Positions 1 to 49,360 of a DNA stretch of 49,360 nucleotides are shown here, in pieces. This stretch comes from Candidatus Uhrbacteria bacterium RIFCSPHIGHO2_01_FULL_63_20 (lineage in GTDB: Bacteria; Patescibacteriota; Patescibacteriia; UBA9934; GWF2-40-263), in NCBI GenBank assembly GCA_001791045.1, contig MGDT01000006.1, positions 44,957 through 94,316 on the forward strand, read 5' to 3'. A model generated the notes under the pieces. The model had not been told where the DNA came from and searched no databases. It saw nothing but the letters and a program-made list of their open reading frames with translations. The position numbers and the translations under genes are program-made. Positions within the stretch are counted from its first letter, which is position 1; each line of letters starts with the position of its first letter.

Positions 1-58
1 CGAAGAAGAAACGGGCCAGGATCCGCACGAAAACCCAATCAAAACGCCCGTAGGCGGC

Positions 59-95
59 AAAAAGCCTCCTCTCCTTGACAGGAAGGGGGCTTTTT
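59..95. terminator. Rho-independent-type hairpin AAAAAGCCTCC...GGGGGCTTTTT
   Basis: Inverted repeat flanked by A-run and T-run, upstream of rplY. Confidence 0.6.
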
Positions 96-143
96 CGCAT
101 ACTAGCGGCATTCTCAGGGCCTTTTACGGCCGCACTGAATGGT

Positions 144-866
144 ATGAAGACCTACGAGCTCAACGCCAAATCCCGCACGCTGCGCGGTCGCAAGACCTAT
201 GCCCTGCGCGCGCAGGAAATCGTCCCGGCCGTCGTGTACGGCGCGGGCATCGAGGCCCCGACTCCGGTCGAGGTCGATCGCGGGGAATTCGTGCGCGTGT
301 TCCGCGCCGCCGGCGAATCCGGCGTGGTGGAACTCTCGATCGACGGGAAGATGGTGAACGTGCTCATCCACGACATCCAGACCGATCCGCTGCGCGACGA
401 GGTGATCCACGCCGACTTCCGCGCGCTCGACATGACGAAGCCGATCGAGGCGAACGTGAAGCTCGCGTTCACGGGCGAATCGGCGGCCATCAAGGTGTTG
501 GGCGGCATCTTCGTGCACTCGCTCGACGACGTGAAGGTGCGGGCGCTTCCGAAGGACCTGCCGCACGAGATCGCGGTGGACATCTCCGGACTCGCGACGT
601 TCGAGGACGTGGTGCGCGTGAAGGACCTGCCGGCCATGCCCGGCGTGGAGATCCTGGTCGATGCCGAAACCACCCTCGCGTCTGTGGACGCGCCGCGTTC
701 CGAAGAAGAGCTGGCCGACCTGAACAAGGCCGTGGAAGCGGACGTGACCGCCGTCGAGGTGGAGAAGAAGGGCAAGGAAGAGGAGGAAGGCGCCGAGGGC
801 GCCGAGGGCGAGGCGGCCGAAGGGAAGCCGGAAGCCAAGAAGGAAGAGCCCAAGTCGAAGAAATAA
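144..866 (+). CDS. rplY: 50S ribosomal protein L25 (Ctc/TL5 family)
   Basis: Protein MKTYELNAKSRTLRGRK...VYG; long acidic/Lys-rich C-terminus; internal ATG at 144 preferred over 75. Confidence 0.85.
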   Translation: MKTYELNAKSRTLRGRKTYALRAQEIVPAVVYGAGIEAPTPVEVDRGEFVRVFRAAGESGVVELSIDGKMVNVLIHDIQTDPLRDEVIHADFRALDMTKPIEANVKLAFTGESAAIKVLGGIFVHSLDDVKVRALPKDLPHEIAVDISGLATFEDVVRVKDLPAMPGVEILVDAETTLASVDAPRSEEELADLNKAVEADVTAVEVEKKGKEEEEGAEGAEGEAAEGKPEAKKEEPKSKK

Positions 867-1933
867 TGGATCTCGTGCGCTTCCTCAAGACGAAGCAGGG
901 ATACGCAACCGCGATGACCGTCGCGGTTGCTCTTGCGCTCGCCCTGTTCCTGTACGCGTTCCGCGGCATCATCTTCCCGGGGCAGCCTGCGCAAGGTCCG
1001 GAGTCCCCCTCCGTCTCGAGCGCGTATCGCCACCCGCTCACCGGGTTGCCCATCGACGCCCCGCTGTCCTCGCTCCCTCAAGTGTTCGGGGTGATGGTCG
1101 ACCACAGCGTGGATGCCTGGCCGCAAAGCGGCGTGGACCGCGCGTTCCTGGTGATCGAGGCGCCCGTGGAAGCCGGCATCCCGCGGCTCGAGGCGTTCTT
1201 CCACGAAGGGCAGCAGGTGGACAAGATCGGCCCGGTGCGCAGCGCGCGCCCGTACTTCGTGGATTGGAACGACGAGCTCGACGGGCTGTACGCCCACGTG
1301 GGCGGTTCGGACGCCGCGCTCGACCAGATCGGCACCACCGGCACCTTCGACCTGAACCAGTTCTGGAACGGGTTCGCCTACTGGCGCTCCACCGACCGCG
1401 TGGCTCCGCACAACACCTACACCTCCACCGATCTCCTGGGGAAAGCGCTCGCGCACGCGCGCGAGGCCGGGAAGGCCCCCACGCTCCTGTACGGCACCTG
1501 GGCGTTCAAGGACCCGTCTCCGGCGCAGGTCGGGACCGGCGTCACCGTGGATTTCGGGGCCACGAGCTATCGGGTGGATTGGACCTATGACGGGAAATCG
1601 GGCACCTACTCCCGCCGCCAGGGCGGGCTCCCGTATGCCATGAAGGACGGCGGCACGGTCGCCGCGGACAACGTGGTCGTGGCGGTGACGAAGATGACCG
1701 TGATCGACACCGTGGGGCGTCGCGAGGTGAAGACCGTGGGGGAAGGGGACATGATCCTGTTTCAGGACGGGCGCGCCGTGCGCGGACGTTGGAAGAAGCC
1801 AAGCCAGACCGAACGCCTTCGCTTCTTCGACGAGGACACGGCGGAGATTGAGATGAACCCAGGCATGACTTGGATCGAGGTGGTGCCCGACGCCGAGATG
1901 GTGTCCTTGCACGAACCGCCTCCCAACAGCTGA
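866..1933 (+). CDS. DUF3048-domain (YerB-like) secreted/anchored protein
   Basis: N-terminal TM segment; HPLTGLP, VMVDHS, PVRSARPYF motifs typical of DUF3048; overlaps rplY stop. Confidence 0.8.
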   Translation: MDLVRFLKTKQGYATAMTVAVALALALFLYAFRGIIFPGQPAQGPESPSVSSAYRHPLTGLPIDAPLSSLPQVFGVMVDHSVDAWPQSGVDRAFLVIEAPVEAGIPRLEAFFHEGQQVDKIGPVRSARPYFVDWNDELDGLYAHVGGSDAALDQIGTTGTFDLNQFWNGFAYWRSTDRVAPHNTYTSTDLLGKALAHAREAGKAPTLLYGTWAFKDPSPAQVGTGVTVDFGATSYRVDWTYDGKSGTYSRRQGGLPYAMKDGGTVAADNVVVAVTKMTVIDTVGRREVKTVGEGDMILFQDGRAVRGRWKKPSQTERLRFFDEDTAEIEMNPGMTWIEVVPDAEMVSLHEPPPNS

Positions 1934-1959
1934 AAGACGGCCCGCGAGGGTCGTCTTTC
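1932..1959. terminator. Convergent terminator hairpin GAAAGACGGCCC-gcga-GGGTCGTCTTTC
   Basis: Inverted repeat between convergent genes. Confidence 0.6.
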
Positions 1960-2863
1960 ATGTTTCCGCGACGATGATCCGATCCACGCCGGAGAGGTCC
2001 TTCACGACACGCGGCGAGGCGGCGGGGAAGTCGTGGCGGATCATGGCGAGCGCCGCGTCCGCCTGGTCCGGGTCGATCTCGATGAGGACCGTGACGCGTT
2101 CGGGAAGGATTTCGCGGTTCGCCTTGAGGTAACGGAACAGCTGCCAGTAGCACTCAAGCCCGTCTGAACCGGCCACGAGCGCGGAGTGCGGTTCGTAATC
2201 CTTCACGTCCGGCTCGGCGCAGGCCACCTTTTCGGCGGTGAGGTAGGGGAGGTTCGCGCAAATGACCAGATGCTTTACGGGCGAGGAGCTTCCGAGTTTT
2301 CTGAAAATGGCGACGACCGGCTCGAGCAGGTTCCCGAGCCGGAAATCCACCTTGTCCGCGACGCCGAGCGCGGCGGCGTTCGATTCCGCGATGAACAGCG
2401 CGTCGCGGCTCACGTCGGTCGCGATCGCGTGAAGGCCGGTCTCAGCCGCGAGCGTGATCGCGATGGCGCCCGAGCCCGTGCCGATGTCGGCGAAGAGGGA
2501 GTTGGTATTTAGTATTTGGGAGTTGGCGTGAACGATTTTTACGGCTTCTTCGACGAGCGCCTCGGTCGCGGGGCGCGGGATGAGCGTGGCCGGCGTCACG
2601 CGGAACGTGCGGCCGAAGAATTCCTTCGTCCCGACCAGATGCGCCACGGGTTCGCGCTTGGCACGCCGGTTCACGAGGTCCGTGAAGGCCGTCTCCTCAT
2701 GCGCGCGTAACTCCTGGTCCAGATGCGAAAACACCCACGCCTTGTTCACCCGGACCGCATGGGACAACAGCACCTCGGCGTCGAGCATGGCCGACGCCGA
2801 CACGATCGGTTTCAATTTCCCGCTGGCCCACTGCAGGGCCTCGAATACGGTCATGAGGCTCAA
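1958..2863 (-). CDS. prmC: Peptide chain release factor N5-glutamine methyltransferase (HemK family)
   Basis: ADIGTGSGAIAI SAM-binding motif and NLPY (variant of NPPY) catalytic motif. Confidence 0.85.
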   Translation of the reverse strand: MSLMTVFEALQWASGKLKPIVSASAMLDAEVLLSHAVRVNKAWVFSHLDQELRAHEETAFTDLVNRRAKREPVAHLVGTKEFFGRTFRVTPATLIPRPATEALVEEAVKIVHANSQILNTNSLFADIGTGSGAIAITLAAETGLHAIATDVSRDALFIAESNAAALGVADKVDFRLGNLLEPVVAIFRKLGSSSPVKHLVICANLPYLTAEKVACAEPDVKDYEPHSALVAGSDGLECYWQLFRYLKANREILPERVTVLIEIDPDQADAALAMIRHDFPAASPRVVKDLSGVDRIIVAET

Positions 2864-2884
2864 CCTAGCAGGCGTTTAAGAAAT

Positions 2885-2913
2885 TAAAAAGGGCTCGCAT
2901 TTCTGCGAAGCCC
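2885..2913 (-). terminator. Terminator of the minus-strand ncRNA: GGGCTTCGCA-gaaa-TGCGAGCCC-TTTTT
   Basis: Hairpin followed by T5 on the minus strand. Confidence 0.75.
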
Positions 2914-3876
2914 AGATCCTTTCTTTCCGGAGTGTGTACCGGTTTATCGTCCCTTAAAGGTTTGAGACGGATTTGCGAAGCTGCAGGTTAACCCCACAGT
3001 CTCTTTCCATGAGCACCAGCCCCAGCCCTGCAAGCGACCACACCGTTACCCGTTCAGACGACCTCTTGCGAGCGTCCTACTGAGTTTACCGACATGTTGT
3101 TTGTGTCGCCTCGGACTCCTCCTCTTTGTTGCCGCCGAATCTGACCGGCGGGATTAGAGTTCGTGAGGAAACTGGCGTTCCCAGGTTACCCTGGAGATCG
3201 CATGACCCTGTCGCTTCAAAACCCGTTTTACCTACGGGCTCGTCCACGAAATTGAGGACTACGTTGTATACGCTCGCGAACTGGTGGGATTCCAGCTACG
3301 ACGTGGCGCTAAACCTGCCCTGAGCATGTCGCCATGCACCGAATAGGCCCAAGAGATATCCTCGAACAAGTGCCGAGCATGGTTTAAACGTCCTGCGAGT
3401 CACCCCGCAAAACATCCTCCACATCCGGCGAGCCGCCAAACCCATGGTAGGGTCCGTCGGACTCATGCGACCATCTTGCACATCCCCTTAACGGTTCTGT
3501 GCTTTCCATCAATCGAGCTTGCGCCCCACCTCGCTTTGTCAGTTTCCCACTACCACGGTTAGAGCCAGTGTAGTGGATATAGCGAGAGTGCCCCGTGCCT
3601 TCCAGGTTGCCCCAGAGAGACGGGAATCTTGATTGACGGACGATGGAAAGTAATCCCGAGATCATCCAGTGGCTTGTTAGCCACCGGCATCCCGGAATTT
3701 TTCGTTCATCTTTGAAGGTGCTTCTACATCCCACGACCTGACCCTCCGAAGGGCCAAGCGCAAGCGCAGGCACTCCTTCGGCGGCTCTAGGAGAAAGCTT
3801 GACGGCCCTATCGGTGTTGGGCTGCTGCGACCGAGTCTTTCGACCCTTCCGCATCGACTTTCCCTCTGCAGTGGTA
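2886..3876 (-). ncRNA. Unidentified large structured RNA (~990 nt), possibly more than one RNA
   Basis: Long gap without a convincing CDS; visibly lower GC than flanks; many hairpins (3666-3687, 3547-3576, 3181-3194 with GTAA tetraloop on minus strand, 3132-3151); promoter-like element upstream and intrinsic terminator downstream. Confidence 0.55.
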
Positions 3877-3882
3877 ACGAGT

Positions 3883-3911
3883 AGCTTACGCGTGATTTTG
3901 ACGCGGGTCAA
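3883..3911 (-). promoter_or_regulatory. Sigma70-like promoter TTGACC-N17-TAAGCT
   Basis: -35 at 3906-3911, -10 at 3883-3888 read on the minus strand, 17-nt spacer. Confidence 0.5.
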
Positions 3912-3918
3912 GGGGTGG

Positions 3919-3940
3919 TTATCAACAATTCTGTGGATAA
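3919..3940. promoter_or_regulatory. Inverted pair of DnaA-box-like sequences TTATCAACA / TGTGGATAA
   Basis: 3932-3940 is the exact reverse complement of TTATCCACA; 3919-3927 differs by one base; outer palindrome GGTTATC...GATAACC. Confidence 0.4.
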
Positions 3941-3942
3941 CC

Positions 3943-4626
3943 TCACGCACACGCCTTTCGCGCGGCTTCGAGTTCGGTTGCAGTGCCCACCGGATGCCAG
4001 AATCCGGCCTCCTCGGTCCGGATGTCGACGTCTTTCGACATGGTGACGAGCGTGTGCGGGAGCCCGAGCTCGTGTTTTCCATGCACGTCGAAGCTCACCT
4101 GGATGAGCGGGTAATCGAAAAAGCGTTCATCGAGCACGTAGGCGCCGCACACCCGGATTTTCGTCTCTTGCTCGGGCGGAACGGACTCAAGTGCGCGGAA
4201 ACAGCCCTGTTCGTCCACGATCGCGGACACCAAGATCGGGAGTTTGGTGCGCTGGATGAGCATGCCGACCGGATGGGCGATCAAACGCTCTAGGTCCGGC
4301 TTGCTATAGAGGTCGTCGCCGTTCACCACGAGGAAGCGGTCGTGCAACAGATCCTTGGTGAGGAGAAGTGCGGCACCAGTCCCGTTGATGTCCTCCTGGA
4401 CGACGTAGCGGATCGGTTTGCCGCCGTGCTCCGTGCCGAAACGCGCGATGATCTGCTCGCGAAGATGTCCGACCACGATGATGATGTCGGTGATTTCGTC
4501 TGGAAGCGCGTCCAGAATGTGGCCAAGCAACGGCTTACCGCACAGGTCGACGAGCGCCTTGGGCGTGTCGTAGGTGAGCGGGCGCAGCCGCGTCCCTTTT
4601 CCGGCCGCGAGGATCACTGCTTGCAT
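3943..4626 (-). CDS. Sugar-phosphate nucleotidyltransferase
   Basis: MQAVILAAGKGTRLRPLTYDTPKALV N-terminal signature. Confidence 0.85.
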   Translation of the reverse strand: MQAVILAAGKGTRLRPLTYDTPKALVDLCGKPLLGHILDALPDEITDIIIVVGHLREQIIARFGTEHGGKPIRYVVQEDINGTGAALLLTKDLLHDRFLVVNGDDLYSKPDLERLIAHPVGMLIQRTKLPILVSAIVDEQGCFRALESVPPEQETKIRVCGAYVLDERFFDYPLIQVSFDVHGKHELGLPHTLVTMSKDVDIRTEEAGFWHPVGTATELEAARKACA

Positions 4627-4629
4627 ACC

Positions 4630-4656
4630 TCAAGCTCTTCAAGCTCCTTAAGCTCC
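4630..4656. repeat. 9-bp tandem array TCAAGCTCT/TCAAGCTCC/TTAAGCTCC
   Basis: Three consecutive degenerate nonamers at the prfA stop / nucleotidyltransferase start junction. Confidence 0.75.
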
Positions 4657-5730
4657 TTTCGACAACGCCTCGAAGCGCTCCTTGAGCTCGGCCGCCGTGA
4701 GTGCGTCGATGAGCGGGTCGAGGTCGCCGTTCATGATTCCCGGGATGTTGTGGAAATTCTCCCCGATGCGGTGGTCGGTGACGCGGTCCTGCGGGAAGTT
4801 GTACGTGCGGATCTTCTCGCTGCGGTCGCCCGAGCCGATTTGCGATTTGCGCTCCGCCGAACGTTCCTTGGCCGCCTTTTCCTGTTCGTACGCGAACACG
4901 CGGGCGCGCATGATCTGCATGGCCCGCTCGCGGTTCTGCGTCTGGCTGCGCTCGTCCTGGCACTGCACCGTGATGCCGGTGGGGAGGTGCGTCATGCGGA
5001 TGGCGGAATAGGTGGTGTTCACGCTCTGGCCGCCGGCGCCGCGGCTGGTGGACGTCTCGATCTTCAGGTCCTTGGGATCGAGGTCCACGTCGATTGCCTC
5101 GGCTTCAGGCATCACGGCGACGGTCGCGGTCGACGTGTGCACGCGTCCGGCCTTCTCGGTTTCCGGCACGCGCTGCACGCGATGCACGCCGGACTCGAAC
5201 TTGAGCATGGAATACACGTTCTTGCCGTCGATCTCTATCACCGCCTCCTTGAACCCGCCGGCCTCGCCGCGGCTCATGGTGACCGGCGACACCTTCCATC
5301 CTTGGCGCTCGGCGAACAGGGTGTAGGCGCGCAACAGGTCGCCGGCGAAGATCGCCGCTTCGTCGCCGCCCGTGCCCGCGCGGATTTCCATGATGATGTC
5401 CTTCTTGTCGAGCGGATCGGGAGGGAGGAGCGCGAGCGTGAACGCCTCCTCGAGTCTGGGGAGTTTCGCGGTCAGCTCGTCGATCTCGTCCTGGGCGAGC
5501 GCGCGCATGTCGGCTTCGGTCGACTCCGACAGCGTGGCCTTGGCGGATTCGAGCGCGCCCCGCGCGTCGGCATACCGCTGGCCGATCTCCACGAGCTCCT
5601 TCGCGTCCAGGTAGTCCGCGTTCACCACGCGGAGCTTTTTCGGATCAGCAAGAATGCCAGGCTCGGCAAGCCTGGCTTCGAGCTCGGCGACGCGTCCTCG
5701 CGCGCGTTCGAGTTCCTGGAGGAGATCCAT
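4648..5730 (-). CDS. prfA: Peptide chain release factor 1
   Basis: [11 protein letters not shown] (GGQ), [11 protein letters not shown] and RVPETE motif. Confidence 0.95.
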
Positions 5731-6012
5731 CTAACCCTTCGCTTCCTTCTTGGAGACCTTGGCGGCCGCGCGCTTGGCGCGCTTCACCTTGGCACCGGTC
5801 GCGACCGTCGCCTTCTTGGTGGTGCGCGTCTGGAATTTTTCCACGCGGCGGGCGGAGTCGATGATCTTTTGCTTGCCCGAGTAGAACGGGTGGCAGGCGG
5901 CGCACAGCTCGACGGCGATCTCGGGCATGGTGGAACCGACCTCGTAGGCGGCCCCGCAGGCGCAGGAAATCTTGGCCTTGGGATGATATTCGGGGTGGAT
6001 GTCGGTCTTCAT
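5731..6012 (-). CDS. rpmE: 50S ribosomal protein L31, zinc-binding type with C-terminal extension
   Basis: MKTDIHPEYHPKAKISCACGAAYEVGST...CAACHPFYSGKQKI; start at 6012 preferred. Confidence 0.9.
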   Translation of the reverse strand: MKTDIHPEYHPKAKISCACGAAYEVGSTMPEIAVELCAACHPFYSGKQKIIDSARRVEKFQTRTTKKATVATGAKVKRAKRAAAKVSKKEAKG

Positions 6013-6088
6013 ATGCGGCGGAATGAATGGCGAAAATCTACCAGCGCACCCTTGAACTGTCAAGGATTTCGCGCTATCCTTCGTTCTC

Positions 6089-7153
6089 ATGCCCACCCCC
6101 GTCTCCCTCTACGATTACGCGCTTCCGGCCGAGCGCATCGCGCAATCCCCGGTCGAGCCGCGCGATTCCTCGCGCCTGTTGGCGTTGGACCGGAAAACGG
6201 GGAAGACCGAGCATAAGGTTTTTCGCGACATCGTGGACGAACTGAAGGCCGGAGACCTGCTGGTGATGAACGACTCGAAGGTCTTCAAGGCTCGGCTCCG
6301 GGGGAAGCGGTTCAAGAAGGAATACGAGGTGTTCCTGTTGCGCCCTGTCCCCCACGAGTTCGTGATGGAAGGGGCGTCGCTGTGGCACGCGCTCGTTCGC
6401 CCGGGAAAACTCGTCCACGTGGGGAATGACATCGAGATCAGCGGGTTGAAACCCAAGGTGGTCGAAAAGAAACCGGATGGCTCCGTCGTGCTCGCGTTCC
6501 CGATTCCGGAATCAGAGGTGTTCGCGTTCTGCGACCAGTTCGGCGAAGTGCCCGTGCCGCCATACGTCGAGAAAGCACCCGAGGATGCGTCGAAGTATCA
6601 AACGGTGTACGCGAAGGAGACGGGCTCGGTCGCTGCCCCGACGGCCGGGTTTCATTTCACGCCGGAGATCATCGAGAAACTGAAAGGGAAGGGAGTCGAG
6701 TTCCAGTTCGTCACGCTGCACGTAGGCCTCGGCACGTTCCGGCCAGTGAAGGCGGAGACGCTCGAAGAGCATGTCATGCACAGCGAGTATGTGACGATTT
6801 CGTCCGAGACGGCACAAGCGATTAACAAGGCAAAAGCCGAAGGCCGCCGCGTCATCGCCGTCGGCACGACCACCGTCCGCGCCCTCGAAGGCGTCGCCTC
6901 AACCCAGCCCCCAGCTCCCAGCCCCCAGCTCCCAACGAACGGTTACTCCGGCGACGTGAACATGTTCATCACCCCCGGCTTCGACTTCAAAGTCATCGAC
7001 GCCCTCATCACCAATTTCCATCTTCCCAAATCCACGCTGCTCGTGCTCGTGTCCGCCTTCGCCGGCCGGGAGCACGTCCTGGCGGCATATAAGGAGGCCA
7101 TCGAGAAGGAATATCGGTTCTATTCGTTCGGAGACGCGATGTTTATTCGTTAG
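6089..7153 (+). CDS. queA: S-adenosylmethionine:tRNA ribosyltransferase-isomerase
   Basis: YDYALPAERIAQSPVEPRDSSRLL, LLVMNDSKVFKARL, PTAGFHFT, VTLHVGLGTFRPV motifs. Confidence 0.95.
   Translation: MPTPVSLYDYALPAERIAQSPVEPRDSSRLLALDRKTGKTEHKVFRDIVDELKAGDLLVMNDSKVFKARLRGKRFKKEYEVFLLRPVPHEFVMEGASLWHALVRPGKLVHVGNDIEISGLKPKVVEKKPDGSVVLAFPIPESEVFAFCDQFGEVPVPPYVEKAPEDASKYQTVYAKETGSVAAPTAGFHFTPEIIEKLKGKGVEFQFVTLHVGLGTFRPVKAETLEEHVMHSEYVTISSETAQAINKAKAEGRRVIAVGTTTVRALEGVASTQPPAPSPQLPTNGYSGDVNMFITPGFDFKVIDALITNFHLPKSTLLVLVSAFAGREHVLAAYKEAIEKEYRFYSFGDAMFIR
6903..6937. repeat. Heptad array CCCAGCC/CCCAGCT/CCCAGCC/CCCAGCT/CCCAACG inside queA
   Basis: Five consecutive 7-mers, encoding TQPPAPSPQLPTNG in frame. 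Confidence 0.8.
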
Positions 7154-7674
7154 TCCATCTTGCTGATGAAATAGCAAATTCCGAGGAAGGGGATGATGAC
7201 CGTGATGAGTTCCAGTAAGGCCGGTCGAGAGAGGAGAGGGCGATCCGGAGGAGTGCGGAACCACTCATCCGTCAGCATGGCAGCAGCCGGAGCCATCAGG
7301 ATGGAAAACAACATGACGAGAACAGGAATCGTGCCGATGTCATTTATGTTTGTCGGAGCGAAAAAGTGGAAAAACAGGAGTTCGGTCGCCGCCAGACCAA
7401 GACCGATTATCAGCATGCGTCCGATGCGGCCGTGCCCACGAAGCAACGAGCCCAGAAGCACGAAACCGATTCCGGCGAGCATCCCGCCCGACAGGCTGCC
7501 GAATGTTCCCGTGCCTTCGTACCCAGGCAACCTGGCAAACTCGAACGGCACGGGATAGTTCCCGCCGAAGTTCATTCCGAACCCCAATCCGACGGCGAAT
7601 CCGACGAACGCCGCGATCGAAGCCAGGAGGAACCGGTAGATTTGCTTCACCTCGATATACAGCACAGAGAACAT
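7150..7674 (-). CDS. Hypothetical multi-pass membrane protein
   Basis: 174-aa ORF with several hydrophobic segments, convergent with queA. Confidence 0.6.
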   Translation of the reverse strand: MFSVLYIEVKQIYRFLLASIAAFVGFAVGLGFGMNFGGNYPVPFEFARLPGYEGTGTFGSLSGGMLAGIGFVLLGSLLRGHGRIGRMLIIGLGLAATELLFFHFFAPTNINDIGTIPVLVMLFSILMAPAAAMLTDEWFRTPPDRPLLSRPALLELITVIIPFLGICYFISKMD

Positions 7675-7706
7675 AGGTCATGGACATCCTAGCATGTCCG
7701 CCATTC

Positions 7707-7735
7707 TTGACGCTTCCGGCCCGTTTCTGTAGGAT
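7707..7735 (+). promoter_or_regulatory. Promoter TTGACG-N17-TAGGAT upstream of rpsB
   Basis: -35 7707-7712, -10 7730-7735; ~100-nt leader with a hairpin near 7785-7805. Confidence 0.55.
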
Positions 7736-7847
7736 TCCGGCACTAAATCAAACAGACGGGCCAAGGCCGACCGGATCCTCCCCCGCACCTTTCTAAAAAG
7801 GTGCGAGGGCCCGGCGCGCTCCGTCGGTGACTAAAAGGATTAGAAAT

Positions 7848-8570
7848 ATGCCAAAGATCCCCGCTTTGGCCGACATGCTGGAAGCCGGCATGCACTTCGG
7901 CCACCGCACCAGCCGCTGGCACCCCAAGATGGAACCGTTCATCTTCGGCGCCAAGTCGGGCGTGCACATCATCGACCTCGAAGCGAGCCAGAAGCAGCTT
8001 CAGGACGCGTTGGATTTCGTGAAGGGCGTCGCCGCGCGCGGCGGCACCGTGCTGTTCGTTGGGACCAAGCCGCAGGCCAAGGCCGCGGTGCGCGAGGCGG
8101 CGCAGCGTGCCGGCATGCCGCACGTGACCGAGCGCTGGCTGGGCGGCACGCTCACCAACTTCCCGCAGATCAAGAAGACGCTCAAGCGCCTGAAGACGCT
8201 CAAGGACCAGCGCGAGAAGGGCGAGCTCAAGAAGTACACGAAGAAGGAGCAGCTCATGATCGACCGCGAGATCGAGGAGATGGAGCACAAGATGGGCGGC
8301 ATCGCCGAGGTCGAACGCCTGCCGGACGCGATCTTCATCGTGGACGTGAAGACCGAGAAGACCGCGCTCACCGAGGCCTCCGTGACCGGCACCAAGGTGG
8401 TGGCGTTGTGCGACACCAACGTGAACCCGAGCTCGGTGGCGTACGTGATCCCGGGCAACGATGATGCGGCCAAGACCATCGAGCTCATCGCCCACCTCGT
8501 CTCCGACGCGGTGAAAGAGGGGAAGGCGGAGGCGCTCAAGGCCGCCGCGGCCCCGGAAAAGAAGGAGTAA
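7848..8570 (+). CDS. rpsB: 30S ribosomal protein S2
   Basis: MLEAGMHFGHRTSRWHPKM, TERWLGGTLTNF. Confidence 0.95.
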   Translation: MPKIPALADMLEAGMHFGHRTSRWHPKMEPFIFGAKSGVHIIDLEASQKQLQDALDFVKGVAARGGTVLFVGTKPQAKAAVREAAQRAGMPHVTERWLGGTLTNFPQIKKTLKRLKTLKDQREKGELKKYTKKEQLMIDREIEEMEHKMGGIAEVERLPDAIFIVDVKTEKTALTEASVTGTKVVALCDTNVNPSSVAYVIPGNDDAAKTIELIAHLVSDAVKEGKAEALKAAAAPEKKE

Positions 8571-8583
8571 CGAGAAGGAGGAT

Positions 8584-9171
8584 ATGATTGATGCAAAGAC
8601 CGTGGCGACGCTGCGCGAGATGACGAACGCCGGCATGATGGACGCCAAGCGCGCGCTTGAGGAGGCCGGCGGGAACCTGGAGGCCGCCGCCGAGATGCTG
8701 CGCAAGAAGGGGATCGCCAAGGCCGTGAAAAAGGCCGACCGCGTGACCAACGAGGGCCGCGTGCATGCCTACGTGCACGGCACGGGCAAGCTCGGCGTGC
8801 TCGTGGAAGTGCTGTGCGAGACCGATTTCGTGGCGCGCAACGAGGCGTTCCTCGAGCTCTGCCAGGACCTCGCGCTCCATATTTCCGCTTCCGACCCGCT
8901 GTACGTGTCCCGTGACGCCGTGCCCGTGGATCTCGTGGAGAAACAGCAGGCGATGATCCGCGAGGAATCCGCCGCCGGCGCCAAGAGCGCGGAGATCCTC
9001 GAGAAGATGGTGGAGGGCCGCCTGTCCAAGTGGTACCAGGAGATCGTGCTCGTGGAGCAGGCGTTCGTGAAGGACGAGGACAAGACGATCGAAGACCTCG
9101 TGAAGGAGAAGATCGCGCTCTTGGGCGAGAACATCCAGGTCCGCCGCTTCGCGCGGTTCCAGATCGGGTAA
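8584..9171 (+). CDS. tsf: Elongation factor Ts
   Basis: VATLREMTNAGMMDAKRALEEAGGN, VLCETDFVARNEAF. Confidence 0.95.
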   Translation: MIDAKTVATLREMTNAGMMDAKRALEEAGGNLEAAAEMLRKKGIAKAVKKADRVTNEGRVHAYVHGTGKLGVLVEVLCETDFVARNEAFLELCQDLALHISASDPLYVSRDAVPVDLVEKQQAMIREESAAGAKSAEILEKMVEGRLSKWYQEIVLVEQAFVKDEDKTIEDLVKEKIALLGENIQVRRFARFQIG

Positions 9172-9177
9172 GGAAAT

Positions 9178-9198
9178 CGGCCCCTCGGGGCCGGTTTT
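9178..9198 (+). terminator. Terminator CGGCCCC-tc-GGGGCCGGTTTT
   Basis: GC hairpin plus T4 after tsf. Confidence 0.6.
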
Positions 9199-9241
9199 CG
9201 TTTGCGGCGGACGAATGGTACAATTCCCCCCGTTCGTCCCG

Positions 9242-9305
9242 CCAACTCCCAACTCCCAAATATTTACCCGTCCGATGCTCCGAAGGAGCGTAGGCGGGCC
9301 AACTC
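9242..9305. repeat. Heptads CCAACTC/CCAACTC/CCAAATA/TTTACCC followed by a hairpin and another CCAACTC
   Basis: Degenerate 7-mers 9242-9269; imperfect hairpin GTCCGATGCTCC-gaa-GGAGCGTAGGCGGGC 9270-9298; CCAACTC 9299-9305. Confidence 0.7.
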
Positions 9306-9310
9306 CCCCT

Positions 9311-10318
9311 ATGTTACGCGTCGCCATCAACGGGTTCGGGCGCATCGGGCGCACGGCGTTCAAGGCCGGCTGGGGTCGCAAGGACCTGCGGTTCGTGGCC
9401 ATCAACGATCTCACCGAGCCCAAGATCCTGGCGCACCTGCTCCAGTACGATTCCACCTTCCGCACGTGGGGGCACGAGGTGAAGGCGGATGCCAGCCACA
9501 TCATCGTGGACGGGCACAAGATACCCGTGGTCGCCGAGAAGGAGCCGACGGCGCTCCCGTGGAAGGAGCACAAGGTGGACGTGGTGATCGAATCGACCGG
9601 CCGGTTCACGGACAAGGCATCCGCTTCGGCGCACCTCGTGGCCGGCGCGAAGAAGGTGGTCATCTCGGCTCCGGCCAAGGACGCGCCCACCTTCCTCATG
9701 GGCGTGAACCACAAGGGCGCGAAGAAGACCGACACGGTCGTGAACAACGCCAGCTGCACCACCAACTCCATCGGCCCGGTGGTGGCGATCATGGAGGAGG
9801 CGTTCGGCGTGAAGAAGGCGATGATGACCACCATCCATTCGGTCACGGCCGAGCAGAACCTGGTGGACTCGCTCCCGCCCGCGCGGCATCCGGACTTGCG
9901 CCGCGCGAGGAGCGCGCTCGTGAACATGGTGCCCACGTCCACGGGCGCGGCCAAGGCGCTTTCGCAAGCCATCCCGTCGGCGGAAGGGGTGTTCGACGGC
10001 ATCGCGGTGCGCGTGCCCACTCTTGACGTGTCGCTTTCCGATTTCACCTTCGTGCTTGCCAAGAAGGTCACGCCCGAGCAGGTGAACGACGCGTTCGTGA
10101 AGGCATCGAAATCCGCGCGGTGGAGAGGGATCCTCGGGGTCTCGGACGTCCCGCTCGTCTCGAGCGACTTCATCGGCAGCACCTACGGGAGCGTGGTGGA
10201 CCTCGAGATGACGCGCGTGGTCGGTGGCGACCTCGTGAAGGTGCTCGCGTGGTACGACAACGAATGGGGATATTCGATGCGGCTCATCGACATGGTGGAG
10301 CACATCGGGAAGCTGTGA
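9311..10318 (+). CDS. gap: Glyceraldehyde-3-phosphate dehydrogenase
   Basis: VAINGFGRIGR, NNASCTTNSIGPV, WYDNEWGYS. Confidence 0.95.
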   Translation: MLRVAINGFGRIGRTAFKAGWGRKDLRFVAINDLTEPKILAHLLQYDSTFRTWGHEVKADASHIIVDGHKIPVVAEKEPTALPWKEHKVDVVIESTGRFTDKASASAHLVAGAKKVVISAPAKDAPTFLMGVNHKGAKKTDTVVNNASCTTNSIGPVVAIMEEAFGVKKAMMTTIHSVTAEQNLVDSLPPARHPDLRRARSALVNMVPTSTGAAKALSQAIPSAEGVFDGIAVRVPTLDVSLSDFTFVLAKKVTPEQVNDAFVKASKSARWRGILGVSDVPLVSSDFIGSTYGSVVDLEMTRVVGGDLVKVLAWYDNEWGYSMRLIDMVEHIGKL

Positions 10319-11598
10319 AGGGACCGCACCGCATCATCATCGTCGGAGGAGGGTTCGGCGGCCTCCGGGCCGCGTTGGAGCTGGTGAAACGCCGGGCGCG
10401 GTTGAAGTCGTTCGAGGTGACGCTCGTCGATCGCGAGACCCGCCACATCTATTCGCCGCTCCTGTACGAGGTGTGCACGGGCGGGCTCGATGCCGACATG
10501 GGTCGCGCCTCGGTGCAGGAGCTCAAGAGCGGGGTCGCCGTCCCGTTTTCGGACTTCGAGCGCCGCGTGAAGAAGAGCCGGCTGCACTTCGTGCGTGGCG
10601 AGCTTACGGGCCTCGACGAGGAAGCGAAGGAAATCGCGCTCAAGGACGGACGCACGCTTCCCTATGACGACCTCATCCTCGCCTGCGGCGGCGCTCCCAA
10701 CACGTTCGGCATCCCGGGGGTCGAGGAACACGCGTTCTTCCTCAAGTGGCTTCCCGACGCGCTTCGCATCCGCGCGCGGATCGCCGCGTTTCTCGAGGCG
10801 CGCCGCAAGGGGAAGGAACGCCGCGTGTGCGTGCTTATCGCGGGCGGAGGGCCCACCGGCACCGAGTCGGCCGCGGAGCTGGCCAATTTCTTCCAGCGCA
10901 TGACCGACGCGGGGGTGCTCGACCGTGAGGCCTGGCACGTGCGGTTGGTGGAAGCCGGGCCGACGGTGCTCCCCAACCATCCCGAACCGGTGCGCCAGGC
11001 GGCCCGCAAACGCCTCGAGGCGCTCGGGGTCGACGTGATGACCGGGACCAAGCTCAACAAGATCGAGCCGGGCCGCGCGTGCCTGACGATCGCGGACGAC
11101 GGGGAGGAATGCATACGCGAGGCCGACGTGGTGGTGTGGGCGGGCGGGATCAAGCCGCCGGCGGCGTGGAAATCGCTCAAGCTCCCGGTGGACGCCAAGG
11201 GGTGGCTCATGGCGGAACCGTCGCTCCAATTGAAGGGGAAGGACCACGTGTGGGGGCTTGGGGACGCCGTGTCGTTCATGCATCCCAAGACCGGCGTCCG
11301 GGTGCCGGCGCTCGCGCAGGTCGCGACGCGCGAGGCGGCGATCGTCGCCGAGAACGTGACGCGGCTGCTCGAACGCCGCCCAGCCATCACGTGGAACCCG
11401 CCGGAATACTGGATGACGGTGACCCCGCTTGGCGGGCACCACGCGATCGCCGACCTTGGCCGGTTCGTGCTCACCGGGTTCCCGGGGTACGTGGCGCGCA
11501 AGGTCGCCGACCTCATGTATTTCTGCTCCATCCTTCCGTGGCGCCAGGCGCTCCGCTTGTGGGCGAAGGGGACGATGGTGTACATGCGGAACGATTGA
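10315..11598 (+). CDS. ndh: Type II NADH dehydrogenase-like FAD/NAD-dependent oxidoreductase
   Basis: RIIIVGGGFGGLRAALEL, HIYSPLLYEVCTG, GGGPTGTESAAEL; likely GTG start at 10315 overlapping gap stop. Confidence 0.8.
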   Translation: MKGPHRIIIVGGGFGGLRAALELVKRRARLKSFEVTLVDRETRHIYSPLLYEVCTGGLDADMGRASVQELKSGVAVPFSDFERRVKKSRLHFVRGELTGLDEEAKEIALKDGRTLPYDDLILACGGAPNTFGIPGVEEHAFFLKWLPDALRIRARIAAFLEARRKGKERRVCVLIAGGGPTGTESAAELANFFQRMTDAGVLDREAWHVRLVEAGPTVLPNHPEPVRQAARKRLEALGVDVMTGTKLNKIEPGRACLTIADDGEECIREADVVVWAGGIKPPAAWKSLKLPVDAKGWLMAEPSLQLKGKDHVWGLGDAVSFMHPKTGVRVPALAQVATREAAIVAENVTRLLERRPAITWNPPEYWMTVTPLGGHHAIADLGRFVLTGFPGYVARKVADLMYFCSILPWRQALRLWAKGTMVYMRND

Positions 11599-11599
11599 T

Positions 11600-12784
11600 A
11601 TGGCTTTGCGCACGCTCAAGAACGGAGCGGATCTGCACGGCAAGCGCGTGCTCGTCCGCATAGACGGCAACGTCCCGGTCGTGAAAGGGAAGGCCGTGGA
11701 CGGCGCGCACGGGCGCATCGCGCGGGCGGCGGTCGGGATCGACTGGCTGCGGCAGCGCGGGGCGCGCGTGATCGTGATGACCCACCTGGGGCGCCCGAAA
11801 GGGAAGCGCGTGCCCGCGTATTCGGTGCGGCCGGTCGCGAAGCGGCTCTCGGAATTGCTGGGCATCGAGGTGAGATTCTCGCGCGACATCGTGGGGCCGT
11901 CGGTATCCCGCGCCGTGGACAACCTCAAGGACGGCGAAGTGCTGCTCCTCGAGAACGTGCGGTTCGACGCGCGCGAGGAGCGCAACAGCCCGGCGTTCGC
12001 GCAGAGCCTCGCCTCGCTCGCCGACCTATACGTGAACGACGCGTTCGGCGTGTGCCATCGCGCGCACGCGAGCGTCGAAGCGATCGCCGAGCAGCTTCCG
12101 TCGTACGCCGGGCCATTGCTGCAGCAGGAAGTGTCGGTGCTTTCCAAGGTGATGAAAAGCCCCAAGCGCCCGTTCGTGCTCGCGCTTGGCGGCCTCAAGG
12201 CCTCTGACAAGATCCCAGTCATGCGTAAGCTCCTGCCCGACGCGGATTACGTGATCGTGGGCGGCGCGCTCGCGACCGCGTTCTTGGCCGCCGACGGCCT
12301 TCCGGTCGGTCGTTCGGTGTATGATGGGGACGGGGTGCGCTCCGCGAAACGGCTGCTCAAGGACGCGCGCGTCAAATTTTTGCTCCCGCTTGACGTCGTG
12401 GTCGCGAGTTCGCCCACGTCGCGCGCCAAGAAACGCAACGTGAGCGTTTCCCAGGTCGGTCCCAAGGACATGATCCTGGACATCGGCCACGCGAGCATGA
12501 AGAAGGCGGCGCGCGAGGTGGAAGGGGCCAAGACCGTGGTGTGGAACGGGCCGTTCGGCCTCGCCGAGAATGAGCGGTTCCGCGACGCGACGCTCCTGCT
12601 CGCCCGGGCCGTGGCCGACCGCGCCGAAGCGGCCGTCACGGTGGTGGGCGGCGGCGATACCGTGCCGCTCGTGGAGCGAGCAGGGCTCGCCGACCGGTTC
12701 ACCCTGCTTTCGACCGGCGGCGGCGCCATGCTCGAATTCCTCGCGGGCAAGAAGATGCCGGGGATCGAAGCGCTCCAAACCTGA
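11600..12784 (+). CDS. pgk: Phosphoglycerate kinase
   Basis: KRVLVRIDGNVP, MTHLGRPKG, WNGPFGLAE. Confidence 0.95.
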   Translation: MALRTLKNGADLHGKRVLVRIDGNVPVVKGKAVDGAHGRIARAAVGIDWLRQRGARVIVMTHLGRPKGKRVPAYSVRPVAKRLSELLGIEVRFSRDIVGPSVSRAVDNLKDGEVLLLENVRFDAREERNSPAFAQSLASLADLYVNDAFGVCHRAHASVEAIAEQLPSYAGPLLQQEVSVLSKVMKSPKRPFVLALGGLKASDKIPVMRKLLPDADYVIVGGALATAFLAADGLPVGRSVYDGDGVRSAKRLLKDARVKFLLPLDVVVASSPTSRAKKRNVSVSQVGPKDMILDIGHASMKKAAREVEGAKTVVWNGPFGLAENERFRDATLLLARAVADRAEAAVTVVGGGDTVPLVERAGLADRFTLLSTGGGAMLEFLAGKKMPGIEALQT

Positions 12785-12785
12785 T

Positions 12786-14042
12786 ATGTCGAAGATCGAT
12801 TCCATCCACGCGCACGAGATCCTGGACAGCCGGGGGAACCCCACCGTGCAGGTCACGGTGCTGTTGGAAGACGGCTCGACCGGGACCGCGTCGGTCCCGA
12901 GCGGGGCGTCCACCGGGAGCCATGAGGCGCTCGAGCTGCGAGACGGGAACCCCAAGCGCTACCGCGGCTTGGGCGTGTTGAAGGCGGTGAGGAACGCGAA
13001 TGGCCCGCTCGCGAAGGCGGTGACGGGCATGCACGCCGACGACCAGCGCGAGATCGACGCGCGCATGGTGGCGCTCGACGGGACCGACAACAAGCGCAGG
13101 CTCGGCGCGAACGCCATCCTCGGCGTGTCGCTCGCGGTCGCGCACGCGGCCGCCAAGTCCAACGTCCAGCCGCTGTACGCGTACCTGCGCGAATGTTTTG
13201 AGTTGAAGCACAAGGGGTACCGCCTGCCGGTCCCGACCATGAACATCCTGAACGGTGGCGCGCATGCGGGCTGGATCCTCGATTTCCAAGAGTTCATGGT
13301 GGTGCCGCAGCAGAAACGGTTCTCCGAACGCGTACGGTGCGGATCGGAGGTGTTCCACGCGCTCGGCGATATTTTGAAAAAGATGGGCCACTCGACGCTC
13401 GTGGGCGATGAGGGCGGGTACGCCGTGCCGTTCGCGCGCAATGAGGACGCGCTCAAGGCGATCATGAAGGCGATCGCCGCGGCCGGTTACAAGGCGGGGA
13501 AGGACGTGATGCTCGCGCTCGATCCGGCCGTGTCTGAAGTCTATGACGCCAGGCGAAAGCGGTATGCGTTGCGCGTCGACAAGCAGCGACTCACCAGCGA
13601 CCAGATGATCGCCTTGTGGCAGGAATGGGCCAGGAAATACCCGATCGTCTCGCTCGAGGACGGGCTCGCCGAGGACGATTGGGAAGGGTGGGCACGCCTC
13701 ACGCGAGCTACGGGAGAAAAACTCACGCTCGTGGGCGATGATTTCTTCGTGACGAACGTCGCGCGGCTTCAACAAGGGGTCGCGCTGGGGTGCGGTAACG
13801 CCATCCTCATCAAGGTGAACCAGATCGGGACGCTCACCGAAGCGGTCGAAGCGATAAACCTGGCGCAGGAGAGCGGCTACAAGGTCTCCGTGTCCCATCG
13901 TTCCGGCGAGACCGAGGACACCACGATCGCCGACCTCGCGGTCGCCGTGAACGCCGACTACATCAAGACCGGTTCGCTGTCACGTTCCGAACGCCTCGCC
14001 AAATACAACCGGCTCATGGAGATCGAGGAGGAAGTGATGTGA
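12786..14042 (+). CDS. eno: Enolase
   Basis: EILDSRGNPTVQV, VGDDFFVTN, IKVNQIGTLTEA. Confidence 0.97.
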   Translation: MSKIDSIHAHEILDSRGNPTVQVTVLLEDGSTGTASVPSGASTGSHEALELRDGNPKRYRGLGVLKAVRNANGPLAKAVTGMHADDQREIDARMVALDGTDNKRRLGANAILGVSLAVAHAAAKSNVQPLYAYLRECFELKHKGYRLPVPTMNILNGGAHAGWILDFQEFMVVPQQKRFSERVRCGSEVFHALGDILKKMGHSTLVGDEGGYAVPFARNEDALKAIMKAIAAAGYKAGKDVMLALDPAVSEVYDARRKRYALRVDKQRLTSDQMIALWQEWARKYPIVSLEDGLAEDDWEGWARLTRATGEKLTLVGDDFFVTNVARLQQGVALGCGNAILIKVNQIGTLTEAVEAINLAQESGYKVSVSHRSGETEDTTIADLAVAVNADYIKTGSLSRSERLAKYNRLMEIEEEVM

Positions 14043-14569
14043 AGAAGAAGCGCATCGTCTTTTTCGACGGGGATGGGACCATTTGGTACCCGAAATCCAC
14101 CAAACGGACGAGAAAGCCTCACTGGATTTATTCCGACACGAAGATCGGACGGAATCATCTGGACCACCTGGTCCTGACACCGACGACAGTGCCGACGTTG
14201 AAGAAATTGCGGCGAAGCGGTGTGGTGTTGATCTTGATCTCGACGCATCCCCATCCGCCGAAGGAAGCGGACGAGTTTCTGAAAGGAAAGATGAGGCATT
14301 TGGACGTCGAGCGCCTTTTTGACGCGTATTACGCCGCTCGCGATTATCCGGAAGGAAAAGGGGAGTTGATCGTCAGGATCCTTAAGCGGCAAGGAATCCT
14401 CAAATCCCAAGCGTTGATGGTCGGGGACAGTTATCGGTATGATTATTTGTCTGCGAAGAACGTCGGCGTGGAAGCACTGCTCATCAGGACGCCATACACG
14501 GCGCCGGAGGGGAAGAGAGTGAGGCGGACCATTCATCACGTCCGGGACGTGCTCGATTATCTCGACTGA
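14039..14569 (+). CDS. HAD-superfamily phosphatase
   Basis: FFDGDGT motif I, LILIST motif II, MVGDSYRYDY motif IV; GTG start overlapping eno stop. Confidence 0.75.
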   Translation: MKKKRIVFFDGDGTIWYPKSTKRTRKPHWIYSDTKIGRNHLDHLVLTPTTVPTLKKLRRSGVVLILISTHPHPPKEADEFLKGKMRHLDVERLFDAYYAARDYPEGKGELIVRILKRQGILKSQALMVGDSYRYDYLSAKNVGVEALLIRTPYTAPEGKRVRRTIHHVRDVLDYLD

Positions 14570-14576
14570 GAATATA

Positions 14577-14606
14577 TTTCTGAAATTGTCCCGGTCGGGA
14601 CAATTT
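14577..14606. repeat. Palindromic element, upstream copy: AAATTGTCCCG-GT-CGGGACAATTT
   Basis: 11-bp perfect arms at 14583-14606, 11 nt before the PaaX/Cas2-like ATG. Confidence 0.9.
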
Positions 14607-14617
14607 GGTAAACGAAC

Positions 14618-15154
14618 ATGACACATCGCAATTCAGCCAGTCTTGCAGCGCTCGATCGACTCACGCGCTCGATAGAGCGTCTGGAACGAGGCATGATCGT
14701 GGATCGGCGCCGGTTCATGCAGACTCCTGGTTTACGCGGTCGGACAAGGATTGCCGTCGAGATGAGCGCAAAGAAGGAACGCGCACGTTTCCTACGCGGC
14801 TCGAAGGCGTTGATTGAAGATGGATTGGTTGCCGAGCGCCGAGTCGGCAATCAGATTGTCTCAGTCTTGACCTCCAAAGGTCTTGAAGAAACGTTACGGT
14901 TTCGCATTCGAGCCTCTCGTTCAGTTCTTCCGAATCAAGATCGTCTCATCGTCACGTTTGATATCCCGGAACACGTGTCCGATGTTCGGACTGCTCTGCG
15001 GAGGTTTCTGAAGAGCGCGGGATTTCGACACGTACATTTAAGCGTTTGGGACACGGACAAATCCGTAACCAATGAACTTTCACAGCTTCTCCGTCTGATG
15101 AAGTGCGGCCGGTGGGTGAAATTGTTCATTGGACGCGAACTGAAGGACGAATAA
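14618..15154 (+). CDS. PaaX-like winged-helix regulator with Cas2-like C-terminal domain
   Basis: wHTH-like region (LIEDGLVAERRVGNQIVSVLTSKG) followed by RLIVTFDIPEHVSDVRTALRRFLKSAGFRHVHLSVW, resembling the PaaX/Cas2 ferredoxin-like fold. Confidence 0.65.
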   Translation: MTHRNSASLAALDRLTRSIERLERGMIVDRRRFMQTPGLRGRTRIAVEMSAKKERARFLRGSKALIEDGLVAERRVGNQIVSVLTSKGLEETLRFRIRASRSVLPNQDRLIVTFDIPEHVSDVRTALRRFLKSAGFRHVHLSVWDTDKSVTNELSQLLRLMKCGRWVKLFIGRELKDE

Positions 15155-15160
15155 CGCTCA

Positions 15161-15190
15161 TTTCCGAAATTGTCGCGGTCGCGACAAAAA
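15161..15190. repeat. Palindromic element, downstream copy: TTGTCGCG-GT-CGCGACAA
   Basis: 8-bp perfect arms 15170-15187; 25/30 identity to 14577-14606. Confidence 0.9.
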
Positions 15191-15243
15191 GCAAAATGAA
15201 ACACCTTCCTCGCGGAACATGGGTCGGTTACAATGTCTCCGCT

Positions 15244-16830
15244 ATGGCCGATGCGCAGAAACGCCCGAAACCCGCCGTGCTCATGATCCTCGACGGGTTC
15301 GGCGTGGCGCCCGACGGGCCCGGGAACGCGGTCACGCGCGCCAAGATGCCCGCCTTCCGTTCGCTCATCGCGAACTATCCCACCATGACGTTGCGCGCGA
15401 GCGGCGAGGAGGTGGGGCTTTCGTGGGGGGAGATGGGCAACTCGGAGGTAGGTCACCTCGCGATCGGCGCGGGGCGCGTGTACTACCAGACGTTCCCGCG
15501 CGTGAACCGCGACATCATGAGCGGGGATTTTTACGCGAACGAGGCGTTCGTGAAGGCGATCGAGCATGCGAAGGCCGCGGGCAGCGCGCTCCACCTGATC
15601 GGGCTCATGAGCCCGGGCCGCGTGCACTCCATGGACGAGCACTGCTTCGCGCTGCTCGAGCTGTGCAAGCGTCATAAGCTGAAAAAAGTGTTCGTGCACG
15701 CCATCCTCGACGGCCGCGACACGCTCTACAACGCCGGGATCGATTTCGTGGGGAAGCTGCTCGAGAAGATGAAGGATCTGAAGACGGGCCGGCTCGCCAC
15801 GTTGTGCGGACGCTTTTACGCGATGGATCGCGACAACCGGTGGGACCGCACGCAAAAGGCGTTCGACGCGATGGCCGAGGGAAAGGGGGAGATGGCGCTC
15901 GAGCCGCTCACCGCCATCCGGCAGAGTTACGCCGGCGAGGTGTATGACGAGGAGTTCCCGCCCACGGTGCTGCTCGACGGCGACCAGCCGGTCGCGACCG
16001 TGCAGGATCACGACGCCATCATCTTCTTCAACTTCCGCCCGGACCGCATGCGCCAGCTGACCAAGGCGTTCGTGCTCCCCGGGTTCACGCGCTTCCCGCG
16101 CCGGACGATCGCGGACCTGCTCCCCGTCACCATGGTCGAATACCAACGCGGGCTTCCCGTGGAGGTGGCGTACCCGCCGGTGGCCATCCAAAAATGCCTG
16201 GCCGAGGTGATTTCGGACGCCGGGCTCACGCAGCTGCACGTGGCGGAAACAGAAAAATACGCGCACGTCACCTTTTTCGTGAACGGGACGCGCGAGGAAC
16301 CGTTCCCGGGCGAGAAGCGCGCGCTCGTCCCGTCGCCGCGCGTCGCCTCCTACGACGAGCGTCCCGCGATGAGCGCCGAGGAGGTCACCGACCGCGTGAT
16401 CGACGAGGTCCGGAAAGGCGAGACCGACGTCGTCATCATGAACTACGCGAATGCCGACATGGTGGGGCACACGGGGAACGTGGAGGCGACCGTGAAGGCG
16501 AACGAGACGGTGGACGCGTGCATCGCCCGCGTGGTGAAGGAGGTGCTCGACCGGGACGGCGTGCTGTTCCTGACCGCCGATCACGGCAACGGGGAAGAGG
16601 TGTTGAACGTGCGGACGGGAGAGATCGACAAGGAGCATGCCACCAATCCGGTGCCCTTCGTGATCGTCGGCAACCAGTTCAAGGGGAAACCCTCTCCCGC
16701 GGGCGAGGTGCCCGAAGGGGATCTCTCCCTCATGCCGCCGGTGGGGATGCTCGCGGACGTCGCCCCCACCGTGCTTTCGGTGCTCGGCCTAAAGCAACCG
16801 CCCGAGATGACGGGGCAGCCGCTGCTGTGA
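15244..16830 (+). CDS. gpmI: 2,3-bisphosphoglycerate-independent phosphoglycerate mutase
   Basis: VLMILDGFG, GNSEVGHLAIGAGR, ILDGRDT, TADHGNGEE. Confidence 0.95.
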   Translation: MADAQKRPKPAVLMILDGFGVAPDGPGNAVTRAKMPAFRSLIANYPTMTLRASGEEVGLSWGEMGNSEVGHLAIGAGRVYYQTFPRVNRDIMSGDFYANEAFVKAIEHAKAAGSALHLIGLMSPGRVHSMDEHCFALLELCKRHKLKKVFVHAILDGRDTLYNAGIDFVGKLLEKMKDLKTGRLATLCGRFYAMDRDNRWDRTQKAFDAMAEGKGEMALEPLTAIRQSYAGEVYDEEFPPTVLLDGDQPVATVQDHDAIIFFNFRPDRMRQLTKAFVLPGFTRFPRRTIADLLPVTMVEYQRGLPVEVAYPPVAIQKCLAEVISDAGLTQLHVAETEKYAHVTFFVNGTREEPFPGEKRALVPSPRVASYDERPAMSAEEVTDRVIDEVRKGETDVVIMNYANADMVGHTGNVEATVKANETVDACIARVVKEVLDRDGVLFLTADHGNGEEVLNVRTGEIDKEHATNPVPFVIVGNQFKGKPSPAGEVPEGDLSLMPPVGMLADVAPTVLSVLGLKQPPEMTGQPLL

Positions 16831-16855
16831 AGGCGGATCCCGCTCCGCAACTCAT

Positions 16856-17284
16856 ATGAAACGGCTCGTCGATTCCATCGCCATCTGGTGCGCGCGTTAC
16901 CTGATCGTCGCGCTCTTGATCGCGGCCGCGCTCGCCGGTTCGTCCCTGATCAAGGAGCTCTTGGTTTCCATCCTTGCCGCCTGGGGGTTCGCGGTCCTGT
17001 TGCAGCTCGCGCTGCGCCGCCCGCGTCCGTTCAGGAACGGGGAGCAGGCGCTCATCAAGATGTGGGTCGAGACCCCGTCGTTCCCGTCGGCGCACGCCGC
17101 GATCTCGTTCGCGGTCGCCGGCACGTTCCTGTGGAGCCAAGGGGGACAGGCGCCGGCGTTCGCGGTCGCCGCGACGCTGTTGTGTTGGGCACGCGTGCGG
17201 GTGAGGGTCCACTACCTGTCCGACGTGGCGGTTGGCGCCGCGCTCGGGCTTGCCGTAAGCTATGGCGCGTCGTCATTCGTATGA
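16856..17284 (+). CDS. PAP2-family membrane phosphatase
   Basis: RRPRPF, PSFPSAHA, RVRVHYLSDV motifs. Confidence 0.8.
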   Translation: MKRLVDSIAIWCARYLIVALLIAAALAGSSLIKELLVSILAAWGFAVLLQLALRRPRPFRNGEQALIKMWVETPSFPSAHAAISFAVAGTFLWSQGGQAPAFAVAATLLCWARVRVRVHYLSDVAVGAALGLAVSYGASSFV

Positions 17285-18228
17285 GCCGATTGCTGGTATT
17301 CCTGGCCATTTCCAGCCTGATCTCGGGCGCCGCCTGGATCGGGACCGCGGCCTACGACGCGCTGCTCATCGCCCCCGGCCCGGACACCGCGGCGGCGTCC
17401 TTTACGATCGAGCCTGGGGCGACCGTGAAGACGGTCGCGGCCGGCCTCGAACGGGAAGGGGTCATCCGCGGGGCGTTCGGGTTCGAGCTGTTCGCCCGCG
17501 TGACCCGCACGGCGGAATCCTTCAAGGCCGGGACGTACCAGCTCCGGCGTCCCATGAGTTATGCCTCGGCGATCGCGACGCTCACCGTCGCGACGCGCGC
17601 GCAGGAGGTGGAGCTGACCATCCCCGAAGGGCTCACGGCGCGGAGGATCGGGGAGCTCGTCCGCGCGGCGCTCCCGCATGTCACGGCGCGAGAGTGGGAG
17701 ATCGCCTCGGAGGGCCTGGAAGGCCGCCTGTTCCCGGACACGTACCGGTTCCGGTTCGATGCCACCGTCGAGGACGTGGTGACGAAGATGCAAGAGACGC
17801 TCGACCGCCGTCTCGCCGAGAACGGCGTCGCGAAGGACGACGCGTTCCCGCGCATCCTGATCCTCGCGTCCATCATCGAGCGGGAAGTGCGTTCGAGCGA
17901 GGACATGAAGCTGGTGGCGGACGTCTTCCGCAAGCGTCTCGACATCGGGATGGCGTTGCAAGCCGACTCCACGGTGAACTACGTCACGGGCGGGGACGAC
18001 CCGAGCGTGAGCTACGAGGATCTGAAGATCGACTCCCCGTACAACACGTACAAGCATCCCGGGCTCCCGCCTGGCCCCATCAGCAACCCGGGGATGAACG
18101 CGATCCTGGCCGCGGCGCAACCGGAACCCAACCCGTACTATTACTTCCTCACCACGCCCGAGGGCGAGGTGAAATACGCGAGGACCTTCGAGGAGCATCA
18201 GCTGAACCGCGCGCGGTACCTGAAGTAG
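17281..18228 (+). CDS. mltG: Endolytic murein transglycosylase MltG (YceG-like)
   Basis: LEGRLFPDTYRF, ASIIEREV, LQADSTVNY, SPYNTYKHPGLPPGPISNPG. Confidence 0.93.
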   Translation: MSRLLVFLAISSLISGAAWIGTAAYDALLIAPGPDTAAASFTIEPGATVKTVAAGLEREGVIRGAFGFELFARVTRTAESFKAGTYQLRRPMSYASAIATLTVATRAQEVELTIPEGLTARRIGELVRAALPHVTAREWEIASEGLEGRLFPDTYRFRFDATVEDVVTKMQETLDRRLAENGVAKDDAFPRILILASIIEREVRSSEDMKLVADVFRKRLDIGMALQADSTVNYVTGGDDPSVSYEDLKIDSPYNTYKHPGLPPGPISNPGMNAILAAAQPEPNPYYYFLTTPEGEVKYARTFEEHQLNRARYLK

Positions 18229-18232
18229 GGGA

Positions 18233-18261
18233 TTGACGCGGAGGCGTTTTTGACGTAGGCT
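18233..18261 (+). promoter_or_regulatory. Promoter TTGACG-N17-TAGGCT
   Basis: -35 and -10 with 17-nt spacer upstream of the 436-aa orphan. Confidence 0.5.
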
Positions 18262-18301
18262 CGGCAGGCCGTACGTCACGGCAGAACATGGAGAAGGCCC
18301 T

Positions 18302-19612
18302 TTGACACAGACTGCAGCCCGTCGGAACCTCCGCCTCGTCGTCGATCAGGTCCACATCCCCAACCCACGGCTTCCGAAGGTCGTCACGCGCACCGTCGAG
18401 GTGAAGCATGAGGACAAGAAGAGCTGGGTGAAGGCCAAGCTCAAGGTGGAAGTGATCCTCGACGGCGTGCTCTACGTGGTCGCCCAGGACGTGAAGCACC
18501 GATCCGACGGCGTCGACCTGCGGGTCGGCAACGTCCTTTCGCGCAACCTCAAGAACGGCTCGAAAGAGAAGAGCGACATCCGCTTTTCCACCTACCGCAC
18601 CGTCTACGACGCGCTGCGCGGGCTGTCGGACGTGCGGGGTTCCTACGAGTGGGTGGAGCTTCCCCGCAACCGGCGATGGAACGACACCTTGCGCTGGATG
18701 CTCCATGCGAGCTTCGGCATCGCCACGGCGAGCGTCGACCAGCAGGACGCCTACCAGCAGGCCGGCCTCGCGGCGACCGGGGAGAATCTCGGCGTCCGTG
18801 ACGACGGCAAGGTGCGCGCCCTGCAGCGGACGCACGCCGCCTCGCGCCTCACCGACGGCGCCGGCCGGTTCAATCCCGGTCGGCTCCCGCTCATCCTCTG
18901 GAGCGCCATCGGCCTCCTGGAGAAGCGCCTCCAGGACGTGCATCACATCGGCCGGTTCATGGACAAGCGCGTGTACCTGCTCACGCTCTACCTCGACCAG
19001 ATCCACCGGCTCACCCGGGACTGCGAGGCCTACGTGAAGCGCGTGCATGACGCGTCACCGGTGTTCTCCCGCCCCGCGGGCGGGAGGGCCGCCGAGACGA
19101 CGCTCGAACAGGCGGCGCGCAAGGAAGCGCGGGCGCTCGTGAAAGGGGCGGGGGTGCTCGCCCGCATCCACGCGCGTCCCTTCGGCCCGCGTTCCTTCCG
19201 GCATATCGCGAACGACCTCAAGGAGGCGGCGAGCCACCTGAACGCCGGCGTGTACGGCGAGGCGCACGGCTGCCTGAGCCGCGTCCTGCGTTCCATCACG
19301 CTCCTCAAGGAGATGTGGCAGATGCAGCAGATCCTCACCACGCTGCACCTGGTGCGTAGCCGCAAGTTCGTCCCGCCCGCGCGGGACATGGAACGCCTCA
19401 AGCTCGAGCTCGACGCGCTCGTCGATCGCATCGACCGGGACGACCTGGACCACGACTTCGAGACGCCCATCGTCGTCGACGCCGTGTCCCACCTCAAGGA
19501 CGCGTTCAACGGCCTCACCGGCTATTCGGACGACCCGGAGAACGCCCCTCGCGCGCGGGAGAGGATCAATCTGGTCCACGAAAGCGTGCGTGACGCCTGC
19601 GCGATCTTCTAA
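18302..19612 (+). CDS. Hypothetical protein, 436 aa, no recognised domain
   Basis: Long ORF between promoter and strong terminator; probable TTG start. Confidence 0.65.
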   Translation: MTQTAARRNLRLVVDQVHIPNPRLPKVVTRTVEVKHEDKKSWVKAKLKVEVILDGVLYVVAQDVKHRSDGVDLRVGNVLSRNLKNGSKEKSDIRFSTYRTVYDALRGLSDVRGSYEWVELPRNRRWNDTLRWMLHASFGIATASVDQQDAYQQAGLAATGENLGVRDDGKVRALQRTHAASRLTDGAGRFNPGRLPLILWSAIGLLEKRLQDVHHIGRFMDKRVYLLTLYLDQIHRLTRDCEAYVKRVHDASPVFSRPAGGRAAETTLEQAARKEARALVKGAGVLARIHARPFGPRSFRHIANDLKEAASHLNAGVYGEAHGCLSRVLRSITLLKEMWQMQQILTTLHLVRSRKFVPPARDMERLKLELDALVDRIDRDDLDHDFETPIVVDAVSHLKDAFNGLTGYSDDPENAPRARERINLVHESVRDACAIF

Positions 19613-19629
19613 GCACGCTCCGCCATCGA

Positions 19630-19655
19630 GGCCCTGGATCCCAGGGCCTTTTTTC
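19630..19655 (+). terminator. Terminator GGCCCTGG-atc-CCAGGGCC-TTTTTT
   Basis: 8-bp perfect hairpin plus T6. Confidence 0.9.
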
Positions 19656-19688
19656 TTTGCCGCGGCCGCGTGTTACGATGCGCCCACC

Positions 19689-21782
19689 ATGAAGGATTTC
19701 ATGCTCCAACCGGCCTCGGGGAAGGCCCGCAGGATCGATTACGCCGGCGAATTGAACGCCGAGCAGCTTGCGGTCGTGGAAGGCGGCGACGGGCCGTGCC
19801 TGGTGCTCGCGGGCGCCGGATCGGGGAAGACGCGTACCGTGACCTACCGCGTCGCCTATCTCCTGGAAGGGGGAGTCCGACCGGAAGAGATCCTGCTCCT
19901 CACCTTCACCAACAAGGCGGCCAGGGAAATGCTCGAGCGCGTGCAGGCGCTGCTCGGGTCGGACGCCTCCGGGTTGTGGGGCGGCACGTTCCATTCGGTG
20001 GCCAACCGGCTGCTTCGCCGATACGCGCCGCTGGTGGGGCGCACGAACGCCTTCACCATCCTGGACGAGGAAGACGCCAAGGATTTCGTGAAGCTGTGCG
20101 TGAAGGATCTCGACGTGGATACGACCGCGCGACGGTTTCCGAGCCCCTCCGTGCTGAAGGGGATCGTGAGTTACACGCGCAACGCCGGCAAGGGCGTCCG
20201 CGAATTGCTGGAGGCGAGATATCCCAGCTTCCTGGACCTGTGCCCGACGGTCGAACGGGTGGCCGAGCTGTATGAGGAACGCAAGGCACGGTCGGACGCC
20301 ATGGATTTCGACGACCTGCTCATCCTCCTGTTGCGGCTGTTGCGCGAGCGGCCGGACGTGAAGGATTCTCTCGCGAGCCAGTTCCGCTACGTGCTCGTGG
20401 ACGAGTATCAGGACACGAACGCGCTCCAAGCCAACATCGTCCGTGAGCTTTCGAGCGTGCACCGGAACCTGCTCGTGGTCGGCGACGACGCGCAAAGCAT
20501 CTACTCGTTCCGCGCGGCGGACGTGCGGAACATCCTGTCGTTCCCCGACCTGTATCCGGGGACCAAGACCTTCCGGCTGCTCACCAACTATCGGTCCACG
20601 CCCGACATCCTGTCGCTCGCGAACGGGGTGATCTCGAGCAACCGCGGGCAGTTCAAGAAGGAGCTGCGCGCGGTGCGGCCCTCGGAAGAACTCCCGAACC
20701 TGGTCCCGGCCGGCACCGACGCCGAGGAGGCGCGGTTCATCGCCCAGCGCACGCTCGAGCTGCGCGACGAAGGGGTGCCGCTCAACGAGATCGCGGTGCT
20801 GTTCCGCGCGAGCTTCCATTCGCAGGCGCTCGAATTCGAGCTCATGAAACGCGACGTGCCCTACGACTATCGCGGCGGGATGAAGTTTTTCGAGCGCGCG
20901 CACGTGAAGGACGCGGTCGCGCACCTGCGCCTCATCGCGAACCCCAAGGACGAGGCGGCCTGGATGCGCGTGCTTTCCCTGCAAGGCGGGATCGGGACCG
21001 CGACGGCAGGGAAGATCATCGACGGGCTGCGCGGCTCCTCCACCATCCTGGAAGCGCTTGAGCGGACGCCGGTGTCCGGCAAAGCCGCGCGCGGATGGGA
21101 AACGGCGCGCGTGGCGCTCTGTGCCGCGGCCTCTTCGTCGACGCCCGCGGACATGGTGCGCGAGGTGGCGAGCGGCAGCTACCGCGATTACCTCGAGGCC
21201 GAGTATCCGGATTTCCGCGACCGGTTGGAGGACCTGGAACAGTTCGCCGTGTTCGCCGACGGGTACGACGACCTCACGAAATTCCTGGACGAGGTGTCGC
21301 TCACGGATCCCGCCTTCGCCAAGGCTTCGGCGGGCAGGCAGTACGGCGAGGCGGAACATGAGGAGAAGATGGTGCTCTCGACCATCCACCAGGCCAAAGG
21401 GCTCGAGTGGGACGCGGTGTTCGTGATGGGGCTGTGTGACGGGAAATTCCCCAACCCGCGCGCGATGGGGGAGGAGGGCGGGATGGAAGAGGAACGCCGC
21501 CTGTTGTACGTGGCCGCGACGCGCGCCCGGAACCGGTTGTATCTCACCTATCCGGTCGCCTCGCTCACCGACTCGCTCGCGATCGGCGCGCCATCCCCGT
21601 TCCTCACCGAGCTTCCGGACGGGCTCGTCGAAGAGGTTCGATTACGGAGCGCCGCGCCGCGACCGTCGCCGTTCCGTCCAAAATGGGGGAACGACGACGA
21701 GCCGCTGATCGTGCTCGATGATCTGGGCGAGCGAAAGGACGTGCCGTACAAGAGCTTGCTCCGCCGCGTGGATGACCTATGA
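19689..21782 (+). CDS. UvrD/PcrA/Rep-family DNA helicase (SF1A)
   Basis: LNAEQLAVVEGGDGPCLVLAGAGSGKTRT Walker A, LLTFTNKAAREM, VDEYQDTN, STIHQAKGLEWDAVFV. Confidence 0.93.
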   Translation: MKDFMLQPASGKARRIDYAGELNAEQLAVVEGGDGPCLVLAGAGSGKTRTVTYRVAYLLEGGVRPEEILLLTFTNKAAREMLERVQALLGSDASGLWGGTFHSVANRLLRRYAPLVGRTNAFTILDEEDAKDFVKLCVKDLDVDTTARRFPSPSVLKGIVSYTRNAGKGVRELLEARYPSFLDLCPTVERVAELYEERKARSDAMDFDDLLILLLRLLRERPDVKDSLASQFRYVLVDEYQDTNALQANIVRELSSVHRNLLVVGDDAQSIYSFRAADVRNILSFPDLYPGTKTFRLLTNYRSTPDILSLANGVISSNRGQFKKELRAVRPSEELPNLVPAGTDAEEARFIAQRTLELRDEGVPLNEIAVLFRASFHSQALEFELMKRDVPYDYRGGMKFFERAHVKDAVAHLRLIANPKDEAAWMRVLSLQGGIGTATAGKIIDGLRGSSTILEALERTPVSGKAARGWETARVALCAAASSSTPADMVREVASGSYRDYLEAEYPDFRDRLEDLEQFAVFADGYDDLTKFLDEVSLTDPAFAKASAGRQYGEAEHEEKMVLSTIHQAKGLEWDAVFVMGLCDGKFPNPRAMGEEGGMEEERRLLYVAATRARNRLYLTYPVASLTDSLAIGAPSPFLTELPDGLVEEVRLRSAAPRPSPFRPKWGNDDEPLIVLDDLGERKDVPYKSLLRRVDDL
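21309..21334. repeat. Short palindrome CCCGCCTTCGCCAAGGCTTCGGCGGG inside the helicase gene
   Basis: Outer arms CCCGCC/GGCGGG; encodes DPAFAKASAGRQ in frame. Confidence 0.6.
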
Positions 21783-22348
21783 GATACGTCACGTCCCGTT
21801 CCCGATCCTCCCGCCGCGTGAGCCGGCTCATGCCCGCGCTCGCGACCGCGTTCTTCGTGTTACTCATCGCCGGCGCGTTCGTCGGGGCCGTGTACCTGTT
21901 CCGCATGAAAGGAAACGCCGCGGACGCGCCATCCCCCCTACCCGAGGGGGGGACGAGGGGGGTGGGAGTCGCGGACGCGCTCATCCCGCGTACGGCGATC
22001 GAGGACAGGGAGGCCGCGCTCTACGACGTGCGCGACAGCCTCAAGGTCGGCGTCGCCCGACGCGGGGTGGAAGACGGCAAGCCGTATTTCGAGATCGTCA
22101 TGAATCCGCCCGCGATCGACCGCGAGACGCACGCGTACGAAGCGTGGATCGTGCGACCGGTGCCGTACGATTATTTCTCCGTCGGAGAAATGGTGACCAA
22201 CGACCTGGGCGAGTTCGTGGTCCGATGGGAGGGAGAGAAGGGGACCGACGTGGACGAATACACGCGCGTCGTAGTCACGCTCGAAGCGAAAGACGGCAAC
22301 CCGGACCCCGGCGAGCAGGTAATCAAGGGCGTGTTCGGCGCCGACTAG
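21779..22348 (+). CDS. Membrane-anchored hypothetical protein (possible RskA-like extracellular domain)
   Basis: One TM segment then extracellular domain; linker encoded by a C/G-run repeat. Confidence 0.6.
   Translation: MRYVTSRSRSSRRVSRLMPALATAFFVLLIAGAFVGAVYLFRMKGNAADAPSPLPEGGTRGVGVADALIPRTAIEDREAALYDVRDSLKVGVARRGVEDGKPYFEIVMNPPAIDRETHAYEAWIVRPVPYDYFSVGEMVTNDLGEFVVRWEGEKGTDVDEYTRVVVTLEAKDGNPDPGEQVIKGVFGAD
21929..21968. repeat. C-run/G-run inverted element CCATCCCCCCTACCCGAGGGGGGGACGAGGGGGGTGGG
   Basis: Visible C6/G7/G6 inverted complementarity; encodes linker PSPLPEGGTRGVGV. Confidence 0.6.
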
Positions 22349-22450
22349 GGCGCCGGAGCCGCTGGATGACCACGCGCGATCGTTTTCCCGGACGGAACAC
22401 GGTGCGGGCGTGGTCTTTGTTGTTCATGAAGAGGCGGAAGGCGGTGGCGT

Positions 22451-23692
22451 TCATAATTCGTGGTCGTACGCGAATCCGCTGGTCCGTTCCAAGATGGGGG
22501 TGGTGAGAAGCGAGGCGCGCGTCCAGGCGCGGGAGCCGAAGCGGCGCGTGGCCCGGTCGAGCGCCATGACCGCCGCGGCGGTGCGGCATTCCTTCGGGAA
22601 GAGGGAAACCTGCGTCGCGCCGCGCGTGAGCGTCCCGGCCGAGATGCCCACCAGGCGGATGGGACGATCGGGGTCGCGGCCGGACTCGATCAGCGACCAG
22701 GCGATGCGGAACAGGGCAAGGCCGTCGTCCACTCCCTCGCGGAACCGATGTTCGCTCCCGGACCCGTCGAAACGATGTCCTGAGCTTGTCGAAGGATCCC
22801 CGTAGCGGATGAAGGCGGAAACGCTTCGCGCCTTGAATCCGTCGCGTCGCAGCCGCCATCCCACCTTGTCGCACAGCCCCAGCAGGTAGCGTCGGATGGT
22901 CTTGGGCGCATACGCGTCGCGGGGCAGGGTGTATGAATGGCCCACGGATTTGGGATCCGCCTCGTCGCCGACGACCTCGTCGTCTCCCATGCCGCGCGCG
23001 GCGGCGTAGAGCCACGCGCCGTAGCTGTTGAATTCGCGCAGGAGCGTATCGAGCGTGACGTCGCGCAATTGCTTGAGAGTGGTCACTCCCAGGCGTTCCA
23101 GATGCCGGGCGGTGCGCGGGCCGATCCCGCACAGGTCCTGGAGATCGCACGAATCGAGGAACGCGATCTCGTCGCCCGGCTTCACCACCACGAGCCCGTC
23201 GGGCTTCATCGTCTCGGACGCGGCCTTGGCGAGCAGCTTGTTCCTCGCGATCCCGATGGAAGCCGTGATCCATTCGCCGCACTCCTCGCGCAGGCGCCTC
23301 CTGATGATCTGCGCGACCATGATCGCGCCCAGGTAATCACGCGCGGTCTCGGTGACGTCGAGGAAGCTTTCGTCCACGCTGAACCGTTCGAGCTTGTCGG
23401 AAAGATCACGGAAGATCGCATTGAACCGTTCGGTGATCTCGCCGTACTTTTCGGGGTCGCCCGGAACCAGGATGATGGACGGGCAGATCTTTTTCGCTTC
23501 CCAGGTGAACATGGCGGTCTTCACCCCGAGTTTTTTCGCCTCACGACTCGCGGCGGCCACCACCGAGCGTTCGGTGCGTTTGCCCGTGACGCCGATCGGC
23601 TTGCCGCGCAGGCGTGGGTTCGCCTGCTGCTCCACGGAGGCGAAGTAGGAATTCATGTCGGCATGGATGATGATGCGTCTAGCCGTCGGCAT
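22451..23692 (-). CDS. dinB: DNA polymerase IV (Y-family)
   Basis: RIIIHADMNSYFASVEQQ, KLERFSVDESFLDVT, SIGIARNKLLAKAASE. Confidence 0.95.
   Translation of the reverse strand: MPTARRIIIHADMNSYFASVEQQANPRLRGKPIGVTGKRTERSVVAAASREAKKLGVKTAMFTWEAKKICPSIILVPGDPEKYGEITERFNAIFRDLSDKLERFSVDESFLDVTETARDYLGAIMVAQIIRRRLREECGEWITASIGIARNKLLAKAASETMKPDGLVVVKPGDEIAFLDSCDLQDLCGIGPRTARHLERLGVTTLKQLRDVTLDTLLREFNSYGAWLYAAARGMGDDEVVGDEADPKSVGHSYTLPRDAYAPKTIRRYLLGLCDKVGWRLRRDGFKARSVSAFIRYGDPSTSSGHRFDGSGSEHRFREGVDDGLALFRIAWSLIESGRDPDRPIRLVGISAGTLTRGATQVSLFPKECRTAAAVMALDRATRRFGSRAWTRASLLTTPILERTSGFAYDHEL
22764..22795. repeat. Dispersed-type repeat CCGTCGAAACGATGTCCTGAGCTTGTCGAAGG inside dinB
   Basis: Encodes DPSTSSGHRFDG in frame; resembles the CTTCGACAAGCTCAGGACA repeat seen in many metagenome-derived genomes (recalled, not searched). 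Confidence 0.6.
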
Positions 23693-23927
23693 ATAATTCC
23701 ACCATCTTCCACTGCAACGCTTCGGTGTCGAGCCGTAGCTTGAAATCATGGTTCCGGTCGGACACCGAGAAGTAGAACACGCGTCGCTCTCCCTCGTTCG
23801 TGGCATGGATGAGGTTCACGCGTTCCACGGCATACTCGCGTCCGCGCCAACGCAACCGGCGCGGGGTCACGCGGCCGTCGGTGAAGGAGACGACGACGTC
23901 GATCGGATCATCGCACGTCTCGTGCAT
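23679..23927 (-). CDS. ORF82: small conserved-looking protein coupled to dinB
   Basis: Start MHETCDDPIDVVVSF; overlaps dinB start by 14 nt. Confidence 0.6.
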   Translation of the reverse strand: MHETCDDPIDVVVSFTDGRVTPRRLRWRGREYAVERVNLIHATNEGERRVFYFSVSDRNHDFKLRLDTEALQWKMVELYADG

Positions 23928-24084
23928 AATCCATGCGTGAGAGCATCTCGCGCACGGCTTGCTTGAACCGGCGACGGGACACGCGCAGGCGCAGCCGGTT
24001 GAGGGAGCGCTCGAGCTCGCGCTCTTGGCGGAACGGGACGAACCCAAGGGTCATGTCGTAGTAGCGGAGCGTCGCGGTAGACAT
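23908..24084 (-). CDS. ORF58: small basic helical protein
   Basis: Own translation MSTATLRYYDMTLGFVPFRQERELERSLNRLRLRVSRRRFKQAVREMLSRMDYARDVR; overlaps ORF82 start. Confidence 0.5.
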   Translation of the reverse strand: MSTATLRYYDMTLGFVPFRQERELERSLNRLRLRVSRRRFKQAVREMLSRMDYARDVR

Positions 24085-24087
24085 AGA

Positions 24088-24105
24088 GGTAAGGGTGATA
24101 AGGGT
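24088..24105. repeat. 9-bp repeat pair GGTAAGGGT/GATAAGGGT
   Basis: Same nonamer family as 48691-48735; shares 12-mer GATAAGGGTTAT. Confidence 0.6.
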
Positions 24106-24114
24106 TATTCTCTT

Positions 24115-24732
24115 CTACACCGGCTGGAACTTGCGGATGACGGCCCGGACGACGCCCTGGATGATGCAATCCTTCACGTAGATCGGATCCATGGCGCTGT
24201 TCGCTGGTTGGAGGCGGATGCGGTTGGTCTCGCGGTAGAACCGTTTGAGCGTCGCATACGCGTTGTCGAGCAGGGCCACCACCACTTCGCCGTTCCTGGG
24301 GCTCGGGTTGCGCTCGATGACCACGAAGTCCCCGTCGTGGATCCCGTCGTCGATCATGGAGCGTCCTTTCACGCGCAGCACGTAGGAGTTGGCGCCGTCG
24401 AGCACGAACTGGGTGGGCACGGCGAAGGTCTCGCGTTCCTCGAGCGCTTCGATCGGGACGCCGGCCGTGATGAGGCCGACCAGCGGGAGTTCGAGGGCGA
24501 GCGCGGCGCTTTGTCCGGTCTCCACGAGCTCGATGGAGCGCGCTTCGCCCTCATCGCCCACGGCGATCATCCCTTTCTCGGAGAGCGTCTTCACATGCTG
24601 GTGCACCGTGGCGGGGGAGGAGAGGCCGAAGTGTTCGGCAATCTCGCGGTAACTCGGCGCGTACCCGTGTTCCTCGATGTGCCCGCGGATGTGGGCAAGG
24701 ATCTCGGCCTGCTTTTTGGTAAGAGGTGGCAT
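24115..24732 (-). CDS. lexA: LexA repressor
   Basis: LTKKQAEILAHIRGHIEEHGYAPSYREIAEHFGLSSPATVHQHVKTL HTH; YVLRVKGRSMIDDGIHDGD; NAYATLKRFYRE. Confidence 0.95.
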   Translation of the reverse strand: MPPLTKKQAEILAHIRGHIEEHGYAPSYREIAEHFGLSSPATVHQHVKTLSEKGMIAVGDEGEARSIELVETGQSAALALELPLVGLITAGVPIEALEERETFAVPTQFVLDGANSYVLRVKGRSMIDDGIHDGDFVVIERNPSPRNGEVVVALLDNAYATLKRFYRETNRIRLQPANSAMDPIYVKDCIIQGVVRAVIRKFQPV

Positions 24733-24738
24733 ATAGCT

Positions 24739-24781
24739 GTTCGTGTTATGTTCGTATTGTAATGCGAACAAAAACCGAACA
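24739..24781. promoter_or_regulatory. Probable LexA/SOS operator region
   Basis: Half-sites TGTTCG (24739, 24749) and CGAACA (24765, 24776) in inverted arrangement upstream of lexA; a further CGAACA at 24829. Confidence 0.65.
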
Positions 24782-24868
24782 CAAGGGCTCAAGGTTGGCC
24801 AAGAAACGGTTGGGTGTGGATAACTTTTCGAACACAGGGCAGGGGACTTGCTACTCTTCTCGCACCTT

Positions 24869-25897
24869 ATGTTGAAAGCGGTCGAAAGCGCGTGCGCCGG
24901 ACAACCGGACAAGGTGTGCGACCAGGTGGCGGACGCCCTCGTGGACGAGTTCGTGCGCCGCGACCCCGCTTCGAGCGTGGACCTGTCCGTGCTCGGCAGC
25001 CACGGGATGCTCATGGTGGCCGGCGAGGTGGATTCGCGGGCGGATTTCGATCTCGCGTCGCTCGCCAAGAAGGCGTACGCGGAGGCAGGCTATGCGGACG
25101 AGGTCGAGGTGTTCGTGAACGTCGAGAAGCCGTCCGACGAGATGAAGGGCGCGCCGCGCGGCGCGACCGACACGCGCGTGGTGCGCGGATACGCCACGCG
25201 CGAGACGCGCGAGATGCTGCCGCGTCCCGTGGTGTACGCGCACGCCATGACGCGGCGGCTCGACGAGCTGCGGCGGCTGGATCCGCTCTTCGGCTGGCTC
25301 AAAAGCGACGGCAAGGCGCAGGTGGTGATGGACGGCGACCGCGTGCACGCCGTCACCGTGCTCGCGAGCCACGGCGCCGGCATCTCGCCGCGCGAGGTGA
25401 AACGCGCGCTCATCGAGCGCGTGATCGTGCCCGTCATGGGCGAGGAGCCGCCGGCGATCCACGTGAACCCGCTGGGAGCCTTCGTGACCGACGGGTTCCA
25501 CGCCGATTCGGGGATGAGCGGTCGCCACGCCGAGTCCGACGCGTACGGGGCGCTCGTGCCGTTCGGTACCGCGCTTTCGGGGCGCGACCCGTACAAGCGC
25601 GCCGGCGCCTACCTTGCCCGCCACGCGGCCCGTTCGATCGTGGCGCAAGGACTCGCGCAGGCCGTGACCGTGACCGTGGCCTACACCATGGGACGCGCCG
25701 AGCCGATCTTGGTCGAAGTGCGCGGCGTGCTCGAGAAATCGCGCGGCGCCAAGTTGGATCTCACCGAAGTGACGCGTCGTGAGTACGATTTCCGTCCCGA
25801 GGCCGCCGTCGAGCGCCTGTCGCTCGCCCGCCCGCTGTACCGCGCCGCATCGCTCTACGGCCAGTTCGGCCGAGGAGGATTTCCATGGGAAGAATGA
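24869..25897 (+). CDS. metK: Divergent S-adenosylmethionine synthetase-like protein
   Basis: ESACAGQPDKVCDQVADALVDEF, GYATRETREMLPRPVVYAHAM, HADSGMSGRHAESDAYG, GTALSGRDPYKRAGAY. Confidence 0.8.
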   Translation: MLKAVESACAGQPDKVCDQVADALVDEFVRRDPASSVDLSVLGSHGMLMVAGEVDSRADFDLASLAKKAYAEAGYADEVEVFVNVEKPSDEMKGAPRGATDTRVVRGYATRETREMLPRPVVYAHAMTRRLDELRRLDPLFGWLKSDGKAQVVMDGDRVHAVTVLASHGAGISPREVKRALIERVIVPVMGEEPPAIHVNPLGAFVTDGFHADSGMSGRHAESDAYGALVPFGTALSGRDPYKRAGAYLARHAARSIVAQGLAQAVTVTVAYTMGRAEPILVEVRGVLEKSRGAKLDLTEVTRREYDFRPEAAVERLSLARPLYRAASLYGQFGRGGFPWEE

Positions 25898-25987
25898 TTA
25901 CTTACGAAAATGATCCGACCGGATCGATTTCGTGAGCAAGGCGGAACCGATCGGATTTGCTATACTACGCGGGATATCCTCCCGCGT

Positions 25988-26182
25988 ATGATTTTCGGCT
26001 GGCTCTTCCTTGCCGTGCTCGTGACCCTCGCCGGCGCGGGGGTGGCGGTGCTCATGCAGGAGGTCGAGCAGGAGCACGACGACGAAGCCGCTTACGGGCG
26101 ACGCATCGACGAGCAGCAAGCCGCCATAAAGGTCGCTCGAAGCAAAGCCGCCCGTCCGCGCCGAACCCGCCGTTCCGCATGA
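25988..26182 (+). CDS. Small single-TM hypothetical protein
   Basis: 64-aa ORF, N-terminal TM, basic tail. Confidence 0.5.
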   Translation: MIFGWLFLAVLVTLAGAGVAVLMQEVEQEHDDEAAYGRRIDEQQAAIKVARSKAARPRRTRRSA

Positions 26183-26916
26183 TTCCCTCCCGCCTTCCTC
26201 ACGCCGTGGTGCTCGTGTCCGTCGCGATCGCGGTCGGGAGCCTTGCGGTCGGCGCGCTCCCTGATCCGGACCGGCACCGCGCGGTGTCCGACGACGGCCG
26301 TCTCGCGGTGGAATGGCGCGGATCCGACGGCGCCTCGATCGCCCGGGTCTCGGACGCCCGTACCGACGGGTTCACCGCGTACCTGATCCTGTCCGGCGGT
26401 CTCCCGATCCATGGGGCGTTCACGCTCACCTTCTCCTCCGCGTCCGACTGGGCGCCCAGCCGGTTCGGCGACGTGCCGCTCGCCCTGTGGGGATACGACC
26501 CGTCCGTGCTTGCCTGGCGACGGGCGAGCTCGGTGGAGGACGCGAGCACCGGCATGATCGAGGCGGAAGGGATCCCGGGGATCGACCGATGGATGCCGGC
26601 CCCCCGCGACCCCGGCGAGTCCTCTCCCCAGACCCCGGTGCTGTTGGACGCGCTCCTCTCGTTCCCTCCGCCAGGCGCGGTGGGGTTCACCGCTTCTGCC
26701 GCGGTCGCGCCTGACGCGGACGCGTTCTTCTTGGTGGACGATTCCCTCGCGAATGGCGGCTGCGGCGGCCTGTTCCATCCGGGGCGTGAACGCACCCTCA
26801 CGAGCCGCGAGGTGGTGAGCGACGACCGCTCGACCCGCGTCACCGTCGCGTGGGAACTCGCCGACGGCTGCGCCGAGAACCAGCCCTTGTCCACAAGGGG
26901 AGTTGCGCGGCCGTGA
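26179..26916 (+). CDS. Hypothetical secreted/anchored protein
   Basis: Signal-like N-terminus, overlaps previous ORF by ATGA. Confidence 0.55.
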   Translation: MIPSRLPHAVVLVSVAIAVGSLAVGALPDPDRHRAVSDDGRLAVEWRGSDGASIARVSDARTDGFTAYLILSGGLPIHGAFTLTFSSASDWAPSRFGDVPLALWGYDPSVLAWRRASSVEDASTGMIEAEGIPGIDRWMPAPRDPGESSPQTPVLLDALLSFPPPGAVGFTASAAVAPDADAFFLVDDSLANGGCGGLFHPGRERTLTSREVVSDDRSTRVTVAWELADGCAENQPLSTRGVARP

Positions 26917-26954
26917 TATCATGTTCGCAATCCTAAGGAGGAATCCCCACGCGT

Positions 26955-27266
26955 ATGCCAGCCAAGAAATCGGTCCGTCGCGTCCGACGCGCCAGGATGT
27001 CCGACGACCTGTCCCCCATGTCGCTCTTGCAGGCGCCTGACGAACCGAAACCCGAACCCATGCCGGGCCCGCAGCTGTCCTACGGCTGCTCGAGCTGCCA
27101 GCACCTGCCCATGGCCTCGCACCGCCTGATTGCGTATTTCGGCGCGTTCATGGTACTCATGTCCGGCGTGCTTTTGTCCTCGACTTTCGTGGCCGAAGCG
27201 TCCGCATGGCAGGACCTGTTCGATCAGGTGAGTTCTGCCGCCAGCGGCCTCTCCTCGGGCACCTGA
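26955..27266 (+). CDS. Hypothetical small membrane protein
   Basis: AAGGAGG RBS at 26935; CSSCQH motif and one TM segment. Confidence 0.55.
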
Positions 27267-27271
27267 ACGCT

Positions 27272-27898
27272 ATGATCCATGTTCCGAAGGCGGGATGTGC
27301 CGCCGCGTGTCTGGTTTTGCTTGGAGCCGGATGTTCGTCCGCTCCCTCCGTGCAGTATCCCCCCGTCGTCGCTCCCGTCGAACCTGAACCGACCCCTGTT
27401 GTGACCGAGACTACGAAGACGCTCGCGTTCCCCGGCCTCCTCCCCAAGGAGAGAATCGAGGGGAAGCGAATCCGCATCGAGACCGCCAAGGGCGACATCG
27501 TGCTTGACCTGTATCCGGACACCGCGCCGCTCACGGTGTCGAACTTCGTGTATCTCGCGGGCCAGGGATTCTACGACAATCTCACCTTCCACCGGGTCAT
27601 CGAGGATTTCATGATCCAGGGCGGCGATCCCAACGGGAACGGCACGGGCGGCCCCGGCTACAAGTTCCAGGACGAAGTCGGTCCGGGCACGCCGACGTTC
27701 GACAAGGTCGGGTTGCTCGCCATGGCCAACGCCGGTCCAGGTACGAACGGATCGCAATTCTTCATCACCACCGTGCTCACCCCGTGGCTCAACGGCAAGC
27801 ACACGATCTTCGGGGAAGTGGCGGAAGGGATGGAGGTGGTGATGGCCATCAAGGGCGGCGACCGGATGACGAAGGTGACCGTCGAGGACAAACCGTAA
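27272..27898 (+). CDS. Cyclophilin-type peptidyl-prolyl isomerase lipoprotein
   Basis: Lipobox [41 protein letters not shown]. Confidence 0.93.
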
Positions 27899-27907
27899 GG
27901 AGATGCT

Positions 27908-29026
27908 ATGCTGGGGAGACGTATGAAACGCCTCCCTTTGCTTTTGGCCGCCATCGCCCTGGTCGGCGCCGGGTGCGCGGAGCCGGAGCCCGTGCCCTCG
28001 GTGGTCGAGGCCGCTCCCGAGGAGGTGCGCATGCCGCTCCCCAAGGAGGTACGCGGGATCTACTGGACCGCGCAGACCGCCGGCACGAAGCGCGGCGACG
28101 AGCTGCTCGCGTACATGCGGGAGACCGGGCTCAACGCGGCCGTGATCGACCTCAAGATGGACGACGGGGAGCTCGCGTTCGTTCCGGACGACGAGACGCT
28201 GCGCGCGTACGCCATGGAACAGCCCGTCATTGCCGGCCTCGACGCGCTCACGCGGAAGTTGGCGGACGCCGGTCTGTACCGCATCGCGCGCATCGCGGTG
28301 ATGCGCGACAGCGCGTACGCATCGGCGCACGCCGAGGCCGCGCTCCGTTTTCCGAAGGGGAGCCTGTGGCGCGACAACACGGGCGCCGCCTGGGTGGATC
28401 CCGCGGACCCGGGCGTGGCCGCCTACGCGCTCGCGCTCGGCCGGGAGGCCTACGCGCGCGGGTTCGACGAGATCCAGTACGACTACGTGCGTTTCGCCTC
28501 GGACGGGGCCATCTCCTCCATCCGTTATCCGGCCTACGACGGGACTCTTCCCAAGGAGGAGGTGATGCGGGCGTTCTTCAAGACGGTCGGCGGGACGCTC
28601 AAGGAGGAGGGGATCCCGGTGTCTTTCGACCTGTTCGGGATGACCTTCGAGAGCGTGGACGATTTCAACATCGGCCAGCGACTGATCGACGCCTACCCGC
28701 ACGCCGATTTCGTCTCGCCCATGACCTACCCGTCGCATTACGCCGCCGGGTTCCAGGGCTACCGGAACCCCGCGCTGTACCCCTACGAGGTGCCCACGCA
28801 CTCGTTCGAATCGGGGAAAGCAATGCTTGAGAAGGAACTGGGCGTGCCGCAAGGCGAAAGCGCTTCGCACATCCGCCCGTGGATCCAGGATTTCGACATC
28901 GGCGCCATCTACACCGCGGCGCGCATCGAGGCGCAGATCCGGGCGGCCCGCGACGCAGGCGCGAGCGGCTGGATGCTCTGGAACGCGCGCAACGTGTACG
29001 AGAGGGCGGAGTACGTCAAGGAATAG
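27908..29026 (+). CDS. Putative glycoside hydrolase (DUF4015-like) lipoprotein
   Basis: Lipobox LVGAGC; VRGIYWTAQTAG, FDEIQYDYVRF, DFVSPMTYPSHY, GWMLWNARNVY. Confidence 0.8.
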   Translation: MLGRRMKRLPLLLAAIALVGAGCAEPEPVPSVVEAAPEEVRMPLPKEVRGIYWTAQTAGTKRGDELLAYMRETGLNAAVIDLKMDDGELAFVPDDETLRAYAMEQPVIAGLDALTRKLADAGLYRIARIAVMRDSAYASAHAEAALRFPKGSLWRDNTGAAWVDPADPGVAAYALALGREAYARGFDEIQYDYVRFASDGAISSIRYPAYDGTLPKEEVMRAFFKTVGGTLKEEGIPVSFDLFGMTFESVDDFNIGQRLIDAYPHADFVSPMTYPSHYAAGFQGYRNPALYPYEVPTHSFESGKAMLEKELGVPQGESASHIRPWIQDFDIGAIYTAARIEAQIRAARDAGASGWMLWNARNVYERAEYVKE

Positions 29027-29065
29027 ATTCGCCAGGCGCGAGGCGTTTTGCTATGCTGAACGTGT

Positions 29066-29320
29066 ATGGGAAACAATGAAATCACCACTGGTGAAATCCT
29101 GGATTTCCTGAAGGAGAACATGGTCACGAAAGACGACATGCGCGAGTATGTTGGTGGTCAGATTCAGGCTTCGGAACAGCGTCTGATTTCGCATATCGAT
29201 CGTTTCGCAAAGCTCCACGAGGCACTGGATACCGAATTGATCGCCATGCGCGGTAAGTACGACCGCTTGGAGAGCAGGCTCGAGATCGTCGAGCAAAAGC
29301 TTGGCCTCGCAGGAGCGTGA
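29066..29320 (+). CDS. Small coiled-coil hypothetical protein
   Basis: 84 aa, heptad-rich C-terminus. Confidence 0.6.
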   Translation: MGNNEITTGEILDFLKENMVTKDDMREYVGGQIQASEQRLISHIDRFAKLHEALDTELIAMRGKYDRLESRLEIVEQKLGLAGA

Positions 29321-29362
29321 TCAGGATGTTGGAAGGCCTCGCCCCCGGCGTGGTTTTTTGTT

Positions 29363-29413
29363 GGGTAAGTATCCCAATTGCCACCTGGCTGGTGGCAATT
29401 GGGATACTTACCC
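29363..29413. repeat. Perfect 23-bp inverted repeat GGGTAAGTATCCCAATTGCCACC-tggct-GGTGGCAATTGGGATACTTACCC
   Basis: Both arms read base by base: 29363-29385 and 29391-29413. Confidence 0.95.
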
Positions 29414-29445
29414 TTTCTTATCCGTAATTTTGCTATAATCCCCCC

Positions 29446-30843
29446 ATGCCTCGCCTCATCACCCAACGCAGTTTTTACCAGTACCTCAAATGCCCGAACT
29501 GGGTGTATTTCGACGCGCATGCCGACGCGCCCAAGCCGCACGATCCGCTCATGGAGCTGCTCGTGGACCAAGGGCTCATCAGAGAGAAGCAGCGCGAACT
29601 GCTCGCGGGGCGTCCGGACGTCGCCGAGGTGACCTACGAGGATCCTGAAGAGGCGTTTTCGCAGACGCTCCGGTTCATGCACGAGGGCCGAGGCACCATT
29701 TACCGCGCGGTGCTCATCGACAAGCATTGGATCGGCACCCCCGACGTGCTCGAGAAGGTGGAGGGCCGTTCCAAGGTGGGGGATTGGTATTACGTGGCCG
29801 CGGATTTCAAGGCCACGCGCGAGGTGCGCGACGACCACATGTTCCAAGGATGCTTCTACGCCGAGCTGTTGGAACGCATCCAAGGGGTGAAGCCCGAACG
29901 CGGATACGTGATCACGCCGGACCGCGCGGTGCTCCCGTACGGCATCGCGCCGTTCGAAACCGCGTACGCGCTGACCCTCGACGAGATCGAGCGCATCGTG
30001 GCCGGACAAAAGCCGGCGCATTTCACCACGAGCGGGTGCAAGCAATCCCCCTGGTTCGAGAAATGCCGCGCTCTCTCGGAGGGGTGCGACGACCTGTCAT
30101 TGCTCAACCGCGTGTGGCGCGAGGAAGTGGCGCGGCTCGAGGCGGCGGGGGTGAAGACGATCAGCGCGCTTGCCGCCGCGTCCGTCGAGGACCTGTCGCA
30201 TCGGGCGCCGGACGTGCGTCCCGAGCGCATCGAGCGCATGCGCGACCAGGCCGTGGCGATCAAGAACGGCACGCATCTCATCACCGGGGCCGTGGACTTT
30301 CCCGAGGGGAAGCGCGCCGTCTATTTCGACATCGAGAGCGATCCCTTGCGCGACCTGGACTACCTGTTCGGCGTGCTCGTGGTGGACGGCGCCCAGAGCG
30401 AATACCGCGCCTTCTTCGCTTCCTCGCCCGAGGATCAGGAACGCATGTGGAAGGAGTTTTGCGGATTCATCGAGAGTCATTTCGACGTCCCCGTGTACCA
30501 TTACGGCTCGTTCGAGGCCGACGTGCTACGGCGGTTCGCGGCGAAGTACGGGAGCAGTTCCATCGCCCGCGAGGCGCTGGAGAGGAACCTCATCGACGTG
30601 AACGTGGCGTTGCGCACCGCGGTCATCTTCCCGCTCACCTTTTACAGCCTCAAGGACATCGCGAGCTACCTCGGGTTTTCCTGGCGCGCCGAGGACGCGT
30701 CGGGCGCGAACTCGGTGCTGTGGTTCGAGAAATGGCTCGCGACCAAGGACGACGCCCTCAAGCGGAAGATCTTGGACTATAATGAGGATGACGTGCGCGC
30801 CACCTGGAAACTCAAGGAATGGCTCCAAGGACATTGCCTATGA
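29446..30843 (+). CDS. TM0106-family RecB-like nuclease fused to RNase H-like exonuclease domain
   Basis: LKCPNWVYFD and SGCKQSPWFEKCRALSEGC cysteine pattern; VYFDIESDPLRDLDYLFGVL; NEDDVRATW. Confidence 0.8.
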   Translation: MPRLITQRSFYQYLKCPNWVYFDAHADAPKPHDPLMELLVDQGLIREKQRELLAGRPDVAEVTYEDPEEAFSQTLRFMHEGRGTIYRAVLIDKHWIGTPDVLEKVEGRSKVGDWYYVAADFKATREVRDDHMFQGCFYAELLERIQGVKPERGYVITPDRAVLPYGIAPFETAYALTLDEIERIVAGQKPAHFTTSGCKQSPWFEKCRALSEGCDDLSLLNRVWREEVARLEAAGVKTISALAAASVEDLSHRAPDVRPERIERMRDQAVAIKNGTHLITGAVDFPEGKRAVYFDIESDPLRDLDYLFGVLVVDGAQSEYRAFFASSPEDQERMWKEFCGFIESHFDVPVYHYGSFEADVLRRFAAKYGSSSIAREALERNLIDVNVALRTAVIFPLTFYSLKDIASYLGFSWRAEDASGANSVLWFEKWLATKDDALKRKILDYNEDDVRATWKLKEWLQGHCL

Positions 30844-31019
30844 AATCCGTATCCAAGCTCGAACTCCCGATCGCCATCGGCGCCGCCGCGTTCCTGGTCG
30901 CCGTCTCCCTCCTCGCGATCGCGGCCACGCGACGGACGCCGACGGTCGAGATCATCGAGTCCCCGAGCCCGTCCGTGTCCAAGCCCCTGCCGGCAGGGGA
31001 GACGCCGGTTTCCCGGTGA
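30840..31019 (+). CDS. Tiny single-TM protein
   Basis: ATGA overlap with nuclease gene; C-terminus encoded by palindrome CCCCTGCCGGCAGGGG (30984-30999). Confidence 0.45.
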   Translation: MKSVSKLELPIAIGAAAFLVAVSLLAIAATRRTPTVEIIESPSPSVSKPLPAGETPVSR

Positions 31020-31021
31020 GT

Positions 31022-31465
31022 ATGGCCCGCGAGATCTCCGAACGGACGCTCCTCATCGTCTTCGTCCCGCTGTTCCTGCTCGTGATCGTGACGGCGAGCT
31101 GGGCGATCCGGTCTTCGCGAGCGCCCGAGCAGGTGCCGCTTGAGGCCTTGCCGCTCGCGACCCAGGTGATGTACGGTCACCCGTCCCCAAGCATCTGCGA
31201 AGCGGCCGGGGGGGCGGTCAGATACGAACGCGTGACCGAATGTTTCAGCGGTCCCGGCGTGCACGACGCGTGCGAGTTCCCGGGCGTGCTGTGCTTCACC
31301 GGCGGAGACGGAAGCGTATGCCGCGAAGCGCGCGCGCCGTACTGCGCGTGCGAGGGGGCCGACGACTGTCCGGACCGCATGGTCTGCCAAGGCCCGCAGG
31401 TCGGGGAGACGCGTTGCGTCCCGTCCCCGTCGTATCCGTATCCAAAGCCCTATCCTATTTATTAG
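31022..31465 (+). CDS. Cys-rich secreted/anchored protein
   Basis: N-terminal TM and about ten Cys in the extracellular part. Confidence 0.6.
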   Translation: MAREISERTLLIVFVPLFLLVIVTASWAIRSSRAPEQVPLEALPLATQVMYGHPSPSICEAAGGAVRYERVTECFSGPGVHDACEFPGVLCFTGGDGSVCREARAPYCACEGADDCPDRMVCQGPQVGETRCVPSPSYPYPKPYPIY

Positions 31466-31471
31466 CCCCAC

Positions 31472-32311
31472 ATGCATCTTCGCGCGAAGCTCATCTTGAT
31501 CCCGTTCGCCATCGCGGCCGCGGCGTTCCTCTACGCCAACCGCGTGGCGGTTTCGGACGTCTTCCGCGCCGCCGCCCAACCGCCTCTCCCCCCCGCCATC
31601 ACCTACGAGGAGGTGGTGGAGACGGGTGACGACGAGGGAGGTCCGGTCGCAGGCGAGCGGTCGGAGACCCCGCGAGCCGAGGACGGACCTCCCTCGTCGT
31701 TGGGTCCCGTCTCTCCCGCTGACGAGCTTCCGTCCGCTTTCAACCTCGCCGTCCCATTCACCCCCCAAGCGCCGTTCGCGAACTGGGACGAGGTCCACGA
31801 GGAGACCTGCGAGGAAGCGAGCGTGTACATGGTGGAGCGGTTCTATGGCGGGCAGCCCAGCGGCCTCATCGACGCGCGGGACGCCGAAAAGGCGCTCCTG
31901 TCGCTGGTCGAGACGCAGCGCCGCTTGTTCGGGTTCTTCGAGGATACGACGGCGCGGCAGACCGGGCTGTTCGCGAAGGAGGCGTACGGCGTCTCGTCCA
32001 CGGTGATCGAGGATCCGAGCGCTGAGGACCTGAAGCGCCTGATCTTGTCGGGCCGGCCGGTCCTCGTGCCCGCCGCCGGACGCGAGTTGCATAACCCGTT
32101 TTTCACGGGCGAAGGCCCGCTCTACCACATGATCGTCCTGCGCGGCTGGACCGAGGAGGGGTTCATCGTGAACGACCCGGGCACCCGCCGCGGCGAGGGG
32201 TACGTCTATGGCGAGGCGACCATCATGGAGGCGATGGATGATTGGGATCCGGCCACGGCCGGCCTCTCGGGCGCGAAGCGCGTGCTGGTGATCGAGCCGA
32301 ACGAACCCTAA
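31472..32311 (+). CDS. C39-like (papain-like) peptidase
   Basis: HEETCEEASVYM (Cys), LYHMIVLRGW (His), IVNDPGTRRGEGYVY (Asp). Confidence 0.8.
   Translation: MHLRAKLILIPFAIAAAAFLYANRVAVSDVFRAAAQPPLPPAITYEEVVETGDDEGGPVAGERSETPRAEDGPPSSLGPVSPADELPSAFNLAVPFTPQAPFANWDEVHEETCEEASVYMVERFYGGQPSGLIDARDAEKALLSLVETQRRLFGFFEDTTARQTGLFAKEAYGVSSTVIEDPSAEDLKRLILSGRPVLVPAAGRELHNPFFTGEGPLYHMIVLRGWTEEGFIVNDPGTRRGEGYVYGEATIMEAMDDWDPATAGLSGAKRVLVIEPNEP
31619..31713. repeat. Nested inverted repeat inside the C39 peptidase gene
   Basis: 16-bp perfect arms ACGACGAGGGAGGTCC (31629-31644) / GGACCTCCCTCGTCGT (31685-31700); outer arms GAGACGGG (31619-31626) / CCCGTCTC (31706-31713). Confidence 0.9.
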
Positions 32312-32317
32312 GCCCTC

Positions 32318-33526
32318 ATGTCCGTCCCGGCCGTCATCTCCGTCGCGCAGTACCTCGACCTGGTGAACGACCGGCTGCGCGAGGTGCCTTCGGACGTGGG
32401 CGTGGAAGGGGAGGTGTCGGATCTGCGCGTGTCCCACGGCAAGTGGGTGGGCTTCGACCTCAAGGACGCGCAGGGCGGCGGGGTGCTCAAGTGCTTCATG
32501 ACCGTGTGGCAGCTGTCCGTGCCGCTTGAGGACGGGATGCGCGTGCGCGTGACCGGGGGAGCCAAGGTGAGCGCCAGGTTCGGCAAGTTCCAGCTTGATG
32601 TCCGCACGGTTGAGTTGGTGGGAGAGGGGGCGCTCAAGCGCGCGTACCTCGCGTTGAAACGGAAGATGCAGGACGAAGGGCTCTTCGACGGCGCGCGCAA
32701 GCGTCCGATCCCGCGGTTCCCGGAACGCATCGGGCTCATCACTTCCCGCGAGGCCGCGGCGTACGGCGATTTCCTGCGCGTGCTCGGCAACCGCTGGGGC
32801 GGGGTCGAGGTGGATTTCGTCCCGGTGCATGTCCAGGGCGGGAACGCCGTCCCCGAAATCCTCGCCGCGTTCGAGCATTTTCATCATCTGGGCGAATCGG
32901 AGCGGCCCGACGTGCTCGTGCTCACCCGCGGCGGCGGCGGGCTGGAGGACCTGCACGCCTTCAACGACGAGTCCGTGGCCCGCGCGGTGTTTTCGAGCCG
33001 CGTGCCGGTGGTGGTGGGCGTGGGCCACGAGCGCGACGAGTCGTTGTGCGATTTCGTCGCGGACGTACGGGCGTCCACGCCCAGCAACGCCGCCGAGCGG
33101 GTGGCACCCAGCCGCGACGAGGTGCGCTACGAGCTCGACGCCATGACGCGTCGGGTCGAAGAGGTGTTGCGCGCGAACCTGGACGCGCGTCGTCGCATCG
33201 TGGAGCACGCGGCGTCGTCCGCCTCCGCGCTCGTGTCGCGCCAGCGCGAACGGCTCACCTCGGAACTCGACGCGTTCGGCACCGCGACCGACCGCTGGAT
33301 TCCCAATATCTCCGAACGCATCGAAGGGGCGTTGCGGGTGCTGCGCCAGGTGGATCCCAACCGGGTGTTGGCGCGCGGGTACAGCATCGTCAAATCTGGC
33401 AAAACCCTCCTCCGCGACGCCTCGGAACTTGTCGTGGGTACGGACGTGTCTGTACAATTGTCCCGTGGGACGTTCGATGCGAACGTTCTTCGTATAAACG
33501 GCACGGGCAAACAACGGTTGGTCTGA
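32318..33526 (+). CDS. xseA: Exodeoxyribonuclease VII large subunit
   Basis: VEGEVSDLRVSHGKWVGFDLKD, RIGLITSREAAAYGDFL, LTRGGGGLEDLHAFNDE, GVGHERDESLCDFVAD. Confidence 0.95.
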   Translation: MSVPAVISVAQYLDLVNDRLREVPSDVGVEGEVSDLRVSHGKWVGFDLKDAQGGGVLKCFMTVWQLSVPLEDGMRVRVTGGAKVSARFGKFQLDVRTVELVGEGALKRAYLALKRKMQDEGLFDGARKRPIPRFPERIGLITSREAAAYGDFLRVLGNRWGGVEVDFVPVHVQGGNAVPEILAAFEHFHHLGESERPDVLVLTRGGGGLEDLHAFNDESVARAVFSSRVPVVVGVGHERDESLCDFVADVRASTPSNAAERVAPSRDEVRYELDAMTRRVEEVLRANLDARRRIVEHAASSASALVSRQRERLTSELDAFGTATDRWIPNISERIEGALRVLRQVDPNRVLARGYSIVKSGKTLLRDASELVVGTDVSVQLSRGTFDANVLRINGTGKQRLV

Positions 33527-33527
33527 T

Positions 33528-33734
33528 ATGGCTGCCAAAGGAAAGAAGATGGATTTCGCCAAGGCGTTCGAGGAGCTCGAGGCCATCACCCGGTGGTTCG
33601 AACAGGAGGGGGCGGACCTCGACGAAGGGCTCAAGAGGTTCGAACGCGGGCTCGAGCTCGCGCGCGCGTGCAAGGAACGGCTCGCCGAGGTGGAGGCCAA
33701 CGTGAAGGAGATTAAAAAGAAGTTCGAAGCATGA
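33528..33734 (+). CDS. xseB: Exodeoxyribonuclease VII small subunit
   Basis: FAKAFEELEAITRWFEQEGADLDEGLKRFERGLELARACKERL. Confidence 0.9.
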   Translation: MAAKGKKMDFAKAFEELEAITRWFEQEGADLDEGLKRFERGLELARACKERLAEVEANVKEIKKKFEA

Positions 33735-33735
33735 T

Positions 33736-34089
33736 ATGGCCTCCATCATCCTCCGTTGGGTCATCAACGCCGTCGCGCTCGTGGTGATCGCGAACGTCGT
33801 CCCTGGATTCGGGGTGGACGGGTTCTACACCGCGCTCATCGCCGCGCTCGTGCTCGGGCTCGTGAACGCGCTCATCCGCCCGATCCTGATCGTGCTCACG
33901 CTCCCCATCACCATCCTCACGCTCGGATTGTTCGCGTTGGTCATAAACGCGCTCATGATCTGGTTCGTGAGCACGATCGTGAAAGGATTCACGGTCGAAG
34001 GGTTCACGCCGGCGTTCCTCGCCGCGGTCCTCCTGTGGCTGACGAGCGTCGCGACCAACTGGTTGGTGAAAAAAGCATCCGAAAGCTGA
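33736..34089 (+). CDS. Phage-holin-family / YvlD-like membrane protein
   Basis: Multi-TM; LVNALIRPILIVLTLPITILTLGLFALVINALM. Confidence 0.8.
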   Translation: MASIILRWVINAVALVVIANVVPGFGVDGFYTALIAALVLGLVNALIRPILIVLTLPITILTLGLFALVINALMIWFVSTIVKGFTVEGFTPAFLAAVLLWLTSVATNWLVKKASES

Positions 34090-34122
34090 ACATGAGCGGG
34101 CGCCTACGGGCGCCCTTTCCAT

Positions 34123-34815
34123 ATGTCCCGACCCACGTTCGTCCTGTCCCTTGGCGGCTCCATCGTGGCTCCCGAGCGGGGGATCGACACCGCGTTCCTC
34201 ACGGGGTTCCGCGACCTCATCCTCCGCCACGTCTCCCGCGGCTGGCGGTTCCTCATCGTCGTGGGCGGCGGCGTGACCGCGCGGCACTACCAGGACGCCG
34301 CGCGAGAGCTTTCCGACCTCACGCGCGAGGACCTCGACTGGCTCGGCATCCATGCGACCCGGTTGAACGGCCATCTGCTGCGCACCATGTTCCGCGGGGT
34401 CGCGCATCCGGCCGTGGTGAAGGATCCCACGCGTTCCCCGAAATCGTGGGTGAAGCCGGTCATGATCGGGGCGGGGTGGAAGCCGGGATGGTCCACGGAC
34501 TACGTCGCCGTGCGGCTCGCGAAGCGCATGGGCACGGACTTCATCGTGAACCTGTCCAACATCGACTATCTCTATAGCGAGGATCCGAAGAAGAATCCCA
34601 AGGCCGAGCCCATCTGCGAGATCGGCTGGAAGGATTTTCAGGAGATGGTAGGGGAGACCTGGGACCCGGGCATGAACGCCCCGTTCGACCCGGTGGCCTC
34701 GAAGCTGGCCCGGACGTCGAAAATGAAGGTGGCCATCGTGAACGGGACGGACCTCAAGAACCTCGACGCGCTCCTCTGCGGGCACCGGTTCACGGGGACC
34801 ATGGTCGGCGGTTGA
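34123..34815 (+). CDS. pyrH: UMP kinase-like amino-acid kinase family protein
   Basis: FVLSLGGSIVAP, IVVGGGVTARHYQ, FIVNLSNIDYLYSEDPKKNP, PFDPVASKLA. Confidence 0.8.
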   Translation: MSRPTFVLSLGGSIVAPERGIDTAFLTGFRDLILRHVSRGWRFLIVVGGGVTARHYQDAARELSDLTREDLDWLGIHATRLNGHLLRTMFRGVAHPAVVKDPTRSPKSWVKPVMIGAGWKPGWSTDYVAVRLAKRMGTDFIVNLSNIDYLYSEDPKKNPKAEPICEIGWKDFQEMVGETWDPGMNAPFDPVASKLARTSKMKVAIVNGTDLKNLDALLCGHRFTGTMVGG

Positions 34816-34840
34816 CGCTCTCCCTGCCCTTGGGTATAGT
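34812..34840 (+). promoter_or_regulatory. Promoter TTGACG-N17-TATAGT for rplJL
   Basis: -35 34812-34817, -10 34835-34840, overlapping the pyrH stop. Confidence 0.7.
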
Positions 34841-34859
34841 GCCGGGGCAATCGAATAGC

Positions 34860-34940
34860 CGCAGAAAACGGGGGCCGAAAGGCATAATTCCCGTCGAGGC
34901 ACATCACCATTTCTGCGACTTCAGGTTGGCAGAATTTTTT
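34860..34940 (+). promoter_or_regulatory. Probable L10 leader / transcription attenuator
   Basis: CGCAGAAA (34860-34867) pairs TTTCTGCG (34910-34917); alternatively TTCTGC (34911-34916) pairs GCAGAA (34929-34934) followed by TTTTTT. Confidence 0.6.
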
Positions 34941-34947
34941 AAATAAT

Positions 34948-35024
34948 GCTACGAACCAACGGACGGCCACGAAACAACAAACACGCGATCTCGTAGTTTC
35001 GTAGCAAGTCCGTAGGTTCGTAAC
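34948..35024. repeat. Long imperfect inverted repeat in rplJ 5' UTR
   Basis: GCTACGAACCAACGGAC (34948-34964) versus reverse complement of GTCCGTAGGTTCGTAAC (35008-35024), 2 mismatches; inner arms also complementary. Confidence 0.8.
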
Positions 35025-35032
35025 AACATCTT

Positions 35033-35530
35033 ATGGCAAAGACTCGTGCCCAAAAGGAGGAAATGCTCTCCGGGCTCGTCGACAAGCTCGGCCGCATGAA
35101 GGCGGCGGTGTTCACCTCGATCGCGGGGTACACCATGACCGACGCGGACGCGCTGCGCGCCAAGGGGCGGGAGCAGGGCGTCGAGCTCACGGTCGCGAAG
35201 AAGACGCTGCTTTCCAAGGCGCTCGAGCAGAAAGGGCTTGTGCCCGAGAAAGGCATGCTCCAGGGTTCCATCCTCGCCACCTTCGGGATGGACGACGAGG
35301 TCGCTCCGGCGAAACTCGTCTCGGACCTGTCGAAAGGCAAGGACAAGGAGGGGATCAAGATCGTGGGAGGGATCCTGGAAGGGAAGTTCGTGGGACCGGA
35401 GGCCGTGTCCGCGCTCGCGAAGCTCGTGAGCAAGCATCATCAGCAGGGCCGCGTCGTGGGCACCATGTACGCTCCGGTTTCCGCCTTCGTGCGCGTGTTG
35501 GAGGCGATTCGTGCGAAGCAGGCAGCTTAA
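35033..35530 (+). CDS. rplJ: 50S ribosomal protein L10
   Basis: KTRAQKEEMLSGLVDKL, ELTVAKKTLLSKAL; position before rplL. Confidence 0.9.
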   Translation: MAKTRAQKEEMLSGLVDKLGRMKAAVFTSIAGYTMTDADALRAKGREQGVELTVAKKTLLSKALEQKGLVPEKGMLQGSILATFGMDDEVAPAKLVSDLSKGKDKEGIKIVGGILEGKFVGPEAVSALAKLVSKHHQQGRVVGTMYAPVSAFVRVLEAIRAKQAA

Positions 35531-35533
35531 TTA

Positions 35534-35608
35534 ACGTACCGTAGTACGTAGGAGGTAGTACGTAGGGAAGGCCTGCATGCTACGCACTACGCACTACCAA
35601 CTACGCAC
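35534..35608. repeat. Opposed heptad arrays between rplJ and rplL
   Basis: GTAGTAC/GTAGGAG/GTAGTAC/GTAGGGA (35541-35568) and CTACGCA/CTACGCA/CTACCAA/CTACGCA (35580-35607), forming a potential hairpin. Confidence 0.85.
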
Positions 35609-35615
35609 TCTACTT

Positions 35616-36014
35616 ATGTCAGACGAAGTGAAAACCGAGGTCCCGGCGAAGTTCGCCTCCCTCGTGAGCGAGATCGAGAAGATGTCCGTGATCGACCTCG
35701 CGGAACTCGTGAAGGTGCTGGAAGCCAAGTTCGGCGTGTCCGCCGCCCCGGCCATGGTGATGGCCGCCGGTGGCGCCGGTGGCGCGGCCGCCGCGGAGGA
35801 AAAAACCTCGTTCGACGTCGAGCTCACCGCCGCGGGCCCGAACAAGATCAATGCGATCAAAGCCGTGCGCGAGATCACGGGCCTGGGCCTCAAGGAAGCC
35901 AAGGACATCGTGGACGCCGCCCCCAAGGTGGTGAAGGCCGGTGCCGCCAAGGCCGAGGCCGACGAGATGAAGAAGAAGCTCGAGGAAGCCGGCGCCCAGG
36001 TCACCCTGAAGTAA
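35616..36014 (+). CDS. rplL: 50S ribosomal protein L7/L12
   Basis: [58 protein letters not shown]. Confidence 0.97.
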
Positions 36015-36020
36015 GGATTT

Positions 36021-36050
36021 AAAAATACCTTGCGGTCGCAAGGTATTTTT
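36021..36050. terminator. Bidirectional terminator AAAAATACCTTGCG-gt-CGCAAGGTATTTTT
   Basis: 14-bp perfect inverted repeat between convergent genes. Confidence 0.93.
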
Positions 36051-36056
36051 ATTCGC

Positions 36057-38216
36057 CTATTGTCCTGTGCGGAAGCCGTAGAGCGCGTCGGGGGTGAGCA
36101 CGTAGATGGTCTGCGCGGTCTCGTCCACGAGGAGGTCGGTGGCGTCCGTGAAGGCGTCGGCCACGTATTGGGTGAGGAGCGCGCCGTTTTCCTTGGCGAA
36201 CACCATCACGCGTTTCTGGGCGGGCTCGAGCACGTACACGCGGTCGCTCTCGAGGTCGGTCCACAGGTCGAGCGCGTCGGTCATGGCCGGCTCCACCTCG
36301 GAGGCGTCCCACCCGCTTTGCCCGCTGCTCACGAACCGGACCGGTCCCGTGGGGAGCAGCACGAACACGCTTCCGTCCACGGCGAGGCTGCGCGCGTCGG
36401 CAAGGGGGGTCGTCTTGGATCGGATCCATCCGGTGGGGGAGCCGAATCCGGACGCGGTGGCGTTGAACCGTTGCACCTGCGTGTCGGTTGGTGAGGATTC
36501 GAGCACGTACAGCCGGTCGCCGTACGCGGCCACGTCCTTCCAGTCGTTGCCCGCGTCCGGCAGGAGGTCGGTCACGCGCATATGCAGGAGCTCGGGGTCG
36601 AACAGCGAGATTCCCGGACGGTCGTCGAGGAAATACGCGGCCGTCTCGTCGGCGGACGCTTCCCGTGCCGCGCCGACCGAGGCGTCGGGAAGGGGGAGCG
36701 CGGTCGCGGTCTTCCCGACCGGATCCACGCGCACCACCTCGCGTGCGGCCGTGAACGCGTACAGGTTGGTTCCCACTTTCACGAGCGCGCGCGCGCCTTC
36801 AAGCGACGCGAAGCGCGGCAAGTCGGAGAGGCGCACCACGTGGCGGAGCTGGTCGAGCGCGGCTTCGATGTCGGATACGATCTTCGCGACCGCCTCTTGG
36901 CGTTCACGGGTGGCGGCGGCGACGGAGGCAAGCGTGGTGAGCGCCTCGGTGTAGAGGACGCGCGCGCGGTCCTCGTCGCGGTAGATGGCCGCGGCGGCGG
37001 CTTCCTCGCGCAGCTCCGACGCCGCGGCGAGGCGCGTCTCGAACGCGGCGTCGTCCGCATGCCGCGCTCGCGCGCTCGACAGCACCGAGATGCTCACCCC
37101 GAAGGCGACGAGCACGACGACGGCGGCCAGCGCGAGGTATCGGCTGGAGTTCGGCACGCTTCCGGCGCGGCGCAGCCATCCGCGCGCCACCTCGTCGGCG
37201 CGCAGGCGCGTTTCCCGCACGATGCGGGCGCGTCCGTCGGCGCGCGTCACGTCCACCGTGGCCCGGCCCGTCCAGAGCCCGGCGGCGACGAGAGCTTTCC
37301 CGGCGCCGAGCAGGCCGTGCACCACCCGCGACAAGGAGCGCGGGCGCGGAGCATCGGAGGCGGGGGCGCGCCGGAAGACGCGCTGCCAAAGTGACAGGAG
37401 CAGCGAGGCGTTCGGGGCCTGGTCCTCGATGAGCCGTCGCGTCTCCTCCCGCGAGGCGGCCAGCGTGGAGAGCGAAACCTCGGATTTCGGCTTGGCTTGG
37501 GTCGTCTCCGGCTCATCGGCTTCCACGCGCAGCACGAGCACGGACAGGACGTCGTTGAAGGCGAAATATTGGCGGATACGCGCCGCGGCGCCGGCGGGGG
37601 GAAGGGTCGAGAGGATGGCGCACAGCTCGTCGTTACCCACGGCCGGGGCCAGGTCCTTGCTCGCCACGCAAAACACGTCGCCCGGATGGAGCGATCCGTC
37701 GAGAACGACCGCGAACGGCTTTTCCCAGGTCGGGAGCGCTTGTTCGGTGTGGATGCCGCGCGACAGGTTGAACACCTGGTACCGCTGGTCAGGGGTCCGG
37801 TGGAGGAACAGGGCGGCCAGGTCTCCGGTGCCGGACAGGTACATCTCCTCCTCGCAGGCGATCCCGACCAGCGCGTGGAACTCCTTGATGGGGAGCGACC
37901 ACTCGGTGGCGCGCACCAGCTCCGAGACGCTCGCGTTGAGCGAGGAGAGGAACTCCTCGAAGCGGTGCTGCGCATGGTCGCCCGCCCCGAATGACGCCGA
38001 AAGCCTCTGTACCTGCTCCTCGACCGTGCGGCACAGGAGGTTCGCGTCCGGGGACGGGCGTTTGAGGCGCGCGAGGCACAACGCGAACACGAACCCGTCC
38101 CGGCCCGAGAGCGGCCAAAGCGTCGTGCGGGGGGCCGCGGGGGAGGGGCTCGGGTCGGCATAGGTGCCGGCCTTGAGCCTCGTGTTCGGTTCCATGCTTG
38201 CCGGTTTTTCTCGCAT
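36057..38216 (-). CDS. Large membrane protein: N-terminal PP2C-like region, TM helix, C-terminal propeller-like region
   Basis: SGTGDLAALFLHR and LHPGDVFCVASKDL resemble PPM-fold elements; single TM SRYLALAAVVVLVAFGVSISVL; repetitive DGSVFVLLPTG/RVYVLEPAQKRV/TIYVLTPD strands. Start uncertain (38216 or 38195). Confidence 0.6.
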   Translation of the reverse strand: MREKPASMEPNTRLKAGTYADPSPSPAAPRTTLWPLSGRDGFVFALCLARLKRPSPDANLLCRTVEEQVQRLSASFGAGDHAQHRFEEFLSSLNASVSELVRATEWSLPIKEFHALVGIACEEEMYLSGTGDLAALFLHRTPDQRYQVFNLSRGIHTEQALPTWEKPFAVVLDGSLHPGDVFCVASKDLAPAVGNDELCAILSTLPPAGAAARIRQYFAFNDVLSVLVLRVEADEPETTQAKPKSEVSLSTLAASREETRRLIEDQAPNASLLLSLWQRVFRRAPASDAPRPRSLSRVVHGLLGAGKALVAAGLWTGRATVDVTRADGRARIVRETRLRADEVARGWLRRAGSVPNSSRYLALAAVVVLVAFGVSISVLSSARARHADDAAFETRLAAASELREEAAAAAIYRDEDRARVLYTEALTTLASVAAATRERQEAVAKIVSDIEAALDQLRHVVRLSDLPRFASLEGARALVKVGTNLYAFTAAREVVRVDPVGKTATALPLPDASVGAAREASADETAAYFLDDRPGISLFDPELLHMRVTDLLPDAGNDWKDVAAYGDRLYVLESSPTDTQVQRFNATASGFGSPTGWIRSKTTPLADARSLAVDGSVFVLLPTGPVRFVSSGQSGWDASEVEPAMTDALDLWTDLESDRVYVLEPAQKRVMVFAKENGALLTQYVADAFTDATDLLVDETAQTIYVLTPDALYGFRTGQ

Positions 38217-38261
38217 GTGTAAGATTATACCCGACATTGGACGAGCGGCAACGGACCCCTG

Positions 38262-38885
38262 ATGATTCCTGATGTGAGTGGCCAAGAATTCAAGCTTGAA
38301 CAGTTGTTTGGCTCAAAGACACGTGCGCGGCTGCTCGGGTTGTTTTTGATGAATCCCGAGAAGGCCTACTTCGTGCGGGAGCTTACGAGGAAGATCGACG
38401 CGCAGCTCAATTCGGTGCGAAGGGAACTGAAAAACCTGGTGGAGCTCGGGTTGGTGGTCGAGAAGGCGGGCACGGCCGGAGCACGCCCTGGCGCGACGCT
38501 CGCCGAGAAGAAAAAGTACTACGCGGTCAACATGGATTTCGTGCTGTGTGACGACCTGCGCTCCATGTTCAAGAAGATGCAGATCCTGCTGAAGAAGTAT
38601 CTTGTTCAGGAGCTGGAGAAGCGAGGCAACGTGGAATACTTCGCGTTCACCGGACGGTTCGTGGAACGCAGCGACGTGCCCACCGACATCGTGATCGTCG
38701 GGTCCATCGATCCCGCCGAGCTCCAGCGATCCATCGTGCAGTTCGAGGGGGACTTGGGCCACGAGATCAACTACACATTGCTTCCCAAGGAGGAGTTCCT
38801 GTACCGCCGACAGGTCGCCGACCGGTTCCTCATGTCCATCTTGGGCGGGGAAAAGGTGGTGATGATCAACCGCTTGGGGGTATGA
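38262..38885 (+). CDS. Winged-helix regulator with nucleotidyltransferase-like C-terminal domain
   Basis: GSKTRARLLGLFLMNPEKAYFVRELTRKIDAQLNSVRRELKNLVELGLV. Confidence 0.7.
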   Translation: MIPDVSGQEFKLEQLFGSKTRARLLGLFLMNPEKAYFVRELTRKIDAQLNSVRRELKNLVELGLVVEKAGTAGARPGATLAEKKKYYAVNMDFVLCDDLRSMFKKMQILLKKYLVQELEKRGNVEYFAFTGRFVERSDVPTDIVIVGSIDPAELQRSIVQFEGDLGHEINYTLLPKEEFLYRRQVADRFLMSILGGEKVVMINRLGV

Positions 38886-39277
38886 AGGCGCTTGCCATCC
38901 TGGCCCAGGACATCAACCGCCTGACCGTCGGGTGGGTGGAAGACGGGGGATTGGTACGCGAAACCGAGTTTGCATCCGGGCCCGAGAGCTGTTTGTCCTC
39001 GATCGATCGGTTCCTCAAGGAACAGGGCCGTTCCATCGACGAGGCGGAAGCGGTGCTGGTGGTGAACGGACCGGGCGCATTCACGGCGATCCGCGCGTCG
39101 ACCACGCTCGCGAACGCCATCGCGTTCGCCCGTTCCATTCCGGTCCATACGGCGGAAAACCCGACCCGATTGCCGTTGCGTGAGCTGGTGGCGGCCGGCG
39201 CGTTCCGCCCGGGGAACGGGTATGCCGTCCCCGTGTACGACCGTCCGCCGCACATCACCCTCCCGAAACGGGTGTGA
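38882..39277 (+). CDS. tsaB: TsaB-like protein, short form
   Basis: VVNGPGAFTAIRASTTLANAIAFA corresponds to the TsaB GPGSFTGLR motif; only 131 aa. Confidence 0.65.
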   Translation: MKALAILAQDINRLTVGWVEDGGLVRETEFASGPESCLSSIDRFLKEQGRSIDEAEAVLVVNGPGAFTAIRASTTLANAIAFARSIPVHTAENPTRLPLRELVAAGAFRPGNGYAVPVYDRPPHITLPKRV

Positions 39278-39356
39278 ACAACTCCCTTGCGCACAGCCCG
39301 TAATAGGGATATAGCTGGTAGCACAGACCCCTTCTAATCACCCAATCGTCCGTCTT

Positions 39357-40037
39357 ATGACGCCGACCGTGAACGTGTTCCAGGATTCATTACTCAGCCT
39401 TTGGGACGAAATCCTCGTCTCGCTCCCGAACGTGCTGGCCGCCGTCGTGGTGTTCGTGGCCGGTCTCGTGGTCGCGGCCGTGCTCTCCCGCATCGTGGAG
39501 AAGGCCGTGGAGCTCCTGCGCCTCGACGATCTCGTCTCGCGCCTCGATCTCAAGGCCGCGCTCGAGCGCGTCGGGCTGCGCCTGCACGTGGGGCACCTGC
39601 TTGGATGGATCGTGCGGTGGTTCTTCGTCATCGTGTCGCTCATCGCGGCGACCGACATCCTGGGCTGGGAACAGGTCACCGATTACCTGAAGCAGGTGGT
39701 GCTCTACGTCCCGAACGTGATCATCGCGGTGATCATCCTGCTCGCCGGGATCCTGCTCGCGAACTTCGTGCGCAACGTGGTGAAGTCGGCCGTGGAAGCC
39801 GCGCAGCTCTCGAGCGCCGATTTCCTCTCCGGCATCGCCAAGTGGGCCATCCTCGTGTTCAGCTTCATGGCGGCGTTGGTACAGCTGCAGATCGCGACCG
39901 CGATCATCAACACGCTGTTCACGGGCCTCGTGGCCATGCTCGCGCTTTCCGGCGGCCTCGCCTTCGGCCTGGGCGGCAAGGAACACGCCAACCGCGTCCT
40001 CGAGCGCTTGCGCCGCGACCTCTCGAGCGAACGGTAG
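39357..40037 (+). CDS. Conserved TM-helix / mechanosensitive-channel-like membrane protein
   Basis: Repeated TM helices; LALSGGLAFGLGGKEHANRVLERL. Confidence 0.75.
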   Translation: MTPTVNVFQDSLLSLWDEILVSLPNVLAAVVVFVAGLVVAAVLSRIVEKAVELLRLDDLVSRLDLKAALERVGLRLHVGHLLGWIVRWFFVIVSLIAATDILGWEQVTDYLKQVVLYVPNVIIAVIILLAGILLANFVRNVVKSAVEAAQLSSADFLSGIAKWAILVFSFMAALVQLQIATAIINTLFTGLVAMLALSGGLAFGLGGKEHANRVLERLRRDLSSER

Positions 40038-40048
40038 GAAATCAAAGG

Positions 40049-40102
40049 CCGCCCCGGGCTCTCCCGACCGAAGCGTCGGGATTGATTCCGGGGCGGTTTT
40101 TT
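40049..40102 (+). terminator. Terminator CCGCCCCGG...CCGGGGCGG-TTTTTT with internal hairpin CCCGAC...GTCGGG
   Basis: 9-bp outer stem, 6-bp inner stem, T6. Confidence 0.85.
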
Positions 40103-40120
40103 GCTAAGGTTTCCCCCGAT

Positions 40121-41608
40121 ATGGACGGCTTTTACGGGTACAAATATGGCCGGATGCGCTTCTGGGAGATTCTCCCCGGATCGCTCGTGTGGAGCACCTT
40201 CTTTTTGGGCGTCGCGCTGTCGTTCTTCGCCCCGGTGTACGTGGTGGTGTTCATCATCGTGTTCGACCTGTACTGGTTCTTCCGCGTCGCCTACTTCGTC
40301 ATCTTCCTGTTCGTGGCCTGGATCGCGGTGCGCCGGGCCGGGAAGGTGGACTGGGCCGCGCGCGTGCGCGAGGTCGCCGGATCGGACCGCGTGCATCACC
40401 TGGTGTTCCTGCCGACCTACAAGGAAGAACTGCCGGTCATCCGCTCGACGTTCCGGTCGTTCCTGTCCGCGCACGCGTCGCACGAGCGCATGATCGTCGT
40501 GCTCGCCGGCGAGGAACGCGACGCGGTCCGCTTCCGCAAGAACGCGGCCGCGATCGAGCGCGAGTTCGGTCACCGGTTCAAGAAGATCATCGTGACCGAA
40601 CACCCCCAAGGGCTCCCGGATGAGATCCCCGGAAAGGGGTCCAACCTCGCTTGGGCGGGCCGTCGCGTCGCCGAGGTGCTCGAGGCCGAATTCCCGGACG
40701 TGAAGGACGAGGACGTGGTGGTGTCCGCGTTCGACGTGGACACGGTGGTGCATCCGCAGTATTTCGCCTACCTCACGTACTTGTATCGCACCGTCCCGAA
40801 TCCCACGCGAACGAGCTACCAGCCGGTGGCGCTCTTTTCGAACACCATCTGGACCGCGCCCGCGCCGGTGCGCATCGCCGCGTTCGGCACCACCTTCTGG
40901 CTCATGGGCGAGCTCGCGCGTCCCGAACGGCTGTGGACTTTTTCGAGCCACTCCATGCCCTGGGTGATGCTCAAGGACGTGGGGTTCTGGCAAAGGGACA
41001 TCGTGAGCGAGGACAGCCGCATCTTCCTGCAGGCGTTCGTGCACTATCACGGCGACTACCGCGTCACTCCCATGTACCTGCCGGTGTCCATGGACACGGT
41101 GGCCGGGAAGACCTATCTTGAGTCGCTCAAGGCCCTGTACAAGCAGCAGCGCCGATGGGCCTGGGGGGTCGAGCACTTGCCGGCCATGGTCGCGGCGTTC
41201 TCACGGGAGAAGCGCATCCCGTTCTCGAAGAAGTTCCGTTACCTCTTCAACCACCTGGAAGGGATGTACACCTGGGCGACGGCCCCGCTGCTCATCTTCC
41301 TGCTGGGCCAGCTCCCGCTCGCCCTCGTGCGCGATCCCGACGCGCTCATCCAAGCGGCGCCGTTCACCTTGCAGCAGATCATGCAGCTCGCCATGGCCGG
41401 CGTGTTCGTGTCCGGCATCCTGTCGCTCACTTTGCTTCCGCCACGGCCCAAGACCGTGAAGGGATGGGCGTGGCTCGTCATGATCGCGCAGTGGATGCTC
41501 CTCCCGGTCACGTTCATCGCGTTCGGCGCGCTGCCGGCCATCGACGCGCAGACGCGCTTCCTGCTCGGCAGATACCTCGGGTTCAACGTCACGAAGAAGG
41601 GCCGGTGA
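40121..41608 (+). CDS. Membrane glycosyltransferase, family 2-like
   Basis: VFLPTYKEE, VVSAFDVDTVVHPQYF, QQRRWAWGVEHLP; multiple TM segments. Confidence 0.75.
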   Translation: MDGFYGYKYGRMRFWEILPGSLVWSTFFLGVALSFFAPVYVVVFIIVFDLYWFFRVAYFVIFLFVAWIAVRRAGKVDWAARVREVAGSDRVHHLVFLPTYKEELPVIRSTFRSFLSAHASHERMIVVLAGEERDAVRFRKNAAAIEREFGHRFKKIIVTEHPQGLPDEIPGKGSNLAWAGRRVAEVLEAEFPDVKDEDVVVSAFDVDTVVHPQYFAYLTYLYRTVPNPTRTSYQPVALFSNTIWTAPAPVRIAAFGTTFWLMGELARPERLWTFSSHSMPWVMLKDVGFWQRDIVSEDSRIFLQAFVHYHGDYRVTPMYLPVSMDTVAGKTYLESLKALYKQQRRWAWGVEHLPAMVAAFSREKRIPFSKKFRYLFNHLEGMYTWATAPLLIFLLGQLPLALVRDPDALIQAAPFTLQQIMQLAMAGVFVSGILSLTLLPPRPKTVKGWAWLVMIAQWMLLPVTFIAFGALPAIDAQTRFLLGRYLGFNVTKKGR

Positions 41609-41609
41609 T

Positions 41610-42656
41610 ATGGCTAGGGCGCAGGTCACCATCGTCGCTTGGAACAGCCTTCGGTACCTGCCGGAACTGTTGGATTCGCTTTCCGCGCAGACGTTCAAGG
41701 ACTTCCAGGTGCTGATCGTGGACAACGCGAGCACCGACGGGACGAACGCGTACCTGCGCGCCCATCATCCGGACGCCACCACCATCCTGAACGCGCGCAA
41801 CCTCGGGTTCGCGGCCGCGCACAACCAGGGGATCCGCTACGCGATGCAGCGCTGGAGCCCCGACGAACGCGCCATGCGTTACGTGCTCGTGACCAACCCC
41901 GACGCCATCCTCGAACCCGATTACCTCGAACGCGTCGTCGCGGAAGCCGACGCGCACCCCGGACTCGGGAGCGTCGGCGGGAAGCTGCTTCGCGCGTTCG
42001 GGGAACCTCGTGAAGAAGAAGGGGTGCGCGAGACCATGAAGAGCGACCTCATCGATTCCACCGGGTTGCGCGCCACCCGCGGGCGGTCCTTCGCCGATCG
42101 CGGGGCGGGGGAAGTGGATCGGGGCCAGTACGACCAGGCACGCGGCGTGTTCGGCGTCTCGGGGGCGCTCGCGCTGTATCGCGCGAGCGCGCTTGAGGAG
42201 GCCAAGACCGGAGAGGAGTATTTCGACGCCGACTTCTTCGCCTACAAGGAAGACGTGGATCTCGCGTGGCGGCTGCGCCTGCTCGGGTGGGGCTCGCGGT
42301 TCCTCCCCGAGGCCAAGGCGTACCATCATCGCGGGGTGTACGGGACCGAGAAGGCGGGGTTCCTCTCGCGGCTGCGTGAACGGCGCGCGCGTTCGGTCAC
42401 GCGCTCCTCGTATTCCGCGCGCAATCACTGGTGGCTGCTCATGAAGAACGAACTCGCGTTGAACGCGCTCATCGCGCTCCCGTGGATCAGCGCGCGGGAG
42501 CTCTCCCGCGTCGGCTACGTGGCCCTGTTGGAGACGCGTACGCTCGGCGCGTTCTTCGCGTCCGTCTTCGGGATCCCGAGGATGTGGCGCAAACGCCGTG
42601 AGATCATGCGTCGCCGCAAGGCGAGCGCCTCGGAGATGCGGAGCTGGTTCGTATGA
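41610..42656 (+). CDS. GT2-family glycosyltransferase
   Basis: VTIVAWNSLRYLPELLDSLSAQTFKDFQVLIVDNASTDGT. Confidence 0.88.
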   Translation: MARAQVTIVAWNSLRYLPELLDSLSAQTFKDFQVLIVDNASTDGTNAYLRAHHPDATTILNARNLGFAAAHNQGIRYAMQRWSPDERAMRYVLVTNPDAILEPDYLERVVAEADAHPGLGSVGGKLLRAFGEPREEEGVRETMKSDLIDSTGLRATRGRSFADRGAGEVDRGQYDQARGVFGVSGALALYRASALEEAKTGEEYFDADFFAYKEDVDLAWRLRLLGWGSRFLPEAKAYHHRGVYGTEKAGFLSRLRERRARSVTRSSYSARNHWWLLMKNELALNALIALPWISARELSRVGYVALLETRTLGAFFASVFGIPRMWRKRREIMRRRKASASEMRSWFV

Positions 42657-43462
42657 CGGACGTTTCCATCCTCATCGTGCACTACAACACCCCGCTGTTG
42701 CTTCGGCAGACGCTCTTGGGGATCCGCCGCGCGGCTCCGCAGGTGCGTTACGAGGTAATCGTGGTGGACAACAACCCAGCCTGCCGCGTGGAGGAGGCCG
42801 TACGGCGCGAGTTCCCGGAGGTGCGCGTGCTCGTTGCCCCGCGTAACCTTGGATTCGGGGCCGGGATGAACCTGGCGATTCCCTCTTCGCGCGGCCGGTA
42901 CCTGTTCGTGTTCAATCCCGACATCGCGATGACGTCGGGGAGCCTCGAGGAGCTGGTACGGTTCATGGACGCCTCGCCGACGGTGGGGATGTGCGGGCCG
43001 CAGTTGTTGCATCCGGACGGATCGGTGCAGGCGAGCTGTTTCCGGTTCATGGATCCCGAGGTGATCGCCTGGCGCCGGCTGCCGGGAGCCTCCCGTTTCC
43101 CTCGCGCCCGCCGCGTGCTGGACGCCTACGTGATGGCCGACTGGGATCATGCGGACACGCGCGAAGTGGATTACCTGCTTGGCGCGTCGATGTTCGCGCG
43201 CCGCGAAGCCGTGGATGAGGTCGGCGGGTTCGATCCGGCGTTCTTCGTGTACTTCGAGGACCAGGATTGGTGCCGTCGCTTTTGGGAAGCCGGATGGAAG
43301 GTGGCGTATCACCCGCTTTCGCGCATGGTGCATTACCACCGTCGTGAGACCGCGGAAGGATCGCTCCTGAAGCAGATCCTCAATCCGCTCACCCGCGTGC
43401 AGCTCAAGAGTGCGCTATACTACTATCGTAAATGGAGGGGGAAACATGTCCCACAGCGCTAA
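42653..43462 (+). CDS. GT2-family glycosyltransferase (rhamnosyltransferase-like)
   Basis: VSILIVHYNTPLLLRQTL, VVDNN, LFVFNPDIAM, FDPAFFVYFEDQDWCRR. Confidence 0.9.
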   Translation: MTDVSILIVHYNTPLLLRQTLLGIRRAAPQVRYEVIVVDNNPACRVEEAVRREFPEVRVLVAPRNLGFGAGMNLAIPSSRGRYLFVFNPDIAMTSGSLEELVRFMDASPTVGMCGPQLLHPDGSVQASCFRFMDPEVIAWRRLPGASRFPRARRVLDAYVMADWDHADTREVDYLLGASMFARREAVDEVGGFDPAFFVYFEDQDWCRRFWEAGWKVAYHPLSRMVHYHRRETAEGSLLKQILNPLTRVQLKSALYYYRKWRGKHVPQR

Positions 43463-45452
43463 TTTCCTGCACCACGTCGAACCGGCTCCGACTCATCGCC
43501 GCCACAAGCGGCGGCGGGTGTTCGGGCCGCTGTTCGCCGTGATCGCGCTCGCGCTCGTGGGATATGCCATCTGGCTCGCGGTCGCCGTCGGAGCGATCCT
43601 TGCCGCGGCCTCCGACGGGCGTGACGCGCTCGAGCGCTCGCGCGAGAGCGCCGAGGCGTTGGATTTCGAGGCGGCGCTCGTCGACCTGCGCCTGGCGGAC
43701 GACACCTTCGATCGCGCGCAGCGGCATCTGTCCGCGCTCGCGCCGCTCAAGGCGCTCCCGTGGGTCGGGACGCACGCGAAGGCGGCGGCGGCGCTGGTTG
43801 ATTCCGGCCGCAGCGTCGTCGCGGCGCTCGAGGAAGCGGTGGAGATCGGCGCCGACCTGGTGCGGTTGTCGGGGTTGTCCGCGCAGGACCTGGCCGACCT
43901 CGCCGAAGGGGCCGGCGGCCGCGTGAGCTTCGAGGACCTGCCGTCCGACACGAAACGCGCCATGTTGCGCCGGCTCGTCTCGTCCGCCGACGAGATCGAC
44001 CGGACGGTGGCGAGCATCGCGATCGCGCGCGACGAGCTGTCCGACCTCGACCGCACCGCGCTTTCCTCGCCGGTCCTCGCGGCGCTCGCGCCCGTGGACG
44101 CGAAGCTCGCGGGACTCGAGGCCATGATGCGGCTCCTCGCCCGCGCCGCGCGCGTGCTTCCGGCGTTCGCCGGCGCCGACGGAACGAAGACCGCGCTCCT
44201 CCAGTTCCTGAACGACACCGAGCTCCGGCCCGGCGGCGGGTTCATCGGCACCTACGGCGTGCTCGAGGTGAAGGACGCCGACATCGCCTCGCTCTCCACC
44301 CACGACGTATATGAGCTCGACGGCGCGGCCGCGCACGGCGTGACCGAACCGCCCCCGCCCCCGCTCAACCGCTATCTGGGCGCGGACAAATGGTTCTTCC
44401 GCGACGCCAACTGGTCGCCGGACTTCGCCGTCTCAGCGGAAACCTCCTTGCGGTTGTTCGCCCTCGAGGAACGCGCGAGCGGCCGTACGCCGACGGCGTT
44501 CGACGGGGTGATCGGGTTCACGACCGGTTTCGCCGCCGACCTCCTGCGGCTGACCGGCCCTCTCGAGGCCGGGGGCCAGACGTTCACTCCCGAGAACGTC
44601 GCCGACCGCCTGGAATACCAGGTGGAATTCGGGTACGCGGGGCAGGGGATCCCGCCCGAGCAGCGCAAGGCGATCCTCTCCGAACTCGTGGAAAAGATGA
44701 AGTCCGAGGTGTACGCGCTCCCCAGCTCGCGATGGAGCGCGTTCGCGACCGTCGTGGAACGCGCGCTCGTCGACAAACGGCTCATGCTCTACAGCCGCGA
44801 CGCGAAGGCCCAGGCCGTGATCGCGTCGGTGGGCTGGGGCGGCGCGGTGAAGACGCCCGCGTGGGGCGACGCGCTCATGGTCGTGGACGCGAACCTCGCG
44901 AGCCTGAAGAGCGACCCGTCGGTGCATCGCTCCGTGCGGTACGCGATCGCGCAAAACGCCTCGGGGGAGTACGTGGGTCGCACCACCATCCGCTATGAGC
45001 ACGCCGGACGGTTCGATTGGAAGACCACGCGCTATCGCACCTACACGCGGGTGTACGCGCCCTACGGCAGCAAGCTCCTGCGCGTCGAAGGATCGCTCGC
45101 CGACGACAAGATCAGGAACCCCTCGCTCGCGGCGGGGAGCCCGGACGTGTTCACCGAGCTCGGGTTCACGACCTTCGGCGCCTTCACCGCGGTGGAACCC
45201 GGGCAGACGCGCGAACTCGCCTTCGAATACCTGCTTGCGCAGAGCGTGGTGGATGCCATCCGTTCGGGCTCGTACCGGCTCGCGGTGTTCAAGCAGGCCG
45301 GAGCCGCGGACAACGGGTTGACGCTCCATCTCGATTTTGGTAAGAACCTCACGGACGCGTCCGTCCCCGAGGACCTGAGCCGGTGGGGGGATGACACCTA
45401 CAATCTGAACACGAAATTGGATCAGGACCTGGTGTTCGAGGTGGATCTGTGA
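43446..45452 (+). CDS. DUF4012-domain membrane protein
   Basis: N-terminal TM; LLQFLNDTELRPGGGFIGTYGVLEV. Confidence 0.88.
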   Translation: MSHSANFLHHVEPAPTHRRHKRRRVFGPLFAVIALALVGYAIWLAVAVGAILAAASDGRDALERSRESAEALDFEAALVDLRLADDTFDRAQRHLSALAPLKALPWVGTHAKAAAALVDSGRSVVAALEEAVEIGADLVRLSGLSAQDLADLAEGAGGRVSFEDLPSDTKRAMLRRLVSSADEIDRTVASIAIARDELSDLDRTALSSPVLAALAPVDAKLAGLEAMMRLLARAARVLPAFAGADGTKTALLQFLNDTELRPGGGFIGTYGVLEVKDADIASLSTHDVYELDGAAAHGVTEPPPPPLNRYLGADKWFFRDANWSPDFAVSAETSLRLFALEERASGRTPTAFDGVIGFTTGFAADLLRLTGPLEAGGQTFTPENVADRLEYQVEFGYAGQGIPPEQRKAILSELVEKMKSEVYALPSSRWSAFATVVERALVDKRLMLYSRDAKAQAVIASVGWGGAVKTPAWGDALMVVDANLASLKSDPSVHRSVRYAIAQNASGEYVGRTTIRYEHAGRFDWKTTRYRTYTRVYAPYGSKLLRVEGSLADDKIRNPSLAAGSPDVFTELGFTTFGAFTAVEPGQTRELAFEYLLAQSVVDAIRSGSYRLAVFKQAGAADNGLTLHLDFGKNLTDASVPEDLSRWGDDTYNLNTKLDQDLVFEVDL

Positions 45453-45455
45453 AAT

Positions 45456-46460
45456 ATGTTCGCAAAAAAAATCGGCATCGACTTGGGAACGACGACCGTG
45501 CTTGTTTACGTTCCCAAGCGCGGGATCATCCTGCATGAGCCGTCGGTGGTCGCCGTTTCTTCCATCGACAACAAGGTGTTGGCGGTGGGGAAGGAGGCCA
45601 AGGACATGCTCGGCCGCACGCCGGACACCATCGTCGCGCGCCGTCCGCTCAAGGACGGCGTCATCGCGGATTACCGCACCACCGAAGCGATGCTCCGGTA
45701 TTTCATCAACAAGGCGCTCGGCGGCGTCCGGCTGTTCCGTCCCGAGGTCATGGTGGCCGTGCCCGGCGGCATCACCTCGACCGAACGCCGCGCGGTGATC
45801 GACGCGGCGATCGCGGCGGGCGCGAAGGCGGCGTACGTGATCAAGGAACCGATCGTGGCCGCCATCGGGGCCAACATCCCGATCGGCAGCCCCTCGGGAC
45901 ACATGATCATCGACATCGGGGGAGGCACGTCTGAAATGGCCGTCATCTCGCTGGGCGGCATCGTGGCGTCCGAGTCGGTGCGCATCGGCGGGGTCAAGTT
46001 CGACGCGGCGATCGGGGAGTACGTGCGCCGCAAATACGGGCTCGCGATCGGCGAGCGCACCGCCGAAGACGTGAAGATCACCATCGGCTCGGCCATGTAC
46101 ATGCCCGAGAAGCTCACCATGGACGTGAAGGGGCGCGACATGATGAGCGGGCTCCCCAAGATCGTGAACATCTCGAGCGACGACGTGACCGCCGCCATCC
46201 AGAACGAGCTGGAAGGGATTATCGCGACCGTGAAAGAGGTGCTGCACAAGACCCCGCCGGAGCTCTCGGCGGACGTGATGGACAAGGGGATCGTGCTCTC
46301 CGGGGGTTCCTCCCAGCTGCGCAACCTCGACGCGCTGCTCGCCGAGGCCACGGGAGTGCCCACCTTCGTGGCCGAGGATCCGCAGCAGTGCGTGGTGAAA
46401 GGGACGGGGGTGGCGCTCGAGAACCTCGAAGCGTACAAACGAAGCATCTTCACCAGCTAG
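45456..46460 (+). CDS. mreB: Rod shape-determining protein MreB
   Basis: KIGIDLGTTTVLVYVPKRGIILHEPSVVA, MIIDIGGGTSEMAVISLGGIV. Confidence 0.97.
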   Translation: MFAKKIGIDLGTTTVLVYVPKRGIILHEPSVVAVSSIDNKVLAVGKEAKDMLGRTPDTIVARRPLKDGVIADYRTTEAMLRYFINKALGGVRLFRPEVMVAVPGGITSTERRAVIDAAIAAGAKAAYVIKEPIVAAIGANIPIGSPSGHMIIDIGGGTSEMAVISLGGIVASESVRIGGVKFDAAIGEYVRRKYGLAIGERTAEDVKITIGSAMYMPEKLTMDVKGRDMMSGLPKIVNISSDDVTAAIQNELEGIIATVKEVLHKTPPELSADVMDKGIVLSGGSSQLRNLDALLAEATGVPTFVAEDPQQCVVKGTGVALENLEAYKRSIFTS

Positions 46461-46466
46461 TCTCTC

Positions 46467-46537
46467 GCCGGACGGGTATCCGCCCTTGCCTTGCGGGACC
46501 TCCGGTCGCTGCGGCTGCGGTCTGACACCCATCCGGC
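46467..46537. repeat. Palindromic intergenic element GCCGGACGGGTATC ... GACACCCATCCGGC
   Basis: 14-bp arms with 2 mismatches, 43-nt spacer. Confidence 0.7.
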
Positions 46538-46557
46538 TCGTGTCGCCCGACCAAGTT

Positions 46558-47643
46558 ATGTCTACCATCGCCATCGACGCCTCGAGCGCGGGGAAAGAAA
46601 AGAAGACCGGCGTGGAGTGGTACGCGTTCCACCTGATCGAGGCCATGAAGAAACAGGCGTTGCGGGAAGGCGAACGCGTGGTGTTGTTGTCGCCCACGCC
46701 GCTCGCGAGGCCGCTGTCCGATCTGCCGGAGGGCTGGGAATCCCGTGTCCTTGCGTGGCCCGGAAGGGGATGGATGAGTATCCGCGTATCGCTCGAGATG
46801 ATGCTCCAACGGCCCGACCTCCTGTTCGTCCCGTCGCAAGGATTGCCGATCGTCTCGGCGCGGAAGACCGTGACCACCGTGCACGACGTGGGGTTTCGAC
46901 GGGTGCCGGAGGCGTACTCGGACGAAGCGCGTCAGACGCTCGGACGGGTGACGCGGGACGCGGTCACGCGCGCCGATCTCCTGCTCACCGTTTCAGCATT
47001 CAGCAACAGGGAGATCGTCGAGATGTACGGCGTCGACGCTTCTCGGATCGTCGTGACTCCCCTCGCGTCGGTGATGTCACGGCGCTCCCTCCCCCGCAAA
47101 CCGTTCTTCCTTTTCGTCGGTCGTCTCGAGCGCAAGAAAGGCGTGGCCGACCTGGTCCGCGCCTTCACCGCGTTCAAGGCGTCTCGTCCCGCGGACGATC
47201 CGTTCGAGTTGGTCCTCGCGGGTCCGCGAGGCTACGGCTACGAAGAAATCAAATCCGAAATCCGGAATTCGAAATACGAAAAGGATGTCCGGGAAATCGG
47301 GTACGTGCCCGAACACGACGTCGCGCGTCTCATGGGCGAGGCGGCCGCGTTCGTGTTCCCGTCCCGCTACGAAGGATTCGGGATGCCGCTCTTAGAAGCA
47401 ATGGCGTGTTCAACGCCCGTGATCGCCTCGGATATCCCGGTGTTCAGGGAAGTGGCAGGGGAGTCGGCGTTGTTCGTGCCGGTCGGCGACGTGCAGGCGT
47501 TGGCGGCAGCGTTGACTCGCATGGCCGACGACCGGGCGACGCGGGAGTCGTTCGCGCACAGCGGACGTGAACGGGTGAAGACGTTCTCCTGGGACGAGAC
47601 GGCGCGACTCACCTGGGAGTCCATCCGGAATGTGTTAGACTAA
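46558..47643 (+). CDS. GT4-family glycosyltransferase
   Basis: VTTVHDVGFRRVPEAY, FLFVGRLERKKGVADLVRAF, FPSRYEGFGMPLLEAMACSTPVIASD. Confidence 0.93.
   Translation: MSTIAIDASSAGKEKKTGVEWYAFHLIEAMKKQALREGERVVLLSPTPLARPLSDLPEGWESRVLAWPGRGWMSIRVSLEMMLQRPDLLFVPSQGLPIVSARKTVTTVHDVGFRRVPEAYSDEARQTLGRVTRDAVTRADLLLTVSAFSNREIVEMYGVDASRIVVTPLASVMSRRSLPRKPFFLFVGRLERKKGVADLVRAFTAFKASRPADDPFELVLAGPRGYGYEEIKSEIRNSKYEKDVREIGYVPEHDVARLMGEAAAFVFPSRYEGFGMPLLEAMACSTPVIASDIPVFREVAGESALFVPVGDVQALAAALTRMADDRATRESFAHSGRERVKTFSWDETARLTWESIRNVLD
47253..47280. repeat. Heptad array ATCCGAA/ATCCGGA/ATTCGAA/ATACGAA inside GT4 gene
   Basis: Four 7-mers encoding KSEIRNSKYEK in frame. Confidence 0.75.
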
Positions 47644-47651
47644 AGTGACAT

Positions 47652-48425
47652 ATGGACGAGGTGCTGAAGGAACTCAGGCGTTTGGGGCTTTCCGAGAAGG
47701 AGGCGCAGGTGTACGTCGCCTCGCTCGAGCTCGGTCCCGCCACGGTGCAGGACATCTCGCACAAGTCGCGGGTGAACCGCGCCACCACGTACGTCATGAT
47801 CGAGGCGCTGTCCGAGCGAGGGCTCATGAGCTCGTTCCAGCGCGGGAAGAAACGCTATTTCGTCCCCGAGTCGCCCGACCACTTGAAGCATCTCCTGCGT
47901 CACGAACGCACCGAGATCGAACAGAAAGAAGAGAGCCTCGGCAAGGTGCTCCCCATGCTGCTCGCCCTGTTCAACGTGGAAGGGGCCAAACCGCAGATCC
48001 GCTACCTCGAAGGGCCCGAAGGATTGCAGAGCGTGCGAGACACCTTCGTGGCGCTCAAGGGCGAATACATGCAGATCGTCCCGCTCGAGGAGGTGAAAAA
48101 GATGGGCGAGATCGTCTCGGGAAAGGAGGCCCACATCGGGAAGCTCGCGGTGACTTCGGCGAAACACCGCACGCTCATGGTCGCACGTCCCGAGACCGTG
48201 GACGATACCCCGCTCGTGAAGGACGGGGAATACCGCATCCTTCCGCCGGAGAAATTCCCGTTGTACGCGGACATCACGGTGCGGGAGAACCACGTGTTCT
48301 TTTTCTCGTACAGGTCCTCCATCCTGTCGGTGATCATCGTGAGCAAGGAAGTGGCGGACGCCGTACGGATGCTGTTCGATCTCGCGTGGGCAGGGGCCAA
48401 GGAGTTTCCCGAACGCCGGTCCTGA
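47652..48425 (+). CDS. TrmB-family transcriptional regulator
   Basis: LRRLGLSEKEAQVYVASLELGPATVQDISHKSRVNRATTYVMIEALSERGLM. Confidence 0.9.
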   Translation: MDEVLKELRRLGLSEKEAQVYVASLELGPATVQDISHKSRVNRATTYVMIEALSERGLMSSFQRGKKRYFVPESPDHLKHLLRHERTEIEQKEESLGKVLPMLLALFNVEGAKPQIRYLEGPEGLQSVRDTFVALKGEYMQIVPLEEVKKMGEIVSGKEAHIGKLAVTSAKHRTLMVARPETVDDTPLVKDGEYRILPPEKFPLYADITVRENHVFFFSYRSSILSVIIVSKEVADAVRMLFDLAWAGAKEFPERRS

Positions 48426-48429
48426 AATG

Positions 48430-48627
48430 AAAAAACGGGCGCTTGCGTGGCGTCCGTTTTCGTCCGGGGCGATGGGAAGGGCTTACGATCCGTCTCCACA
48501 ATGCATGTGCGGCTTCAGATAACGCGGGTGCCGGCGCAAGGGCTCGTGACCGATTTCCCATCCCATCTGGCTCTCCAACGCGTGCTCGCAAGCACCGGTT
48601 GCCTGCGGTCACCCACAAGGTGAGCGA
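48430..48627 (-). ncRNA. Candidate ~190-nt ncRNA (6S-like hypothesis)
   Basis: Promoter TTGACA-N17-TAGTCT on minus strand (48657-48662 / 48634-48639), hairpins, and a hairpin plus T6 end (CGGACGC...GCGCCCGTTTTTT) near 48430-48460; no good CDS. Confidence 0.45.
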
Positions 48628-48690
48628 CCAGGGAGACTATCAGGATTCGGCCCCCCTGTCAAGGGGAGGTGACAGGGGAAATCGATGATT

Positions 48691-48735
48691 TGCGAGGGTT
48701 TTAGGGGAGATAAGGGTTATAAGGGTGGCGAGGGT
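48691..48735. repeat. 9-bp array TGCGAGGGT/TTTAGGGGA/GATAAGGGT/TATAAGGGT/GGCGAGGGT
   Basis: Five consecutive degenerate nonamers. Confidence 0.8.
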
Positions 48736-48873
48736 TGACAGAAAGGGAGGGTTTTGTTAGTGTTTCCCGTTCCGCTGGTACTCCACGGAACCGTCGGGGG
48801 CATATCTTCCTGGCGAAGTAGGATGGAGGAGAGAGAGTGAGGAGAGAGTCCGCTGGGATGTATTCCGGCGAAG

Positions 48874-48907
48874 AAAAAGGCCCACGCATCGCGCGTCGGG
48901 CCTTTTT
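48874..48907. terminator. Bidirectional terminator AAAAAGGCCC...GGGCCTTTTT
   Basis: 10-bp inverted repeat with A/T runs. Confidence 0.88.
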
Positions 48908-48916
48908 GATTTCGCT

Positions 48917-49360
48917 TCAAGACGTCTCCTCAAGGGTTTCTTCCAGGCGGCGTCGCATGTCCGGTTCGTATGTTCCCCATTCCAGGGAATGCGCCACGCG
49001 TTCGCGTTCCCCGCGTTTGCGACCCTCCAGGATGGACCGCAGCGCCTCGGGACCGTCCGGTTCGCCGATCTTGCACAGGGACAGGGCGGCTTCGAGCCGG
49101 ATGGCGCGGTCGGTCCAACCAAGGAGGACGCGAAGCCGCTTCGCTGCCGCCGCGAGATGGATGTCGCCCGCTAATTTCGTCCCGAGCCGGAACGCTTCCT
49201 TGCGCGCGCCGGGAAGCCGCCGATATCCTTCCTCCTTGAGGTCTGGGAACAGGCCGGCGATCGCGTCCTTGAGCGCCTTGCGTTCCCAGGGAAACGGCCA
49301 GATGACGCGTACGGCGAGCGCGCGCAGCTCCGGGTCCGGTTCGCGCAGGAGCGGGCGCAC
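48917..49360 (-). CDS. HEAT-repeat-like protein, truncated by window edge
   Basis: LRALAVRVIW, IRLEAALSLCKIGEPDGPEALRSIL helical repeats. Confidence 0.55.
   Translation of the reverse strand: MRPLLREPDPELRALAVRVIWPFPWERKALKDAIAGLFPDLKEEGYRRLPGARKEAFRLGTKLAGDIHLAAAAKRLRVLLGWTDRAIRLEAALSLCKIGEPDGPEALRSILEGRKRGERERVAHSLEWGTYEPDMRRRLEETLEETS

Follow-up and report, generated by a model that had tools for sequence, protein, structure and literature searches.

A gene for a small PaaX/Cas2-like protein in Candidatus Uhrbacteria bacterium RIFCSPHIGHO2_01_FULL_63_20 lies between two copies of a long palindrome, and homologous genes across the phylum are bracketed in the same manner. On balance, this arrangement is read here as a compact, probably mobile or formerly mobile unit, formed by palindrome, gene and palindrome and accompanied by dispersed gene-less palindromes (solos); it has the appearance of a selfish or domesticated DNA-mobility unit not described before. 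At the level of sequence the unit is demonstrably cognate with its repeats and dispersed, and its mobility is inferred by analogy with the RAYTs. The DNA analysed, called the window, is a stretch of 49,360 nucleotides (contig MGDT01000006.1, positions 44,957 to 94,316). Its initial annotation had left two readings side by side: for a minimal unit of palindrome, gene and palindrome, arranged as in RAYT/REP systems, the layout is supported by the bracketed homologues, the solos and presence/absence polymorphism, while mobility has not been shown; an autoregulatory operator is not excluded and may coexist with it, since many upstream copies extend over the promoter region. In the openly licensed literature, bioRxiv preprints excluded, no account was found that links PaaX/Cas2-like genes of Patescibacteria to palindromes, and an unseen report remains possible.

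The unit in the window

Table 1. Features of the window unit, its 5' neighbour and the solos of the same genome
Feature	Position	Strand	Remarks
Upstream palindrome TATTTCTGAAATTGTCCCGGTCGGGACAATTTGGTAAACG	14575..14614	+	40 bp; counterpart 5' of most homologues
Upstream core AAATTGTCCCGGTCGGGACAATTT	14583-14606	+	centre CGGTCG; core ends 11 nt 5' of the ATG at 14618
Gene for PaaX_M/Cas2-like protein, 178 aa	14618..15154	+	stop codon 15152-15154
Codons 42-84	14741..14869	+	helix and beta hairpin, predicted winged-helix-like DNA-binding part (AlphaFold2 model)
Codons 108-174	14939..15139	+	Cas2-like ferredoxin fold (AlphaFold2 pLDDT ~97; Foldseek; conservation)
Invariant residues in the Cas2-like part	D115 (codon 14960-14962), P117, S142, W144	+
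Downstream palindrome CATTTCCGAAATTGTCGCGGTCGCGACAAAAAGCAAAATG	15159..15198	+	40 bp, directly 3' of the stop
Downstream core AAATTGTCGCGGTCGCGACAAAAA	15167-15190	+	centre CGGTCG
HAD-like hydrolase gene	14039-14569		directly 5' of the unit
Solo	C2:4802		between converging zinc-ribbon and ruvC genes (names from reading translations)
Solo	C4:78299		after cca, facing tRNA-Val
Solo	C7:20956		converging genes, after a terminator
Solo	C7:138947		between SOD and peroxiredoxin (names from reading translations)

Both palindromes lie where the initial annotation had placed them, one shortly before the start codon and the other just past the stop, and they form a direct repeat with the centre in the same orientation on both sides. 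Over the 30-mer that begins at TTTC the two copies agree at 24/30 positions on recounting, and the 25/30 originally given has to be corrected; the mismatches are a T/C difference, a C-G to G-C swap at paired positions and TTT/AAA at the 3' edge. The swap, which had been described as compensatory, is real in the recount of both copies.

Glycolytic genes are found on either side of the unit. In most family loci examined, eno and gpmI are found close together and the element is missing, and the HAD-like neighbour has no homologue at E<=1e-10 in the other 42 family genomes; as far as these loci can tell, the window locus has gained the HAD gene and the element, for which no clean border can be drawn, and the HAD gene seems to have arrived in the eno-gpmI gap together with the unit or close to it. 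A tRNA-Ser gene occupies this gap instead in the congener G001 (L163:2218-2294), so that the gap seems to be an insertion-prone place. No cas1, other cas gene or CRISPR array was recognised among the immediate neighbours of the unit in the window, which offers no defence-island context either, and no paa genes were noticed among the window neighbours.

Pattern searches, on which all palindrome counts for this genome (863 kb, 98% complete) rest, gave six sites for the core when up to 3 mismatches were allowed and none for the reversed control pattern, which places the palindrome far above chance. Two of these sites bracket the gene and the remaining four are gene-less and away from it. The solo on C4 and the downstream copy have in common an asymmetric outer arm, GCTTTTTGTCGCG, and are thus related as repeats, beyond mere motif matches. 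The solo on C2 is part of the 3' end of the ruvC frame (L017:4793-4826), where the palindrome encodes the C-terminus of RuvC. The gene itself is present in single copy, the next-best match in the genome being insignificant (E=0.055).

The encoded protein

The window protein matches the Pfam domain PaaX_M (Cas2-like) with E=1e-8, and the same domain was found in 17/17 family members tested. No match at E<=10 to the N- or C-terminal domain of PaaX (Pfam PaaX, PaaX_C) was obtained for the window protein, which also falls below the cut-off of the Cas2 models PF09827 and TIGR01573. The AlphaFold2 model is confident for the Cas2-like ferredoxin fold and poor for the N-terminal stretch; over codons 42-84 pLDDT rises from 62 to ~90, and the helix and hairpin modelled there, just before the Cas2-like fold, are predicted to be a winged helix. 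The comparison with Cas2 and PaaX structures suggested in the initial annotation matched both: the best Foldseek matches are to the Cas2 structure 5zyf and to PaaX of E. coli (8a39), both at probability 1.00 and with no E-value below 0.001.

Asp115, Pro117, Ser142 and Trp144 do not vary among the full-length homologues (60/60). Mean pairwise identity is 0.37 in the Cas2-like part versus 0.20 in the N-terminal part, which is the variable half of the protein. The HUH motif is not conserved, H-x-H being present in only 5/106 proteins, and neither a Y1_Tnp Pfam match nor a HUH/Tyr signature was found in the window protein and family members. Between orthologues elsewhere in the family dN/dS is 0.06-0.09, indicating strong purifying selection and hence a protein that matters.

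Palindromes bracket the homologues

Across 106 distinct loci, the gene often has long palindromes at one end or at both. Those scoring at least 12 occur in 34/101 upstream and 58/105 downstream zones, versus 2/116 and 4/131 for neighbouring ORFs. The excess is also seen at independent loci, namely those first brought in by the phylum-wide search and not used for pattern discovery, where at least one such palindrome is present at 9/26, versus 0/38 and 0/32 of the controls. A second test, which asks only for sequence common to both sides and does not require a palindrome, detected the same repeat on both sides (score at least 15) for 97/122 testable homologues versus 3/366 mismatched pairs; where a shared repeat fails the strict palindrome test, it is an imperfect palindrome, in most cases with the same centre. 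No shared flanking repeat was detected for about 20% of the homologues. Chance was rejected by the genome-wide control patterns together with the neighbour-ORF controls. Palindromes absent around homologues and randomly present elsewhere would have refuted the proposal put forward in the initial annotation, and the bracketing of homologues across the phylum is the opposite of this.

The flanking copies are in direct orientation at 39 loci and inverted at 15, with 43 undecidable, the asymmetric copies being mostly direct. The upstream copy is often near the start or overlaps the promoter region; at three loci (L101-L103) it lies 5' of a TGnTATAAT-like -10 box, so that it is outside the transcript. 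A composite palindrome of 77 bp, made of two nested repeats, was observed 5' of the unit gene in G040 (L043:1247-1323, gene-strand coordinates).

Anatomy of the palindrome and co-variation with the gene

The repeat is a palindrome of about 36 bp whose centre is nearly always C-R-N-N-Y-G; the centres among strong palindromes are CGATCG (46), CGGCCG (26), CGGTCG/CGACCG (8), CACGTG (5), CAGGTG (4) and CAGCTG (3). In a centre-aligned profile, C/G at positions ±3 is invariant, as required by the centre pattern that picks the windows, positions ±8 to 12 are A/T-rich, and positions ±13 to 18 are highly variable between genes and paired within a copy. Pairing at ±4 to 18 was itself a criterion for choosing the profile windows; the fall of pairing beyond ±18 is therefore partly an artefact, although the base composition there is not. 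No conserved flanking tetranucleotide of the GT[AG]G type was found 5' of the hairpin, the conserved part being the central CRNNYG.

The centres are mostly self-complementary 4-mers and not free loops, an indication of duplex DNA that is symmetric about a two-fold axis. This bears on the possibility that the repeats act as RNA hairpins, either bidirectional terminators or stabilisers of mRNA ends that bracket the gene by accident: some arms are indeed A-stem-T like, and solos occur at 3' ends and convergent positions; however, a U-tract outside the stem is found in few palindromes, the sequence is private to the gene and matches on both sides, and the upstream copies at L101-L103 lie outside the transcript. 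RNA hairpins are consequently considered highly improbable.

The upstream and downstream copies of one gene agree at 26.3/30 positions, versus 12.7 between genes (14.4 within one genome), and none of 1000 permutations reaches the observed sum of agreement. In 37 pairs the copies differ on both arms yet keep pairing, the arms changing symmetrically. In the Azambacteria genome JACQAJ01 six genes lie beside palindromes with a ACGGTCGT-type centre; for the four genes that could be read on both sides, the arms are alike across the two sides and different between genes. Copies within one genome can have different arms around a gene that is ~77% identical. As read from these copies, each gene has its own private arms. 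In a quick tree of 106 proteins with many weak branches, the class of the centre changes 18 times, versus 29.7 times with shuffled labels (0/200 as low); centre and gene co-evolve, as far as such a tree can tell.

Solo palindromes

Solos are few, about 2-5 per genome. The genome G169 contains two gene-less copies of its element's palindrome, one of 44 bp and identical to it, the other differing by one compensated swap, and in JACQAJ01 two solos have the private arms of two of its six genes. The GTCC-type palindrome is found at 44 sites in 11/68 gene-bearing genomes, flanking copies included; the gene-free genomes, 313 in number, have 8 sites, all single, and the control has 6 sites in all. Two further arrangements were observed. 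In G088, two gene-less palindromes with mirrored centres, GGTC/GACC, bracket an unrelated 1.4-kb ORF (L154:1434-4082) and might be a unit with other cargo; in G206, two related palindromes are separated by 335 bp in which no gene is recognisable (L150:1489-1896), perhaps a decayed unit.

The 22 solos that could be classified by reading comprise about 10 between convergent and about 12 between tandem genes, with none between divergent genes; a cruder automatic tally gave 11 tandem, 6 convergent and the rest ambiguous. This placement is like that of REPs and unlike that of operators, and the neighbours, such as ruvC, SOD/peroxiredoxin and cca/tRNA-Val, have no common theme. Both points count against the main rival explanation, according to which the protein is a PaaX-type transcription factor whose operators lie at either end of its own gene, for autorepression by looping, and at a few other sites that make up a small regulon, without mobility; paralogues in one genome would then diverge in their arms to stay mutually insulated. 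Much of the evidence is compatible with such a regulator, namely the winged-helix-like part followed by PaaX_M, palindromes with duplex symmetry and self-complementary centres as for the operator of a dimer, the frequent closeness of the upstream copy to start or promoter, the strong purifying selection and the loci kept as orthologues between species. An operator, however, needs no matching downstream copy, and in one congener the whole unit is missing from the site, as described below. Autoregulation explains the upstream copy, the symmetry and the selection, and less well the downstream copy and the solos; we take it seriously, while judging it unlikely as the full explanation.

Distribution and inheritance

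Homologues were found by the family search in 21/43 genomes, with 0-4 copies each and mostly 26-41% identity; the other 22/43 family genomes lack the gene, among them G001, the congener of the window genome. Profile searches detected the gene in 68/381 genomes of the class and in 124/381 sampled genomes of the phylum, with 0 to 9 or more copies. Among the named hosts are Candidatus Uhrbacteria, Azambacteria, Doudnabacteria, Zambryskibacteria and Wolfebacteria. Carriage by plasmids or phages was rejected, the window protein being unmatched in PLSDB and INPHARED and a four-sequence alignment in IMG/VR.

Two pairs of genomes are informative on gain and loss. Between the congeners G188 and G058, the empty site of the latter has neither the gene nor either palindrome, and the filled site is 713 bp longer, the unit being 686 bp; the flanks are only ~65-67% identical, so that the borders are approximate and a target duplication is unreadable. 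Between G151 (filled) and G295 (empty), whose flanks are 89-95% identical, the difference of 1.6 kb consists of the element and another ORF, and its borders do not coincide with the palindromes. The additional ORF, of 258 aa and unknown function, was gained or lost along with the unit (L122:1885-2661). Related copies within one genome have only the unit in common and not the flanks. Neither near-identical copies nor a clean insertion with target duplication was seen among the elements examined. Several elements are orthologous at one locus across different species, suggesting mostly vertical inheritance, as for a domesticated gene. At a locus 3' of a comM-like gene, the unit of G011 looks degraded and fused to the frame of that gene (L049:973-1782), and it is intact at the corresponding locus in G023, G025 and G027.

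An ordinary insertion sequence that targets a REP-like palindrome, with the flanking copies as target-site duplications, could account for the mostly direct orientation of these copies and for the different arms around genes of ~77% identity in one genome. Hardly any credence is given to it, because the empty site of G058 has no palindrome, gene and centre co-vary by descent, and genomes without the gene show the GTCC-type palindrome only at control level.

The patchy distribution, together with fast-evolving arms and multiplication of paralogues that resemble an arms race, also raises the possibility of a defence or conflict module, in which a Cas2/VapD-like nuclease would recognise palindromes in cruciforms or invading DNA and the flanking palindromes of its own gene would be regulatory or self-marking sites. 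The Cas2-like fold, with an Asp at the active-site position invariant in all full-length homologues, is in line with this. However, the window has no defence-island context, PADLOC matches are mainly to Cas2 models with other models only weakly matched, and solos of the same palindrome on the host chromosome would themselves be targets, making such a module improbable. An association with CRISPR was rejected, as there were weak Cas2-model matches only and no recognised cas neighbours.

Comparison with known systems

RAYTs have their REPs on either side, evolve together with them and are in many cases inherited vertically (PMC2817692, PMC6006769). The REPtron, comprising RAYT/TnpA-REP and its REPs (PMC2817692, PMC6006769, PMC8266576), is the closest analogue of the unit: in both, a small single gene that evolves fast and is often inherited vertically is flanked by specific palindromes, extra copies of which are scattered extragenically, and gene and palindrome co-evolve with compensatory changes. 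The unit differs, however, in its protein, which has a wHTH and a Cas2-like part instead of HUH/Y1, in the absence of a GT[AG]G guide, in its longer palindromes (~36 bp), which are loop-less and have a CRNNYG dyad, in the mostly direct and not inverted copies, and in solos that are few and far below classic REPs in number. It is not filed as a REPtron because the protein fails the HUH transposase criterion. IS200/IS605 elements (TnpA Y1) have in common with the unit a single gene in ~700 bp and hairpin-capable ends, whereas the unit has neither the HUH/Tyr signature nor a Y1_Tnp match, and no near-identical multicopy expansion was seen.

The repressor PaaX of E. coli (PDB 8a39) likewise has a DNA-binding N-terminal part followed by a Cas2-like domain, and palindromic binding is expected for both; the unit protein, in contrast, has 178 aa versus 305, gives no match to the PaaX N- or C-terminal domain and has no noticed paa genes among its window neighbours, and its palindrome is present also downstream and dispersed. 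With CRISPR Cas2 and VapD nucleases it has in common the ferredoxin-like core and a DxP-type Asp on strand 1, the best Foldseek matches being to Cas2; it differs from them in the extra N-terminal DNA-binding part and in the lack of adjoining cas1 or CRISPR array in the window.

Proposed mechanism

For a mobile or formerly mobile unit, the following scheme can be proposed. A dimer of the Cas2 type would sit on the palindrome as duplex DNA; its Cas2-like domains would lie on the constant C-R-N-N-Y-G dyad, and the two winged-helix domains would reach across the A/T-rich stretch to read the variable arms, ~13-18 bp from the dyad. This mode of binding is an inference from the way in which centre and Cas2-like domain are both conserved and arms and N-terminal domain both variable. 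At the dyad, the invariant Asp might contribute to nicking. Bringing two palindromes together might then lead to excision, copying or conversion of the unit or of a palindrome, an activity that would spread the solos and keep the two flanking copies alike, and binding at the upstream palindrome would probably autoregulate the gene.

More tentatively, and with somewhat less than even confidence, Cas2-like proteins may have founded an independent class of palindrome-mobilising systems, widespread in Patescibacteria, which recognise, cut and copy their own long duplex palindromes and need neither Cas1 nor a HUH transposase; such a class would offer a possible picture of the role of Cas2 before CRISPR.

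Implications

The genomes of Patescibacteria are streamlined, and few of the mobile elements native to them are understood. About one third of the sampled genomes of this phylum carry the gene, with a patchy distribution. If the protein acts on the palindromes, a fold unrelated to HUH would join the palindrome-associated elements, and the Cas2 fold would gain a function beyond CRISPR and toxins. The protein/palindrome pairs, orthogonal by nature, would in this case also be available as a ready-made set, and whether the ancestor of Cas2 was a DNA-mobility protein would become directly testable.
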